Source: Medakamo hakoo (taxonomy: Eukaryota; Chlorophyta; Trebouxiophyceae; Coccomyxaceae). From it: 64,000 bases of DNA. Of this stretch, positions 1-64,000 are shown one piece after another. Numbering within the stretch: position 1 is the first letter of the stretch; the number at the start of each line of letters is the position of its first letter. Both the position numbers and the translations under genes were made by a program. The DNA lies in contig CP089457.1 in assembly GCA_026636295.1 (NCBI GenBank), positions 186,001 to 250,000 of the forward strand, written 5' to 3'. The notes under the pieces were generated by a model, which was not told where the DNA came from, searched no databases, and was given only the letters and a program-made list of their open reading frames with translations.

Positions 1-2194
1 TGGTGCCGACGGCGCCCGCCCGGGCGGGCCCGTTGCTGGGCCCGGCAGCGCCGCACCGGGCGCGCCCGGCGCCGGCCCAGTGCCTCTTCGCCCGCGGCGC
101 CCTCGCCCTCGCCGCGTCCGTCCCGCCGCTGACCGCGCCCGCCATCGGCGCGGTCGTCGACGCGGCCCTGGCCCTGGACGGCGAGGTGCGGTGGGAGGAC
201 GTGGCGCCCCTGCCGGACGGCGAGGAGGAGGGCGGCGACGGCGACGGGCCGCCCGACGCCGAGCGCTCGGCCACCGCCCCCGCCTCCGCGTCCGGCGCCC
301 CCGCCTCCGACGCGCCGCTGGACGACGGCGACGCCATCTTTGAGTTGGAGGGCCAGACGGGCGGCCTCCACATCTTTGACAGGGGGGCGGCGGAGGCGGG
401 CGGCAGCGCGGGCGCGGCGCCCGGGCACGAGTGTGGCGGGTTTGAAGCGCCGAGGGGCGTGGGCGGCGGTGCGGGGTGCGGTGCTCCGCCGCTCGCCGCG
501 CCCGCCCCCTCTCCCGTCCCGGCGCCGCTGCCCCCACCTCCCGAAGCGGCGCGAGCTGCTGCGTCCGCTGCCGCCGCAGCCGTGCTGGACGGGCTCATGG
601 CGGTCGCCCTGGGCGCGCTGGCGGCGGGTGCGGGCGAGGACGGCGCCGCGCAGGCGGGCGGCGGCGGCGCGCCCCTCCGCCTCTCCGGCCCGTCCCCGCC
701 CGCGGCCTGGCCGTCCCTGATGTCCGCGTTCGAGGCCGCCATCCTGCGCACGCGCCGGCCCAAGTTTGTCCAGTTCCTGGTCTGGGCGGCGGCGGAGCGA
801 GACGCGCGGGCGCGGGCGGCGGCGGCCGAGGCGGGCACGCCGCCGCAGACGCCCCCGCCCGCCGCCGCGGCTTTCGCCGCCGCCTTGGCCGGCCGCTTGG
901 CCGACGCGTCCGCCCCCTCGGGCTCCCGTGCCTCCGCCGCCGCCTTCCTGGGATCCTGGCTCGCCCGGGCGGCCTTCATGCCGCCGGCCGACGTGGCGGC
1001 GGCCCTGGCGGCGCTCGCCGCCTGGTGCGGCGCGTACGTCGCGTCCGACGACGCGCGCGTCGCGTCCCTGGCCGCGGCGACGGCGGCGGCGGGAGCGGGC
1101 GCGGGGGCGGGGGCCGTCGCGCTCCTGCCGAGCCCGCGCCCGCCGCGCACGCCTGCCCGCGGGGTGGAGGCGGGCGCCGGCGGGCCGGCCGGCCCGCCCC
1201 TCCCTCCGTCGTGGACGCCGGCCGCCGACGCGGCCGACCCGCGCCACGCCCCCTTTTTCTCGGGGGTGCAAGCCCTTTTGTACGCCCTGGCCTTCCGCTT
1301 GCCGGGCCTGGTCCGGGGTGGGGGCGAGCCCGCGGCCGTCGTCCGCGCCGCCGTCGCCGGGCCGGGCGCGGCGGGGGGGCCGGCGCACGCGCACACGACC
1401 CCGCTCTCCGCCTGGATCGGCCACCCCCGCCTCGCCCCGCTCGCCCGCGTCCAGCCTGCCGTCGCGCACGAGTTCGTGGCGGCGGCTGCCCGGGTCCGCG
1501 TCCTGGACGCGTGGCCGGCCCTGGCGGCGGCCCAGGGCCGGGCGGCGGCGGCGGCGGCGGCGGCGGCCGCGCGGCCGGGCGGGCCGGGTGTGCCGCCCCC
1601 ACCACCGCCCGCCGCGCCCTTTTTCCCGTTCGACCCGTATTTGTTGCCCGCATCGGCGCGTCTGCTGGCGCCCGGCACGTCGTACGTGGCCTGGAAGGCG
1701 GGCGGGCCCCGCGTGCCGCGCGGCGCGGCGGCCGCGTACGGATGGGCTGCGCCGGCCGCCGCTGCGCCGGCGTCCGCTGCGGCGGGCGCGACCGCCGCCG
1801 CGGCTGCCGGCCAGGGGCGGCACCTCACGGGCAGCGCGGCCATGGACGAGTCTGATGAAGACACAGACGATGACTCGGACGCCATGTCGGACGGCGGCGG
1901 CGCCGGCGGCGGCGCGGGGACGGCGTCCGGCCTGACGGGCGGCGGGTCTGCCCTCGCGTCTGCGAGCGTGGGCGGCGGCCCCCCCTCCTCCTCCTCCGAC
2001 GACGACGACGGCGGCGGCGACGGCGACGGCGACCTGTCCCCGCCCGGCTCGGACGATGAAGCCCTGTCGGATGATGCGTCCACGTCCTCCTCCGACGGCG
2101 GGCGCGGCGGCGGGCGCGGCGGCGGGCGCGGCGGCGCCGCCTTCTTCAGCCCGGCGCCGGGCTGGATGGCGGCCGCCGCGGGCCGCCCCATCGC

Positions 2195-2227
<33 letters not shown>

Positions 2228-3041
2228 GTCCCACGCCCTGCCCGGCGGCGCGTTTGCGTCCGCGCGGAAGCGGTCCGCGGCGGGCACGCCCGGCTCCGAC
2301 GGCGGCGGCGGGCGTGGCGGCGGCGGGCGTGGGTGGGGCGGCCGCGGCGGCGGCGGCGGCGCGGGCGGCGGGCTTGCCACGCCGCCCACCTCCCCCGCCC
2401 TCACCGCCTCACCGCACGCCGGCCCGCCGCTGTCGGGCGCGTCCATCTCGCCGCGCGCCCTGTCCCGCAGCATGCGCGGGTACGCGGCCGCTGGCGGCGG
2501 CGCGTACGCGGCGGGCGCGTGGGCGGCCCGGCGCGCGGCCGCGGCCGCGGCGTGGGGCGGCGGCGGCGGCCCGGCCCTCAGCCGAGGCGCGTCCCCCCCA
2601 CAGGCCGGAGGGGGCAGCCTCCCCTCCGGCGGCGGCCCCGCCGCCGCCCGGCCGTCCACGTCCCCGTACTTTGGCGGCGGCGCCTACTACGGCGCGTCGT
2701 CTGGCGCGTCCGCGGGCGCGTCGGCCGGCGGCGGCCGCGCGGGCGACGGGCCGTCGCCGTCGCCCTCACCAGGCGGCGGCCTGGCCGGGTGGGCGGCCGT
2801 CGTCGCGGGCGGGAGCGCTCGCGCCGCCGCCGCCGCCGCCGCCGCGCACCCCCACCCAGCCCCACACCTGGCCCAGGGCTGGCCCGCCGCGGCGGGTGGC
2901 ACGCCGCCGACGGCGCTGGGCGCGGCCGGCGGGCAGGCGGCGGGGGCGCACGTCTCCCCCGGCGCCCGCGCGGGCGGGCTGGCCCGGGCGATGGCGGCGT
3001 GCGCCGGCCCGTGCGCCCCGCCCGCCGCGCCCGAGGAGTGA
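1..3041 (+). CDS. RRN3: RNA polymerase I initiation factor RRN3 (TIF-IA), 5' partial
   Basis: RRN3 bridges RNA polymerase I to the promoter-bound core factor and so controls rRNA synthesis in the nucleolus. The frame is already open at the left edge, so the N-terminal part of the HEAT-repeat fold is outside the window. Family signatures appear in the right order: KFVQFLVW (about residue 256), a stretch ending in FLGSWLARAAF, FFSGVQALLYALAFRLPGL, and the diagnostic FFPFDPYLLPASARLL, followed by the acidic MDESDEDTDDDSDAMSDGG segment. After that come roughly 400 residues of Gly/Ala/Ser/Arg-rich low complexity with no counterpart in animal or fungal RRN3. The stop lies 68 bp from the stop of the convergent SET gene. 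A TGTAA element sits at 3074-3078, a green-algal-style polyadenylation signal. A small in-frame intron near 430-550 cannot be excluded. Confidence 0.85.
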
Positions 3042-3109
3042 GGGTGCGAGTGAGTGTGGGGCAGTCTCTGTTGTGTAACCAAATTCCAGTGGTGCTGTGT
3101 TTGTTGCTA

Positions 3110-5007
3110 CTACGCCCGCCACGCCCCCACCCACGCGCTCTGGCGGCCGCCGCGCCCCCCGCTCCCGCCGCCCGCTTTCCGTAGCCCCGGCGCCGGCGCC
3201 GCGGCTCCTTCCCCCGCTGCCTCGCCACCACCACCGCCGCCGCCGCCGTGCTCTCCCCTCTCCCGCACGCACCGGGCGCACCCACACGCGTCGATGCCGT
3301 AGTCCCGCAACGCCGCGGCCCGGGCCTTGAGGTGCGCGCCCTCCGGCACGTAGCAGAGCGTGACCTCGTCGCCGGGCTCCAAATCGCCGGCAGCGATCAG
3401 CAGCGCGTCCGTGGGTCGGGCGGACGGAGCCAGGGGTGGGGGCAGCGGGTCGGCGGACGACCGGCTGCGGCGTTTGGTGGCGGGCGCGGTCGTCGTGGTG
3501 TGTTCCCCTCGCCCGCCCTCCACCACCCACGCCAGGCCGTGCGTGCCCGCGCCCGGGACCGCCCGGGCCGTCGGAGCACACGAATGGTTGGCGCAGGCTT
3601 GCAGAGGGTAGAAGGCCGAGCCGGCGCTGGAGGCGGACGGGAGCGCGCCGCCGGCGGCGGCCAAGAGGGCCGGCCAGGTCAGACGGGGCCGGCCCCGCCC
3701 CCGCCCGGCCGCCCGTTTGGGCGGCGCCGGGCCGGCGTCGGCCCCGCTCCCTTCCCCCTCGTCCAAGCTCGCCCCTAACCCAGGCACGGCCACCTCCAAA
3801 TTGTTGAGCTCGAACGCGCCGATGAGGGCGCCGACGACGGCGGGCGTGGCGAGGGGGAGGAGGTGCGTGCGCGTGAGGCGGGGGCACGGCGGCGGCGGCC
3901 CTCCGGCGAGCGGCAGCGGGGGCGGCGGCCGGACCAACACTGACAGAGCCGCCGCCGCGTCTTCGCACAGCCCGCGCAGGCCGGCCCGGAAGGCGCCCTC
4001 ACTGCCGACTGAGGCGCCGTCGTCGTCGCTGCCCGTCGCTCCACCTCCGCCGCCGTCGTCCAGCCCGACCGGCGCCGGCGGCCAGGCGGGCTGCTCCCAC
4101 CACAGCGCCTTCTCCGCCACGGCCCAGGGGCGCCAGGCCGCGGTCAGGGCGTCGGCCGGTGAGGCGCCGGCGTCCGCCGCCGCCACCGCCCGCGCCACGC
4201 ACCCGCCGACGGCGCGGGCGGCCAGCCAGACTGCCTCGTTGCCGTGCGCGGCGGCGTGCGCCAGCGCAGCGCCCGCGGCCGCCCGCCCGCCGTCCCCGCC
4301 GTCGCCCGCGCACACCGCGCCGTGGCAGGCGGCCCAATCAGCTGTGGCGCAAGGCGCAGAGCAGTAGAGCTCGTCGGCACAGCCGCCCGGGCACGGGGTC
4401 GGGCCGCGCGGGGCCGGCAGCACCCACCGCCCGCCCGCGCCCGGCGCGCTCGCCCGCAGCGCCGGCGTGCCCGGGACGGCGTCCAGGCCCGCCACGATGC
4501 GTAAAAAGGCCGGGACGTCGTCCGGGCTTACATTTCCAGCCGCCAAAGCCGCGTGCGCGGCCTGGGACGCGGGCCCGCCGGCCGACCGCCCGCACGCAGA
4601 ACAGACCAGGCCGCCGCCCCGGGACTGGAAGCCCTGGGGGGAGGAGATGAGCGGTGACTCGACGAGGATGACGTCACCCTTTTTGACGCGCGCCGTCACA
4701 AACAGGCCCTTGCCGCCGTGCGGCGAAGGGCGGACGGAGACGGGGAAGGGCGAGGCCGAGGCGAGCTGAGCACGGAGAGAGAGAGGGCACGGGTGGTAGT
4801 GAGTGCATCCAAGTTTTTGGTGGAGGGCGGGGGGCGCGCGCGGGCCGCCAACCCCTCCCTTTCACATGCACGCACCCGGTCAAAGTGTGCCGCAAAGGCG
4901 GCGTCGGAGGGGAGGGTCGAGACGAGCCTGTCGGCGGCGGCCGTGACGGCTGGAGCAGGCGGCGGGTTGGGCTGGCCGTCATCGTCGCTGCTGCAGGTGT
5001 CGGCCAT
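3110..5007 (-). CDS. SET-domain protein with MYND-like zinc finger (SMYD-type lysine methyltransferase)
   Basis: Two exons, 5007-4876 and 4765-3110, give about 595 aa. The intron starts GTGCGT, is phase 0, and joins an acidic 44-residue leader to the start of the SET fold (GGKGLFVTARVKKGDVILVE). A split Cys/His array follows (VCSACGRS, then DELYCSAPC, then a W..CHG..C pattern) that resembles the MYND finger inserted in SMYD proteins. The catalytic end of the SET domain is clear: QACANHSCAPTARAV, then GDEVTLCYV, then the post-SET cysteines in GIDACGCARCVRERG. Proteins of this class methylate histone or non-histone lysines using S-adenosylmethionine. The substrate cannot be read from sequence. 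A low-complexity insert of about 40 residues lies between the NHSC motif and the GDEVTLCY motif. The gene is convergent with RRN3. Confidence 0.75.
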
Positions 5008-5253
5008 TTTTTCGAGGAGTCAAACGACACCCGGCACAGGTGCAGCAATGGTGGACGGCCGTCGGAGACCTGTGCGACTAGGCGGGCATGGTGAGGAACC
5101 GCAGGAACGGCGACACGGCACCCACTACGGCCGTTAAAATATGGGAGTGCTGCGGGAATGCGCTCCCTCACTCCAAAAAAAAAGCGAAGACGCGCCGCCG
5201 CTCGTTTTCGCTCCTCCCCCACACCTCTCCAAAAAACTCGGCCCAAGCCAACC

Positions 5254-7498
5254 ATGGTCGTCCTCGGTCTGGATGCCGTGCTCTCCGGCCAGCCGGCCGG
5301 CATCTCCAAGACGAAGGTAAGGGATGGACGGGGCGAGGGTGTGCGGCGGCGTTTTTTTGGCTTCGCGCGGCACCGGCTGCCGCGCGTTTGCGGCCAGGGC
5401 GCCGCCGCGCGCGGCCGAGCGCCAAAAAATGGACCGCGGCCGGGCGTCGGGCGTCCTCCTGCCCACGCATTGCCCGGCCGGCAGTGCCACGAATCAAGCT
5501 CCACCGTCTGGTGGGGACGAGGGAGTGGGCGGGTGCACCCGCTCCCTCGTGCACGCCGCAGCCGGCAGGGGCACCCCCCCACCTCTCTCCACCCTGCCGG
5601 CGGAGTCCGTCCGACCTCGACCAGCACCTTTCTCACGCCCCTCCCATCAACACACAACGCCACAGGTCGTCTGCACGCTGGGCCCGAAATCCCGCGAGGT
5701 CCCCATCCTGGAGGAGCTCCTGCGCGCCGGCATGTCTGTGGCCCGCTTCAACTTCTCGCACGGGTCGCACGAATACCACCAGGCAAGCGACTTGATGGGG
5801 CGGATGGAAAAAGGGGAGGAGGAGCGCAAAAAAGCGAGGGGGGTTGCGCCGCGAGGGCCGCTCGAGCGGCCGGCTCCCGCTCGACGCCCCCGCCGCGCCT
5901 CGTCCCAGGCGTCGCCCGCCCTTGTGTCCAACCGCATTGGGCTCTGCCGCGTCTCGGCGTCCCAAGCAGCCATTCAAGGCCGGGACTTTTGAGAGGGGAA
6001 AGGGCTGGGAGCGCCGCCGGACGAACGCTCGATCGAGAGCGGGCGCCGCGCCCCGCCCTCCACCACCCACCCGCCCCCCCCTCCCTCCACTCACGACCTC
6101 GCCCCCCCTCCCTCCTCCCCCCGCCCCTCCACTCCAAAAAACAAACCGCAGGAAACCCTCGACGCCCTGCGCCAAGCCATGAAGAACACCCGCATCATGT
6201 GCGCCGTCATGCTCGACACCAAGGGCCCCGAAATCCGGACGGGTTTCCTGGAGAACGAGACGCCCATCAAGCTGACCGCGGGCGACGAGGTCACCATCAC
6301 GACCGACTACGCCACGAAAGGCCGCCCCGGCCTCATCGCCATGTCGTACCCCAAGCTGGCCCAGGACGTGGCGCCCGGCTCCCAGATTCTGTGCGCCGAC
6401 GGCTCCATCGTCCTGGAGGTCCTGTCCACCGACCCGGGCGCGGGCACCGTCCGCGCCAAGTGCCTCAACAACGCGACGCTCGGCGAGCGCAAAAACGTCA
6501 ACCTGCCGGGGGTCGTCGTCGACCTGCCCACGCTCACGGAAAAGGACGAGGACGACCTGCGCAACTGGGGCGTGCCCAACGGCATCGACTTCGTGGCGGC
6601 GTCCTTCGTGCGCAAGGGCGCGGACCTGGACATCATCCGCGGCGTGCTGGGGCCCGCGGGCGCGGCCATCAAGATCATTTCCAAGGTGGAGAACCAGGAG
6701 GGCCTGCAGAACTTTGACGAGATCCTGGAAAAGTCGGACGCCATCATGGTCGCCCGCGGCGACTTGGGCATGGAAATCCCGACGGAGAAGATCTTCCTGG
6801 CCCAGAAGATGATGATCCAAAAGTGCAACATGGCGGGCAAGCCGGTCATCACGGCGACGCAAATGCTGGAGTCGATGTGCAAGAACCCGCGGCCGACGCG
6901 CGCGGAGGCGACGGACGTGGCCAACGCGGTGCTGGACGGCACGGACTGCGTCATGCTGTCGGGCGAGACGGCCGCGGGCGCGTTCCCGCTGGCGGCCGTC
7001 CAGGTCATGTCCCGCGTGTGCCGCGAGTCGGAGGCGTCGCTCGACTACTACGCCCTGTTTAAAGCCATCGTCAAGCGGGCGCCGTCGCCCATGTCGCCGC
7101 TGGAGTCGCTGGCGTCGTCCGCGGTGCGCACCGCCCACAAGGTCCACGCCTCCCTGATCGTCGTCCTGACGCGCGGCGGGTCGACCGCCCGCCTGGTCGC
7201 CAAGTACCGGCCGTCCATCCCCGTCCTGACGGTCGCCGTCCCCGTCATGACGACGGACGCGCTGACGTGGAAGTGCTCGTCCGAGACGCCGGCGCGCCAG
7301 TGCCTGGTGACGCGGGGGCTGCTGCCCCTGCTGGCGGAGGGGTCCGCCCGGGCGACGGACTCGGACACGACGGACGAGATCCTGGCCGCGGCGCTGGAGC
7401 ACGCGAAAGCGATGCGGTACGCGTCGCCGGGCGACTGCGTGGTCGCCCTGCACCGCATCGGCAACGCGTCCGTCATCAAGGTCGTCGACATCAAGTGA
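5254..7498 (+). CDS. Pyruvate kinase, cytosolic type
   Basis: Catalyses phosphoenolpyruvate + ADP to pyruvate + ATP in glycolysis. Exons 5254-5316, 5666-5782 and 6152-7498 join in phase 0 to give 508 aa. The joins restore the family N-terminus: ISKTK/VVCTLGPKSREV, then MSVARFNFSHGSHEYHQ, then ETLDALRQAM. Later motifs include MLDTKGPEIRTGF, NLPGVVVDLPTLTEKD, KIISKVENQEGLQNFDEI and the signature around MVARGDLGMEIP with the catalytic Lys in IISK. CVMLSGETAAGAFP follows in the barrel, and the C-terminal domain ends VIKVVDIK. There is no transit peptide, so it is probably cytosolic. The second intron (5783-6151) begins GCAAGC rather than GT, and no GT donor nearby keeps the frame, so it is a GC-AG intron. 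The gene is convergent with BOLA3. Confidence 0.95.
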
Positions 7499-7907
7499 TG
7501 CCACAGGGGGGGGAAGGGAAGGGGGAGAGCTGGTGCGCGGGTGTGTGTGGTTGAGCGAAAAAAAAAAGAGAGAGGGATGGAGAGGGAGAGAGCGAGAGGG
7601 AGAGAGGGAGAGGGAGGGAGCGAACACGAAAAAACCAGGAGAGTGGGGTGTTTTTTTTCCCAGCGAGTGTGCGTGTGCGTGTGTGTGAGAGACTTTGGTT
7701 CCCATTCTTTTTTATTGTCCGTCGTCCGTGGGCCGTCCGTGCGTATGGGCAGGCAGGAGGATGCCATCCTCCTGCCTGCCCAGTCAGAGAAGAAGGGAAA
7801 CGCCTGGTTGGTTCTTTCTTCGTCGTTTTTTCTTTCACACACCTCTACCACCCCACACGCGCCGCCCAGGTCTCTCTCTCTCTCTCTCTCTCTCTTTCTC
7901 AGTCGCA
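7499..7907. other. Convergent 3' spacer between pyruvate kinase and BOLA3
   Basis: No gene is seen. The spacer holds purine-rich GAGAGG repeats (about 7568-7622), several T and A runs, a perfect palindrome at 7746-7782 (listed separately) and a CT repeat at 7871-7896. It presumably carries both 3' untranslated regions. I could not find a TGTAA element for pyruvate kinase. Confidence 0.6.
7746..7782. repeat. Perfect 37-nt palindrome (18-bp arms)
   Basis: The left arm TGGGCAGGCAGGAGGATG is followed by a single central C at 7764 and then its exact reverse complement ending at 7782. I checked all 18 pairs one by one. In RNA it would fold as at least 17 bp with a 3-nt loop. It lies about 250 bp after the pyruvate kinase stop and about 125 bp beyond the BOLA3 stop. 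Confidence 0.9.
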
Positions 7908-8357
7908 CTACGCGGCTTTCGTGTCCAGCGTGAAACCGTGCCAGTGCGGGATGTCGGCGGCCAGCGCCGCCGCGACGGCCTGGTGCTGGCGGGGCAGCGG
8001 CAGCCCTTTAAACGCGGGCGACGCGACGGAGATTTTGAACATGGTGCCGCACCCGCCGGACGTGTCGGTGACGGTGGCGGACGCGCCGGGGAAGGCGGCT
8101 TGGAGCTTGGCGACGAGGGCGGACTCGGACGTGGACGCGGACGGTGCGGCGGCGGATGTCGACGCGGACCGGGCGGAGGTCGTGGGCCGGCCGCACGCGG
8201 CACAGCCGGGGCACACGCACGGCCCCGAGCAGCAGGCGCACCCGCCGCCGCCGGTCGATGACGACGCGGGCCAGGCCCGCAGCAGCTCCGTCGCGCCACG
8301 GGACGCGGGCGACCGGCGCAGGCGGCGGGCGGAGGCCCTCAGCGCGGACGTGAGCAT
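7908..8357 (-). CDS. BOLA3: BolA-like protein 3, probably mitochondrial
   Basis: BOLA3 works with the monothiol glutaredoxin GLRX5 and NFU1 to deliver 4Fe-4S clusters to mitochondrial enzymes. The single exon encodes 149 aa. I chose the ATG at 8357 because it starts an Arg/Ala/Ser-rich presequence (MLTSALRASARRLRRSPASR) typical of mitochondrial import. An in-frame alternative start lies further upstream, but its leader is not presequence-like. The BolA fold covers about residues 75-149: LVAKLQAAFPGASATVTD, then SGGCGTMFKISV with the conserved cluster-ligand Cys, then QHQAVAAAL and the terminal IPHWHGFTL with the conserved His. Between presequence and fold lies an unusual run with seven cysteines (CACCSGPCVCPGCAAC). 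The reading frame is open across it and I found no phase-compatible intron that removes it. Confidence 0.88.
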   Translation of the reverse strand: MLTSALRASARRLRRSPASRGATELLRAWPASSSTGGGGCACCSGPCVCPGCAACGRPTTSARSASTSAAAPSASTSESALVAKLQAAFPGASATVTDTSGGCGTMFKISVASPAFKGLPLPRQHQAVAAALAADIPHWHGFTLDTKAA

Positions 8358-8548
8358 TCGGCCGGCTCGTGCGCGTGCGTGTGTTTTCTGTGCGAGAACT
8401 TCTTGGGTGTGCGGGGCCACCCCCCCCTCTCTTTTTTCGTCCCCGCCCTCTCACAGAGAAGGAAAGCACGACTTTTGCAGGCCTTTACTGCCTTAGGGTG
8501 GTCACACAAACAAACTAACGCCCCCCCTCCCTCCCTCCCCACCCGCCC

Positions 8549-9447
8549 TCAGTCCACCAGCAGCATGTGCCCCTCCCGCATGACGTCGCCCAGGTCCAGG
8601 CTCTCCGCCTCGCCGGTCGGGTACCGCACCTGCGCCGTGCGCGAGCGCGGGGACACGCCCGCGACCTGCACGCTGTACCAGCGCGCGTCGTCCGGCCAGA
8701 ACAGGGCGGCCGACGCGCCCTTGAGGGAGGGGGTGATGTCCGCGTCCGTCAATGGCCGGCCCGCCGGGCGGGGGGCGGAGCCGCCGCCACGGGCGACGGC
8801 GGGTGCGCCGCCGCCGCCGCCACAGCCGCCGTCCAGTCCGCGCTCGCCCGCCCACGCCCGGACAGCGTCGAACAACGGGTCCAGGGCGTTGATGCGGTCA
8901 AACAGGGCCCGCCTCTCCCCCGGGCCCAGCCCCGCCGCGCCGCTGAAAAAGGACGCCAGGCCGATGAGCCAGGCGTCGCTGTGCGCGGCCAGGACGGCCG
9001 CCCACTGCGACCGGCTCGTCCCGTCCTTGGCGAAATTGATGCCGACGCACGGTTCGGGGAGGGGTGGCGGGACGGCGGGGTGGGGTGGGGCCAGGGACCA
9101 GGCGCCGTCCGGGCCCGCGGCCAGGCAGAGGGCGGGCGCGGCCGGGTCGGCGGCGGCATAGAGGGTGTCGAAATCTGATGAGAAAGGTGGAGGGAGGCGA
9201 GGTCAGTCGAATGCGGAGAAAAAAAACACTGCCCTAAAAAAACACTCCCCTCCCCTCTTCTCCGCTCACCATGCGTCAGCGCCGTCAGCAAGCCGTGCCG
9301 GCGGGCGACATAATCCTGGAGGATGGCCTCCACCGTGGAGGGAGGGGGGACGGGCGGGTCGAGCGGGGACGGCGCAGTCGCGGTCGTGGTCGTCGGCGCG
9401 TCGACGGGCGGTGCGGCGCCGCCGTCGGCGCCGCCGTCAGCGGACAT
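8549..9447 (-). CDS. Alfin-like N-terminal domain protein with C-terminal Tudor-like domain
   Basis: Exons 9447-9270 and 9174-8549 join in phase 1 (CAT G/AT) to give 267 aa. The N-terminal half matches the Alfin-like domain of plant chromatin proteins: VEAILQDYVARRHGLLTALT, then the join HDFDTLYAAADP, then PPPLPEPCVGINFAKDG, SQWAAVLAAHSDAWLIGLAS and RALFDRINALDPLFDAV. Canonical Alfin-like proteins continue with a PHD finger that reads H3K4me3. Here no Cys4-His-Cys3 pattern is present. A Gly-rich linker leads instead to a roughly 50-residue Tudor-like segment (ALFWPDDARWYSVQV, then VRYPTGEAESLDLGDV) ending at the stop. The gene is transcribed divergently from HCF164 across a 222-bp gap. The function is inferred to be chromatin reading. 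The Tudor call rests on motif resemblance only. Confidence 0.8.
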
Positions 9448-9669
9448 TGGCCGATGCGCGGAGAGAGAGGAGACTGAGGTAGGACGATCAGGACAGAGGC
9501 CGTGTGTGGGTCTGGCAAAGGGGCTGACGCCCCGCCGGAGAGGTTTTCTTCTGAAAACCGCGTCTGTGTCTGCGCTTTTTTTGCGCTGTGCTGTGCTGGA
9601 AGGGTTGGCTCGTCGTCCAGAACAAAAAAACACGAGAGCGGCGACGCTTGTGCCGCCACACCAACGGCC
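9448..9669. promoter_or_regulatory. Divergent promoter between the Alfin-Tudor gene and HCF164
   Basis: Only 222 bp separate the two start codons, so both core promoters and both 5' leaders must lie here. The stretch has several T and A runs (for example 9576-9583 and 9625-9632) but I recognise no TATA box or named operator. Confidence 0.5.
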
Positions 9670-10545
9670 ATGCCTGCACTGCCGTCCTGCCGCGCTGCTG
9701 GTGGCCCCGCCAGCGTGCGCTCAGCTTCGACGGCGAAGCCGCGGGCCGGGCCTTGCGTCCTCACCCACCACCGCCGCCGCATCGGCGCCCGCGCCGCTGC
9801 CGAGGAGGAGGAGGGCGCGCCGCCGCCGCCCGCCAGCCCTGCCGCGAGCACGCCTGCACCACCACCAGCACCAAGCAGCGGAGGTGGCGGCGGCCCGCTC
9901 GCCGTGGGCGCCGCGGCTCTGGGCGCCGTGGCTTTCATTGCCGCGCGCGTCGTGTCGGCTGGGGCCGGTGCCTCCCTCTCCGACGTGGCGGCGGGGGCCG
10001 TCCCGCTCGAATCCGCCTTGGCCAACGGCCGGCCGACGGTCGTCGAGTTTTACGCGGACTACTGCGAGGTGAGCAGTGGTGTGGAGGGGTGGCGGCCGGG
10101 CGGGCGGGCGGAAACATGGGGGGCGGATGGATGGGGAGGGAGACAACGCCTAGCCACGCGCTCTCACGACCGCTCCCCACACTCCCCACTCCCCTCACTC
10201 CACTCCCCCCAGGTCTGCCACGAGTCGGCCCCACAAGCCCTGGCCGCCCAGCGCGCGGCCGGCGCCGCCGTCAACTACGTCCTGCTGAACGTCGACAATT
10301 CGCGGTGGGCGCCCGAAGTCGCCGAGTTTGGGGTGCGGGGCGTGCCACACTGGCAGTTTTTGGATGGGGGCGGCAAGCCGCTGGGGCGGGCGGTTGGGCG
10401 GCTGCCCGCGGGCGCGCTGGTGGAGGATGTGGAAGCGCTGGCGGCGGGCAGGGCCCTGCCCGTCGCGGCGGTGGAGGGCGAGGCGACGCCCGTGCGGGCG
10501 CCCGCGGGTGGTGGCGGGCCGGCCGACCCACGCGCGCACGGGTGA
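9670..10545 (+). CDS. HCF164: HCF164-type thylakoid thioredoxin-like protein
   Basis: HCF164 is a membrane-anchored thioredoxin-like protein facing the thylakoid lumen that is needed to assemble the cytochrome b6f complex. Exons 9670-10068 and 10213-10545 join in phase 0 to give 243 aa. An N-terminal Ala/Arg/Pro-rich plastid transit region is followed by a hydrophobic anchor (PLAVGAAALGAVAFIAARVV, about residues 78-97). The thioredoxin fold starts at RPTVVEFYADYCE. The join restores the redox motif as CEVC, and the fold continues VNYVLLNVDNSRW, FGVRGVPHWQFLD and VGRLP. The land-plant motif is WCEVC, while here a Tyr precedes the first Cys. The 144-nt intron is a multiple of three and free of stops, so its retention would keep the frame. 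A TGTAA element lies at 10565-10569. Confidence 0.9.
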   Translation: MPALPSCRAAGGPASVRSASTAKPRAGPCVLTHHRRRIGARAAAEEEEGAPPPPASPAASTPAPPPAPSSGGGGGPLAVGAAALGAVAFIAARVVSAGAGASLSDVAAGAVPLESALANGRPTVVEFYADYCEVSSGVEGWRPGGRAETWGADGWGGRQRLATRSHDRSPHSPLPSLHSPQVCHESAPQALAAQRAAGAAVNYVLLNVDNSRWAPEVAEFGVRGVPHWQFLDGGGKPLGRAVGRLPAGALVEDVEALAAGRALPVAAVEGEATPVRAPAGGGGPADPRAHG

Positions 10546-10792
10546 ACTCACACGCCCGGCGCTGCTGTAAGAAAATGAACAACTCGCGAACTAGAGAGAC
10601 TGCGCTCGTAGACAGACGGGGAATACGTTTCGGTTTTTTTTTTGCACAGACGTGAAGAAGGGAAGAAAAACAAAGGGGTGTCTCTGCGCGGAGGTTTTCC
10701 TGTTTTTTCGTTTCGCGCCCTCTGCTCAAATGATTTCTCTCTCTCTGCGTTTCTTCTCAACTCGTCTCTCTCACCGGGGGGAATCGGGGGAA

Positions 10793-10793
<1 letters not shown>

Positions 10794-10888
<95 letters not shown>
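10794..10888. repeat. CA dinucleotide microsatellite
   Basis: A perfect run of 47 CA units plus a final C, 95 nt in all. It lies in the spacer between two convergent genes. Such tracts mutate quickly in length and can adopt Z-DNA. Confidence 0.97.
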
Positions 10889-10889
<1 letters not shown>

Positions 10890-11236
10890 GTGGGGGAAGG
10901 AAGGAGGGGGTTTCTCGTATAGCAGGGGCGGGGGGCAAAAACAAAAAAGAATGGGACGCGGGAGGGGTTCGGGTCGTGGTTGGTTTGTTCGCTCTCTCTC
11001 TCTTCAAAGGAAACGGGTCAGGGGGGGGGGGGGGGGCAAACTGGCCCGGGCGTGCGCGTGCAAGACGCACGCACGTCGGAGTGCCCAGGTCGCGCACGGG
11101 ATGCGGGGCGCGGGCACCTGTGCATCGTGCCAGCGGTGTTTTTGTTTCAGCCCCCCTCTGGGACTTCATGAAGGTTGGGATTTTTTTTTGGTTTTGAGGG
11201 GGGGAAGGGGGAAAGGGAAAACGGCGCGCGCGCGCG

Positions 11237-11279
11237 CGGCCTGTGCGTCCCGTGTGCGTTTGTCCGGGCGCACAGGCCG
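11237..11279. repeat. Hairpin with 11-bp perfect stem in 3' spacer
   Basis: The arm CGGCCTGTGCG (11237-11247) pairs exactly with CGCACAGGCCG (11269-11279). The 21-nt interval can add a few more G-C pairs. It lies downstream of both converging genes. Confidence 0.75.
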
Positions 11280-11443
11280 TGCGTTGCGTGGCCGGGTTTG
11301 GTAGTGTTGTTTTTTTGTTAATGGGCCTAAAAAAAAGAAGAAACGCCAGGCGGATAAAAAAGCACAAGTTCTCAAAGAAAAAGATGAAAAAAGGGGGAGG
11401 GAGGCCAAAAATGAAAACCAGGGTAGAAGGGTGTAACTGATAA

Positions 11444-11504
11444 GGCGCACGCACGCGCGCGCCTCACAACAAAGCGCAGGTTGTGAGGCGCGCGCGCGTG
11501 CGCC
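11444..11504. repeat. Long hairpin (25 bp with one 2-nt bulge) in 3' spacer
   Basis: The left arm at 11444-11470 ends GCGCGCGCCTCACAAC. The loop at 11471-11479 is AAAGCGCAG. The right arm at 11480-11504 starts GTTGTGAGGCGCGCGC. All bases pair except a 2-nt AC bulge in the left arm. The structure ends about 50 bp beyond the stop of the minus-strand gene. Confidence 0.85.
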
Positions 11505-11555
11505 AACAAAAAAAAACAGGGCAGGTTGAAGGAAAAAGGCCGTGTGCTAGCACAC

Positions 11556-14500
11556 TCACTCGTCGTCGTCGTCCGGCTCGCCCAGCAGGTCGACGCCCGC
11601 CGCCAGGGCGGCGGCCAGGGCGGCTTCACCGTCGTCGTCGTCGCCCGCCCCGCCCAGGGCGCCGTCGTCGCCGTCGTCGTCGTCGCTTTTGGCGGGGGAG
11701 GTGGGCGCGCCGCCGCCGCTCGAGCTTTTCGAGCCCGACGGCGGCGACCGCTCACCCCCACCGCCGCCGCCGCCCTCCCTGTCGTCGGAGCCGCCGTCCT
11801 TGAAAAACTCAAAGCGGCGGGCGTCAAAGGAGCCAGGGTCGGGCGCGGATGCGGCGGTGGGCGGCGGAGACCCCGCGAGCGGCGGGCCGGCGCCGCCCCC
11901 GCCCCCGCCTTCAGACGGCGCGGACGGCCCGCCGCCGCCGTCGCTGGCGGCGCCCGCTTCCGGGCTGGGCGTGCGCGGCGGCGGCGTCGCGGTCGTACCG
12001 CCGGCGGAGGACGGCGGCGGCCAGGGCTTGTCGCCGCCGCCGGAGGAGGAGCCGCCGCCGCCGCCGGGGCGGCGCCCGATCGCACCGAGCGACGCTGACG
12101 GCCGCCACGCCGCCATGCCGCCGTCCGGGCCGCCAAACGCGGCGCGCAGGGCAAAGGACGAGCCGCCGGGTTGACCGCCGGCGCCGTCGGGCGGGGAGTA
12201 GGACGTGCGCGGCGGGCCGAGGGGGGCGTTGCCATCCCAGCCGGCGGCGGGCAGGCCGGGCCCGCCAGCACCGCCGGCCAGGTCGAGGTGGGCCAAGTGC
12301 CCGCCGCCGCCGCCGCCGCCCGGGCCGCCTTGCGGCGGAGACCCGGCCGGCACGCCGCCCGCCCGCAAGGGTGGGACGGAGCCCGGGCGGGACGGCAGGC
12401 CGGACCCGCCGCCGCCGTTGCCGGCAGCCGCCGCCGCTGCCGCCGCCGCTGCCGCCGCGGCTGCCGCGGCCGCGGCGACCGCGGGGTGTTGGTGCTGCTG
12501 CGGCGCGCCGCCGCCGCCGCCGCCGGCCCAGCCGCCCGCTGGCTGCCCGCCTCCCCATTGGCCAGCGCTGGCCAGCGACGCCCGGCCGGGCGCGGGGCCG
12601 CCACCGCGGCCGCCGCCGCCGCCGCCGCCGGCCGGCAGGCGCAGGCCGAGCGCGGCCGCCGCGCTCTGCAGGCGGGCCGCCGCCGCGTCCGCCGCCGCCT
12701 GCTCCGCGTCCAAGGACACGGCCCGCTGCATCAGCCACCGGTGCGCGGCGGCGGCCTGGTCGGCCGGCAACGACCGGGCGGCGGCGGCTTGGGCGAGCAG
12801 CTCCCGGCGCGCGCCGGCGAGCTCCGCCGCGCGCGCCGACGCGGCGGCCTGGAGGCGCGCCAGCTCCGCCGCGGCCGCGGCCGCCCCCGCCGGCGTCCGC
12901 GCAATCGGCGGGCCGTGGCCGTACCGGTCGCCCCCACCCGACCCGCGCGGGTCGTGGTGGTGGTGGTGGTGGTGGCCGCTGCCGCCCGGCCGGTCGCGGA
13001 CGTCGCCCGTGGCGGCGGTCGCGGCCGCGGCGGCAGAGCGCGCGGCGGCCGCCGCTTGCGCCGCGGCCGCCGCCGCCTGCTGCTCGCGCAGGTGCTGCAG
13101 CTGGGCGGACGCGGCCTGGGCGGATAAAGAGCCGTTGTGCGAGCCGGCGCCCAGGCCGGCCATGGCCCGCGCGTGCGGCGGGAGGGGCGGGGGTTGCTGC
13201 TGAGGAGGCTGCGGCGGCGGGGGCGGGGCGCCGCCCGCGCCGCGCGCGGCTTGGGCCGCCGCCTCCGCCACAAGCGCGACGTCAGCGGCAGACGCGCCGC
13301 GCAGCAAGCCGCGCGCCGCCGCGTCCTGGACGCCGATGCCGGCGCGGGCCAAAGCACGGCCGACGTCGACTAGGGCAGCGGCCCGGCCCGCGCGCGCGCG
13401 CGCGGCCGCGGCCGCGGCCGCAGCAGCAGCCGCCGCGTCGCCGCCGCCCGACACCGACCCACGCCCACCACCGCCACTCGCCAGGGCTTGCTGCTGTTGC
13501 AGTTGAAACAGCGCCGCCTGCTGGGCGGGCGTCATGGACGGCGCGGACCCGTACGCGTCGGGCGACGGCGGGCGGGGCGGGCCGCCACCGGGCGCCGTGC
13601 CCGCGGGACCAAACGTGCGCGCGCCCGGCGCCTGCGAGGCGGCGGCGGCACGGGCCGCCGCCGCCGCGGCAGCCACGGCCTGTTGCTGGACGTCCAGGGC
13701 AGCGCGGCGGGCGGCCAGGGCGGCGTGGAGGTGGGCGGCGTCGGGCAACGCACCGGCCGAGGACGCGGCCGGGGTGGCTGTGGGTGTGGGTGTGGGTGTG
13801 GGTGGGTGGGTGGGAAGGCGCAGGGTGGGTGTGAGCGCGAGGCGACCAAAAAACGGGGCGTGGGGGAGGCGGAAACGGCCTCGGTTTGCCTGCTCCACAC
13901 CACCAGCTGGGCGGCAGACGCGGCATGTCTCGCAGCAGACGGCAGGCGAGGCGGGTTGCGTGGGCGGGACTGGCGCGAGGGCGCAAACGCGCCGCCCCCC
14001 CCATGCGCTCGCCCCCGGGCCGCCGCCGCGAGGTGGCGTCCACCGCGAGAACACACACAGGCCCCGAAACGGCGTGCCGCGCGCCTCCCACACCTCCCGG
14101 CAACAGCGGGTTGCCGCGCCGCCAGGGCATGCTCCGACATCTGCACTGGCCGAGAGAGCGAAATGGGGTGCGCGGGTGCACGTCCGTCGCGCCCCGCGCC
14201 CGTGCGCCCGTCGCTGTCCATCGGCGCTCCTCGCCCGTGCGGGCAGGGGGGACCGCACCAGGCGAGGCGTCGGCGGTTTCGCACGGCACAATGCAAACAG
14301 CCACGCACGCCACCAGCTGGCCGTGCGCACGTCTTAAACCCTGGCTGGAGGGTGGACGACGGGCGAGGGAGGCGGTCCAGCGCTCGCCCGCCCGACCACC
14401 CAATTGGCTCTTTTCCCATGTGCAAGGACGCGAATAGCCCGAAAAACGCACCAAACTGGCCGCCGCCGCCGTCCTCCCACGGCCGCCCGCCGCCCAGGCC

Positions 14501-14659
14501 GTAAGTGGTGGGCGGGGCCGCACCCGACGCCGAGGGACCGCCGCCATCCCCCAGCAGCTGGGCGTAGAACGGCGACTCCGCGTCAGGCGGCGGTGGGCCA
14601 GCGGCGCTGGTGCCGGCCCCGCCGTCGCCCGGCCAGGAGCCTCCGTCGTTGCCCCACAT
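11556..14659 (-). CDS. Unrecognised Ala/Gln/Gly-rich low-complexity protein
   Basis: Exons 14659-14452 and 13777-11556 join in phase 1 (TTT G/CC) to give about 809 aa. The 674-nt intron has a GTGCGT donor and an acceptor preceded by repeated CCCACA. I do not recognise the protein. It has an N-terminal Gly/Pro region (MWGNDGGSWPGDGGAG, then SPFYAQLLGD). Glutamine clusters follow (MTPAQQAALFQLQQQQAL). A possibly helical unit reads LVDVGRALARAGIGVQDAAA and then RGLLRGASAADVALVAEAAA. Further on come a histidine run, many poly-Ala and poly-Gly tracts, and a very acidic C-terminus with repeated DDDD ending GEPDDDDE. The composition resembles nuclear regulatory or RNA-binding scaffolds, but that is only an impression. 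The first exon assignment is less certain than the second. Confidence 0.6.
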
Positions 14660-14986
14660 GTTGGAGTGCTGGTGTGGGGGGAGGGCGCAGAGAGCGAGAG
14701 AGGAGGGACGCCGGGGGGAGCGACGCCCTCTCCTCCCCGTGAGGAGAGAAAAAGAAAAAGCCGAGTGGGGAGAGAGAGAGAGGGAGGGCGAGAGAGGGCG
14801 GGCAGTCTACCACTCTCGACCCACCGGCCTGTCGCTGGGATGGATGGGAAGGAGGCGGGCAAGGAAAAATTCACACGCACGCTCTCTCCCCTCCCCTCCC
14901 CCCCTCTCTGTCGCCCTCTCTTTCTCACGCAGGTCTAACGCACGACACACAGCAAAGTCAAAAAAACACGCACGAAAACATCCCCT
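14660..14986. other. Spacer: promoter of the Ala/Gln-rich gene and 3' end of the ALDH-like gene
   Basis: The two flanking genes are both on the minus strand. The spacer has purine-rich GAGA tracts (14765-14796) and a CT-rich block (14880-14932). I see no gene and no clear hairpin. Confidence 0.5.
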
Positions 14987-16966
14987 CTACCCTCTCAGCG
15001 CGGCCACTGCCACGCGCAGCAGCCCCACCACGCGCGCGCCCCACCCGGCCGGCCGCCCCGGCGCCGCACAGAAATAGTCCAGCGCCGCGCCCGCCGCCGC
15101 TTCCAAGTTGCGGTGGTAGGGCGACCAGAGGTGGGCCGGCGACACGCGCCAGGCCGCCCGGAGCACGGCCTTTTCGACGCCGCGCACCAGGCGGGCGTTG
15201 TGCACGGCCGCGTTGCCCGACCCGATGTCCCTGTCGCCGCCCGTGTCCGCGCCGTCCGCCCGCCACGCGCCCCAGGGCAGCGTCGGAATGCTGAACGCCA
15301 GGACGGGGGACACATTGACGCAGACGGACCCGTACTGCAGGCCGGCCACCAGGGCGTCGACGGCCGACCGGTCCGCCGACGGGTGGGCGATCACCTGGCA
15401 GGACAGGCTCCCGGCGCACCGCCCGTTGGCAAAGGCCAGGGCTTCCTCCACGAAGCGCCCGCTGCCGTCGGGCGGGCCGGGCAGGCCGACCTCTTGCAGA
15501 CAGCCCACCCAGTTTTCGGTGGTCGTCGCCGCCTCGGACGGCGCCAGGCCCGGGCGGAACAGCCAGGGCAGCAGCGGGCCGGCGCGCGTGCTGTCAAAGT
15601 CGGCCGACCCGCCGCTGCCGTCGCCCGGGCCGGCGGTCGAGCGCGTCACGCCGGGCGTGCCGGGCGGCGGGCGGGCGCCCAGCGCTTCCGTCCTGCCCTT
15701 GCCGCCCACGCTCACAAAGGCGGCGGCCCGCGAGGCGGAGCCCGGGTAGTACGCGACGCGGCGGGGGCAGGCCTCCAGGCACGCCCGCACCGCGGCCGCG
15801 AACTCGCCCCGCTGCGGCCAGGCCGCCGGGACCAGGATCAACTCCGGCTTCAGGCAGTTGTGGCCCGCGTTGAGGACCAGGCCCGCCAGCGCTTCGGCGG
15901 CGGTGTACGCCAAGTCGCCGGGCGACCAGGGCCGGGCGCCGGGGACGACGATGACCGGCGTCACGCAGCCCAGCTCCGCCGTCACGGGCTTGTGGAGGGC
16001 GCGGACGCCGGCCGCTTTGGCAGCGGACGCATTGGGCCCCCAGACGACGGCGTCGAACGTGGTGGCGGAGCCGGTCAAATGCACGGCCGCGACGCGGGCG
16101 TCGGCGCACGCCGCCGCGCCGACGTCGCCCCCGCCGTACGCCAGCGCCACGACGCCCGCCCTGACCAGCGGGGAAAACGCGTCCTCCAGGAAGGGACCAA
16201 TGTACGCATTCACCGGGTTCAGCTTGCACAGGACGGGGCGGCCCTCGGACGCCAGGGCGTGCAGGATGTCCGTGGCGATGACGGGCAGGTGGTTGCCCGC
16301 GCCCAGGACGGTCACGACGGCGGCTGGGGGGGCGGGGGAGGGCGCGGTTTTGGCCTGCCCGCCGCCCGGCGAACCGCCCGCTCCCTCCGTGCACCGGGCG
16401 GCGGGCGAGCCGAACACGGCGTCCTTCACCTCCGGGCGCAGCCAGACTTCGCCGGACAGGCCGCCGAAGAGGACGGCGTCCAGGCGGGACGGGAAGGTCG
16501 CGACCGCGAGCCCGCGCCCGTCCGGCCGGTCGAACACGCGCACGTCCGGCGGCGTGTCCCGCCCGCCTTCAAACGCCTCCAATGTGTCCGCGTACTCGCG
16601 CAACGACCACAGCACGGGCAGCCAGCCCATCATTTCCTCGCCCGCGCCGCACCCGTAGGAACCTTTGGCCGCGACGGCCGCGCGCGCGGCGGGCAAGACG
16701 GCGGCCCGGGTGGTGCGCATGGTTTCGCGGAAGATTTGGGCGCGCTCGGCGGGTGAGCGCGCGGCCCAGTCGGGCGCCTTGGCAGCCAAGGCGGCCAAGG
16801 CGGCGTCCAGGGCGGCGGGCGAGGTCGGCGGCGGGGACGGCGGCGGTGGTGTGGACGGGAGGGTGGTGGGCGTCGGGCCCGGTTTGACGGGGGTCAGGAG
16901 CGTCGACGCCACCTGTAAAGCCGGCTGGATGGCCGTGCCGACGACTCGCGTCGTGGAGGAGTACAT
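14987..16966 (-). CDS. Divergent aldehyde dehydrogenase superfamily protein
   Basis: A single exon encodes 659 aa. The ATG at 16966 gives MYSSTTRVVGTAIQ, with a Pro/Thr-rich linker before the fold. Superfamily features appear in order: the Rossmann segment VVTVLGAGNHLPVIATDIL, KLNPVNAYIGP, AAVHLTGSATTFD (the FTGS equivalent), TAELGCVTPVIVV (the ELGG region that carries the general-base Glu), and AGHNCLKPELILVP with the candidate catalytic Cys. FSIPTLPWGAW lies near the end. The protein is about 150 residues longer than a typical 500-residue ALDH, with inserts and a C-terminal segment (WGARVVGLLRVAVAALRG) that could associate with membranes. ALDHs oxidise aldehydes to acids with NAD(P)+. The substrate is unknown here. 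The gene is divergent from the DUF506 gene across 239 bp. Confidence 0.72.
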   Translation of the reverse strand: MYSSTTRVVGTAIQPALQVASTLLTPVKPGPTPTTLPSTPPPPSPPPTSPAALDAALAALAAKAPDWAARSPAERAQIFRETMRTTRAAVLPAARAAVAAKGSYGCGAGEEMMGWLPVLWSLREYADTLEAFEGGRDTPPDVRVFDRPDGRGLAVATFPSRLDAVLFGGLSGEVWLRPEVKDAVFGSPAARCTEGAGGSPGGGQAKTAPSPAPPAAVVTVLGAGNHLPVIATDILHALASEGRPVLCKLNPVNAYIGPFLEDAFSPLVRAGVVALAYGGGDVGAAACADARVAAVHLTGSATTFDAVVWGPNASAAKAAGVRALHKPVTAELGCVTPVIVVPGARPWSPGDLAYTAAEALAGLVLNAGHNCLKPELILVPAAWPQRGEFAAAVRACLEACPRRVAYYPGSASRAAAFVSVGGKGRTEALGARPPPGTPGVTRSTAGPGDGSGGSADFDSTRAGPLLPWLFRPGLAPSEAATTTENWVGCLQEVGLPGPPDGSGRFVEEALAFANGRCAGSLSCQVIAHPSADRSAVDALVAGLQYGSVCVNVSPVLAFSIPTLPWGAWRADGADTGGDRDIGSGNAAVHNARLVRGVEKAVLRAAWRVSPAHLWSPYHRNLEAAAGAALDYFCAAPGRPAGWGARVVGLLRVAVAALRG

Positions 16967-17205
16967 CGTGTGCGAGGGTTTGGGGCCGCTCGGGTGGGGC
17001 TGGGTGGCCCCGGCGCACCGGGCGGAACAAAAAAGAGCCAATGGAGCGGGGAGCCCAAGCGCCTCTTCACTGCGAGTCGGTCCGGCGCGGGCAAGGCACA
17101 CACACGCACCACCCGCCGGGAAAACCGCGCTTGAGACCGGGCCTCGACACGGCCCTTTTCCCGCGTGAGGCAGAGGCCCTGACCCATTCGATCGATTTCT
17201 GGGCT

Positions 17206-17930
17206 ATGAAGGTGGGTTTGGGCGGGCGTGGCCGCGGGGCTGGGCGACCTCAATGTAGGCGCTTCCGCCGGCCGCTTTGACGATGCGCGAGAGAGCGCAT
17301 ACTCGGCCGCCGTGCGGGCGGGCGGCGGCGCTTTTGTACCCGCACCCGCTCCAAATGAGAAGCCGTACATGCGGCCATCGCAATGCTGCATAGGCCGGGC
17401 GCAATGCGCGTCTTGCCGAGCGGGCGCGGGCGTGGGGAGCGATGCCTGTTCCGAAAAGAGCGGCAAACGCGCGGCGAGCGGGGGGGCCTGCGCGACCGCG
17501 CGGACCCGCATTCCGCCACGCCTCCCTCCACGCGGGCGGGCAGGCGGCAGCTCGGCCACCTGCCGGGGATGGGCGGGCGGCGGGAGGGTGACGCCAGCGC
17601 CGCGCGGAGGGCCTGGCGGCGCCTCTCTCTGGTCCTCGTCACTCCGCTCCGCGCGGGTGCACCGGGCGCACCACACCACACCCTCTCCTCACCCCCCCCC
17701 CCTCAACACCCAACACCCAACACGCACAGGTCCACAAGCTCTCCGCCCTCTTCTCCTGCGCCGCGCCGGCCATCAACCCCAATGGAGGCAAGATCTCCGG
17801 CGGGTCCAGCGACGGAGGCGGGCACGACGGCGGCGGGCCAGCCCCCCCGCTGCCGCGCGCGGCGCACGGCCGCCGGCCGGCGCACCGCCTCCCCAAAGTC
17901 CCGTCCCAGCTGCTCTTTGACCTGGAGCCG

Positions 17931-17968
<38 letters not shown>

Positions 17969-19607
17969 CCTGCCGCCCGTGCTGCCGCCTCCCTCTTCCA
18001 GCGCGCGTGCGTCCCCCTCCGCCTCGCCGGGCCGGGCCGGGGCCGACGCCGCCGCGGCGCTGGCCCACCTCACCGCGCCGTGGAGCGCGGAGGAGGCGGA
18101 GCTCGGCCGCCAGGTGTCCCTGGCCCTGGACGCCATCCCGCCGCCGCCGCCGACGTCCTGCCCGTCGTCGTCCGCCGACCGGGTCGTGGCCCTGGCCCGC
18201 GTCCTGCGCGCGCTGGGCCACGCGGTGACGGTGCGGGTCGGCCTGGGCCCGGCCGGCGGGGCGGGGGGCGGGTGTGCCGCCCCAGGCGCGGCCGGCGGTG
18301 GCGAGCCCGGTGCCGCGCCGCCCGCCGCGGCGGCGGCGGCGGGCGAGTGCCTGCGCAACCTGCGCCACACTTTCTTGGCCGTCACCGTCGCGGGCGGGGA
18401 CGGCGGCGGCGGGCCGGTCGCGGCGCCGTCGCCCGCGACGTTCCCGCACCTGGCCGCGGCCGCGGCGGGCGCGGCAGGCGGCGCCCCGTCCCCGCCGCCC
18501 GCCGCCTTCCACTCCCCCGCCCGCCGCACCTACATCGTCGACCCGGCCTTCGCTGACCAGTTCGCGGTGGCGGCGCACGCGCTGACGCCCCGGTACGCGG
18601 CCGTGCTGGCCTGCCTGCCGCCCGTGTTTGTGGGGACGGACGCGCGCGCGGCCGCGCTGGTCGACGCCGCGGCCGGCGAGATGGCGGCCGCCTTCGCCGC
18701 CCGGGGCGTCGCCCTGCCGCCCTGGCGCCGGGCGGGGGCCATGCTGACCAAGTGGCGGCCACGCCGGTCGGAGGACGTGGCGGCGGGTGCGGCGGAACGG
18801 TTGGGGCTTGTGCCCGGCGGGGAGGGCGGCGGCCGGGGCGCCGTCCCGCCCGCGTCCCTGGCCGCCGCGCTGGCCGCGGCGTGCCGGACGGGCGAGGCAG
18901 CCGTGGCGTTGGGCGCGCACGAAGCCGATGAGGCCTCCCTGCCCGCCGGCGCCGCGGCCCTGTTTGCCCGGCGCCGGGCGTCGGTGGCCGAAGCGACGGC
19001 CGCGGCCGCCCTGCGCGCGGCCGACGCGCGGCCGCTGGTCGGCGGCGTGCCCGGCCCGGCGGCGGAGGCGGCCCGCCGCGCGGCCGCGCTCCTGTCTTCC
19101 CAGCTGAGCGCCGTCGTCGCCAGGAATGCCTCCTCGTCCGCGTCTTCGTCCGGCGGGTCCAGCCCGCCGCGGTCGGGCAGCGCCAGCCCGCGGCAGGAGG
19201 GCGGCGGCCCGGGCGGCGGCGCGCCAGCGGCGGGTTTTCGTCCCGCGGCGGTGGTTGAAGCGCCTGTCGCCCTTCAGCCGCCGCCGCCGGCGCCGACGCC
19301 CGCGCGGGCGTCGTCCCCTCAACCGCCCCGCCCCGTTGCGGGCGAGCTGACGGCCGCGCTGGCCGCGGCAGCGGCCGAACAAAAGGCTGCGGCTGCGCCG
19401 GCCGTCGTGCGCGCGCGCGCCGCCGCCGCGGGCGTCTGGCGCCGCACGCTCGGCGGCGGTGTCGACCCCACGCCGCCCTCGCCGGCCACGCAGCAGCCGC
19501 ATTCGGCGGGCTTTCTGGGCCGGGTCAAAGCGGCAGCCCTGGCCAAGGGCGGGCCGGTCGACCGCGCGCTGTCGTCCGCCTCGCCGCGCGGGCGGGAGCT
19601 GTTGTGA
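17206..19607 (+). CDS. DUF506 (PDDEXK-like) plant-type protein
   Basis: The coding exon 17730-19607 follows a C-rich acceptor and opens VHKLSALFSCAAPAINPNGG. It needs a phase-0 partner. The only good candidate is a 6-nt exon, ATGAAG at 17206-17211, followed by GTGGGT, giving 627 aa. The DUF506 core is clear: VVALARVLRALGHAVTVRVG, RRTYIVDPAFADQFAVA, then YAAVLACLPPVFVGT and VALPPWRRAGAMLTKWRP. The family is plant-specific and classed as PDDEXK-nuclease-like, but no biochemical role is established. After the domain come about 280 Ala/Pro/Ser-rich residues that end with VWRRTLGGG and GFLGRVKAAALAKG, conserved-looking but unrecognised. The DUF506 call is strong and the micro-exon start is an inference. 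Confidence 0.78.
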
Positions 19608-20588
19608 GGCAGCCAGGCGGGGCCGCGGGGGGTGGTGGGTTGCGCCCCCCGTCCCACCCGTCCACTCCCGGCGCTCCCGGCGCACGAAGGCACCCTCGAC
19701 CAAAGTTTTGCAGACGGAGAGAGGCCCCCTCCCTCCCTTTTTTTTGAGCCCTCCCCCTCTATCCCCCCGCGCGCCGGGCCTCCCCTGCCCGCCCTCACCC
19801 CCCACCCATTGCTGTGGGGGAGGGAGGGCCTGAGCGACCCGCACGCCCGTTTTTTGCACTTATTACTTCCCTTTTTACGCCCACCCCTTCTGTGCTTGCC
19901 TTGCGTGTGTGTGCGTGTGCATGTTTCCACGTGCGTCCCCCCGCCCTACATGGAAGGAGAAAAAAATGGGGATGTGGGACACGTGGCAGGTGGCCTCGGG
20001 TGTGGGCCCACGGCAACACACCGTGCGCCTCTCTCTCTCTGTGCCTCCCCTCCCTCCGGCCTGTGCGCCGTGGGAGGGAGTGGGGCCCGAGAGCGCGTTG
20101 GTCGCGCGGCCCGCCCGAAAGCCCTGCCCGCCGCCGTCGTCCCCACCCCCAACACAGTTTTGATGAGAGACACAAAAACAACGAGAGAACGAGAGAGAGA
20201 TGAGATACGAGAGAGATGACAGCCCCCCCTACGACTCCCTTTTACAAAGACCCCCAGCCCGCACTGATGTAACTGAGAGTGAGAGGAAATGAAACAGCTT
20301 TTCATTCGGCGGAGGACAAAAAAAATAGAGGGAGGTGAGAGGTTGAGCCGTGTGCCCACCCCCCACAGCCATGCCCCCCATTCCCCGCCCCAATAATAAT
20401 GAACGAACAAAAAGAATTGTATGGCTGTCTTTGCAAAGCAACAAAAAATATAAAGGGCGTCGGGTTTTGGCTGGCCTCTCCGCGTCTCCCCGTCCCCCCG
20501 CCCCCAGTGTCCCGTCGCTCGTCCCTCCAGCGCACGCTGCCAGCGCTCTCCCCCCCCCCTCCCACCCGCGCCCGCACCACCCCCTCAC
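19608..20588. other. Convergent 3' spacer between DUF506 gene and phosphatase
   Basis: About 980 bp with no gene. It holds a G/C hairpin at 19791-19829, an AT-richer block near 20200-20460 with GAGA repeats, and a C run near 20550-20560. The AT content is well above that of the flanking exons, as expected for untranslated sequence. Confidence 0.55.
19791..19829. repeat. G/C-rich imperfect hairpin in 3' spacer
   Basis: GCCCTCACCCCCCAC (19791-19805) faces GTGGGGGAGGGAGGGC (19814-19829) across an 8-nt loop. About 14 of 16 positions can pair. It lies about 185 bp after the DUF506 stop. Confidence 0.6.
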
Positions 20589-22337
20589 TCAAAACCGAAA
20601 GCCCTTGTCGCCCGCGCCCCCGCCACTCCCGTCCCCTCCCAGCCCGTTGCGGGCCAGCTCCACCGCCGCGGACGGCGGGCCGATGGTGCAGCCGGCCGGC
20701 TCCGCGGGCGTGAGGACGCGCACGGCGTCGTCCACACCCGACGGGTCGGCCCCGGGCACGACCTCCAGCACGGCCGGCATCGCATTCAAGACGCCCCGGG
20801 ACATGCCCACGTCCAGGCGCCACACCCGGCCGCCGCACTCGCAGTTGGCGCCGGCCAGCTGGGGCGTGTGGCCGACGACCAGGCGGGCGGCGCCCAGCGC
20901 GTCCAGGGCGGCGCCCGCGGCCGCGCACGCGTGGTGCCGCTCGTACGCAGACCCAAACCGCTCCTTGCCCACCGCCCGGTTCCACATGACCGACGACGCG
21001 TCGCCCATGGCCAGGAAGGGCGGCGGCGCGTGCGCGCCGTCGGGCAGGCGGTCGCCCCGCATCCAGGCCGCCACGTCGGCGTTGAGGCGGGGCAGGCCGT
21101 ACGTGACGTGCGCGGGCAGCAGGCCGCCGTGCGCAAAGACGGTCGCGCCGATGACGAGCACCGTCGGGTTGGCCGCCAGCTCGCGGGCGATGGGCCCGCC
21201 GGGCGAGTACAGGGCCAGGCGGGCGCGCAGCTGGGCGTCCAGCGAGGCCGCGCGCTCGCCGCGCAGGCCGGCCGCGGCCGCCGCCTCCCGGAACCCGCCC
21301 GGCGTCACATACCGAAAGTCGCCGCACACGTTGAGGGACTCGTGGTTGCCGTTGAGCATGTAGACGGCGCCGCCGGCGGCCCGGGCCTGGCGGTCCAGGT
21401 CGCGCAGGAGCATGATGACGCCGATCTCGTTGTCGCCCCGGTCCAGGACGTCGCCGAGCTGGACGACGACCGCGTCGCCGCCCGTCCAGACGGGGGACCG
21501 GCGCTCGTCCTCGGCCAGGACGCCGGCGATTTCGAGGGCGGCGATGCACTTGCCCAAGTCGCCGTGGACGTCGCCGACTGGTGTGGGGTGGTGAGGTGGT
21601 GGGGTGGGGGAGGGGGCGAGTGTGGGAGAGTGAGAGAGTGTGGGGGGGAGGGTGAGGTCGCGCGGGCGTTTTTTTTCTTCTCTGCGGGGCGCACGCGCGC
21701 GTTGGGGCGCCGCATTCGCGGCCGTGGTGGCGTCAAGGCCGAGACTTGAGGCACGTCTGGGCTAGCACGCCCACCAAGTGACCCACTGCGGGCCGAGTTG
21801 AGGGCGTCCGAGGGCCCGGCGCGCCCGCCCGCCGCGGTGGGGTAGAAACCACGCACGGGCGCAGACCCCGACCGCCAAGCAAAAAAAGGCGACAGGGGCC
21901 GCCCGGCACGCCCAGCCCCTCGCCACCGCAAACTCACTGGCAATGATGCGGCCCGTCGCCGTCACGTAGGTCGGCGGGTCGGGCGGGCGGTCGGGCGCCG
22001 AACTAGGCGCGGACGACGACCGGCCGCGGGCCGGCGCGCCGGCGTCGTCCACGGCCACAGCAGCACGCGGCCGCTCCGCCGTCGCGGACGCGCGTGGAGG
22101 GGGCGGCCGCCGGGACGGCGCGCCCTGCGCGGGCGCGCCTGACGGTCCGGCTTCACCGGCAGAGCGGGGCTGGAAGGGCAGGGCTCCCGCGCCGCCGTCG
22201 CCGGCCAGGCCCGCGGCCGGCGGCGCGGGGCCGGCGACGCGGCGCGGCTTTGGCAGACCCGGCGCGCCTGCGCGCCGGGTCCCGGCCGGCGCGCCGACCC
22301 CCCGGCCACGCAAGAGGCCGGGTGCGACAGGCGCCAT
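20589..22337 (-). CDS. Shewanella-like protein phosphatase (SLP), probably plastid
   Basis: A bacterial-type PPP-family serine/threonine phosphatase found in plants, algae and apicomplexans. Exons 22337-21938 and 21577-20589 join in phase 1 (GCC A/TC) to give 462 aa and restore the metal-binding motif GRIIAIGDVHGDL. The remaining PPP signatures are present: VVVQLGDVLDRGDNEIGV, YMLNGNHESLNV, TVFAHGGLLPAHV and LVVGHTPQ. The first 110 residues are Ala/Gly/Pro/Arg-rich and fit a plastid transit peptide, as in the SLP1 group. The 360-nt intron is C-rich at its 3' end. A kelch gene lies just upstream on the same strand. Substrates are not predictable. Confidence 0.87.
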
Positions 22338-22493
22338 GCAAGAGGCAGGCAGCGCGGGCGGAGGTGGAAAAGGGAAGGAGTGCGGGAGGCGCGTTCCCCC
22401 GGGCTCGCGGCCAATTTGTGTAGTGGGGGGGGGGAGTGTCACCCTGCGGCAGGGGCCAACCAACCCCTCGTGTGTCTTTTTTTTTTTTGCTAC

Positions 22494-24529
22494 TCAACCC
22501 CACCCGACCTCCAACACCCACGCGTCGCCGGAACAGGCGCCCGGCTCTGCGCCGCCGCCGCCCAGCGCCCGCCCGCCCACCAGGACGAGGCCGTCCGCCG
22601 ACGGCGCCGCCGCCGCTCCCACCGCCGCCGCCCACCGGGCCATGAGGCTCGCGCTGCCCGGCCGCGGCGACGGCGGCGGCGGTGCCGGGGGCAAGGGCGC
22701 GGCCGCCGCGCCCACCAGCGGCGGCGGGCCGGCGTCGCCCGCCCCGACGACGGCCGGCCGCGACCACACCCACCGCTCGGCGTCCAGGACAGCGACGCCG
22801 GCCGTGCCCGGGTTGTGCGGGTCGCGCCCGGCGACGACGAGCACGTGCCGGGATGCCGGGCCGACCGCGACGCCGACGGCGGGCGAGGGGGGGAGGTGGT
22901 GGTGGGCGGGCCGCCCGTCCTCGCCGCCACCGAAACACACCTCCGGCGCGTCTCCCACGACGTCCGCGCTGTGCTCCCGCCACGTCCAGGAGGGGATGTG
23001 CAGGGCGTGCACCTCCTTCAACAAAAAGGGGCGGCCGGTGCGGCCGGTGCCGCCCAAGACGACGAGGCGTTCCGCGCCGGGCGGGCCGACGAGCGCGGCG
23101 ATGTGGCCGGCCCGCGGCTTGGGCGGCGGGCCGCGCACGATGCCCGCCAGCGGCACCCAGGCCAGGCGGCCGGCGTCCAGGATGAACGCGTCATTGGTCA
23201 GCTTGCCGGCGTCGTCCGCGCCGCCAAAGGCCAGGGCCCGGCCGTCGGGCAGGCGGGTGAGGGAGGCGCCCGCCCGGGGCGGGGGCGGCGTCGGCCGTGC
23301 GAGCGGCGACGGCGGCAGGGGGTGCGGGGAGGGCTTGCGCGCCCCGCCCCCGCCCCCACCCCGCAAAGGCAGGCGGATGAAGAGTCCGGCCGCCGCGTCC
23401 AACATGGCGGGCGAAGCCAGGGCGCCCCCGCGCCCGCCCGCCCCGCCGTAGACGACGAGGCGGTCGCCGTCCACGGTCGAGGCGGGTGCCGCCGCCGGGC
23501 CGCCCCGCGCGCCGTCCTCGCCGCCCTCGTCCGGCAGGCTCGGCCCGGGCGTCCAGCGCGCCGCGGACCGCGGCCCGCCCGGTCCGCGGCCCAGGCGCAG
23601 GAGCCAGGTGTCGTCCAGGGGCGCGCCGGCCGCGTCCCAGCCGCCCACCAGGGCCAGGGACGGCGGGTTGACCGTGGCCGGGCCAGGGCTGGACGCGCCG
23701 CCGCCGGCCACGCATCCCGCCGCCGCCGCCTGGCGAGGGAGGCGGGCGAGGGCGGCGCCCCAGCGTGGGGCGGGCGTGCCACCGCCGGCGATGGTGGCGG
23801 ACCGGGGCAGGTCCAGCCGGCGCCAGGCGACGGTGGTGGGCGGGCCAGCAGGGGGGGGACGTGCGGTGGAGGTGGAGGTGGAGGTGGCAGGAGGCGGCGG
23901 CAGGGGCGGCGGCGGTGGTGGGAGCGCCGCCGCCGTCGTCGCCACGCTCGCAGCGGAGGAAGACCGCGGCCTCTTCGCAGGCGGCGTCGCCGCCGTGCCC
24001 GCACCGGCCGCGGCGGCGGCCCCAAAGCAGAGCGGGCGGCGCGTCGGCGGTCGCCCTTGGTGGTGCGGGGGGCACAGCGGCGACGGCGCGGCCGCGGTCG
24101 TGCGGGGCGCCGTCACCGCGGCGGGACAGCCCTCAGGCGGCGTCGCAGCCGCTGTGACGGCCGCGATGGCCGCGGCAGCCGCCGACGCCGCCAGGGCGGC
24201 GAGGTCGACGCACGGGCCTGGCGTCGGGTCGGCCTGCTGCGGCATCGGCGGTTCGGACGAGCGCGCCGGGCTGGACAGAGCGCTGGTCGGGCCGTCCGCT
24301 TTTTCACCACCTGCACAGACCGGTACGGCCGCCAGCCAGGCGGGCAGGGCGTCCGGTGGCGTGGCGGGCGCTGTTGTGTGTGTGCAAGGAGGAGGGAGGG
24401 CGTTTTTTTGAGCGGTGCAAAGGGAAAACAGCTGCGCCCTTCCGTCTCCTCACGCCACCCCACACACCACTCACCTGGCCTCGCGGCTGCGCGCCGCGTG
24501 GAAGTGGAACGTCGGCGTCGAGCATCCAT
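22494..24529 (-). CDS. Kelch-repeat beta-propeller protein
   Basis: Exons 24529-24475 and 24370-22494 join in phase 1 to give 643 aa. The first exon encodes MDARRRRSTSTRRAAARP. The join continues APATPPDALPAWLAAV and then enters a long Ala/Thr/Pro-rich stretch. Six kelch blades can be counted from their double glycines: SLALVGGWD, DRLVVYGGAGG, GRALAFGGADD, RLVVLGGTGRTG, HVLVVAGRDPHN and GLVLVGGRALG. Each is followed about 15-40 residues later by an aromatic or Trp position such as DDTWLLRLG or WREHS. Kelch propellers bind partner proteins. No second domain (F-box, BTB, ACBP) is seen, so the role is unknown. The start is shared with a divergent kinase promoter. Confidence 0.75.
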
Positions 24530-24706
24530 GGTTGGAGGAGAAGACGAGAGTCGGCGCTTCCGTGGGACGCCCCCGCGAGAAAAAAAAAGAAAGCAAAAGT
24601 GATCCCCGCGTCTGTCAGGCCGCAAACTCAAAAAATCGGGGAGAAAAGGCGCGGCCGCGCGGGCCCGCTTTGCCGGGTTTCACTCGCCCGCTGACCGCTC
24701 GCTCAA
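24530..24706. promoter_or_regulatory. Divergent promoter between kelch gene and kinase
   Basis: Only 177 bp separate the two ATGs. The middle is relatively A-rich (24580-24600) and otherwise GC-rich. No TATA box or known operator is recognised. Confidence 0.45.
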
Positions 24707-27047
24707 ATGGCCGACCGTCCACCCTCTCCGCACCTTGCGGGCGAGGCCGAGACGCGGGGCGCTGACGCGCCCACCACGAGCTACGCAGCACCGGCGGCGA
24801 GACCGAATTCGTCCGTGCCGCCTCCGCCACCGCGCCCGCCCCGCCTCGTCACGTCCTGGGGTGAAGACGACGACGACGATGAAGACGACGAAGACGATGA
24901 CGTCCCGTCGGAGGACCCAGCACCGACGCCGGCCCCAGCCTGGCCGCTGGCGTCGCCCGCGCTCGTGGCGGGGCGTGCGCGCCGCCCACCCGCCGCCGCT
25001 GCAGCTGCTGCTGCTGCTGCTCCTGTCGCCGCGGCGACGCCGCCGCAGCCCAAGCACGCCCGCCCTCCGACCCTGGACACCAACCCGGAGTCCCGGTTCG
25101 AGCTGCTGGACGAACTGGGGCGCGGCTCGCACGGCGCGGTGTACGCGGCGCACGACGGCCTGACGGGCCGCCTGGTCGCGGTGAAGGTAGTCGCCGCGGT
25201 GGGCGCGGACGCGGGCGCGTTGGCGCGGGAGGTGGACGCGTTGGTCGGCTGTGCGCACCCGGCCGTCGTCCAACACATTGTGCGTTTGGGATGAGAGAGA
25301 GAGAGGGAGAGGGGGGGCGAGGAGGCGGGCCACGCGCGCGACCAGCGCACCCCCGCACACCACCTCACTCCATGCCCCTCCCATCCATCCATGTTTTTCA
25401 ACCACACATCAACAGGGCGCGTGGCGGTCCCGCCGGGGCGACATGTGGATCGCCATGGAGCTGTGCGACGGCGGGTCGGTGGCGGACGCTGTCGCCGCGG
25501 CTCGGAGCGCGCGGCTGCCCGCGCCTCCCCCCGGCGCGCCGCCCCGGCCGCCGCCACCCCCCGCCGCGGCGGCCGCGGCCGCCCTGGGCCCGCTCTCCGA
25601 AGCGGAAGTCGCGCTCGTCATCGGCTCCGCCGCCGCGGCCATCGCCCACCTGCACGCCCGCGGCCAGGTCCACCGCGACGTCAAGTGCGGGAACCTGCTG
25701 TTGTGCGGCGGCGGCGGCGGCGGACGCGGACGCGGCGAGGAGCCAAGCCTGGTGAAGCTCGCCGACTTTGGCGTGGCCGCGCCGCTCTCCCGCTCCGTCT
25801 CGCGCCGGGCGTCTTTCGTGGGGACCCCGCACTGGATGGCGCCCGAAGTCATCCGCGAAGAGTCCGGGTACGGCGCGGCCGTGGATGTGTGGGGCCTGGG
25901 CATCGCGGCGATCGAAGCCGCGGAGGGCGTGCCCCCGCGCTGGGACGCCCACCCCGTCCGCGTCCTGTTTCAAATTTCCGCCGACCCGCCGCCCCGGCTG
26001 GGCGACGGAGGCGGCGGCGGCGGGCGTGCTGCGCACTGGTCGTCCTCCTTCATCGACTTTGTCGACGCCTGCCTGGTCAAGGACCCGGCGCTCCGGCCGG
26101 CCGCGGCGGACGTGTGCGGCCACCCCTTTGTCGCGGCCGTCACCGGCGCGGGCGAGGACGCGCGCGCGGCCTGGCTGGCCCGCCGCGGGCCGCGCTGCGC
26201 CCAAGGCGCGCCCGACGCGCCCGCTCTCTCAGCCGGCCGTGCGCGCCTCGCCCAACGCGCGTCTGCTGCCGCTGCGGCCCGTGTCCCGGCCCGCACAGCG
26301 GCCGGCCAGCGCTCGCAGCGCAAGGCGGCCGAGGGCGGCGCGTGGCCGGGCGGCGCGTGGCCGGGCCTGGCGCCGCCGGGGCAGGAAGGCAACAGTGGTG
26401 GCGGCGCCTGGTGGTCGGCCAGCGCGGCGGTGGAGCCTGTGCCGGCCACGCCGCCGTCCCTGGCCGCGACGGCGACGACGGCAACGGCCACGACCGGCTC
26501 GGGCGGCGGCGGGCGTGGGCGCGGTGGGAGTGAGGCCGGCGCGGGCAGTGCGGACGGGTCGGGCGCCGGGTCTGGCGGTGGCGATTATGCGGCTGCCCTG
26601 GCCGCTGCGGGCGGGCTGGGCGGGTGGGGTGCGGCACCACCGCCTGTCGTCGCACCACCCGCCGCCCTCCCCGAAAAGCCGCCGACCCGGGCCGAGGACG
26701 AAGAGCCGACGCCCGCGCCGCCGACGGCGCTGGCGGCCGCCATTTCGGCGGCGCGGGCGCTGGGCGTGCAGGTGGACGCCCTGCCGGTCGTGCGGGCGGC
26801 GGTGCACGCGCCGGCCGCGGCGTTGCTGGACGGCGGGGCTGGGGGTGGGGTGCTGCTGCCGCTGGGGTGGGGAGAGAGCGCGGCGCTGCGGGAGGAAGAG
26901 GCGGACGAAAACAGGGCCCCCCTCCCGTTTGCTGTGGCCCAAGTCCGGCGGGTGGCGGCCCATGGGATTCAAGCGCTGAAGGAAGGTGGTGGGAGTGAGG
27001 GCGGGGTGCGGGCGGTGGTGGCGGTGGTGGAGAGGGTGGGGATGTAG
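24707..27047 (+). CDS. STE20-type (MST/GCK-like) protein kinase
   Basis: Exons 24707-25279 and 25416-27047 join in phase 0 to give 734 aa. The N-terminus is Pro-rich with a strongly acidic run (GEDDDDDEDDEDDDVP). The kinase domain spans about residues 120-400: glycine loop LGRGSHGAVY, AVKVV with the ATP-anchoring Lys, the HRDVKCGN catalytic loop, KLADFGVAAPL with the metal-binding Asp, and SFVGTPHWMAPEVI, the STE20 activation-segment signature. The join gives HPAVVQHI/GAWRSRRGDMWIAMEL. The C-terminal 330 residues are Ala/Gly/Pro-rich without a recognised SARAH or CNH domain. The subfamily is therefore uncertain: MST-like by activation loop, with no regulatory tail to confirm it. Confidence 0.88.
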
Positions 27048-27430
27048 CGTGGGGTGCGGAGACAAAAAAAACTCGCCCGTCTGTTCACACGACCTGTTCG
27101 CTCGTTACACGAAAACGCACACGTCGCGGGCCGGCAAAAAAACAGGAGCCGTGGACGCCGCGAAAAACACGCACCCGTTTTACCAGGCGTGGGCCCGCGC
27201 TCTCCATCCATTTTAACTCAAGTCAAAAGTAAAAGAAGGGGGGATGGCGCGCGTATAGTTTTTTTTTTCAACCGCGGCGACCCTCCCATAAACCGCCCGG
27301 CCAGGCATTAGCCGGATGCGGGAATCGAATTGTGTAAAATCTCGTCGACGAGCGGGAATAGGCCAAGGCCGCGCGCGCGGCGCGCTGGCTCCAACCCGCT
27401 CCCCCGCCTGTCGTTTCCTTCCGCTCTCCT
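27048..27430. other. Convergent 3' spacer between kinase and Gly/Cys-rich gene
   Basis: No gene is seen. The block is AT-richer than its surroundings. It contains the 12-nt palindrome CTCGTCGACGAG (27341-27352), a 14-nt GC palindrome (27368-27381) and a GTGTAA element near 27332. I examined the stretch 27285-27355 as a possible tRNA and rejected it. Confidence 0.5.
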
Positions 27431-29553
27431 TCACTTCTGGCCGCACTGAGGGGCCAGCACGCAGGCACCGTAGGACGGGTCGTAGTAGAAGCAGCTGTCG
27501 CAGCCCTGCTCGACGCACACGCCGGTCCAGCCTGTGAGTGCGTGGGAGGTGGGTGGGTGGGGGGATGAGACGGAACCTTCCGAGCGGCCGCCACACCAGC
27601 CGCGCCCCCGCCTTTCAAGCCGACTCCATTCCTCACCGTTGTACTGCTGCAGGGGGCAGCAGGACGGCTGCCACTGCGTGCCACCGCACGGGTAGAAGCA
27701 GGGCGCTGTGGAGGTGTGAGGGAGAGGGGGGGGGCGGCGTGTGAGCGTGCGGAGGGATGGATGGAGTGAATAACCAAGCTCGCCCGCCCCCACGACAAAA
27801 AACTCACGGCAGGAGCCGCCGTCCCACATGAACTGGCCGCAACCGAACGCGCCGCCGGTCCAGCGGCCGTACCACAGGAGCGTGCACCAGTAAGCGCCGG
27901 CCTTCCAGCTGTGGACGAGTGAGAAAGAGGGCGGGAAGGGGGGAGGGGGCGTGAGTGTTGCTGGATGGAAACAAGAAACGGCCGCCAAAGATTGACCTCA
28001 TTTTTTCCGTTCACCAAACTCACCAGCCGCCGAAGGGGTCGAACCAGCCGCCCGTCCAGAAGTTCCTGCAGGGTGGGGCGTGTTGGGGGTTGGAAAGAAA
28101 GGGGTGAGAGCGGGCGTGTCGGCGTGTGTGTGTTGGGGGTCCCCAGCGCGGTCGGGCACCTCGCACGACCACCCGCCCTCCCCCCCGTGTCTCCACGTTC
28201 TTTCGCCGACGCACCACGGACGGTTCCACTGAGGCGTCCACCAAAGGTTGCGGTTGATGTTGACGTTGTTGACTGTCGGAAGGGTTGGGCGGAGAGAGGT
28301 GTGCGTGGAGGGGTGAAGGGCGGACGAGAGAAGGGTGGAGAGGGGGGACAAGAGAGGGCGTGTGCGCGCGCCCCCCAAAACCCAAAACGCACTGTTGATG
28401 TTGACGTCACCGCCGCCCGGACGCTTGCCATCCTTGTTGAAGACGTTGGCGACGCCCTGTGTGGATGTGTTCGGGCGTGAAAGTGTCAGTTTTTTTTGTT
28501 TTGGGCCGGGCGTGCGCGAGTCTCTCCCCCCCCCCCCCTTCCCCAAGCGCTGCGCGCCCCCCGGACACCAGACGCACGTTGTCGTATCCCGGGTCATGGC
28601 TCCAGTCAAAGCCCCCTCCGTTGCCGTTTCCGCCCTTGTTCCAGTCGTTTCCGTTTCCGTTTCCGTTCCAGGCCTAGCGCGCGGGAAGTTTTGTGAGAGG
28701 GGAGGTGGTGAGAGACAGGGGGATGGACTGCGCGCGCGCACGCCGCAGCCGCTCACACGGCACGCACACGCACACAGCGCGCACAGCGCGCGCACCTTGT
28801 TGTCCTTGTTGTCGCCGCCGCCCTGGTTGCCCTGGCCTTGGCCCTGGTTCCCGTTGTCGGCCGGCTGAGCGGGCAAGGGTGTGCGCGGGAGCGTTTTTGT
28901 TTTGAGCACGCGCGGCAGGTCGGGAAGAGCGCGCGCGGGCCGGCCCACCGCCTTCCCCCCCTCGCACCTCGCGCTCGGCTCACCTTGTTGTCACCACCGC
29001 CACCGCCGCCCTGGTTGTTCTGGCCGCCGTTGTTTCCATCCCACGGCTGGAAGGTGTCGGCAGCAAAAAATGGGGACGGGCGTGAGGACGAAAGAAGCGT
29101 ATGCTGGAGGGACGCAGTGCACCCCCGCCGCCGCCGCGTGACCGCGCGCCCACTGCAACCGCACCTTTGAGTCGCCGCCCTGGCCGCCCTGGCCGCCCTG
29201 GCCATTGTTGCCGCCGTCCCAGGGTTTGGCGCCGCCGCCATTGTCGCCGGCGTTGCCGCCGCCGTTGCCGTTGCCGCCTCCCGCTTTGTTCCACCCGCCC
29301 GCGTCGCCGCCGCCGCCGCCGCCGCCGGAGTTGCCGCCCCAAGATCCCCAGCCGCCGCGGTCGCCGCCGCCGCCGCCGCCGCCGCCGCCCTGTGTGTTTT
29401 TTGGTGGAGGGGCGTGCGTGAGGGTTTGTGGCTCATGTGGCGAGGACGCCGCCCACGGCCGGAAGAACAAAAAAAGGAAAAACGTGCCGACGGTGCGGGC
29501 TTCGCCTCCGGCGCGCCGCCGCCGCCGCCGCCTTGCCCACCCCACGACGGCCA

Positions 29554-29584
<31 letters not shown>

Positions 29585-30093
29585 CCACCGCTGGGAGCGG
29601 GGCGCGACCAGCCACCCCCACCACCCCCGCCACCACCCTGAATGAGGGATTCGTGAAATATTTGGCGCACGTGTGAAAAAACCAGCGACGCGGGGGTTGG
29701 GCACACTCCGATCGACCGCCTCCATCCGGTCCCCCCCGCTCTGAGAAAAGACACGCCCAGTCCCACTCACCATCGACCAGCCGCCGCCGCCGCCGCCGCC
29801 GCCGCCTCCAAAGCCGCCAAAGCCACCGCCGCCGCGGCCGCGGCCTTGCGCGTGGACGGCGACGACTGTGTGATGGGGGAGGTGAAGGGGCGGTGAGAAG
29901 CCTGGTCTGTCGTGGTGGTGGTGGCGCGCGCGACCCAGCACCCCGCCGCGCGCGCGCGCCGCGCATTTCCTCTCCAGCAACGTCTCTCCTTCAATGCCCC
30001 GCGCGCGCCCCGCCCGCTGGCCTCTCCCGCCCACCGCTCACCGTTGGCCAGGGCCAGGGCCGCCAGGACGACGAGCAGCATGCGTGCCCGCAT
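27431..30093 (-). CDS. Secreted Gly/Asn/Gln-rich and Cys-rich protein, many exons
   Basis: I do not recognise the family. Twelve exons join in frame to give 344 aa: 30093-30042, 29865-29771, 29389-29165, 29046-28984, 28864-28796, 28673-28578, 28456-28393, 28272-28215, 28065-28024, 27908-27808, 27705-27637 and 27531-27431. Exon 1 encodes a signal peptide (MRARMLLVVLAALALAN, then VVAVHAQ). The middle exons each carry a Gly/Asn/Gln-rich unit, several ending D(N/S)K exactly at the donor. The C-terminal 110 residues carry about a dozen cysteines and many aromatics (GGCWKAGAYWC, GGSCPPCFYPC, CDSCFYYDPSYGACVLAPQC). It is probably a wall or matrix protein with a disulfide-bonded end. A further Gly-rich block starting at 29637 looks coding but has no phase-compatible donor. 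The downstream paralogue on the same strand shares the Cys-rich tail. Confidence 0.68.
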
Positions 30094-31103
30094 CGTGCCG
30101 GCGCCTGCAGTGTGCGGGACGGGGATACGTGTGAGTGGGCTTGGGTCGCTCGTGGTCGTGCGCCAGAAGCCGGCGAGCGCCTGACGGGGCAGGGGGGGCG
30201 GCCGGCGTCACGGCGGGCGGTCGAAACACAGGCCGGGCAATTTTTCGCTCCCGCCTGGCACGGCCAGTGTCCTGCGCACGCGTGGAGATTGGATGACCCT
30301 CGTCTCGGTGCCACCGTGGCGCGTGGCGGGAAAAAATGCAGACGCCGCATTGTCGCACGCGCGGGGCCTCTAAAAGGGCGCCCGGCGCGCCCGATTCCGT
30401 CCGCACGGCCACTTGATGAATGCCAACGCGTAGGCAGCCGGGCATGGGGCCTCAGCAAGTGCGCACCTGTCTGATTCAAGCGAGGAAAGAGTGCTTTTTT
30501 GACGGCGCTTGCACTCTGCCGTGTTTTTTTTGTCGAGTGAGTTGTTGAGATGGCGGCGGGGATGGGTTGAGGGATGATGGGCCGCGGCCCATCCCGCACT
30601 CCCAGGCGGGTCGACAAGTGAAACGCCGGAGCCCGTGGACGCCCCGGCACGGCGTGTTCCAAGCCCCCGCCTCACATAGACCACCACCTCCACCACCAAA
30701 CCCACGTCGCGCGCGCAAGTCTCCGTTTTATTTACACAAAGCAACTTCCAGGCGAAATCAAATCCTTCTAACCAGGGGGGGGGACGTGTCTTTCACTCTC
30801 ATTTCTCTCACCGCCACAAGCACCGGCCTCCCGAGCGGCAAGCGCCAGGAAGGCCAGGGCGGGGCAGCGCGCATCACGCGCGCTCTCACTCAAAGCAAAT
30901 TCATAGCAAATTCTCAAGTTTTTGTTTTCGCGGGCCGTCTTACCGTGTTTCTGTGCTCCGCACGCCGCACCCATCAACCATGAAAAAAAAAAGGCGCGTT
31001 GAGTCGCGCTCACGCGCCGGCAAGCAAGTCTTTGTTTTTCCGCACAAGGCGACAGTAGGCGCCGCACGCCCCTCCTTGTCTCAGCCGCCCTGTTGTTGTG
31101 TGT
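30094..31103. other. Spacer between two tandem secreted-protein genes
   Basis: About 1 kb that must hold the promoter of the 27.4-30.1 kb gene and the 3' region of the 31.1-32.7 kb gene. I see no third gene. The 30470-31060 part is AT-richer with several A and T runs and a G run at 30776-30784. No conserved element is recognised. Confidence 0.45.
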
Positions 31104-32743
31104 TCACGTGCACTGCGGCGCGATCGTGCACGCGTTCCAGCTCGGGTCGTAGTACTGGCAGCGGTCGCAGTTGGCGCCGTCCACGCACCGCCCGCCGCCC
31201 TGGTAGAACCACTCGTAATCGTTCAGGGGGCGGCAGCCGTACGCCCCGTCGCCGGTCTGGTACAGGACGTAGCACGCCGGGCAGCAGACCGCGCCGCGCC
31301 AGGTGTCCATGCAGTGGCGGCCGCACCCGAAGCAGCCGCCCGTGAAGTAGGTCGGCGTGCCGTACTGCGAGTTGCCGCCGCCGGACACGTAGATGACGTA
31401 CCGGCCGTCGTACCAGTATCCTGTCGTGCGTTGTGAAGGGGGGAGGGGGGGGGCGGGCGTGCCGGTTGCCGAGGAGGTGCGTGAGGGCCGGCGCGCGGGC
31501 GTGCCTGGAACAGACCACCACCACCCAAAAAAAAAAAAACAAGGACTCACCGCCGTACGGGTCGGCGTACCCGCCCTGCCAGTAGCTGCGTGCGTGTGTG
31601 TGCGGGTGAAGGGGGGTGGCGCGTGTGTGTGTGAGTGGGCAGACGCGCTCTCCGGCGTGGCCCCGCGGCCCCCTTCCCCTCCCACCCCACCCCCACCCCA
31701 CCCCACCCCCCTCAACGCACTTGCCCGGCCGGTAAAACTGGGGCCGGTCCCAGTCGTCCCGCCCGCGCGGACCCCGGCCCGGGTACTGCCCGTCCCGGTT
31801 GCGCAGCGAGCCGTCGTTGTAACCCCGGTTGACCGGGTCGTTGTCGGGCGGGCGGCGCCACTCCCGCACCGACGGCGGAGGGGTCCGCCCGTCCCCACCG
31901 CCACGCCACTCCCGGCCGCCGTTGCCGCCGTTGCCGGAGCCGCCGTGCCCCCAGGAGCCACCCCCGCCACGCCCACGGTCACGGCCACCGCCAAAGACGG
32001 ACGGAGGAGGGTTTTGCTGCGAGGGCGGGGGTTGCGCCGCGACGGGCGGCGGCGGGACGCCGCCGCCGCCGCCGCCCTCGGGCGGAGGCAGGGACGGCGG
32101 GGACGGCGCGCCCGCGGACGGCGGCTGCCGCGGCGGCGGCGGGCTCGGGTTGCGGCCCCACCACCCGCCGCGGTTGCCGCCGCCCCCGCCCCCCTCGGGC
32201 GGCGGCGGCGGCGGCGAGGGGCGCTGGCCCCAGCGGCCCGAGCCCCCGCCGCCCGACGGCGGAGACGGCTGGCCGCCCCAGCCTCCACGGTTGCCACCAC
32301 CCCCGCCGCCGCGCGAGCCGCCGCCGCCGCCCCACCCCCCACCCCCTCCGCCGCGGTTGCCGCCCCCGAAATTTCCGCCGCCGCCGCCGCCGCGCGAGCC
32401 GCCCCCGCCACCAAACCGCTGTTTGGGCGCGGCATCCGACTCGCCGTCCGGCATGGTCATGGGCTCCACGTCCGGCGCGAGCTCAGGCAGCAGCAAAGCG
32501 CCGGGCGGGGCCATGGACGGCGCAGAGGCGGGAGCGCCCGCGGCCGCCTTTTCGGACAGGTCGGTCGCCGAGACGGCTGTCGTTTTTGGATGTTGTGGAG
32601 TGGGGGTGGTGGGTTGTGTGGGAAAGGGGGGGGGCCGGGCGCGGCGCATGCGAGGTGCCCGCCTTCCTCCACGCTCAACGCCCGCACTGCTTACCGCACT
32701 GGGCCGCCGCCAGGAAGATCGTGGCCCAGGACAGGACGCGCAT
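31104..32743 (-). CDS. Secreted Gly/Pro-rich protein with Cys-rich C-terminus, paralogue of the neighbour
   Basis: Four exons, 32743-32695, 32576-31721, 31585-31551 and 31420-31104, join in phases 1, 2 and 1 to give 418 aa. Exon 1 is a signal peptide (MRVLSWATIFLAAAQC). Exon 2 encodes a short Ala/Pro lead, then glycine-rich GGGGSRGGGGGG-type blocks alternating with Ser/Pro-rich segments, then Arg/Asp-rich sequence ending RDDWDRPQFYRPG. Exons 3 and 4 give NYWQGGYADPYGG and a Cys-rich domain (GGCFGCGRHC, GAVCCPACYVLYQ, CDRCQYYDPSWNACTIAPQC). The tail matches the adjacent gene in spacing of the last cysteines and the YYDPS motif, so the pair arose by tandem duplication with later change in the repeat region. 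A cell-wall or extracellular matrix role is inferred. Confidence 0.72.
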
Positions 32744-33279
32744 GGTGTGTGCGTTGCGCTTTTTGTTGTTGTTGACGTTTTTTTTGGGGGGGGAGGGGGG
32801 GGCCTCTGAAGGTTTCTCTCCTGTGCCGGGTTTTGGCGGACAAAGGAGCGTGAGATGTCGGCATGCGTCACGGCCAGGACATGGTGTAGAGTCTCTGCTC
32901 CGTTCCTGGACAGACAAAGGTGGCGGAGGCCGGCACCCAAAGCCGTGGGCGGGCGTATCTGTCGGCGTGTGCTCGCGCGCGCGGTTCGCGACGCATGCAG
33001 CGCGGCCTTCCGGCCCGCGGCTTTTGCGGGCGCGGGGTGCGTGTCCCCTCTGCTTGGCGTGCTTTGACAGGCGTCACAACGCATACTGCGCGCGTGGCTG
33101 AGGAGTGCGCTGTTGTGGGGCGTGAGGCGGGCGGGAGAATCGTCTTACCGTTTTTCTCGGGGAGGGAGAGAGGTGGAAGTGGAGGGGTGGAGGCCGCAGC
33201 CGACGCAGACTTCCTCCCCTCACTCCAACAAAACTTTCCCGTCCCTGCCTCCCTTAGCTAGCGGACAAAACCAGACGCG
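32744..33279. promoter_or_regulatory. Divergent promoter region, secreted gene and uL23
   Basis: 536 bp between the two start codons. It has T and G runs at 32757-32802 and a pyrimidine-rich stretch at about 33215-33255 just before the uL23 start, as is common upstream of ribosomal protein genes. No further gene is seen. Confidence 0.45.
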
Positions 33280-34631
33280 ATGGGTGGTGCGTTTCCTTTT
33301 CTCTGCGACGTGCTCGATACTCATAGCATGCCCTCATGGCGGGAGGCGGTGTCCGTGACGCCCGCGGCGGGCGCGCGCGGAGGCGCGAAGCGAAGAAGCA
33401 GGCAGTCGGTCGGGCGCGGCGGCGCCGGCCTGCTCGCCGCGCCTTGCCACGGCCTTGGCGCGAGTCCGATGGATGCACTGCTACCCCCGCGTTGCGCTCT
33501 GGCCCACGGATCACAGCCTGGCTGTGCAAGCTCTGGCAGGCGACGCGCCGCGCCGCCCCAGGCGCTCCGCCGTTGGTTTGGCGCGCCGCGGCGGCAGCCG
33601 TCCGGTGGTGGTGGTGGTGGCAGGCCAGCCGAGCCACCACGCCCACCGCGCCTCGCCGTTGACGCAGGGCGACATACGGATGCATTGTGACCTCAAGGTC
33701 GTGAGGTCCAGCGATGGCATGGCCGTTGCCAGGGCCGCGCACGCGGCCAAAACCGGCCGATCGGCGGGCCGGCACGCCGGCCGCCTGCTCGTCTCTGGGG
33801 GGGAAAAAACGCACCCTTCCCTCAACACACCCACGCTCCCACCCCTTCCCTGCCACCCAAACCTCAGACGACGCTAAGGCCAAGGCTACTAAAGCCGCCA
33901 AGACGGTTAAGAAGAACACGCACACGAAAGCCCGGAAAGTGCGCACGTCTGTTGTCTTCCACCGTCCGAAGACTTTGAAGCTCGCGCGCAACCCCAAGTT
34001 CCCGCGCCAGAGGTGAGAGTGAGAGTTGGAAGGGGGCTGATAGGTCTAGCGCACGCATGGGCGGGGTTGGAAGGGGAGGAAGTGGCGCGCGCCGCCGCTG
34101 CGGCCTGCCCGCGTGCCGGCGGCTGGCGATGGGCCTGGCGCGCGAACCTTGCAAGGGGGGGCCGCACAAAAACCTGGACCCCGCGCCCCCGCCCGCCCAC
34201 CGCCGCCCGCGCCCGCAGACGCGGCACTGCCCGCCTACGACCTCGGCTGCTGCGGCTCGACGCGTCGCACCCATCCATGGTCCTCACCCCCCCCCCCCCA
34301 AACCCCATGTCCACCCCCACCCCACCCCCACACGCCAACCCCAACCTCCAGCGCGCCTGGCCGCGCGAAGCTGGACGCGTTCGAGGTCGTCAAAATGCCG
34401 CTGACCACCGAGTCCGCGATGAAGAAGATCGAAGAGAACAACACGCTGGTCTTCCTCGTCGACGTGCGGTCGACCAAGGCCCAGATCAAGGCGGCGGTCG
34501 CGTCGCTCTACGACGCCGTTGCCGCGCGCGTCAACACGCTCATCCGCCCCGACGGCGCCAAGAAGGCCTACGTCCGCCTCGCGCCCGACCACGACGCCCT
34601 GGACGTGGCCAACAAGATTGGCATCATCTGA
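33280..34631 (+). CDS. RPL23A: Cytosolic ribosomal protein uL23 (RPL23A)
   Basis: A large-subunit protein at the exit of the peptide tunnel, where nascent-chain factors dock. Exons 33868-34012 and 34352-34631 are certain: the join restores [23 protein letters not shown]. The C-terminal half [20 protein letters not shown] and [20 protein letters not shown] is near-identical to plant and animal RPL23A. Exon 2 needs a phase-1 partner. The best is a 7-nt exon, ATGGGTG at 33280-33286 followed by GTGCGT, giving the N-terminus [14 protein letters not shown] and 143 aa. The first intron is then 581 nt. Long first introns are usual in ribosomal protein genes. The N-terminal extension is shorter than in most RPL23A. 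Confidence 0.9.
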
Positions 34632-35148
34632 ACGGCGGGGTGTGTGGGCGGGTTTTTTGCAACACGATCAGTCGGCGCACGTGCGTTTTGTTTTTTCAAT
34701 GTTGTCCGGGCAACAGCCTCCCCGTCCTGGCCGCGCAGGCTTTGCACTCTGCCTCTCTTTCACGGCACCGCCACGCACACGAGTGGAGCCCGCTCTCCCA
34801 CACGCGCGCATCCGCCACAGTGCGGCGGCCTTTCATGGTTTTCGTGTGGGCCCACACGAAAAAAAAAATCTCTTTCCGTCACACACACTCCCACGGGACT
34901 CCCTTCTCTCCCTTTTTTTTGGTTTTGTCTCACCCTCTCTCACCCGCGGGCCACAATGACCGGACGCGACGACGCCTCTCCATCCCACTCCCTCTCTCTC
35001 GCTCCTTGTTGATACGGGGGAAACCCAAAAAGTCTCACTCTCTCTCACTCCCTCTCCCCCGAACGAAAAAAAAAGGAAAACACCTCCATCCATCCAGGTC
35101 TCCATCCATCCATCCCCCCACCCCCATTGATGTTTTTTTTTGAGGAAC
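34632..35148. other. Convergent 3' spacer between uL23 and carB
   Basis: No gene is seen. The spacer contains a 24-nt perfect palindrome (34839-34862), CT-rich repeats (34890-35060) and CCATCCAT repeats (35085-35117). Confidence 0.5.
34839..34862. repeat. Perfect 24-nt palindrome in 3' spacer
   Basis: TTTTCGTGTGGG is followed directly by its reverse complement CCCACACGAAAA with no spacer. It lies about 210 bp after the uL23 stop and about 290 bp beyond the carB stop. Confidence 0.85.
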
Positions 35149-36831
35149 TCACTTTTCCGTGGGGAAGTAGTCCTGGATCGGCACCTGCTGCAGCGGGCCC
35201 GCCCGCATGCCCGCCAGGGCCTGGGCCGTCGCCTTGGCGCCGGCCAGCGTCGTGACGGCCGGCACTTTCAGGGCCAGGGCCAGGCGGCGCAGGTCGCGCC
35301 CGTCGCGCACGTCGGGCTCGTCGCCCGTCGACGTGATCAGCATCAGCGCGATGTCGCCGTTGCGCATCAGGTCGGCCGCATTGGGGCGGCCCTCCTGGAT
35401 TTTGAGGACGGTGCCGCAGGGCACGCCGCCGGCCTGGGAGTGTGTTGGGTGTGTGTGTGGGGTGGGGGAGAGGGGGACAGGGGTGAGCGTGTTGTGGTGT
35501 GTAGCGGGTGCTGTGTCTCCCCGCCGCCGCGGCCGCGCTCGTCTCTCCCAACAGCTCCCCCCCCCCCCCCCTCCCACTTGACAACTCACCCGCAGCGCGG
35601 CCGCCGTCCCGGACGTCGCAATGATGCCGTACCCCAGCTCGGCCAGGCTCCGAGCGACGGGCACGACGTCCTCCTTGTACTTGTCCGTCATGGAAATGAA
35701 GACGGTGCCGGACGTGGGCAGGGCCGACCCCGCCGCGATCGCGGCTTTCGCGTACGCCGCCCCGAAATCTTTGTCGATGCCCATGACCTCGCCCGTCGAC
35801 TTCATTTCCGGGCCCAGCAGCGTGTCCGCGCCCGCGAACTTGTCAAACGGCAGGACGGCTTCCTTGACGGCGACGTGCGACAGCACGGGCTCGGACGTGA
35901 AGCCGACGTCCGCCAACGTCTCGCCGGCCATCAGGCGCGACGCGTGCGCGGCCAGCGGCGCGCCGACGGCTTTTGCGACAAACGGCACGGTGCGCGACGC
36001 GCGCGGGTTGGCTTCGATGATGAAGACCTCCCCGTCCTGGACGGCGTACTGGATGTTGAGCAGACCGACGACGCCCAGGGCCCGGGCCACGGCGGGCGTC
36101 CACTCCCGGATGGTGGCCAGCGCCTTCTCCGGGATCGTCTGCGTCGGGATGGAGCACGCCGAGTCGCCCGAGTGCACGCCCGCCTGTTCGATGTGCTGCA
36201 TGATGCCCGCGATGGCCACGCCGCCGTCCTTGTCGCACAGGGCGTCGACGTCGATTTCGTCGGCGCGGTCCAGGTACTTGTCGATGAGGACGGGCTTGCC
36301 CGGGTCGACGGCCGCGGCGGCGGACACGAAGCGGGTGAGGTCGGAGGGCGAGTAGACAATCTCCATCGCGCGGCCGCCCAGGACAAAGGACGGGCGCACC
36401 ATCACCGGGTAGCCCAGCGCCTCCGCCGCGACCTTGGCTTCGTCGACCGACGTGACGGTCGTGCCGGGGGGCTGGCGGATGCCCAGCTTCTGCAGGACGG
36501 CGTACCACTGGTCCCGGTCTTCCGCCGCGTCGATGGCCGACGGCGGCGTGCCCCAGATGCGCACGTTGCCGGCCCCCGACGCGGCGGGGATGGGGTGCGC
36601 TTTCAGGTACGCGTCCAGCGGCGACGCCAGCTTCAGCGGCGTCTGGCCGCCAAACTGGACGATGATGCCGTCCGGGCGCTCCGCCTCCACGACGTTGAGG
36701 ACGTCCTCCACGGTCAGCGGCTCAAAGTACAGGCGGGACGACGTGTCGTAGTCGGTGCTCACCGTCTCCGGGTTGGAGTTCATCATGATCGTTTCGTAGC
36801 CGCGCGCCCGCAGCGCGAAGGACGCGTGGCA

Positions 36832-36876
<45 letters not shown>

Positions 36877-37874
36877 ACCGCCCAGGATCAGGACTTTCTT
36901 GGAGGTGGTGGGGGCGGACTCGTCGTTGCCGTCGTAGCAGGAGTACCTGGGTGGGGTGGGGGGGGAGGTATTTTTTGGCGTGTGTTTTGGAGGGGGGGTG
37001 AGGCATTGTTTGTTTGGAGGGGGTGGGGGCCGCGGGCGGGCGCGTGCTGGAGGTCGCAGGCGCGGCGGGCGCCGTGCCCGGCGCCTGGCATGGGCGTCGG
37101 CGGGCGCTTCGCGCCGAACGATCCAGCCGACCGCCGGCCCGCCCCCCCCCCCGCCCCCGCGTCCGCCGCGCACACACCCCTCACCCCACTCCCACATGCC
37201 ACTCACATGTACGGCGTCTCAGCCTCGAACTCAGCCGCGCACGTGTCCACCCGGCGGAAGGACGGCACGACGCCGGCCGCCTTGCGCGCGGCCCGGACGT
37301 CGAGCGCGCTCACGTCCTTGCCCGTCGCCGCGCTCAGCGCCGCCGCGATTTGCGGGTCGGAAAACCCGCGGCGCTTGACCTCGGCCCAGTCCGTCGGCGT
37401 CAGGTCGCCGGCGCCGCCGGAGCAGGAGCGCAGCCAGGCCTCCGTGTCGTGCAGCCCCCGGAACTGGGACAGGAACCACGGGTCGATCGCCGTCAGCTCG
37501 TGCAGCTGGGAGTCGGTGTACCCGTCCTCCATGGCCTGGCGCAGGGCGAGCATGCGCTCCGGGTTGGGGACGCGCAGGGCGCGTTCCAGGGCCGCGCCCC
37601 CCTCCAGCCGCGCCCAGTTCCGGGGCAGGCTCCACCCGTCCAGGCCCGTCTCCAGCGAGCGCAGCGCTTTTTGGAACGACTCCTGGAAGGTGCGGCCCAT
37701 GGCCATGGCCTCGCCCACCGACTTCATCTGCGTGGACAGCTCCGGCTTGGCGCCCGGGAACTTCTCAAAGGCAAAGCGCGGGATCTTGGTGACGACGTAG
37801 TCGATCGACGGCTCGAACGACGCGGGCGTGCGGCGCGTGATGTCGTTGGGCACCTGGTCCAGGGACAGGCCGAC

Positions 37875-37910
<36 letters not shown>

Positions 37911-39918
37911 CGTGGCCTTGGAGGCCAGGGCGGACGACCGGGAGACGCGCGGGTTCATTTCGATAATCTGTGTTTTTTTTGTTTTTTTTGGGGGGGGGGG
38001 GGGGGGGTGAGGGAGGGGGTATGGGAATGGATGGACGCGCGCGCGCGCGCACACACACTCGGCTCTCCCGCCGCGGCGGCACCGCCCCACCTCACCCCAC
38101 CACACCACCCCTCCCCACCCTCTCACACACACACACACCTGAACCTCGCCGTCCGCCGGGTTGACCGCCATCTGGACGTTGGACCCGCCGCACTCCACGC
38201 CCATCTCCCGGATGATGGCGACGGCCGCGTCGCGCAGGCGCTGGTACTCCTTGTCCGTCAGCGTCTGGGCGGGCGCGACGGTGATGGAGTCGCCCGTGTG
38301 CACGCCCATGGGGTCCACGTTCTCGATGGAGCAGATGATGACGACGTTGTCCGCCAGGTCGCGCATGACCTCCAGCTCGTACTCCTTCCACCCGAGCAGC
38401 GACCGCTCGATCAGCACCTGGTTGGTAAGGGACGCGGCAATGCCGGCGGTCACGATGTCCGTGAACTCGTCCGCGTTGTAGGCGATGCCGCCGCCGGTGC
38501 CGCCCAGCGTGAAGGCGGGGCGGATGATGAGCGGGAACTTGCCGCCGATGGCCGCCGCCACCTCGCGCGCCTCCTCCATCGTCGTCGCCGTGCCCGACTG
38601 CGGCGTGTTGAGCCCAATGTCTTTCATCGCCTCCTTGAACAGCTCCCGGTCTTCCGCCTTGTCGATGGACGGCAGCTTGGCGCCGATGAGCTCGACGCCG
38701 TACTTGGCCAGGATGCCCGACTCCGCGAGCGCTTTCGCGAGGTTGAGCCCCGTCTGGCCGCCCATGGTGGGCAGGATGGCATCCGGGCGCTCCTTTTCGA
38801 TGATGCCCTCGACGAGCGCGGGCGTCATGGGGCCGATGTACGTGCGGTCGGCCGTGGACGGGTCGGTCATGATGGTGGCCTGCGTGCGCGGGGTGGCGTG
38901 GTGCGCGTTGGAGGAAAAGAAACGGCAACGTGAGGCGAGTGTGGGATGGGATGGTTTGGGCGAGCGAGGTCGGCGCGCGCTGCTTTTGACATCGGTGCGA
39001 GCTTTTCCATCAGCCGCCGCCACCGATTTCGAGACCTTCCCGCCCTCCTTCAATGCTCCGCCACGCACCGGATTGGAGTTTAAGAGGATAACCTTGTATC
39101 CCTCGGCTCTGTTGAAGGGAGGAGGCAGGGAGGAGGGCGTGAGCGCGCCGCAAAAGAAGAGGCGCGCACACACGCATGCGAGGAGGCGCGGCCGTGCGAC
39201 GCGTTGGAGCACCTGCTGGGCAAAACCACTCCCGCGCCGCCAACCCAAAAACGCCATCCTTACTTGAGCGCCTTGCACGCTTGGGTGCCCGAGTAGTCGA
39301 ACTCGCAGGCCTGGGGAGAGTGGGGAGGGAGAGGGAGGGCGTGAGGGACGCCGGCCGTGTCGGAGGATGGAAGGGGAGGGAGGTGGGTGCGGCGGCCGAG
39401 CGCCGTGCGCTTGACCTAACAGCGCCAGGTTTTCGGCGCCGCGGGCGGGCAGGGCCGCGTCCGTCCCCCGCCACTGCCGCCAGATGGGTCCTCCAAAGAC
39501 TCAGCCACCTGAGCGGGTGGACAAAAGTCCAGCCCGCGGCGTGCATCGCATCGCCGCCGGCCCCGGCAACAGGCCGGCGTCCGCGCTTTCGCTCGCTGCT
39601 CGGGCGCGCAGCCGAAAAGCTTTCGCGTCGGGGGGCCGTCCTCTCACTCACTTGACCGATGATGATGGGCCCAGCGCCCAGGATCATGATGGACTTGATG
39701 TCCGTCCGCTTCTTGACGGAAGACCCGGAATTCCAGGCTTCAAACTTGGGCGGGGCGGCCGCAGCAGTCGCAGCAGGCGCGGGTGGGCCCCGCACCGGCG
39801 AGGGCGACCGTGCCGCCTTGTTTTGCGGCGCGGCGGCCACGGCAAACGACCGCCGGGTCGACCGGCCCGGGCGGGCCGCGACGCCCGGCAGGGCAGAGGG
39901 GCGCAGGGACGCCTCCAT
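35149..39918 (-). CDS. CARB: Carbamoyl-phosphate synthase large subunit, plastid
   Basis: Makes carbamoyl phosphate from ammonia (supplied by the small glutaminase subunit), bicarbonate and 2 ATP for pyrimidine and arginine synthesis. Seven exons, 39918-39652, 39310-39264, 39108-39069, 38879-38139, 37967-37207, 36946-35590 and 35433-35149, keep frame throughout and give 1165 aa. A transit peptide ([20 protein letters not shown]) precedes the first ATP-grasp half, which starts [51 protein letters not shown] and [17 protein letters not shown] mark the middle. The second synthetase half starts [20 protein letters not shown]. The C-terminal allosteric MGS-like domain includes [20 protein letters not shown] and [20 protein letters not shown]. 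The size, about 90 residues over E. coli CarB, fits the transit peptide. The gene diverges from DPH5 across 182 bp. Confidence 0.95.
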
Positions 39919-40100
39919 GAGTGGTTGGTGAGGTGCTTAGGGCGACCACCGAAGAGCAATTGCTGAGTGTGGAGAGGGCGTCAGAGCGGCGGTGAGAGAG
40001 CGAGGCACAGAGGCACAGAGAGACAAACGGCGGCGGCCGAAAAGAGAGAAAAGAACGGCCCGTCGCGGGCATCGCTGCCTCGCCCCGCTCAGCCACAAAC
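39919..40100. promoter_or_regulatory. Divergent promoter between carB and DPH5
   Basis: The two ATGs are 182 bp apart. The region has GAGAGA and CACAGAGA motifs but no recognisable TATA box. Confidence 0.45.
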
Positions 40101-41313
40101 ATGGTCCTGTACATCATCGGCCTGGGCCTGTGCGATGAAAAGGACATCACCGTGCGGTGTGTGAGGGGGCGGGAGGGAGGGGGGCACGCGCGCGCGGCTA
40201 GCGAACACGCAAACCGCCCACCCTCCCGACTCCCCCTCCATCCCTCCCGACACACTCAAACCCTCTCTCCCAGCGGCCTGGAAGCCGTGCGCTCCTGCGC
40301 CCGCGTCTTCCTGGAGGCGTACACGTCCATCCTGACGGTGGGCACGGACCGGTTGGAAGCCCTGTACGGCAAGCCCGTCGTCGTCGCGGACAGGGAGACG
40401 GTGGAGAGCGTGAGTTTCGATGGGTCACTACTGGGGATGGGGAGGGCGGCCCCGCCCCCCGCCCCGCCCCGCCCCCTCCCTCACGGCGCCCCCGCTTCCT
40501 CCCACACCCGCACAGAATGCGGACCTCATCCTGGAAGGCGCAGATGCAGAGGATGTCGCCTTCCTGGTCGTGGGCGACCCGTTCAGGTGTGGGGGTGCAT
40601 GGGGCCGGGATGGGATGGGAAGGTGGATGGGGCGGGGCGGGTGTGCGCTGGAAATGGAAACAGCCCAGCACTCTCACGTCGCCCCGACCCACACACACAC
40701 ACCCCGCCCCCCCAGCGCGACAACCCACACCGACCTCCAACTCCGCGCCCGTGGCCGCGGCATCCCCGTCACCACCATCCCCAACGCGTCCGCCCTCACC
40801 GCCGTCGGCGCGTGCGGCCTGTCCCTGTACCGCTTCGGCGGCGCGGTCTCCCTCGTCTTCTTCACCGACACCTGGCGCCCCGACTCCTGGTACGACCGCA
40901 TCGCGTCCAACCGGGCGGCCGGCCTGCACACGCTGTGCCTGCTCGACATCAAAGTCAAAGAACCGACGATGGAGAGCCTGGCGAGGGGTGGGCAGCCCGT
41001 CTACGAACCGCCGCGCTTCATGAGCGCGGCCACGGCCGCGGCCCAACTGCTTGAAGTCGAGGGCCGGCGCGCTGCGGAGGGGCGCCCGTGCGGCGCGTAC
41101 AGTGCCGACACCCTGGTCGTCGGCCTGGCGCGGCTGGGCGCGGGCGACGACCAGACCATCCTGGCCGCGCCATTGGCGGAGATGGCGGGCGCGGAGCTGG
41201 GCCCGCCGCTGCACTGCCTGGTGATTCCGGCGCCCGACCTGACGGACATCGAGGGCGAAGCGTTGGAGGCTTTTAAGAAAGGGGGCGGTGGTGGTGGTGG
41301 GGAGGGCGCATAG
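40101..41313 (+). CDS. DPH5: Diphthine methyl ester synthase DPH5
   Basis: Transfers methyl groups from S-adenosylmethionine to the modified histidine of elongation factor 2 on the way to diphthamide. Four exons, 40101-40156, 40274-40409, 40516-40586 and 40716-41313, give 286 aa. The joins restore MVLYIIGLGLCDEKDITVR/GLEAVRSCARVFLEAYTS, then VADRETVES/NADLILEGA, then the SAM-site motif VGDPFR at the third junction, where the split codon gives SATTHTDLQLRARGRG. The core IPNASALTAVGACGLSLYRF and VKEPTMESLARG is typical of the family, as is the length. The C-terminus ends in a glycine run. Confidence 0.95.
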
Positions 41314-41330
41314 AGGGAGGCGGGTGTAGA

Positions 41331-41384
41331 ACCGGGCGGTCGGTGTTGATGGGTCGCACCGGGCGGTCGGTGTTGATGGGTCGC
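41331..41384. repeat. 27-nt tandem duplication
   Basis: The unit starting ACCGGGCGGTCGGTGTTGAT is present twice without change at 41331-41357 and 41358-41384, just after the DPH5 stop. Exact identity suggests a recent slippage or duplication event. Confidence 0.85.
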
Positions 41385-41533
41385 ACACACTCACTCCCTC
41401 CCTCCAGGCGAGGGATGGGGAAAGGGAACGGACGCGGCTCCTGGCCACTCGCTCGTTGGGCCGCCCTCTCTCACAGCTCCGCGCACGTTTTCCGTCAGTC
41501 CCACCCCACTCCGCCACCCGTCCACGCTTCGCC

Positions 41534-43425
41534 ATGCAATCCTTGCGTGCCCCAGCCCGGCCGGGTGTGGGTCAGGTGCGTGGTTGAGACGGGAGTTGGG
41601 GCGGGCGAGCGATTTCGCGCAGCCGCGCAAGCGAGCGGCGGCCAAACATCTCCGACGCCGTCGCGTGTGCTTGGGGCGCCGTGCCCGCGCCCGGGACGCG
41701 TCTCTCCACCCTCGCTCCCATCACTATAGATGCGCTGGGCGTGTGAACAAATCAGCACACTGCACCGCGTCCCCGGACGAACGCCCCGCACTCACGAATT
41801 CCCCAAAAAACCTCACCCCGCCTCTCAACACCGCCAGCGCCGGGTGCCCGCCCGCCCGCCCGTCCGTGCCGCTGCGACGACCACGGAACTGGACGTCGCG
41901 CCCGCCTCCCTCCCGCACTCCCGCACCCAGCTCACCGTCACGGTGCCGCCGGCGCGCGTGGACGCCGCGTACAAGGCGGCCCTCGCCCAGGCCCGCGACA
42001 CGATCTCCATCCCGGGCTTTCGCAAGGGCGCCAAGGTGTGAGGGCGGGGCGGGGGCGGGGCGGGGCAGGAGAGGGGGGGGGGGCGACGGACATCGAGGGG
42101 CCGCCCCCCCCGCGCCATAGCCTCACGCCCGCCCGCCCACCCACCTCAAACACTGCTTCCAGATCCCGGACACCCTGCTGATCGACGCCATGGGCGGGCC
42201 CGCCGCCGCCAAAGCCGCGGCGGCGGAGGTCCTGTTGAAGGACACGCTGCCCGACGCGCTCGGCCCGTACGCCGAGTCGGCCATCTCCGGGTCCGAGGCC
42301 GTCACCGACAACATCGACGCCCTGGCGGACGCGCTGGACCCGGCCGCCCCGTTCACCTACCACATCGGCTTCGACACGCTGCCGCCCGTGAAGTGGACGG
42401 GACCGTACAAGGGGCTGAGCCTGGAAGTGGCGGCCGCGGGCGACGCCGAGGCGGACGTCGCCGCGCGCGCGGCCGCCCAGCTGCTGGCCGCCCGCAAGGA
42501 GAAGGGCGCGCTCCGCGTCGCCGCCTCCGTCCGGCCGGACTCGCCCGGCCTGGCCCAGGGCGACGCCGCCATCATCGACTTCGACTTGGTGACCGCCGGC
42601 GACGGCGGCGCGCCCGTGGCCGGCGCGGCCCGGGCGGGCATGCAAGTCGACACCGACCTGCTGGGCGCGGCCCTGGGCCTGCCCGGCCTGGTGCCCGGCA
42701 TGCTGGGCATGGCGCCGGGGGAGGAGCGGGCCATCCCCCTGACCATGCCGGCCGACTGGGCGGACCCGCCCGGCCTGGCGGGGAGCGCCGTCGTCGCAAA
42801 GGTCAAGGTCCGCGACGTCCTCGTCTGGGAGCTGCCCGACGAGACGGATGCCTGGGCGGACGCGGCCTTCCCGGGCAGCCCGCCCGGCGTCGCAGGGCTC
42901 AAGGCCCGGTTCGCGGCGGCCATCGCCGCGGAGGACGAGGCCGCGACGGCCCTGAAGGTTGAGGACGCCCTGTCGTCCGCGGTGGCGGCCGCCGTCGACA
43001 TGGACGTCCCCGAATCCGTCATCCAGGAGGTGGGCCAGGAACAGTACCAGGCCGAGCTGCTGGCCGCGGCCGCGTCGGGCGGCCTGGCCGCGTCCCAGGT
43101 CGCCCAACTGGCGACGCCCGCGCTCCTGGCCCGGTACATCGCCGCCAAGCGCGAGTCGCTCGCGGCCCTGTACCGCGCCCAGGCGGGCATGGAAGCCATT
43201 TTCGCGGCCGAGGGCCTGGCGGTCGACCAGGGCGAAGTCGACGCCGAGCTGGCGGCCGCCAAGGCCGCGTACGCGGAGGCGGGCGAAGAACTGGACGAGG
43301 AACGGTTGGCGGAGCAGGTGGGCGCGGCCGCCCAGCGCAAGGCGACGCTGGCCTGGTTGAAGGCCAACAACACCGTGAAAGTGGGGCCGCCCGCCCGGCC
43401 GCGGCGGTCGTTCCGGGCGGGGTGA
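41534..43425 (+). CDS. TIG1: Trigger factor, plastid
   Basis: A ribosome-associated chaperone of bacterial origin that helps nascent plastid proteins fold. Exons 41534-41575, 41838-42035 and 42163-43425 join in phase 0 to give 500 aa. Exon 1 plus the start of exon 2 encode a short transit peptide (MQSLRAPARPGVGQ/RRVPARPPVRAAATTT). The ribosome-binding domain follows (SRTQLTVTVPPARVDAAYKA, then the tail-docking motif ISIPGFRKGAK/IPDTLLIDAM). The PPIase-like middle includes DAAIIDFDLVTAG and GMAPGEERAIPLTMP. The helical C-terminal arms run to the end (VPESVIQEVGQEQYQAELLA). The signature GFRxG is kept, although the usual Lys-x-Pro that follows is AKIP here. The gene is in the same direction as DPH5. 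Confidence 0.9.
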
Positions 43426-43897
43426 GGGGAGGGGGGGTGAGAGAGCAGGGGGTGGTGTTTTTTTTTCCCTGCCCCGGTGTGGTGTGCCGTGTGTGCAAAC
43501 TAAAACTTCAAGCCAAACAATTGGCTGTGAAAAGCACTGGGCAGGGAGGCGTGCGCGATGCGCGTGCGTCGAGCCCGGCAGGGTTGGAGCAGCGGGGTTG
43601 GATGGTGGGTGGTGGTGCTGTTTTCCTCCCGGAGAAACTGGCTCGCGACCGTACCCAAAAAAAGAATGCGGGACGAACCCATCGCACGCACACGCCGCAT
43701 CTGAGGCAAGACATAGATGAAAAGGACGGGACGCACACGCACAAAAAAGAAGAAGGCAACACACCTTGTTCCCTCTCTCTCCCCCGCGTTCCCGGGTCGG
43801 GTTGTTTTTTCTCTCCTCTCGCACACACAGGGCGCGGCGTGTCCGACGCGCTCTCCAGACACACACACACAAAAAAACACCGTGGGCACGCGCGCGC
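43426..43897. other. Convergent 3' spacer between trigger factor and eIF5A
   Basis: No gene is seen. It holds a T run (43459-43467), a small 6-bp hairpin AGCCAA/TTGGCT (43511-43526) and a CA/A-rich block before the eIF5A stop. Confidence 0.45.
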
Positions 43898-44509
43898 TTA
43901 CGAGGCGCCGCCGACCGACTTGACGGCGCACACCATCTCCTCGCCCATGGCCTTCAGCACGGACACGACGAGCTCCTTGCCGTCCTCGAAGTCTTTCTTG
44001 ATCTGGTCGGCCAGCTTTTCCGCGTCGTCCGTGCCCTTGGGCAGGCCCAGGTCGTCCTTCGTGTTGCCGGCCTCGTCCATCAGGGACAGGAAGCCGTCGT
44101 CCGACACGTCCAGCAGGGAGTACTCCTGGCGGTTGACGTGCGGGACGTCGCAGTTGTGCGACGAGGGCGTCAGGTCCTCGTACTTTTTGCCGGTGAAGAT
44201 GTCGATGGCGACAAAGTGGCACTTGGCGTGGCCGTGCTTGCCGGTCTTGGAGGTGGAGACGTCGGCGACTTTGCAGGGGCGGCCTTTGATGACGAGGAAA
44301 CCGTTTTTGCTGTGGGGGGGAAGGGGGCGGGGGTGGATGGTGAGAGGGGTGGGTGGTCGGCGGTCGGGGAGCGGCGGGCGTGCGCGCGCGCGCGCTTTTC
44401 TCGCCTCAACTCACCGGATCGTGCCGGCCTGCTGCGGGTACGTCAGGGACGCGCCGGCGTCGGCCGACTCGAAGTGGACGTCGTGCTGTTCACCGTCGGA
44501 GTCAGACAT
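43898..44509 (-). CDS. EIF5A: Translation initiation factor eIF5A
   Basis: Promotes peptide-bond formation at stalling sequences and helps termination. It is active only after hypusine modification. Exons 44509-44415 and 44309-43898 join in phase 2 to give 168 aa. The protein starts MSDSDGEQHDVHFESADAGA, continues TYPQQAGTIR/KNGFLVIKGRPC, and carries the hypusine loop STSKTGKHGHAK with the modifiable Lys between Gly and His. CHFVAIDIFTGKKYEDL and SSHNCDVPHVNR follow. Similarity to land-plant eIF5A is very high, which supports a green-lineage host. The length is typical. The gene diverges from galactokinase. Confidence 0.96.
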
Positions 44510-44998
44510 GGTGTTGCGTTTCTGTTGTGTGTTTGGGCGGCGGCGGAAAGGAGTCGGGCGTGAGAACGGCCGATTAAAGGGTGGAAGGGTGGAAAGAAGG
44601 GCTCGATTGCAGCGTGGACACGGCCCGCACGGATGCTCCGTCGGCACGCAGGTATGCGCCTGCCTTTCGTCTATCCGGTTGGGTGAGTTTGGCAGCGTGC
44701 GAGTGGCCGATCAGGGAGGACAGGGCGGCGGCCTGAGCACGGCCGGGCCCGGCGGCTCGCGTAGCAGCGGGCCGCGCAAACGCCCCGTCCGCGCCCACCC
44801 GCTCCACGGCCGCCCCATTTTTTGATCTGGGGCTGTGGCGAGCCGATCCGGGCGCCGCGTGGGGATCGGCGCCGGGGAGCGAGACAAGCAGCGCACCTTG
44901 TTTTTTGTTTCCTTTCTCCTTGAGGGTGAGAGAGAACAGACTTGTGGGGAGGTGAGCGCGCTCCACTCGTTCACTCTCTCTCTTTCCCCAACGAAACC
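44510..44998. promoter_or_regulatory. Divergent promoter region, eIF5A and galactokinase
   Basis: 489 bp between the two ATGs. A CT-rich block (44960-44990) precedes galactokinase. No TATA box or named motif and no additional gene are evident. Confidence 0.45.
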
Positions 44999-47743
44999 AT
45001 GGCCGCCGACACGCTCGCCCCGTCCCGCACGGCGTCGGGACTGGTCGTCGAAGTTCACCCTCCAAAAGGCGACCAGGCGTCCCAGCCCGTCCCCGTCGTC
45101 GACGACCTGGCGGCCGTGTACGTGGATGGTGCGTGTGACCGATGGCGGTTGTTGAGGTCGCCGGACAAGGAGGCCGGCGTGTCACCCGGTCCGCGGCCTT
45201 TCCTGGGCCCGTGGCCCATGCAGTTGACGCGCTGAGTGTGTTCAGACCCCCTGCCCGGCGCGACGCATTGATAGGGCGGAAGCGTGGCGTCGCGCGGCGT
45301 CGCGTGAAAAACACAGGCGCTCCTCCCTCACGCATGCCCTCCTCCTCCTCTCAACATTCAGACCCCGCCGCCGCCACCGCCCGCTTCGCCGCCCTGACGT
45401 CCGCCTTTGAGTCCGAGTACGGGACCAAGCCCGACTGCTATGCCCGGTCGCCAGGTGAGGAGGAGGAAGGTCGTGGTGGTGGCGGGACAGCGCGGGCAGG
45501 GAAAGGAAAAGGCAACAGCGCGCGCGCGCCAGCTCTGCGGTCGCGCCCCCCCTTCCCCCACAACCCTCACTCACACCCCCGCCTCCCACTCCGCGCTGCT
45601 GCCCCCAGGCCGGGTCAACCTCATCGGCGAGCACATCGACTACGAGGGCTACGCCGTCCTGCCCATGGCCATCGCGCCCGACACAGCCATCGCCATTCGC
45701 AAAGTCCCCAATGGCTCGTCGGGCGGTGGGCAGGGCGGCGCGGTCCTGCGCCTGGCGAACGTCGACCCGGCCCGCTACCCGTCGTCGACGTTCCCCATCG
45801 ACCCGGCCCAGGCCGTGGACACCGCCCACCACACCTGGGGCAACTACTTTGTGTGCGCGTACAAGGGCGTGTTCGAGTGGGCCAAGTCGTCGGGCGTGGA
45901 GCTGGAGCCGGCCGGGTTGGAGGTGATGGTGCATGGCACCGTTCCCCTAGGTGAGACCGATTTTTTTTTCATTTTTTTGTGGCGTGCTTGAGGCGTGCTC
46001 CGAGGGCAGGACGGGTGGGAGCCTGTCCGGGCGTGTGCGCGGGTGTCTGCGACACCCCATCACTCCCCCACGCGCGGTGGGCGGGAGGGGGAGCCCGGGG
46101 ATGGGAGAGACAACACGCGCGAGAGAGAAAGCAGCCACGCCCACGCCCGCCACACACCTCCACTCCAACCCACCCAGGCTCCGGCCTGTCCTCGTCCGCT
46201 GCCCTGGTGTGCGCGTCCATGCTGGCCATCCTGGGCGCGCACGGCGTGTCGGCGTCGCAAGGGGTGCGTTTCGTGTTTCTTCATACTTTTTCCATGTTTC
46301 CATCCACCATTTTTTCCCGCAGGCTCGGGCCTGTCCTCCTCGTCCGCCTTTGTGTGCGCGGCCGCGCTGGCCGTGCTGGCGGCGCACGGGGTGGCGGCGC
46401 CGCAGGCGGTAAATGCATTTGGATGGATGGGTGGAGCGGGGTGGTGTGGTGTGCGACCGGGAAGACAGGAGGGCCGGCCGGGGGTTGAGCCCGCGGCGTC
46501 CGCGTATCTTGGGCACCGCCGCGGGTGTTCACACGTCCTCGCCCGCCTGGAGCGCGTGCACGGCTGCCGGGCGTCGAGGCCCGTGCCACCACCCACCCAC
46601 CAACGACTCTCACGCTTGTCCCATCCCATCCATCCATCCAAAAAAAAAAAAACACAGGACGTCGCGACCTTTGCCGCCTCCTGCGAAAAGTACGTCGGCA
46701 CGGAGTCGGGCGGCATGGACCAGGCCATCAGCATCATGGGCCAGCCGGGCACGGCCAAGCTGGTGTCGTTCAACCCCGTGCGCGCGGCCGACGTGTCCCT
46801 CCCGCCCGACGCTGTGTTTGTGATCGCCAACTCACTCGCCGTCTCCAAAAAGGCGGAGACCGCGGACATCCACTACAACCTGCGCGTCGTGGAATGCCGG
46901 GTCGCGTCCGCGGCGTTGGGCCGGGCCCTCATGGGCGGCGACGCGGCCGAACCGTCCACCGTGGCGGGCCTGACCACGCTGAAGGCCGTCGAACCGCTCA
47001 TTGAGGCCAACCCTCAGTTCGGCCCGGGCGTCGCGGGCAAGCTGGCCGCGGTGGCGTCCCTGCTGGCGGAAGGCCCGTACGACCGGGAGGCCGTCGAAGC
47101 CGCGGTCGGCATGCCGTTGACGCAACTGCTGGCCGGCGCGCCGGCCCAGCTGCGCGCGGCGGACGCGGCGCTGGCGGCCGGGCGCGGCCTTGCGCTCCGC
47201 GACCGGGCCGCGCACGTGTACGCGGAAGCCGAGCGCGTCCACGCCTTCCGCGCGGTGGCGGCGGGCGAGGGCGGCGGGGACGCCCTGGTGGGCTTGGGCC
47301 GCTTGATGGACGAGTCTCAGGCGTCGTGCCGGTGCGTTTTGGTTGGTGAGGGACGGGGAAAAGGATGGATGGGATGGAGGGTCGGAGGTGGGGGGTGGGG
47401 GTGGGGGGGGGCGTCTTTTTTTCTCATCCTCGCACTCACCACCCTCCCCTGCCAAAACAATCATCCCTACAGGGACCTGTACGACTGCTCCTGCCCGGAG
47501 CTGGACGAGCTGGTGGCCGCGGCCAAAGCGGCTGGCGCGCTGGGCGCGCGGCTGACGGGCGCAGGGTGGGGCGGGTGCACTGTCTCCCTGGTGCGGGCGG
47601 GGAGCGAGGCCGCCTTCGTCCAAGCCCTCAAAGACGCGTTCTACGCGAAACGAGTCGCGGACGGGGTGGTAAGCGAGGCGGACCTGGACGCCACGGTCTT
47701 TGCGACCCGGCCGGCCGCGGGCGGGGCGGTGCTGAAGCTTTGA
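44999..47743 (+). CDS. GALK: Galactokinase with two alternative homologous exons for the GLSSS motif
   Basis: Phosphorylates galactose at C1 with ATP (GHMP kinase family). Constant exons are 44999-45128, 45362-45454, 45609-45950, 46658-47331 and 47473-47743. Between the third and fourth lie two candidates for one position: exon A 46178-46263 and exon B 46323-46408, each 86 nt, entering in phase 1 and leaving in phase 0. Using exactly one gives 531 aa. Motif I is GRVNLIGEHIDYEGYAVLP. Motif II is GSGLSSSAALVC (A) or GSGLSSSSAFVC (B). The later core is GTESGGMDQAISIMG and DLYDCSCPELDEL, and motif III is RLTGAGWGGCTVSLV. The sequence resembles plant galactokinase more than bacterial GalK. Including both exons or neither shifts the frame. 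Confidence 0.93.
46178..46263 (+). other. Galactokinase alternative exon A
   Basis: This exon encodes GSGLSSSAALVCAS and on to VSASQG. The acceptor is CACCCAG and the donor GTGCGT. It is about 69 percent identical at protein level (20 of 29 residues, my count) to exon B and has the same length and phases. Confidence 0.85.
46323..46408 (+). other. Galactokinase alternative exon B
   Basis: This exon encodes GSGLSSSSAFVCAA and on to VAAPQA. The acceptor is TTTTTTCCCGCAG and the donor GTAAAT. It is separated from exon A by a T-rich 59-nt intron (46264-46322). Confidence 0.85.
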
Positions 47744-48063
47744 GACGGGGGAGGGAGGGCGGGGAAGGGGGGGGGGGCGGGTGTGAGGGGAGGGGGCGAG
47801 AGAGGGAGAGAGAGGGGGGGGGCGTGCTGAAGACACACGAAAGGCCGGACCTGCGGTGAAGGGGCGCGCGCTTTCACGGCTTTGATGCCTCGGTGGGGGC
47901 GGCAACCGGCCCGACGAGCATTTGTGTGGGAGGCGGGTGGTGGTGTGTCGTGGGGCGGGGCCTGGCGCGAACGCGCGCGCAGTGCGTCACACCTCCCATC
48001 CGTCTGCGGCAGCCGCGCGCCAGGCCGACCTCCGCGGGCGCTTCCCCCACCCGCCCTCCCACA
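47744..48063. other. Spacer between galactokinase and P450 reductase
   Basis: 320 bp between two plus-strand genes. It carries G runs (47768-47777, 47812-47821) after the galactokinase stop and a C-rich leader before the reductase ATG. No gene is seen. Confidence 0.45.
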
Positions 48064-50849
48064 ATGGAACTGACGCCACCGCTACTCTTGGCGGTCCTGG
48101 CCGTGGCCGCAGTCGTGGCCGCCCTCATCGCCCGGGCCGCCCGGTCCAAGGGCGCCCTCCTCCTGTCCGCCAAGAGCGGAAAAGCCGGCGCCGAAGTGAC
48201 GGCCGAGGCCGCGCCGGACAACCGGCCGCGCGTTTCGATCCTGTTTGGCACGCAGACGGGCACGGCCGAACGGTTCTCCAAGCAGGTGAGAGGCGGGGAT
48301 GGGGTCGATTGGGTCGTGTGGGGCGGGGGCGAGTCAATGCGCGGCCGAGCGTCGGCGCGCCGCGCGGCGTGGCGGTCGTGACGGCTGGGTAGCCGGGTTG
48401 GGGCGGGGAACGCCCCGCGTCCCTGGCTTTTTACCCTTGCCAGGCTGAGAGCGAGAACTGGAGCCTCCGCCGCGCCCGGAAAATACGGCCGCCGCCCGGT
48501 CGCCATTGACGTGTCGGCCCCGCGAACAGCGCAAGAGAAAGGCTGCGAGAAAATTGGCCTGGAGGGCCTGCGGCGCAAGGGAACATAAAAAGCCGCGCGC
48601 AGCTCCGTCAAACCCTCACACACACCGCCAAAAAACCCACACAGCTGCGGAGTGAGATCTTGGAACGCTATGGCGAAGGCAACGCGGTCGACGTCATCGA
48701 CTGCGAAGAGGTACGTCGGCGCGGGGGGGGGGGGAGTGTGAGCGCGGCCGCACGCCGCGAGAGATTGCGCCGTGGCTGCCCCTCCTGCGGGCCGCCGATT
48801 CCCTCGAACCAGCCGCGTTCCGACATGTTCCTGTCCGTCAGGCTGGGTCTTGAGCCCTTGGCCAGGAGGGTGGTACAGGAAAAAACAGAGCGCGCAGTGG
48901 GCGCTCGACGGGTCAAAAAAAAAGCTCGGAAACAGCGGGCCCTCGCCCTGCGACGGCGCAGGCGCGCCCGGGCGCTCCCTCGCCGCTCCACCCTCTCTTC
49001 TCCCTCACCACCCACACCACCCCCTCCCCCCGCCGCCCTCCCTGCGCAACAAAAACAGTACGACGCCCCCACCCGCCTGCCCACCGCCCGCCTCGTCCTC
49101 TTCTTAGTCGCCACGTACGGCGACGGCGAGCCCACCGACAACGCGGCGGACCTGTACAACTGGGCCCTGCGCGCGGCGGGCGAGGCCGGGCGCGGGAGCG
49201 TGGGCGAAGACTCGGACGGCGGCGCCGCGGCCGCGCCGGCGAAACCCCTCCTGTCCGGCGTCCACTTCGGCGTCTTTGGCTTGGGCAACAAGCAGTACGA
49301 ACACTTTTGCGCCGTCGGCAAGCGCCTCGACACGGCCCTGGCGACGCTGGGCGCCAAGCGCGTCGTGCGCCGGGGCGACGGCGACGACGACGACGACATC
49401 GAAGCCGACTTCGACGCCTGGCGCACTGACCTGTGGGCGGCCCTGGACGCCCTGGACGGCGTCATTGCCAAACCGGGCGCCGGCGCGGTGGCGGGCGGGG
49501 CCGCCAAGACGCCCGCCGACGTGCCGGCGTTTGAGCTGACGCCCGCCGAAGCGGGCGTCGCGTCCAACCCCCTACCCCTCGGCCGCCGCTCCTCCGCGGG
49601 CGGCGGCGCCCTGAACGCGCACCACACCCACACCCCGCCGTTCATTGCGACCGTGCTGGCCCGCCGCGAGCTGCACGGCCCGGCGTCGGACCGGTCGTGC
49701 GTGCACGTGGAGCTGGACGTCGGCGCCGCGCCGCCGATGGGCGCCGTCCACGCGGGCGATGAGACCGGGCCGCCGTACGTGGCGGGCGACCACGTCGCGA
49801 TTCACCCTACCAACGACCCGGCGCTGGTCGAGCGTGTGGCCGGCCTGTTGGGCGTGGGGTCGGCGGAGGAGCTGGACCGCGTCGTCATCTTTTCCGTCCC
49901 CGCCGGCAAGGAGGGCGACCTCGGCGCGCTGCCCGCGCGCGCGCCCGTGTCTGTGCGCGACGCCCTGACCCGGTTCGCCGACTTGACGGGCCCCGTCTCC
50001 AAGCCGGCCATGCTCAACTTTGCGGCCTTTGCGCCGCCGGGCTCGGAAGAAGCGGCCAAGCTGGGGGCGTTGCTGGCGCCCGACGCGGCGGCGGACTACA
50101 AGGCCTGGGTCGCGCACTCGCGCTGCCTTGCCGAAGTGCTGGAAGAATTCCCGGCCACGGCCGCCTCCATCCCACTGGGCGCGCTCTTCGGCGGCATCGC
50201 CCAGCCGCTACAAGCCCGGTTCTACTCCATTTCCTCCGGCCCCGCCGCCCACCCGGACGCGGTGCACGTGACGGCGGCGGTCGTGCGCGAGCGCACGGCG
50301 ACGGGGCGCGCGCACGCGGGCCCCGCGTCGGCGTCCACCCTCGCGTCCGCGGCCGTGGGCGACAAGGTCGCCTGCTTCATCCGGCACTCCACCTTCCGGC
50401 TGCCCACGGACCCGGGCGCGCCCATTGTCATGGTCGGGCCGGGCACCGGCCTGGCGCCGTTCCGCGGGTTCCTGCAGGAGCGGGCGGCCATGGTGAAGGC
50501 CGGCAAGAAGCTGGGCCCGGCCATCCTGTTTTTCGGGTGCCGGTCGGCCAAGGCCGACTACATTTACGAGGCGGAGCTGGCGGCCTACCTGGAGTGCGGC
50601 GCGCTGACGGCCCTGCACGTCGCCTTCTCGCGGGACGGCCCCAAGAAGGTGTACGTCCAACACCACCTGGAACGGCAGGCGGCGGCCGTGTCGGCCGCGC
50701 TGGCCCACCCGCGCGCGTGCGTGTACGTGTGCGGCGACGCCAAGGCCATGGCCAAGGACGTGCACGGCGCGCTGGCGGCCGCGCTGGGCGGGGAGGCGTC
50801 GCTGAAGGCGCTGGCGGATGAGGGGCGGTACCAGAAGGACGTGTGGTGA
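48064..50849 (+). CDS. CPR: NADPH-cytochrome P450 reductase
   Basis: Passes electrons from NADPH through FAD and FMN to P450s on the endoplasmic reticulum. Exons 48064-48285, 48645-48710 and 49059-50849 join in phase 0 to give 692 aa. The N-terminal membrane anchor is MELTPPLLLAVLAVAAVVAA. FMN-binding motifs follow: SILFGTQTGTAERFSKQ, VATYGDGEPTDNAADLYNW and FGVFGLGNKQYEHF. The FAD site is ARFYSISSGP, with the flavin-facing region GDKVACFIRHSTFRLP. NADPH binding is shown by VMVGPGTGLAPFRGFLQER, ILFFGCRSAKADYIYEAEL and VYVCGDAKAMAKDVHG. The chain ends RYQKDVW with the terminal Trp that stacks on FAD. The second intron (48711-49058) is a multiple of three and free of stops. Confidence 0.96.
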
Positions 50850-50862
50850 GAGGGGACGTGTT

Positions 50863-50899
<37 letters not shown>

Positions 50900-51217
50900 G
50901 CGAGGGAGAGGTCACAACCGACGGGGGATGGACATGGGTGGTGGAACATTGACGGGGGGGGGTACCCTGCTGGCTGGGGCTAGAGGGCGCGGTGGCGCAC
51001 TGCCTGCGCCTCGCCCCTCCTCCCCCACTGCAGCAGGAATGCGTGAGAGAAGACTAGAGAGGGTTGAGAAGGGGGGGGGGGGCGCGGGTGTTTTTTTTTC
51101 GCTGCTGCTGGCTGGCGTGATGGACGTGGATGGAGCGGGTGGAGCGGTGCGTGTGCGTGTTGATGACCCGACCGGCCGCCTGGAAGACAAGAAAACTACA
51201 CACGCCCGCCCCCTGCC
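50850..51217. other. Convergent 3' spacer with poly-G tract
   Basis: The spacer lies between the P450 reductase and a small coiled-coil gene. It includes a 34-nt G run (50865-50898, listed separately), a second G run at 51072-51081 and a T run at 51091-51099. No gene is seen. Confidence 0.5.
50865..50898. repeat. Poly(G) tract of 34 bases
   Basis: An uninterrupted run of 34 G on the plus strand, 16 nt after the P450 reductase stop codon. In RNA it would form stable quadruplexes. The exact length may be affected by sequencing error. Confidence 0.85.
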
Positions 51218-51649
51218 CTACTTCCCTTGCAGCGCCTCCGCGACCAGCCCTTCCAACGCCACGACTCGCTCCCTGACCCGGCGCACGCTTTCCGCCAGCC
51301 CGTCCGCGCCGCGCGACGCCCTCGCCAACCGCCCTCCAGCCGCAGCAAGGGCCGCGCCAGCCGCCGCCGCCCGGGCCGCCGCGTCTTCCAGTCCGTCGGC
51401 TGCACCATCCCAGCCCGCATGCACGTGCTCGGCTGTGGACAGGGCGGCGGCTTCCACGGCGGAGGCCAGGGCGGTGGACGCGGCCGACCAGGCTGTGTGC
51501 GCGGCCGCGGCGTCGGCACGCAAGTCGGCGATGAGGGCGCGCGTCGTCGCGGCGTTGGGGGACGGGTGCTGGGGCATGCTTTCCACTGGTACAGGTGCGC
51601 GAGGATCTTGAGCTTCGGCTGGTGCGGGTGGTGAGGACGGAGGGTCCAT
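51218..51649 (-). CDS. Small Ala-rich coiled-coil protein, unrecognised
   Basis: A single exon of 143 aa. The ATG at 51649 starts MDPPSSPPAPAEAQDPRAPV, a Pro-rich lead. From about residue 35 the protein is nearly all helical and Ala-rich with heptad-like spacing (TRALIADLRADAAAAHTAWS, then GLAESVRRVRERVVALEGLV). Small proteins of this build occur among BLOC-1/BORC-type trafficking subunits, but no diagnostic motif is present and I assign no function. It could be a single-exon gene or the last exon of a longer one. Confidence 0.5.
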   Translation of the reverse strand: MDPPSSPPAPAEAQDPRAPVPVESMPQHPSPNAATTRALIADLRADAAAAHTAWSAASTALASAVEAAALSTAEHVHAGWDGAADGLEDAAARAAAAGAALAAAGGRLARASRGADGLAESVRRVRERVVALEGLVAEALQGK

Positions 51650-51871
51650 CCTTGAGCCCTGGCCGGCGTCCGAAGAGGCAATGCCTCGGCGCGAAACCAA
51701 AAAATGAACCCCGACCCACCAAAACGTTTCATGAGTGTCATTGCCCGGCGCTTTATCTCACAATTCTACACAACACGCTCTTCACGGCACGCGCACGCGT
51801 GTGACCACAACCACACACGTCAGGCACGCACGGCCTCCAAAATTAACTTCGAAAAAAAAATCCCTCTCATT

Positions 51872-53266
51872 TCATTCATAAAAGTAGCAGCGCCGCCCGC
51901 CAGCCGACGCGGGCACGTCACACCACCCGGCCTTGAGCAGCGCGGCGGGCGGGCCACTCTTATGCCTCGGATCAGCCACTCTCAGCGCAACGCAGCCCAT
52001 GCCGGCTGCATCCCCGCCTGACCCGCAGACGGCGCGGCAGGCCACGCGCAACAGCGCGGGCGCGCCGAGGCTCGCCGCTTCGGCCGACACTTCGTCCGCG
52101 TCCGCGCCGGCCATGGCCGCCACCCGGGCTTCGTGCGTCAGGTCGGGAGGCGCAAATTCGTGCAGGGGCAGCGCTTTACCGGAAACGAGGGCGGCGCCGC
52201 CGCCCTTGCCACGGCCGCCACCGCGGGGGGAGCGCGCACCGCCTGGGAGCGGCGAGCCTGGGCGGGGGGGGCGGCCGCCGCCCTCGCCCGCCGCGTCGTC
52301 CTCCGCCGCCTTTGCCTCGGCTTCGTGCGCGCGCCACGCCGCTTCGGCCCGGGCCACCGCGACCGCGTCCACCGCTGTGTCCAGGGAGACGGGCGCGTCC
52401 GGGCGGGCGCAACTCGTGGACAGGCCAGCCCCGCTCCCACTCCCACCCACGGCGCCGCCGGACGAGCCTCGCCGCGACCCGCCGCCCGTCACGGCTCCCG
52501 ACGTCGACCACTCCCCGCCGCCGCCGCCGCCGCCGCGGGACAGCGAGCCGCCGTTGTAGATGGACGCGGGCTCGGCGTCGGCCAGGAATGACCAGGCGGA
52601 GCGCAGGGCGCCGAGTATGGCCGCCCCCACGGACGGCCCGTGGCGCGGGGAGCCGTCGGCGGAGGAGGTGGACCGGCGCCGCGGGGCGGGCGGGGCCAGG
52701 CGGCGCCCGCCCGCCGCCGTCCAGGCGTCCAGGGCGGCGGCGGCGGGCGCGCAGCGGGCGTGGCAGGCGCTGACAAACAGGCGGGCGGGGCGGTCCGGGT
52801 CCGTCGCGGCCGCGGCCGCGGCGGCCTGGGCGTCGGCCGTCGCCGCGCCGCCTGGCGTCGCAAACACAGTCGCGTCGACGCCGGCCCTTGATGCCAGGGA
52901 CGCCAGGGCGGCCGCGCCGGCCGCCGAGCCCGGGCACCCGGCGCAGGCCAGCATGAAGACGGACGCGGGCGGTGGGGTCCCGGCGGTGGCCGGCCCCGCC
53001 GCGGCCGCGGCCGCCACGGCGGCCGCCGTCCCCGTCCCGCCCTTGGTGGACGGTGGCACGCCCGCCGCGGCCAGCAGCCTCCCCAGCGCCGCCAGGGCGG
53101 GCTCCCTTTTGGCGGCGGAGGAGGCGCGCGAAGGCGCAGCGCCGGCTAGGTTGGGCGGGGAGTGCGGTCCGCCGCCGCCTTCGCGCGGCGTGCCTACCGT
53201 CGGCGTCGCCGGACGGGAGCCGCTGCCGCCTTTCAAGGCTGACTTGAGCGGTTTGCGGGCTTCCAT
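51872..53266 (-). CDS. Unrecognised Ala/Ser/Gly-rich protein
   Basis: A single exon of 464 aa beginning MEARKPLKSALKGGSGSRP. I do not recognise a family. Segments that look folded are ASVFMLACAGCPGSAAGAAA, ARLFVSACHARCAPAAAALD, GAAILGALRSAWSFLADAEP and a C-terminal block with FAPPDLTHEARVAAMAGADA and VACRAVCGSG. It ends LKAGWCDVPASAGGRRCYFY-Glu. Low-complexity Gly/Ser/Pro linkers separate these. No membrane span or signal peptide is seen. The C-terminal Cys/aromatic block is the part most likely to be conserved. Confidence 0.55.
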   Translation of the reverse strand: MEARKPLKSALKGGSGSRPATPTVGTPREGGGGPHSPPNLAGAAPSRASSAAKREPALAALGRLLAAAGVPPSTKGGTGTAAAVAAAAAAGPATAGTPPPASVFMLACAGCPGSAAGAAALASLASRAGVDATVFATPGGAATADAQAAAAAAATDPDRPARLFVSACHARCAPAAAALDAWTAAGGRRLAPPAPRRRSTSSADGSPRHGPSVGAAILGALRSAWSFLADAEPASIYNGGSLSRGGGGGGGEWSTSGAVTGGGSRRGSSGGAVGGSGSGAGLSTSCARPDAPVSLDTAVDAVAVARAEAAWRAHEAEAKAAEDDAAGEGGGRPPRPGSPLPGGARSPRGGGRGKGGGAALVSGKALPLHEFAPPDLTHEARVAAMAGADADEVSAEAASLGAPALLRVACRAVCGSGGDAAGMGCVALRVADPRHKSGPPAALLKAGWCDVPASAGGRRCYFYE

Positions 53267-53584
53267 CACAGACGGTGGGGGCGTGGCGAGGGCGTGTGCA
53301 GAGAGCTTGGGGTCGAAATTGGCAGCGTGGGCGCGGACGCAAAAAAAAGGGCAGGCCCGTGCGGGGCGGAGGACGGCCCCTGCTCGGCCGCTCTGATCTC
53401 AGCAGAGGTGACCCAGGCCGAGGGCTGCAGCAACACGCCGTCAAGTGGGCGGTCGCCTCGCCCCAGGAGGCGGCGCAACGAACGAGGGAAACTGGGCTGT
53501 GTGTGTGTGCACATGCGCTCTCACTCACCCCGGTGCCGCCTCCCCGCTCAGGCTCCTGAAGCCCGCCAAGAAGTTCGGGTCCGA
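53267..53584. other. Spacer between two minus-strand genes
   Basis: 318 bp that should hold the promoter of the 51.9-53.3 kb gene and the 3' end of the coiled-coil gene. It has an A run at 53341-53348. Nothing else is recognised. Confidence 0.4.
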
Positions 53585-55392
53585 CTACACCGTCTCCGAA
53601 GCGCTCGTCGTCATCCGCGTGCGGCGCCTGATCGCCGCGTCCACACACACGGCCAGGAGCTCCTTCCTCGCCGCTTCGACCGCGGCTTTGGCCTCGGACG
53701 CCGCACGGGCCCTCGTGCTCCCCGCCGCCGCCCTCTCCGCCGTCGCGGCCGCCAACGCCGCCCGCGCCTCCGTTTCTTCGACCTCGTCCGCCGCGCGCTC
53801 GGCGTCCGCCCGCCGCCGCGCCGCCTCAGCCCGCGCCCGCACGGCGGGGAGGGTCACGTTTTCCAGGCGTTCCACCTCCGCGGTGGCCGTGGCGAGCGCC
53901 TGGGATTCAGCCGCGATCGCGGCCGTGTGGCGGGCCGCGGCCGCCGCGTCGGCTTTTTCCACCGCTTCGACCGCGGACGCGACGCCGGCCGCGATGGCGG
54001 CGACCTCCCGCTCCGTGCGGGCGTCCACAGACAGGGCGGCCGCGGCGGCGTCCTGCGTGCGGTGGGGAGGGCGGGGGAGGGGGGGTGTAAAGGCCGCCGC
54101 GCGTGCCTGGCCGTGTGTGTGTGTGAGTGTGTCCAGGCCAGCCCCCCGACGCAACCACCCACTCACCCGCTCTGCCTCGGCGGCCGCTTCCGCCAGGCGG
54201 GCTTCCGCAGCGGTGGCCGCGGCTTCGGCGGTGTCCAGGGCGGCGACGTGGGCAGCAGATACGCGGGCGTGCGCGGCGACGGACGCGGCGATGAGGGCCT
54301 GACGCGTGTGGGGGGGGGGTCGGGGGGTGGGGGGGCAGGGGGTTGGGGAGGGGAAGGGGGGGGAAGCTCGTCGTGTGCCAGGGCGCGACACCGCCCCCAC
54401 CCATGCCCTCCCGCCCCGCCCCCACCTCCAGGTCGGCTTCAAACCGGGCGATCGTGGCATCGGCCGCCGCCGCCGCCTCGCCCGCCCACCGAGCCAGGCG
54501 GGCCTTGGCTGAGGCAGCAGCGGCGGCGGCACTGGCGGCTGCAGCGTCCGCGTCGGCCGCCAGCGTGGCCGCAGCCGCACACGCACGCCGGCCGGCCGAC
54601 GCCGCCGCCGCGTCTGCAGCGTCTTTTTCAGCTTGTTCCACAGCCGCGCGCGCGCCCGCGAGCGCGTCGGCCAGGACGCCCGCGTCGACGGCGGACAGGG
54701 CGGCCCCCGCCGCCGCGCGCTCGGCTTCAAACAGCGCCGTCAGGCGGGCGGCTTCGGCGGCGGGAGTGGGGGCGAACAGCTGTGGCGGCGGTGGTGGTGG
54801 TGGTGGTGGTGGTGGTGGGGCTGTGGCTGCCGGTGGTGCCTTGGGCGGTGGGCGGGGGCCCCGGGCCTGGAGGTGTGTGCGGGGGAAGGGGGGTGGGGGG
54901 GGCGGCGGTCAACCCTCCCCTCTCTCTCTCTCCGTCCGGCGTGTCAGCGGGGGACGGTCGCGGCCGCCGGAGCCCGCGGCGGGCCGCTCAGGTGCTGGGT
55001 CCGTTCCCGGGGGGCTGGGCGGTGCGAGTCCGCCCTGCTCCCTGCCCCCTGGCCACTCGCGCACCGACATGGGCAGAGGGGGGGTGCTGGGAAGGCGGAA
55101 AGGCCGAGTGGCGGCCCGCACCCTCCCTCTCACTCCGACCAACCAGCAGGTGAGTGAGAGAGAGACTTTCCCGCGCGCGCCGCCACCGCCGGCCTTTGCC
55201 ACGCCCTCCCACCCCGCACACGGCGCCTGCAGGCCATGTTGCTCCATGCCAGCGTGTGTCTGGCGCCGTGCGCAGCCGTGGATGGGTGGCACGGCCGACC
55301 GCAGCACGCCGATCTCTCGTTTCGCGACGACGGCTGCCCTGCCGCAGCCCGCCCACCCCGCTCACCGAGCGGCTGCGTGCGTCCGCACGCAT
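53585..55392 (-). CDS. Long Ala-rich coiled-coil protein, unrecognised
   Basis: Exons 54866-54426, 54298-54167 and 54052-53585 join in phase 0. They need a phase-0 5' partner, for which ATG at 55392 (exon 55392-55366, MRADARSRS, donor GTGAGC) is the best candidate, giving 355 aa. After a Pro-rich lead with a run of prolines the protein is continuous Ala/Glu/Arg/Asp helix: FEAERAAAGAALSAVDAGVL, AKARLARWAGEAAAAADATI, VERLENVTLPAVRARAEAAR and AERAADEVEETEARAAL. The C-terminus is basic then Ser/Thr-rich (RRRTRMTTSASETV). The composition recalls algal cytoskeletal or flagellar-root coiled coils, but no specific motif supports that. The first exon is uncertain. Confidence 0.55.
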
Positions 55393-55763
55393 GCCCTGCG
55401 ATTGACGCCGCTCGTTGGCTTGCCAATCACCAGCGGGAACCAGCCACGCTGACGCGTGGGCTGGCCGGCAGCCGCGACCCGCGCCGGCGGGCGGCGGAAC
55501 GCGCGCCGCCGGCGCCCACTTGTGGGGAGGCGCCTGGTCGGGCCGCTGCGACGCATCTCGCCCCCGCCCACACCATCGCGGACTGATGGGCGACAGGCTC
55601 GGGCCCTCGTTCAACCTGCGCAACTGCCCGTTAGCACACAGCACGGCTGTGGAAAACTGTGGCACCTTGGTTCGCTCACGCATCGACGTTCCCCACTCCC
55701 TCCCCTCTCCCTTTCCAGGCCCGCTCCGCCGGACGACCACCAGAACACGACACCTCCTCACCA
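55393..55763. promoter_or_regulatory. Divergent promoter region, coiled-coil gene and eS19
   Basis: 371 bp between the start codons. A pyrimidine tract followed by CAG at about 55705-55719 could be the end of an intron in the eS19 leader. No other gene is supported. Confidence 0.4.
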
Positions 55764-56574
55764 ATGGCGGAGCTCTTCAAGCCGGGCGGCGTCCGGGACG
55801 TGCCGCACGGCGACTTCATCGCCGCGTACGCCAAGCACCTGAAGGGCAACGACCGGGTGCGTTTTTTTTGCGGTGCTCTCGATCGGCGGCTTTTGGTTGC
55901 GACGTGACGGCGCGCTGACGGAGGGCGGCGGCGGCTACGCGGCGCGTCCTGACGATAGCCAACACGCCGCGGCCCCTGATCGACGCGGCGGCGCGAGCAC
56001 CAGACGCTTCAGCCCGCCGGCCGGCGTCGCCAAACAATCCTGCTCGAGCAGCGGCGCGCCGTTCCCCCCCGACGACCACCACCACCCCCTCACACCCCAC
56101 ACCCCATCCCACCCCACCCGCCCCATGGCACCCACGACACAACAGATCCAACTCCCCTCCTGGGTCGACCTGGTCAAGACCGGCCCGCTGCGCGAGCTCG
56201 CCCCGTACGACGCGGACTGGTACTACGTCCGCGCGGCCGCCATCGCGCGCAAGGTCTACATGCGCCAGTCGCTCGGCGTCGGCGCGCTCCGCCGCCAGTT
56301 CGGCGGCCGCAACGAGCGCCGGGGCACCGTCCCGGAGCACTTTGCGCGCGCGTCGGGCGGCGTCATCCGCCACATCCTGCACCAGCTGGAGGCCATCGGC
56401 ATCGTGGAGAAGGCGCCCGGCGTCAAGGGCGGCCGCCGCATCACGGCCCAGGGCCAGCGCGACCTGGACCTCATTGCCGGCCGGTGCGAGCGCAAGGTGG
56501 AGCCGCTCGGCGGCTCGGCGCCCGCGGTCATCGCGCCGCCGGCCGACGCCGCGGCCGAGGCGGAGGCCGAGTGA
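55764..56574 (+). CDS. RPS19: Cytosolic ribosomal protein eS19 (RPS19)
   Basis: A small-subunit head protein needed for 18S rRNA 3' maturation. Exons 55764-55856 and 56146-56574 join in phase 0 to give 173 aa: [82 protein letters not shown]-type [20 protein letters not shown] and [19 protein letters not shown]. The protein carries about 25 extra C-terminal residues rich in Ala and Glu compared with a typical 145-residue eS19. The gene is convergent with the first fasciclin gene. Confidence 0.95.
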
Positions 56575-57105
56575 GGCGTGGTTGCGTGCGTGTGTGTGTG
56601 CCTGCTTCCCTTTTTTTTCAGTGGGGTGGGGTGGAGAGAGAGGGGGAAGGGGGAGTGTGCTTCGGTTGGTGTGTGACAAGAAAAAACAAAACAAAAACAC
56701 AGTGTGTGTGAAAAACTGTGCAGGGAGGGAGGGTCAGGGGTAGGGCCGGCGTGCTGGTGTTGTCTCTTTACACGCACCACACAGGGGCCCGCGGGCGGGT
56801 GGCGGCACGCGACAAGAAGATGAAAGAATGGGGGGTGGGGGGTGGACAGCCAGACGCGCGGCTGGGGGAAAGAATGGCCATCGAATCACGCACACCTCGG
56901 CTCTCTCCCTCTCTCTCTCTCCCTCACGCACGCGCAATGCAATAGCTCTGCGCGTGTAGGGCGAGCGCCGGCGGTGGGATGGGGGGTTTTTAGTACACCA
57001 GGCAAAAAGGGGGTGGAGCGGCGTTTTTTGAACGGCTCCTCGGGGTGCCGCCGTCCCTCTCTTGTCAGAGAAGCAACGACAGGGCAGCGCTCAACAGCAG
57101 CCACG
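56575..57105. other. Convergent 3' spacer between eS19 and fasciclin gene 1
   Basis: 531 bp without a gene. It has T and A runs (56612-56619, 56681-56698), a 6-bp CACAGT/ACTGTG hairpin near 56700, and a CT repeat (56902-56925). Confidence 0.45.
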
Positions 57106-58505
57106 TCACTGGCCCGAACCGACCGGCGCGTCCATGCCCTTCTTCTTGGCCTCCCACTTGGCCTTGGCTTCCGCGATCTGGGAGGAGGACGGCACCAGGA
57201 CGGTGTCGATCACGTGGACGACCGAGTTGCCGGCAGGGACGTCGGCCGAAATGACTTTGGCGGACGATTCCGCGCCCTTGACAATCACGGAGCCGGGGCT
57301 GGAGGACAGGTCGATGGTCAGGGGCGCGCCGCCCAGCTTGGTCTCGACGACCTGGCCGTCCTTCAGGTCGCCGCTCTTCACGGCCGCGCCCTTGACGAGA
57401 TGGAAGGTGAGGATAGATTTCAAATCCGGGGAGTCCAGCAGCGCCTGGGACGTGATGCCGGCCTTGGCCAGGTACGCGGCGAAGGCGTCATCCGACGGAG
57501 CGAAGACGGTCAGGACGTTGGTGGAGTTGGACAGATAGTCGGCCTGGTTTTGTTTTTTTTTTGGTTTTGGATGGGTGGTTGGAAGGTGCGAGGAGGGGAC
57601 GTGCGAGAGCGCGAGGCCGCGGGGTGCGCGAGTGCCATTCGCCCGCCCCGCCCACGCACGCACCAGGCCGGCCTTGGTCACGGCGGCCGTGAGAGTGGAG
57701 AGGGAGGGCGTGGCGGCCGCGACGGACGCGACGGTGGGCGTTTTCATCGCGTCGGGCGTGGCTGGTGGTGAGGGACGGTGGCGGGGGAGAGAAGGGAGGG
57801 GGGGCGTCAGGAGATGGAACGCCGAGAGAGAGAGAGAGGAGGCTTTGGGCCCACGCGCGTAGTGGCCCGCCCGTGTGGGCTGGGGTGAGGAAGGGAGGGA
57901 GGGAGGCCGGCCCCGGCTGCCGGGGCCCGTCGGGCCACGTGGCCGACGACGGGAGGGGAGGTCGGTCCACCCGCGTGCGCCACACGCGCCTCCAGCACAC
58001 GCTGCTCCCTCCCACCGCTCCCTCCGACACGTCTGCGGGAGGGGGTGGGACCCCCGTCCACCGCTCGACTTTGCCGTCAAACAGACGTCCATGCCCGTGG
58101 GCTTCTTCCCGGATGGGTAGAGACGAGGGTGTGCGCGCCGCTCGCCCCGCGGCGGGCCCCGCCGGATGGCCAGGCGCGCGCAATGCAAAAGAATAAGACG
58201 CACTCCGTCGGACGAGTGCGCCGCGCTGGCCGCCTTGCGCCCCCACCGCCACCCTGGCACCCTTCGCTATGGAAGGACAGCATGCATTTCTATCGACCAA
58301 CGAAGGAGGAAGACGGGCGCGACGGCCCGGGTGGGCGGCACGAGGCCGCGCGCGAAATGCTCGCGCCCGACCCTCTCATTCTCCCCGATACCAGCCCCAG
58401 CCACACACACACACGCCGCACACCGCCTGGCGCACCTTCGGCCGCGGCGCCGCCGACCAGCAGGGCGGCGAGGAGGGCGAGGGAGGTCAGCAGGCGGCGA
58501 ACCAT
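57106..58505 (-). CDS. Secreted fasciclin (FAS1) domain protein 1
   Basis: Exons 58505-58436, 57761-57664 and 57543-57106 join in phases 1 and 0 to give 201 aa. Exon 1 encodes a signal peptide (MVRRLLTSLALLAALLVGG). The single FAS1 domain has H1-type ATPSLSTLTAAVTKAG/LADYLSN, the conserved LTVFAPSDDAFAAY, then ILTFHLVKGAAV and the H2-type NSVVHVIDTVLVP. FAS1 domains mediate cell adhesion and wall or matrix contacts. No C-terminal hydrophobic GPI signal is seen: the chain ends in a charged segment (EAKAKWEAKKKGMD). The first intron is 674 nt. This is the first of three FAS1 genes in a row on the same strand. Confidence 0.9.
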
Positions 58506-58925
58506 GGTTGGAGGCGGGTGCACAGGGTGGGTGGGTGGGTGCAGGGGCGGTCGTGGGAGGATGAATGAACGGCGGAATGAAGCTGGGCGGAAACGGAAAC
58601 AGCCGCGCGCGAGCTCCAACCTTGTTGTTTGACGTGAGGCCGGCACTGCCGTGGCCTGCCTGGCCGGCCCGCCCGGCGCAGCTGAGTGGAAGGTGCGCGC
58701 CATTGGCGGTCGTGGCTCACACACACCCCAGCCCCCCCGTCTCCGCCAGGTCAGCCGGACCTCAAACCTGGGGCGGGGGATGGTCGCCGTGTTTTTTCCT
58801 CCTCCTTCTTCTTCTTGCAAGGGGACCCGTCCCAGCGCAACACTCTCTTTTCTCTCTCTCACAGCCACGCATCCCCGACGAGTGGCGCACTCTCTCTCTC
58901 TCCCCCCCTCACTCTGCCTCAGTGC
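58506..58925. other. Spacer between fasciclin genes 1 and 2
   Basis: 420 bp holding the promoter of FAS1 gene 1 and the 3' end of FAS1 gene 2. CT repeats occur at 58850-58861 and 58889-58909. No gene is seen. Confidence 0.4.
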
Positions 58926-59900
58926 TCACCCCATGACCAGGCCCGCGGGCGCCAGCGCGGAGTTGATGACAGCCAGCTCGCCGCCGGACTTGGTCGGCAG
59001 CGTGCCCACCACCTCGCCCGCCTCCTTGCCGGACGCGTCGCTGATGGTCGGCGCGGATTTGGGCGACTTGATGTAGATGACGACCTCGCCGCCCGCCGCC
59101 GTGCGCAGCTTGTGCTCGCCGACGCCCAGCTTTGAGACCCGGACGCCGGGGATGGTGTAGTACGACACGACCTTTTGCAGCGTCCCGACGGGCGCCGCTT
59201 CAATCGCGTCGGCGGCCGTGCCAGCCGCGGGCGCGCGGCCGGTGTCGGACAGGCGCTTGAACAGGTCCCGCACGGCCGCATCGCTGGGCGCCAACACGGT
59301 CAGCTCGCCCGTGGACGCCGACTTGAGCGTCGTGTCCGCCCCACCGCCCGCACGGTCGACCAGCTGTTTCGCCAGGGTCAGGGACGGGTCGGACGCGATG
59401 GCGTCGTACGGCGTGGCAGCCGTGTCTGGGCCTTGTAACAGGCGGCGAGCGCTGGGCGCGGAGGATGGGGAGGGCGCGGAGGATGGGGAGGGCGCGGGCG
59501 GCGGGATGGGAGCGGCGGCGGCGGACGGCGGGACGGCGATGGGCGCGGGGCCGACCGTGGGCGGCGGCGGCTGCGGCGGCTGTTGTGGCGGGCCGCGGCC
59601 GTTCGGCACGATGACCACGTCGACCGGGTGGCAGCGCACGTAGCCCCAGCGGTTGACGACAGGGACGGTCTCAGGCGGGCAGGGCGAGGGTTGGGCTGGA
59701 GGGGTGGGCGAGAGTGGGGTGTGAGGAAAAGACAGAACACGGGCGAGTCGGGGGAGGGGGGTTGTGTGTATTTTTTTTTCTCCGCGGTCGCGGAGCCGCG
59801 CGGCAGTGGACGCTGACCGCGCCGCAACCCACACCCGCTCCCAGATCTCACCCGCGACCGTGACCGCGGCCAGCAGCAGGACGACAGCGCGGATCGTCAT
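58926..59900 (-). CDS. Secreted fasciclin (FAS1) domain protein 2
   Basis: Exons 59900-59852 and 59695-58926 join in phase 1 to give 272 aa. Exon 1 is the signal peptide (MTIRAVVLLLAAVTVA). A Pro-rich linker follows with an 18-bp tandem repeat (PSPSSA twice) and the processing-like motif SARRLLQ seen in many green-algal surface proteins. The FAS1 domain includes SLTLAKQLVDRAGG, ELTVLAPSDAAVRDLF, VSYYTIPGVRVSKL and GELAVINSALAPAG. It has the same strand and signal-peptide exon layout as its neighbours. The stop overlaps a good donor sequence (GGGGTGAGC), so a further small exon is possible. Confidence 0.88.
   Translation of the reverse strand: MTIRAVVLLLAAVTVAGEIWERVWVAARSASTAARLRDRGEKKIHTTPLPRLARVLSFPHTPLSPTPPAQPSPCPPETVPVVNRWGYVRCHPVDVVIVPNGRGPPQQPPQPPPPTVGPAPIAVPPSAAAAPIPPPAPSPSSAPSPSSAPSARRLLQGPDTAATPYDAIASDPSLTLAKQLVDRAGGGADTTLKSASTGELTVLAPSDAAVRDLFKRLSDTGRAPAAGTAADAIEAAPVGTLQKVVSYYTIPGVRVSKLGVGEHKLRTAAGGEVVIYIKSPKSAPTISDASGKEAGEVVGTLPTKSGGELAVINSALAPAGLVMG
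59456..59491. repeat. 18-bp tandem repeat in FAS1 gene 2
   Basis: The unit GCGCGGAGGATGGGGAGG occurs twice in a row inside the Pro/Ser linker coding region. Confidence 0.8.
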
Positions 59901-60117
59901 TGGGTTTTTTTGGGGTTGAGACGGCACGAAAATGCGGGGGAGGGTGGTTGTGGGAGTGGACCACGATCTCGCGGCCCCCGCGCGTCTCTCTCCATCCACC
60001 CCTTTTTTTTCAGACAAGGCAAGACAAGGCAATATGGCAACACAAACAACTCCTCCTGCGCACTGCGCTCTCACACCACGCCTCTCTCTCTCTCTCCCTC
60101 CAAATCAAACACCCTTT

Positions 60118-61047
60118 TCACACCGCGCCCTCCACCGCGCCCGACGGCGGCAGCAGCACGCGCGAGATGGAGATGACGTGGCCCTTTTTGTTGAGAGTGG
60201 ACACGCCGGTCTCGGCGGTCGACTCACCGCCGCCGCCGCCGATGACGGAGACCCGGGCCGGCGCGACCGCGTCGACGCGCAGGCCGGCCGTCCCCTTGGT
60301 CGGCAGCGACTCGCCCGGGTACAGGGCCGCCAGGGGCTTGGACTCCGTCGCGACGTGCTGGAGCAGGATGGCCTTCACCACGCCGGACGGGTCGTTTTCC
60401 AGGTCCGACACCTTTTTGCCCGACGCTTCCGCAAACTTGCGGAAGGCGGCGTCGGTGGGAGCGAAGACCGTGACGGCGGCGTTGGGGTCGGCCAGCGCGC
60501 CCGCGAGGCCCGCCTTGTCGATCAGGGTGGCGAGCACGGAAAAATCTTTTCCGCTGGCGCCTTGGGCCTTGATGATGTTGTACACGCTGTCGGCCGCGGG
60601 CTCGCCCGTGCCCAGCTTGCCCTTCTCCATCAGCAGTTGGGGCGGCGCGCCGCCAGAGGCAGGCGACGCCGCGTAGAAGCCGGGGCCAGCGACGTCGGCC
60701 GTCGTCGCGGGCGCCGGCGCGGCCGCGGCCAGGTCGTACGCGGCGGCGGCGGGCGACGATGCCAGCGCCGGGTTGCGCTCACGCAGGCCTTGGCCCTGGC
60801 CTGGCGGTGGGTGGGTGGGTGGGTGGAGGAGGGGTGGGTGCGTGAGTGCGGCTGCTGGGTGGGCAGGTGGGGGGCGCGCGCCCGCAACGTTGCGAAAAAA
60901 CCCAGCGCGGTCGCGCGGGTGGGTGGGGGGAGGAGTGGGGACGGCCGCCACTCTCCCCGCCCTCCCCAACCCTGGCCGGTGAGACTCACCGTTCACGGTC
61001 GTGACCATCAGGGCGAAGAGGGAGAGGGCGAGGGTGGTCGTGCGCAT
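60118..61047 (-). CDS. Secreted fasciclin (FAS1) domain protein 3
   Basis: Exons 61047-60990 and 60800-60118 join in phase 1 to give 246 aa. The signal peptide exon reads MRTTTLALSLFALMVTTVN. After an Ala-rich lead and the short motif PPQLLMEKGKLG comes a FAS1 domain (DFSVLATLIDKAGL, AAVTVFAPTDAAFRKFAEAS, VVKAILLQHVATE and HVISISRVLLPPSG). QLLMEKGK resembles QPLMEKED at the C-terminus of the next gene, which suggests a shared module or origin. The start lies 222 bp from the divergent neighbour. Confidence 0.9.
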   Translation of the reverse strand: MRTTTLALSLFALMVTTVNGESHRPGLGRAGRVAAVPTPPPTHPRDRAGFFRNVAGARPPPAHPAAALTHPPLLHPPTHPPPGQGQGLRERNPALASSPAAAAYDLAAAAPAPATTADVAGPGFYAASPASGGAPPQLLMEKGKLGTGEPAADSVYNIIKAQGASGKDFSVLATLIDKAGLAGALADPNAAVTVFAPTDAAFRKFAEASGKKVSDLENDPSGVVKAILLQHVATESKPLAALYPGESLPTKGTAGLRVDAVAPARVSVIGGGGGESTAETGVSTLNKKGHVISISRVLLPPSGAVEGAV

Positions 61048-61269
61048 CGTGTTGGGTTTTGATGAGCGTGTGTGTGTGGGTTTGATGGGGTGAGAGCGAA
61101 AAAAAAGAGGGTGTGAGGGGAGACCGCTCGCTCTCCACCGCACACCTCTCTCCACCACACACCTCCATTCTCCCTCTCCACGCCCCGCGCCCAAAAACCT
61201 GCGGGCCGCCCCCACGCCCCACACCCACCCACACACCACACCGCACCCACCAGCCCACGCCCACCCACC

Positions 61270-62187
61270 ATGCGCATCTCCGCCTTCCTCGCCGCGTTTT
61301 TACTGGGCCTCCTCGCCGTGTGCGCAGGTGCGCGCGCTGGGGTTTTGGGTTTGCGCGCGCGCGCGCGCTTCCACGCAGCTCCCTCTCCGCAAACCCGCCG
61401 CCCTCGCCCGCTCACGCCCCGCCCCCGCCCGTCCCCACCCCTCACCCACACCACAGCCCAAGGCCAGAAGCCGGCCGCCCAGCAGCCCCCGCAGCAGCAG
61501 CAGCAGCAGTCGCCGGCCCAAGCGCCGTCGGCCGCGCCCGCGGGCGGGGGTGGTGGCGCCGCCGCCACGCCCGCCCAAGCCCCTGCCATGGCACCATCGG
61601 CCGCGCCCGCGGGCGGGGGTGGTGGCGCCGTCGGCGGGGGTGGTGGCGCCGCCGCCACGCCCGCCCAAGCTCCTGCCATGGCGCCCGCCGCGGGTGGTGG
61701 GGCGGCCGGCGGGCAGCAGCTGGCTGAGGGTGGAGCGGGTTCGCCCGCCATGGCGCCCGCCGCCGCGCCCGCGGCCGGCGGCGGCGCGGCCGGTGGCGGC
61801 GCGGCCGCCGCGCCCGCGCCCGCGGCCGAAGCGCCCGCCGGTGCCGCCAAGCCTGCGTCCAAGCCCGCGCCCGCCCCGCCGCAGCAGCAGCAGCAGGGTG
61901 GCCAGCGCCGCCTGGCCCAGGTCGGCGCCAACTTGCGCGCGCCGGCCCCCGTCGCCTCGCCCGTCATCGGCCGCGTCGCGGCTTCTCCCGCGGGCCAGCC
62001 CCTGCTGGAGCGGGCTGGAGGCGGCGTGACGCCGACCCGCCTGCCGCCCATGGCGGCGGGCCAGCCGTCGACCCTGGGCCGGCGCCGCGCGCTGCTGCAG
62101 ATGAATGAGAAGGAGATGGAGGAGGCGCCGGAGATCGCCGTCGCGCCCTCGCCGATGGGCCAGCCGCTGATGGAGAAGGAAGACTGA
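61270..62187 (+). CDS. Secreted Ala/Pro/Gln/Gly-rich protein with internal repeats
   Basis: Exons 61270-61327 and 61457-62187 join in phase 1 to give 262 aa. Exon 1 is a signal peptide (MRISAFLAAFLLGLLAVCA). The mature chain starts AQGQKPAAQQPPQQQQQQ and has repeats of APAGGGGGAAATPAQAPAMA. The C-terminal quarter has basic LLQ/LAQ motifs (QRRLAQV, GRRRALLQM) and ends APSPMGQPLMEKED. No catalytic domain is seen. An arabinogalactan-like or wall-associated role fits the Ala-Pro repeats and the neighbouring FAS1 genes, but this is inference. The 129-nt intron is stop-free and in frame, so unspliced RNA would still be readable. Confidence 0.72.
   Translation: MRISAFLAAFLLGLLAVCAGARAGVLGLRARARFHAAPSPQTRRPRPLTPRPRPSPPLTHTTAQGQKPAAQQPPQQQQQQSPAQAPSAAPAGGGGGAAATPAQAPAMAPSAAPAGGGGGAVGGGGGAAATPAQAPAMAPAAGGGAAGGQQLAEGGAGSPAMAPAAAPAAGGGAAGGGAAAAPAPAAEAPAGAAKPASKPAPAPPQQQQQGGQRRLAQVGANLRAPAPVASPVIGRVAASPAGQPLLERAGGGVTPTRLPPMAAGQPSTLGRRRALLQMNEKEMEEAPEIAVAPSPMGQPLMEKED
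61543..61685. repeat. Direct repeat inside the Ala/Pro/Gln-rich gene
   Basis: A block of about 50 bp beginning GGCGGGGGTGGTGGCGCCGC appears near 61543-61592 and again near 61636-61685 with one change seen (CCC to CTC). It encodes the repeated GGGGGAAATPAQAPAMA. Confidence 0.7.
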
Positions 62188-62566
62188 AGCGCATTGTGGA
62201 GGGCACGGCCGCGCCGCGTCGTCGTTGCGTTGAGTTGACTTGAGTTGAGCGGGCGGGATGGAGAGGCGGGAGGGTGGGGCGGTGGCGGCGAGCGCGCGCG
62301 CGCCCGAGCCTTCCCACTCCCCACTCCCTTTTTCTTGGCGAGAGCGCGTTGGAGATGGGAGAGAGCGAATTCTTGGCTTCCATGGAGTTGTGTCTTGTTG
62401 CATTGCCCTGCTTGCCTTTTTTTCCAGAAAACAAAATCCACGGCCGACGCGTTTGCAAGGTTAGAGAGGGCCAGAGTCCAGACTGCTTTGTTCTCGGCCT
62501 GCGGGCGGCCCTTTCTTTTCCCTCCGCGCCCCGCACCACCACCGCCCCTTTGCCCTCCCACTCTGC
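62188..62566. other. Spacer between Ala/Pro/Gln-rich gene and AP endonuclease
   Basis: 379 bp between two plus-strand genes. It includes the tandem motif TTGAGTTGACTTGAGTTGAG (62230-62249) and T runs. No gene is recognised. Confidence 0.45.
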
Positions 62567-64000
62567 ATGGCCGCGTGGTTGCTGCGCTCCCTCAGCTTCA
62601 GCCTCCGCCGAGCCGCCGCCATGTGAGTTTTGAGAGGAACAGCCCGCCGACTGCTTTTTTGCTCGCTCGCATCAACTCACGCGCTCCCTCCTCTCTCCCG
62701 CAGGTCTCCGCCTAAACGGCCGCATCCGTTCTTCGCGGGCGCTGCGGGACGGTGCGTGTGCGCGCAGAAAAGAGAAAGGCTGGGCCTTGAGGGCCCGGGC
62801 AGCCCTCCAAACACGTCGGACGTGCTTTTTTGGAGCCGCATGCGTTTTTTCTCGCTCGCGCTCACGCTGCGCACGACCTCCCCATCCCATGCACTCCACT
62901 CCCACACAGCGCCAAGGCCACCAAGCTCGCCCACGCCGCGCCCGCCACGGCGGCGACGCCTGAGGAAGCCGAGAACACGCAGCCCGCACCGCCCAGCCCG
63001 GCGCCAGCTAAACGGGCGGCGTCTCCTGCGCGGGCGCCTGCCCCCGCCACGCGCCGGTCCACCCCGCCGCGCGCGGCCGGTGTGGCCACGGCCGCGAAAC
63101 TGGCCGCCGCGTCGCCCGCCCGCCGCGCCACGCCCGCGCGCGAAGCGTCGGCCAAGCCCTCGCCCGCAGCCAAGCCGCCGCGGCGCACCCCGCCGGCGCC
63201 CGCGCCCAAACCGCGGAGCGTCCACGACGCGTTGGGGGGCGGCGGCCGGGCGGCCGCGCCGCCGTTGTCTTCCTCCGTCCCCAAAGCCACGCTGGGCCGG
63301 CCGGCGCCCATCCCGCCGCTGCCGGCAGAGCCCGTCCACCCCTACGCGCACCCGCCGCCGCGACCAGAGGGTCACTACGACCCGTCGGTTCAGCGCCTGC
63401 GCCCCCTGCCCGACGGCTCGTACGTCGCCCTGGCCTGGAACGTCGCGTCCCTGGGCGCCCTGATGCGCAAGGACCCGCACGCCATCCAGCGCCTGGTCGC
63501 CACAGAGCGCGCCGACGCCATCGCACTCCAGGAAACCAAGCTCCAGCCGGGCAAACCGGAGGCGGACGCGGAGAAAAAGCTGGGCCTGCCCGGGTGGCAC
63601 GTGCACTGGGCGTCGTCGAGCGCGAAAAAAGGGTACTCCGGCGTCGCGATTGCGACCCGGCACGCGCCGCTGTCCGTGCGGGTCGGGATGGGGCTGCAGG
63701 AAGCGGACGACGAAGGTGCGCGCGCGCAAGGAGGTTGGACAGGCAGGGCGGGCGGGCGCCTTGGGAGAGCGTGGGCGCGACCGGCGACACACACTCACGC
63801 TTCTCTCTCAACACAAAACCTAAGGCCGCGCCCTGGCCGTCGAACTCCCCCGCTTCTGGCTGGCCACCGTCTACGTCCCCAACTCGGGCGAGGGGCTGCG
63901 CCGCCTGGACTTCCGCACCCGCCCTGGAGGCTGGGACGACCGCTTGGCCGCCTGGGTCGCGGACCTCTCGGCCGCCTCCGGCGGGAAGCCCGTCGTCCTG
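62567..64000 (+). CDS. APE1: AP endonuclease (APE1/ExoIII type), 3' partial
   Basis: Cuts DNA 5' to abasic sites in base-excision repair. Exons 62567-62622, 62704-62751, 62910-63715 and 63825 onward join in phases 2, 2 and 1. The window ends inside exon 4. The N-terminus MAAWLLRSLSFSLRRAAA looks like an organelle presequence and is followed by a second Met made by the first splice (AT/G). A long Ala/Pro/Arg-rich linker with AKRAASPARAPAPATRRS leads to the catalytic domain: VALAWNVASLGALMRKD, ADAIALQETKLQPGK (metal-binding Glu), KKGYSGVAIATRH, then DDE/GRALAVELPRFWLATVYV and PNSGEGLRRLDFRT. The remaining active-site residues lie beyond 64000. The gene may make both an organellar and a nuclear form. 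Confidence 0.9.

Follow-up and report, generated by a model that had tools for sequence, protein, structure and literature searches.

Two tandem-duplicated, probably mutually exclusive exons for the phosphate-binding segment of a GALK2-like galactokinase in Medakamo hakoo

A gene for a GALK2-like galactokinase of Medakamo hakoo contains two adjacent exons, a and b, which from their sequences are probably tandem-duplicated, mutually exclusive exons, with one entering each mRNA and two enzymes resulting. Each mRNA would take either a or b, and the two predicted enzymes, both of 531 aa, would differ at nine residues, which lie around motif II, the ATP-phosphate loop, and in the helix after it. 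Mutually exclusive use, as put forward in a preliminary description of this DNA, is supported by two intact, apparently constrained copies, by frame incompatibility, and by one relative that has both exons; it is also the best explanation for two intact, frame-incompatible, constrained-looking copies that are both kept in that relative.

The window is a stretch of 64,000 nt, C10:186001-250000, in a genome of 15,638,232 bases on 16 contigs; the GC content over 260 kb of contig C10 is 73.6%. M. hakoo is a trebouxiophyte. In passages of its description (PMC9871001), the M. hakoo assembly is given as 15.8 Mbp in 18 contigs, two of them organellar, with 72.7% GC, and the strings "intron" and "galact" each occur zero times in the main text. 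The same source lists a public RNA-seq run of 100-bp paired reads, SRR19165385, and a proteome of the alga has been published (JPST001585). In the spliced model, the galactokinase gene occupies positions 44999-47743 of the window on the plus strand. Exon 1 (44999-45128, with the ATG), exon 2 (45362-45454), exon 3 (45609-45950, ending in phase 1 as CTA G/gtgaga), exon 5 after the pair (46658-47331, beginning DVATF and entered in phase 0), and the last exon with the stop (exon 6, 47473-47743) were given by both the spliced model and the gene finder, all on the plus strand. Between exons 3 and 5 lie alternative exon a (46178-46263, plus strand), which encodes GSGLSSSAALVCASMLAILGAHGVSASQG, and alternative exon b (46323-46408, plus strand), which encodes GSGLSSSSAFVCAAALAVLAAHGVAAPQA. 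Both are supported by coding score and splice-site ranks, together with an out-of-frame match to exon a and a match of 25/29 identical residues to exon b in the relative P0122. The introns are, in order, 233, 154, 227, 59 (between a and b), 249, and 141 nt long.

The gene finder was given splice weights set by hand and then trained itself on 260 kb, this gene included, with an outcome of 102 genes and 137 well-flanked introns. It recovered the whole gene and gave the exact limits of exon a; the reading frame allows it only one exon of the pair. The introns between b and exon 5 (249 nt) and between exons 5 and 6 (141 nt) are multiples of three and free of stops, and within 45995-47743 a single frame of 582 aa extends uninterrupted through exon b to the end of the gene. 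Two relatives also read through, P0039 across both introns and P0122 across the b-5 intron. The neighboring genes, judged by eye, are eIF5A-like (43910-44510, minus strand) and NADPH-cytochrome P450 reductase-like (48064-50849, plus strand).

In a domain search, PF10509, PF00288, and PF08544 were all above the cut-off in both isoforms, so that the galactose-binding signature and the GHMP N and GHMP C domains are present with either exon. The GHMP N domain scored 61.1 bits with exon a and 63.8 bits with exon b, and both motif II (GLSSS) and the downstream GTESGGMDQ were found in the encoded galactokinase. The closest solved structure to isoform b was 2a2c, an N-acetylgalactosamine kinase (E = 1.9e-90), which we take to be human GALK2. 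The encoded enzyme is predicted to be GALK2-like; "galactokinase" is used here as the family name, for a putative activity on galactose or GalNAc. A genome-wide search with the GHMP-kinase domain had matches at L003, L004, and L005 (contigs C4, C11, and C3, respectively); it had none at the present gene, in which the domain is divided among exons.

The preliminary description had reported two exons of 86 nt that share their phases (phase 1 in, phase 0 out), are separated by an intron of 59 nt, and encode peptides with 20 of 29 residues identical; all of this was reproduced. At the DNA level, the two copies are 79% identical over 91 nt, and they form the first-listed direct repeat in the 6.5 kb searched. 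The base differences number 19 in 87 and are spread 7/3/9 over the three codon positions. As had also been reported, including both exons or neither breaks the frame: with a or b alone the product is 531 aa with no inner stop, whereas a and b together lead to a stop after 300 residues, and skipping both leads to a stop after 303. The ungapped match between a and b scored 48, compared to a maximum of 14 in 100 shuffles. For the adjoining introns, the observed similarity scores were reached by 35, 6, and 8 of 100 shuffles, and no clear similarity above shuffles was found between the introns flanking a and b. Intron DNA copied along with the exon appears to have drifted past clear recognition, whereas the two exons have not. 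A scan of 260 kb of contig C10 listed seven non-overlapping similar pairs that are coding in both copies, some of them the same stretch at several offsets; the a/b pair was the only one of the seven whose copies have an AG edge and a GT edge in common. The two exons are neighbors and homologous and agree in length and in phase, as in mutually exclusive exons formed by tandem duplication, and inclusion of both or neither is non-productive.

Exon a scored 11.6 nats and exon b 9.3 nats as coding sequence in the correct phase, and the other two phases scored -12 or lower. A score of 9.3 was reached, in any phase, by one of 1,930 AG..GT segments of 80-92 nt on the plus strand outside predicted exons. 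We simulated neutral decay of each copy. With 19 substitutions, none of 20,000 runs reached the score of the other copy in either direction; with 10 substitutions, the other copy's score was reached in 5 of 20,000 runs starting from a and in none of 20,000 starting from b. The comparison of synonymous and non-synonymous change proposed in the preliminary description gave, by a rough count, a dN/dS of 0.49 between a and b, which suggests mild constraint and would be weak evidence if taken alone. We scored both peptides against a homologue set of 158 of 169 protein records, those with both motifs, from which P0122 was left out. The family scores were 49.1 for a and 46.6 for b (the 5th and 50th percentiles of the homologues are 38.8 and 58.5), and the five positions that are invariant in 158/158 homologues are the same in a and b. 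Both copies thus appear constrained as protein in the window; in P0122, the protein of exon a is deduced from an out-of-frame translation.

The splice sites of the two exons were ranked among the 137 introns. Exon a ranks 0.78 for its acceptor and 0.39 for its donor, and exon b 0.06 and 0.16, respectively; the acceptor of the constitutive exon 3 also ranks 0.06. These ranks bear on an alternative in which only exon a is used, and b is an old copy in the process of being lost that is rarely or never spliced in. Exon b is indeed weaker, with a summed site and coding score of 9.0 against 19.9 for a; the gene finder, limited to one of the pair, chooses a; and the acceptor of b in P0122 looks non-consensus. 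However, exon b retains its length, its frame, the invariant motif residues, and its coding signature, and the rarity with which a decays neutrally to a b-like score (0/20,000 at 19 substitutions and 5/20,000 at 10) argues against a copy on its way out, as does the conservation of b in P0122. We consider loss of b unlikely, though it is the strongest of the alternatives.

A search for the duplicated exon in related genes, also proposed in the preliminary description, succeeded in P0122, whereas the other six close ORFs start too far downstream. P0122 is a JGI-sourced ORF on an 11.1-kb contig and is 83.7% identical to the window's gene over 227 aligned positions of exon 5. When exon a of the window is translated out of frame and on into its donor, the first 21 residues of P0122 match the result at 20 of 21 positions. 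Next follows a phenylalanine-rich stretch, which corresponds to about 69 nt of intron, of which 28%-59% is T, depending on codon choice. P0122 then encodes GSGLSSSSAFVCAAALAVCAAHGLDPPQA, which is 25/29 identical to exon b, and this exon is separated from the next by about 114 nt of intron. The exon a protein of P0122 is deduced from the out-of-frame ORF translation, which fixes many first and third codon positions of its exon a and few second positions. Among the third codon positions that can be read, 12/13 are unchanged compared to 7.1 expected (P about 0.002), in a test in which synonymous codons were redrawn by usage and silent sites were assumed to be saturated; the position fixed by the GTG start was left out, and one invariable codon (ATG) was counted in. 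In both lineages, the third positions of this exon look exceptionally well kept, which hints at exonic splicing signals. A weak point of the P0122 model is that its frame holds together only with an exon b acceptor ending in AAG.

The other near relatives, P0039, P0066, P0125, P0126, P0129, and P0136, are 76-85% identical in exon 5. The ORFs start inside the exon before exon 5 in P0039 and P0066, in the intron in P0126 and P0129, and inside exon 5 itself in P0125 and P0136; P0122 is the only one of the seven close genomic ORFs that can show the pair, because these six start too far downstream. Among the best 120 of 6,179 matches, the best full-length protein match was P0002, with 59% identity, and no transcript-like protein of this very lineage was found. 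The best-matching named relatives among the matches listed were Raphidocelis, Botryococcus, Apatococcus, and Myrmecia; Auxenochlorella was 50% identical. Three candidate exon a frames in other relatives were examined and gave no match. Scans of viral contigs and prokaryote genomes with the neighboring exon gave no useful relative, one locus being a bacterial match of 32%.

The intron between a and b (46264-46322, plus strand) is 59 nt long and T-rich, and was characterized by its base composition and a branch-point scan. For comparison, we used 248 introns predicted in 260 kb of C10, of which 137 had good flanks; all of the intron statistics derive from the predictions of one self-trained gene finder. 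Two introns with good flanks, of 48 and 66 nt, fell below 93 nt; they have weak sites and lengths divisible by three, and were set aside. The remaining 135 were all at least 93 nt long, compared to 59 nt for the a-b intron. Predicted introns of 66 nt or less numbered 11 of 248, nine of them poorly flanked. The practical minimum intron length in C10:1-260000 is near 90 nt. The a-b intron is 46% T, the highest of the set, compared to 16% pooled over the 135 others, and its GC content of 42% is the lowest of the set; the mean for introns of this genome is 69% GC, and their 3' ends are rich in C and A. The corresponding intron of P0122 is at least 28% T, compared to 24% for the 95th percentile of the last 59 nt of other introns.

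The inferred branch-point consensus is about CTCAC, and in a histogram without a distance floor, counts of CTCAC/T peak 30-59 nt before the acceptor. In the motif scan, which examined nothing closer than 17 nt to the acceptor, the median distance from branch point to acceptor was 42 nt. In the 81 best-scored introns, the 5th percentile of this distance was 26 nt, and the smallest distance between donor and branch point was 52 nt; over all 135 introns, weak ones included, the smallest was 35 nt. Within the 59-nt intron, distances of 52 and 50 nt from the donor would leave a branch point 7 and 9 nt, respectively, from the acceptor, and a branch point 26 nt from the acceptor would be 33 nt from the donor. 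The motif scan found no strong branch-point motif in the a-b intron. Its candidates, A46285 and A46283, are weak, lie 22 and 20 nt from the exon a donor, and scored 0.41 (the best score) and -1.2, poor values compared to the 5th percentile of 0.83. A branch point less than about 50 nt from the upstream donor is near-forced by the length of 59 nt, and its exact site is a guess. None of the donors gtgaga, gtgcgt, and gtaaat has the usual form of a U12-type donor, which one exon would carry under U2/U12 incompatibility. Passages of PMC7969005 propose about 50 nt as the threshold for simultaneous assembly. In a human survey of mutually exclusive clusters, as given in part of PMC5740500, close branch points accounted for 9% and frame-breaking lengths for 60%; both would act on the a/b pair. 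The argument from steric exclusion made in the preliminary description is strengthened by these intron-length and branch-point statistics, with the branch point itself a candidate.

A second alternative is that the pair serves mainly to control expression: mRNAs with both exons or neither would be frameshifted and destroyed, and the two protein forms would be equivalent. Both off-pattern products do have early stops, and at 8/9 differing positions, both copies carry residues common in the family. However, the 59-nt intron argues against an efficient join of a to b, and if skipping were the control, a second coding copy would be unnecessary and the protein sequence of b would not be preserved, which makes this alternative very unlikely. 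That the duplication is an assembly or annotation artefact absent from the genome, or the gene a pseudogene, can practically be dismissed, since a and b differ at 19/87 bases and are not a repeated read, the published M. hakoo assembly has a stated coverage of 246.8x (in passages of PMC9871001), the other galactokinase exons are intact, and P0122 shares the same exon layout.

Under mutually exclusive use, there would be a physical barrier to joining a to b, since 59 nt leave no room for a donor and a branch point spaced as is usual in this genome, and those a-b joins that escape would be frameshifted. Steric exclusion and frameshift likely form a lock, by analogy with vertebrate OGDH. Exon a is probably the default because of its stronger splice sites, and exon b probably depends on the atypical T-richness of the a-b intron for its polypyrimidine tract. 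As a guess, this tract may be a regulatory site, at which a U-binding splicing factor could act.

The residues that differ between a and b are at segment positions 8, 10, 14, 15, 18, 20, 25, 27, and 29. The preliminary description had stressed a difference inside the active site. Residues beside the SSS do differ; the emphasis is toned down here, as such variants are ordinary among the 158 homologues. Position 8 is A in 139, S in 18, and T in one homologue, and position 10 is F in 88, I in 39, and L in 31. The A/S difference at position 8 and L/F/I at position 10 look like ordinary family variation. At eight of the nine differing positions, the residues of both copies are among the five commonest in the homologues; the exception is the A that b carries at position 25, which falls outside the five commonest residues shown. 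The structure 2a2c has SSSSA like b, and 2aj4, presumably yeast Gal1, has SSSAA like a. Both isoforms are expected to be active. They may differ in kinetics or substrate, and tuning of one enzyme appears more likely than an on/off change; our guess is that exon b probably tunes kinetics or substrate preference. More tentatively, and with somewhat less than even confidence, the phosphate-binding segment may be switched in a regulated manner, which would give two kinetically distinct kinases according to condition, under a lock of close branch point and U-rich tract that arose independently of that in OGDH.

Yeast Gal1 and Gal3, and human GALK1 and GALK2, belong to the same family, but each of these is encoded by a gene of its own. 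It is motif II that sets Gal1 apart from the kinase-dead sensor Gal3, and in both algal forms the GLSSS motif is complete. The product of xol-1 is GHMP-like. Human ketohexokinase is, like the algal enzyme, a sugar kinase, and its forms KHK-A and KHK-C arise from the tandem exons 3A and 3C; in contrast to the algal case, it has a ribokinase-like and not a GHMP fold, and the swapped segment is not the phosphate loop. The KHK isozymes are described in part of PMC11332825 as alternatively spliced and different in their kinetics, and the alternative splicing of xol-1, in passages of PMC7787662, as non-productive and not an exon exchange.

Closer in arrangement is cyn23 of Volvox carteri, whose exons 4 and 5 are mutually exclusive, both having been confirmed by RT-PCR (passages of PMC4378016). 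As in the present case, the host is a green alga and the two exons are adjacent and identical in length, which is not a multiple of three (106 nt in cyn23); the isoforms are equal in length, those of cyn23 differing at 13 residues, some of them in the ligand site. However, cyn23 encodes a cyclophilin in a multicellular alga, and the section of that report on exclusive exons gives no mechanism through intron length or branch points. Exons 4a and 4b of vertebrate OGDH are likewise in a metabolic enzyme, derive from an exon duplication (ancient in OGDH), and are separated by a short intron; according to passages of PMC7969005, branch points 25-41 nt from the upstream donor enforce exclusive splicing there, and a uridine-rich tract is present. 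In OGDH the branch points were mapped by experiment, whereas here they are guessed from sequence, and the OGDH intron measures 118-131 nt in birds and mammals compared to 59 nt here (PMC7969005, in part).

Mutually exclusive exons in green algae were already known from cyn23, and the kind of system is a known one. Among the matches listed for literature on galactokinase or GHMP-kinase splicing and on exclusive exons of green algae, no title names a galactokinase with such an exon exchange. As far as these searches of partial sources go, the gene, the position in the active site, the host with its minimal genome, and the well-delimited steric arrangement are new.

Mutually exclusive exons have been studied mostly in animals. 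M. hakoo is single-celled and has one of the smallest genomes of the green lineage; a pair of this kind in a unicellular alga with a minimal genome, apparently kept in a second lineage, points to splicing that such an organism still pays for. The two forms would also provide a clean two-form enzyme for testing the effects of variation in motif II. If the reading is true, exclusion through a T-rich intron that leaves no space for a normal branch point would offer a compact, testable parallel to OGDH outside the animals.
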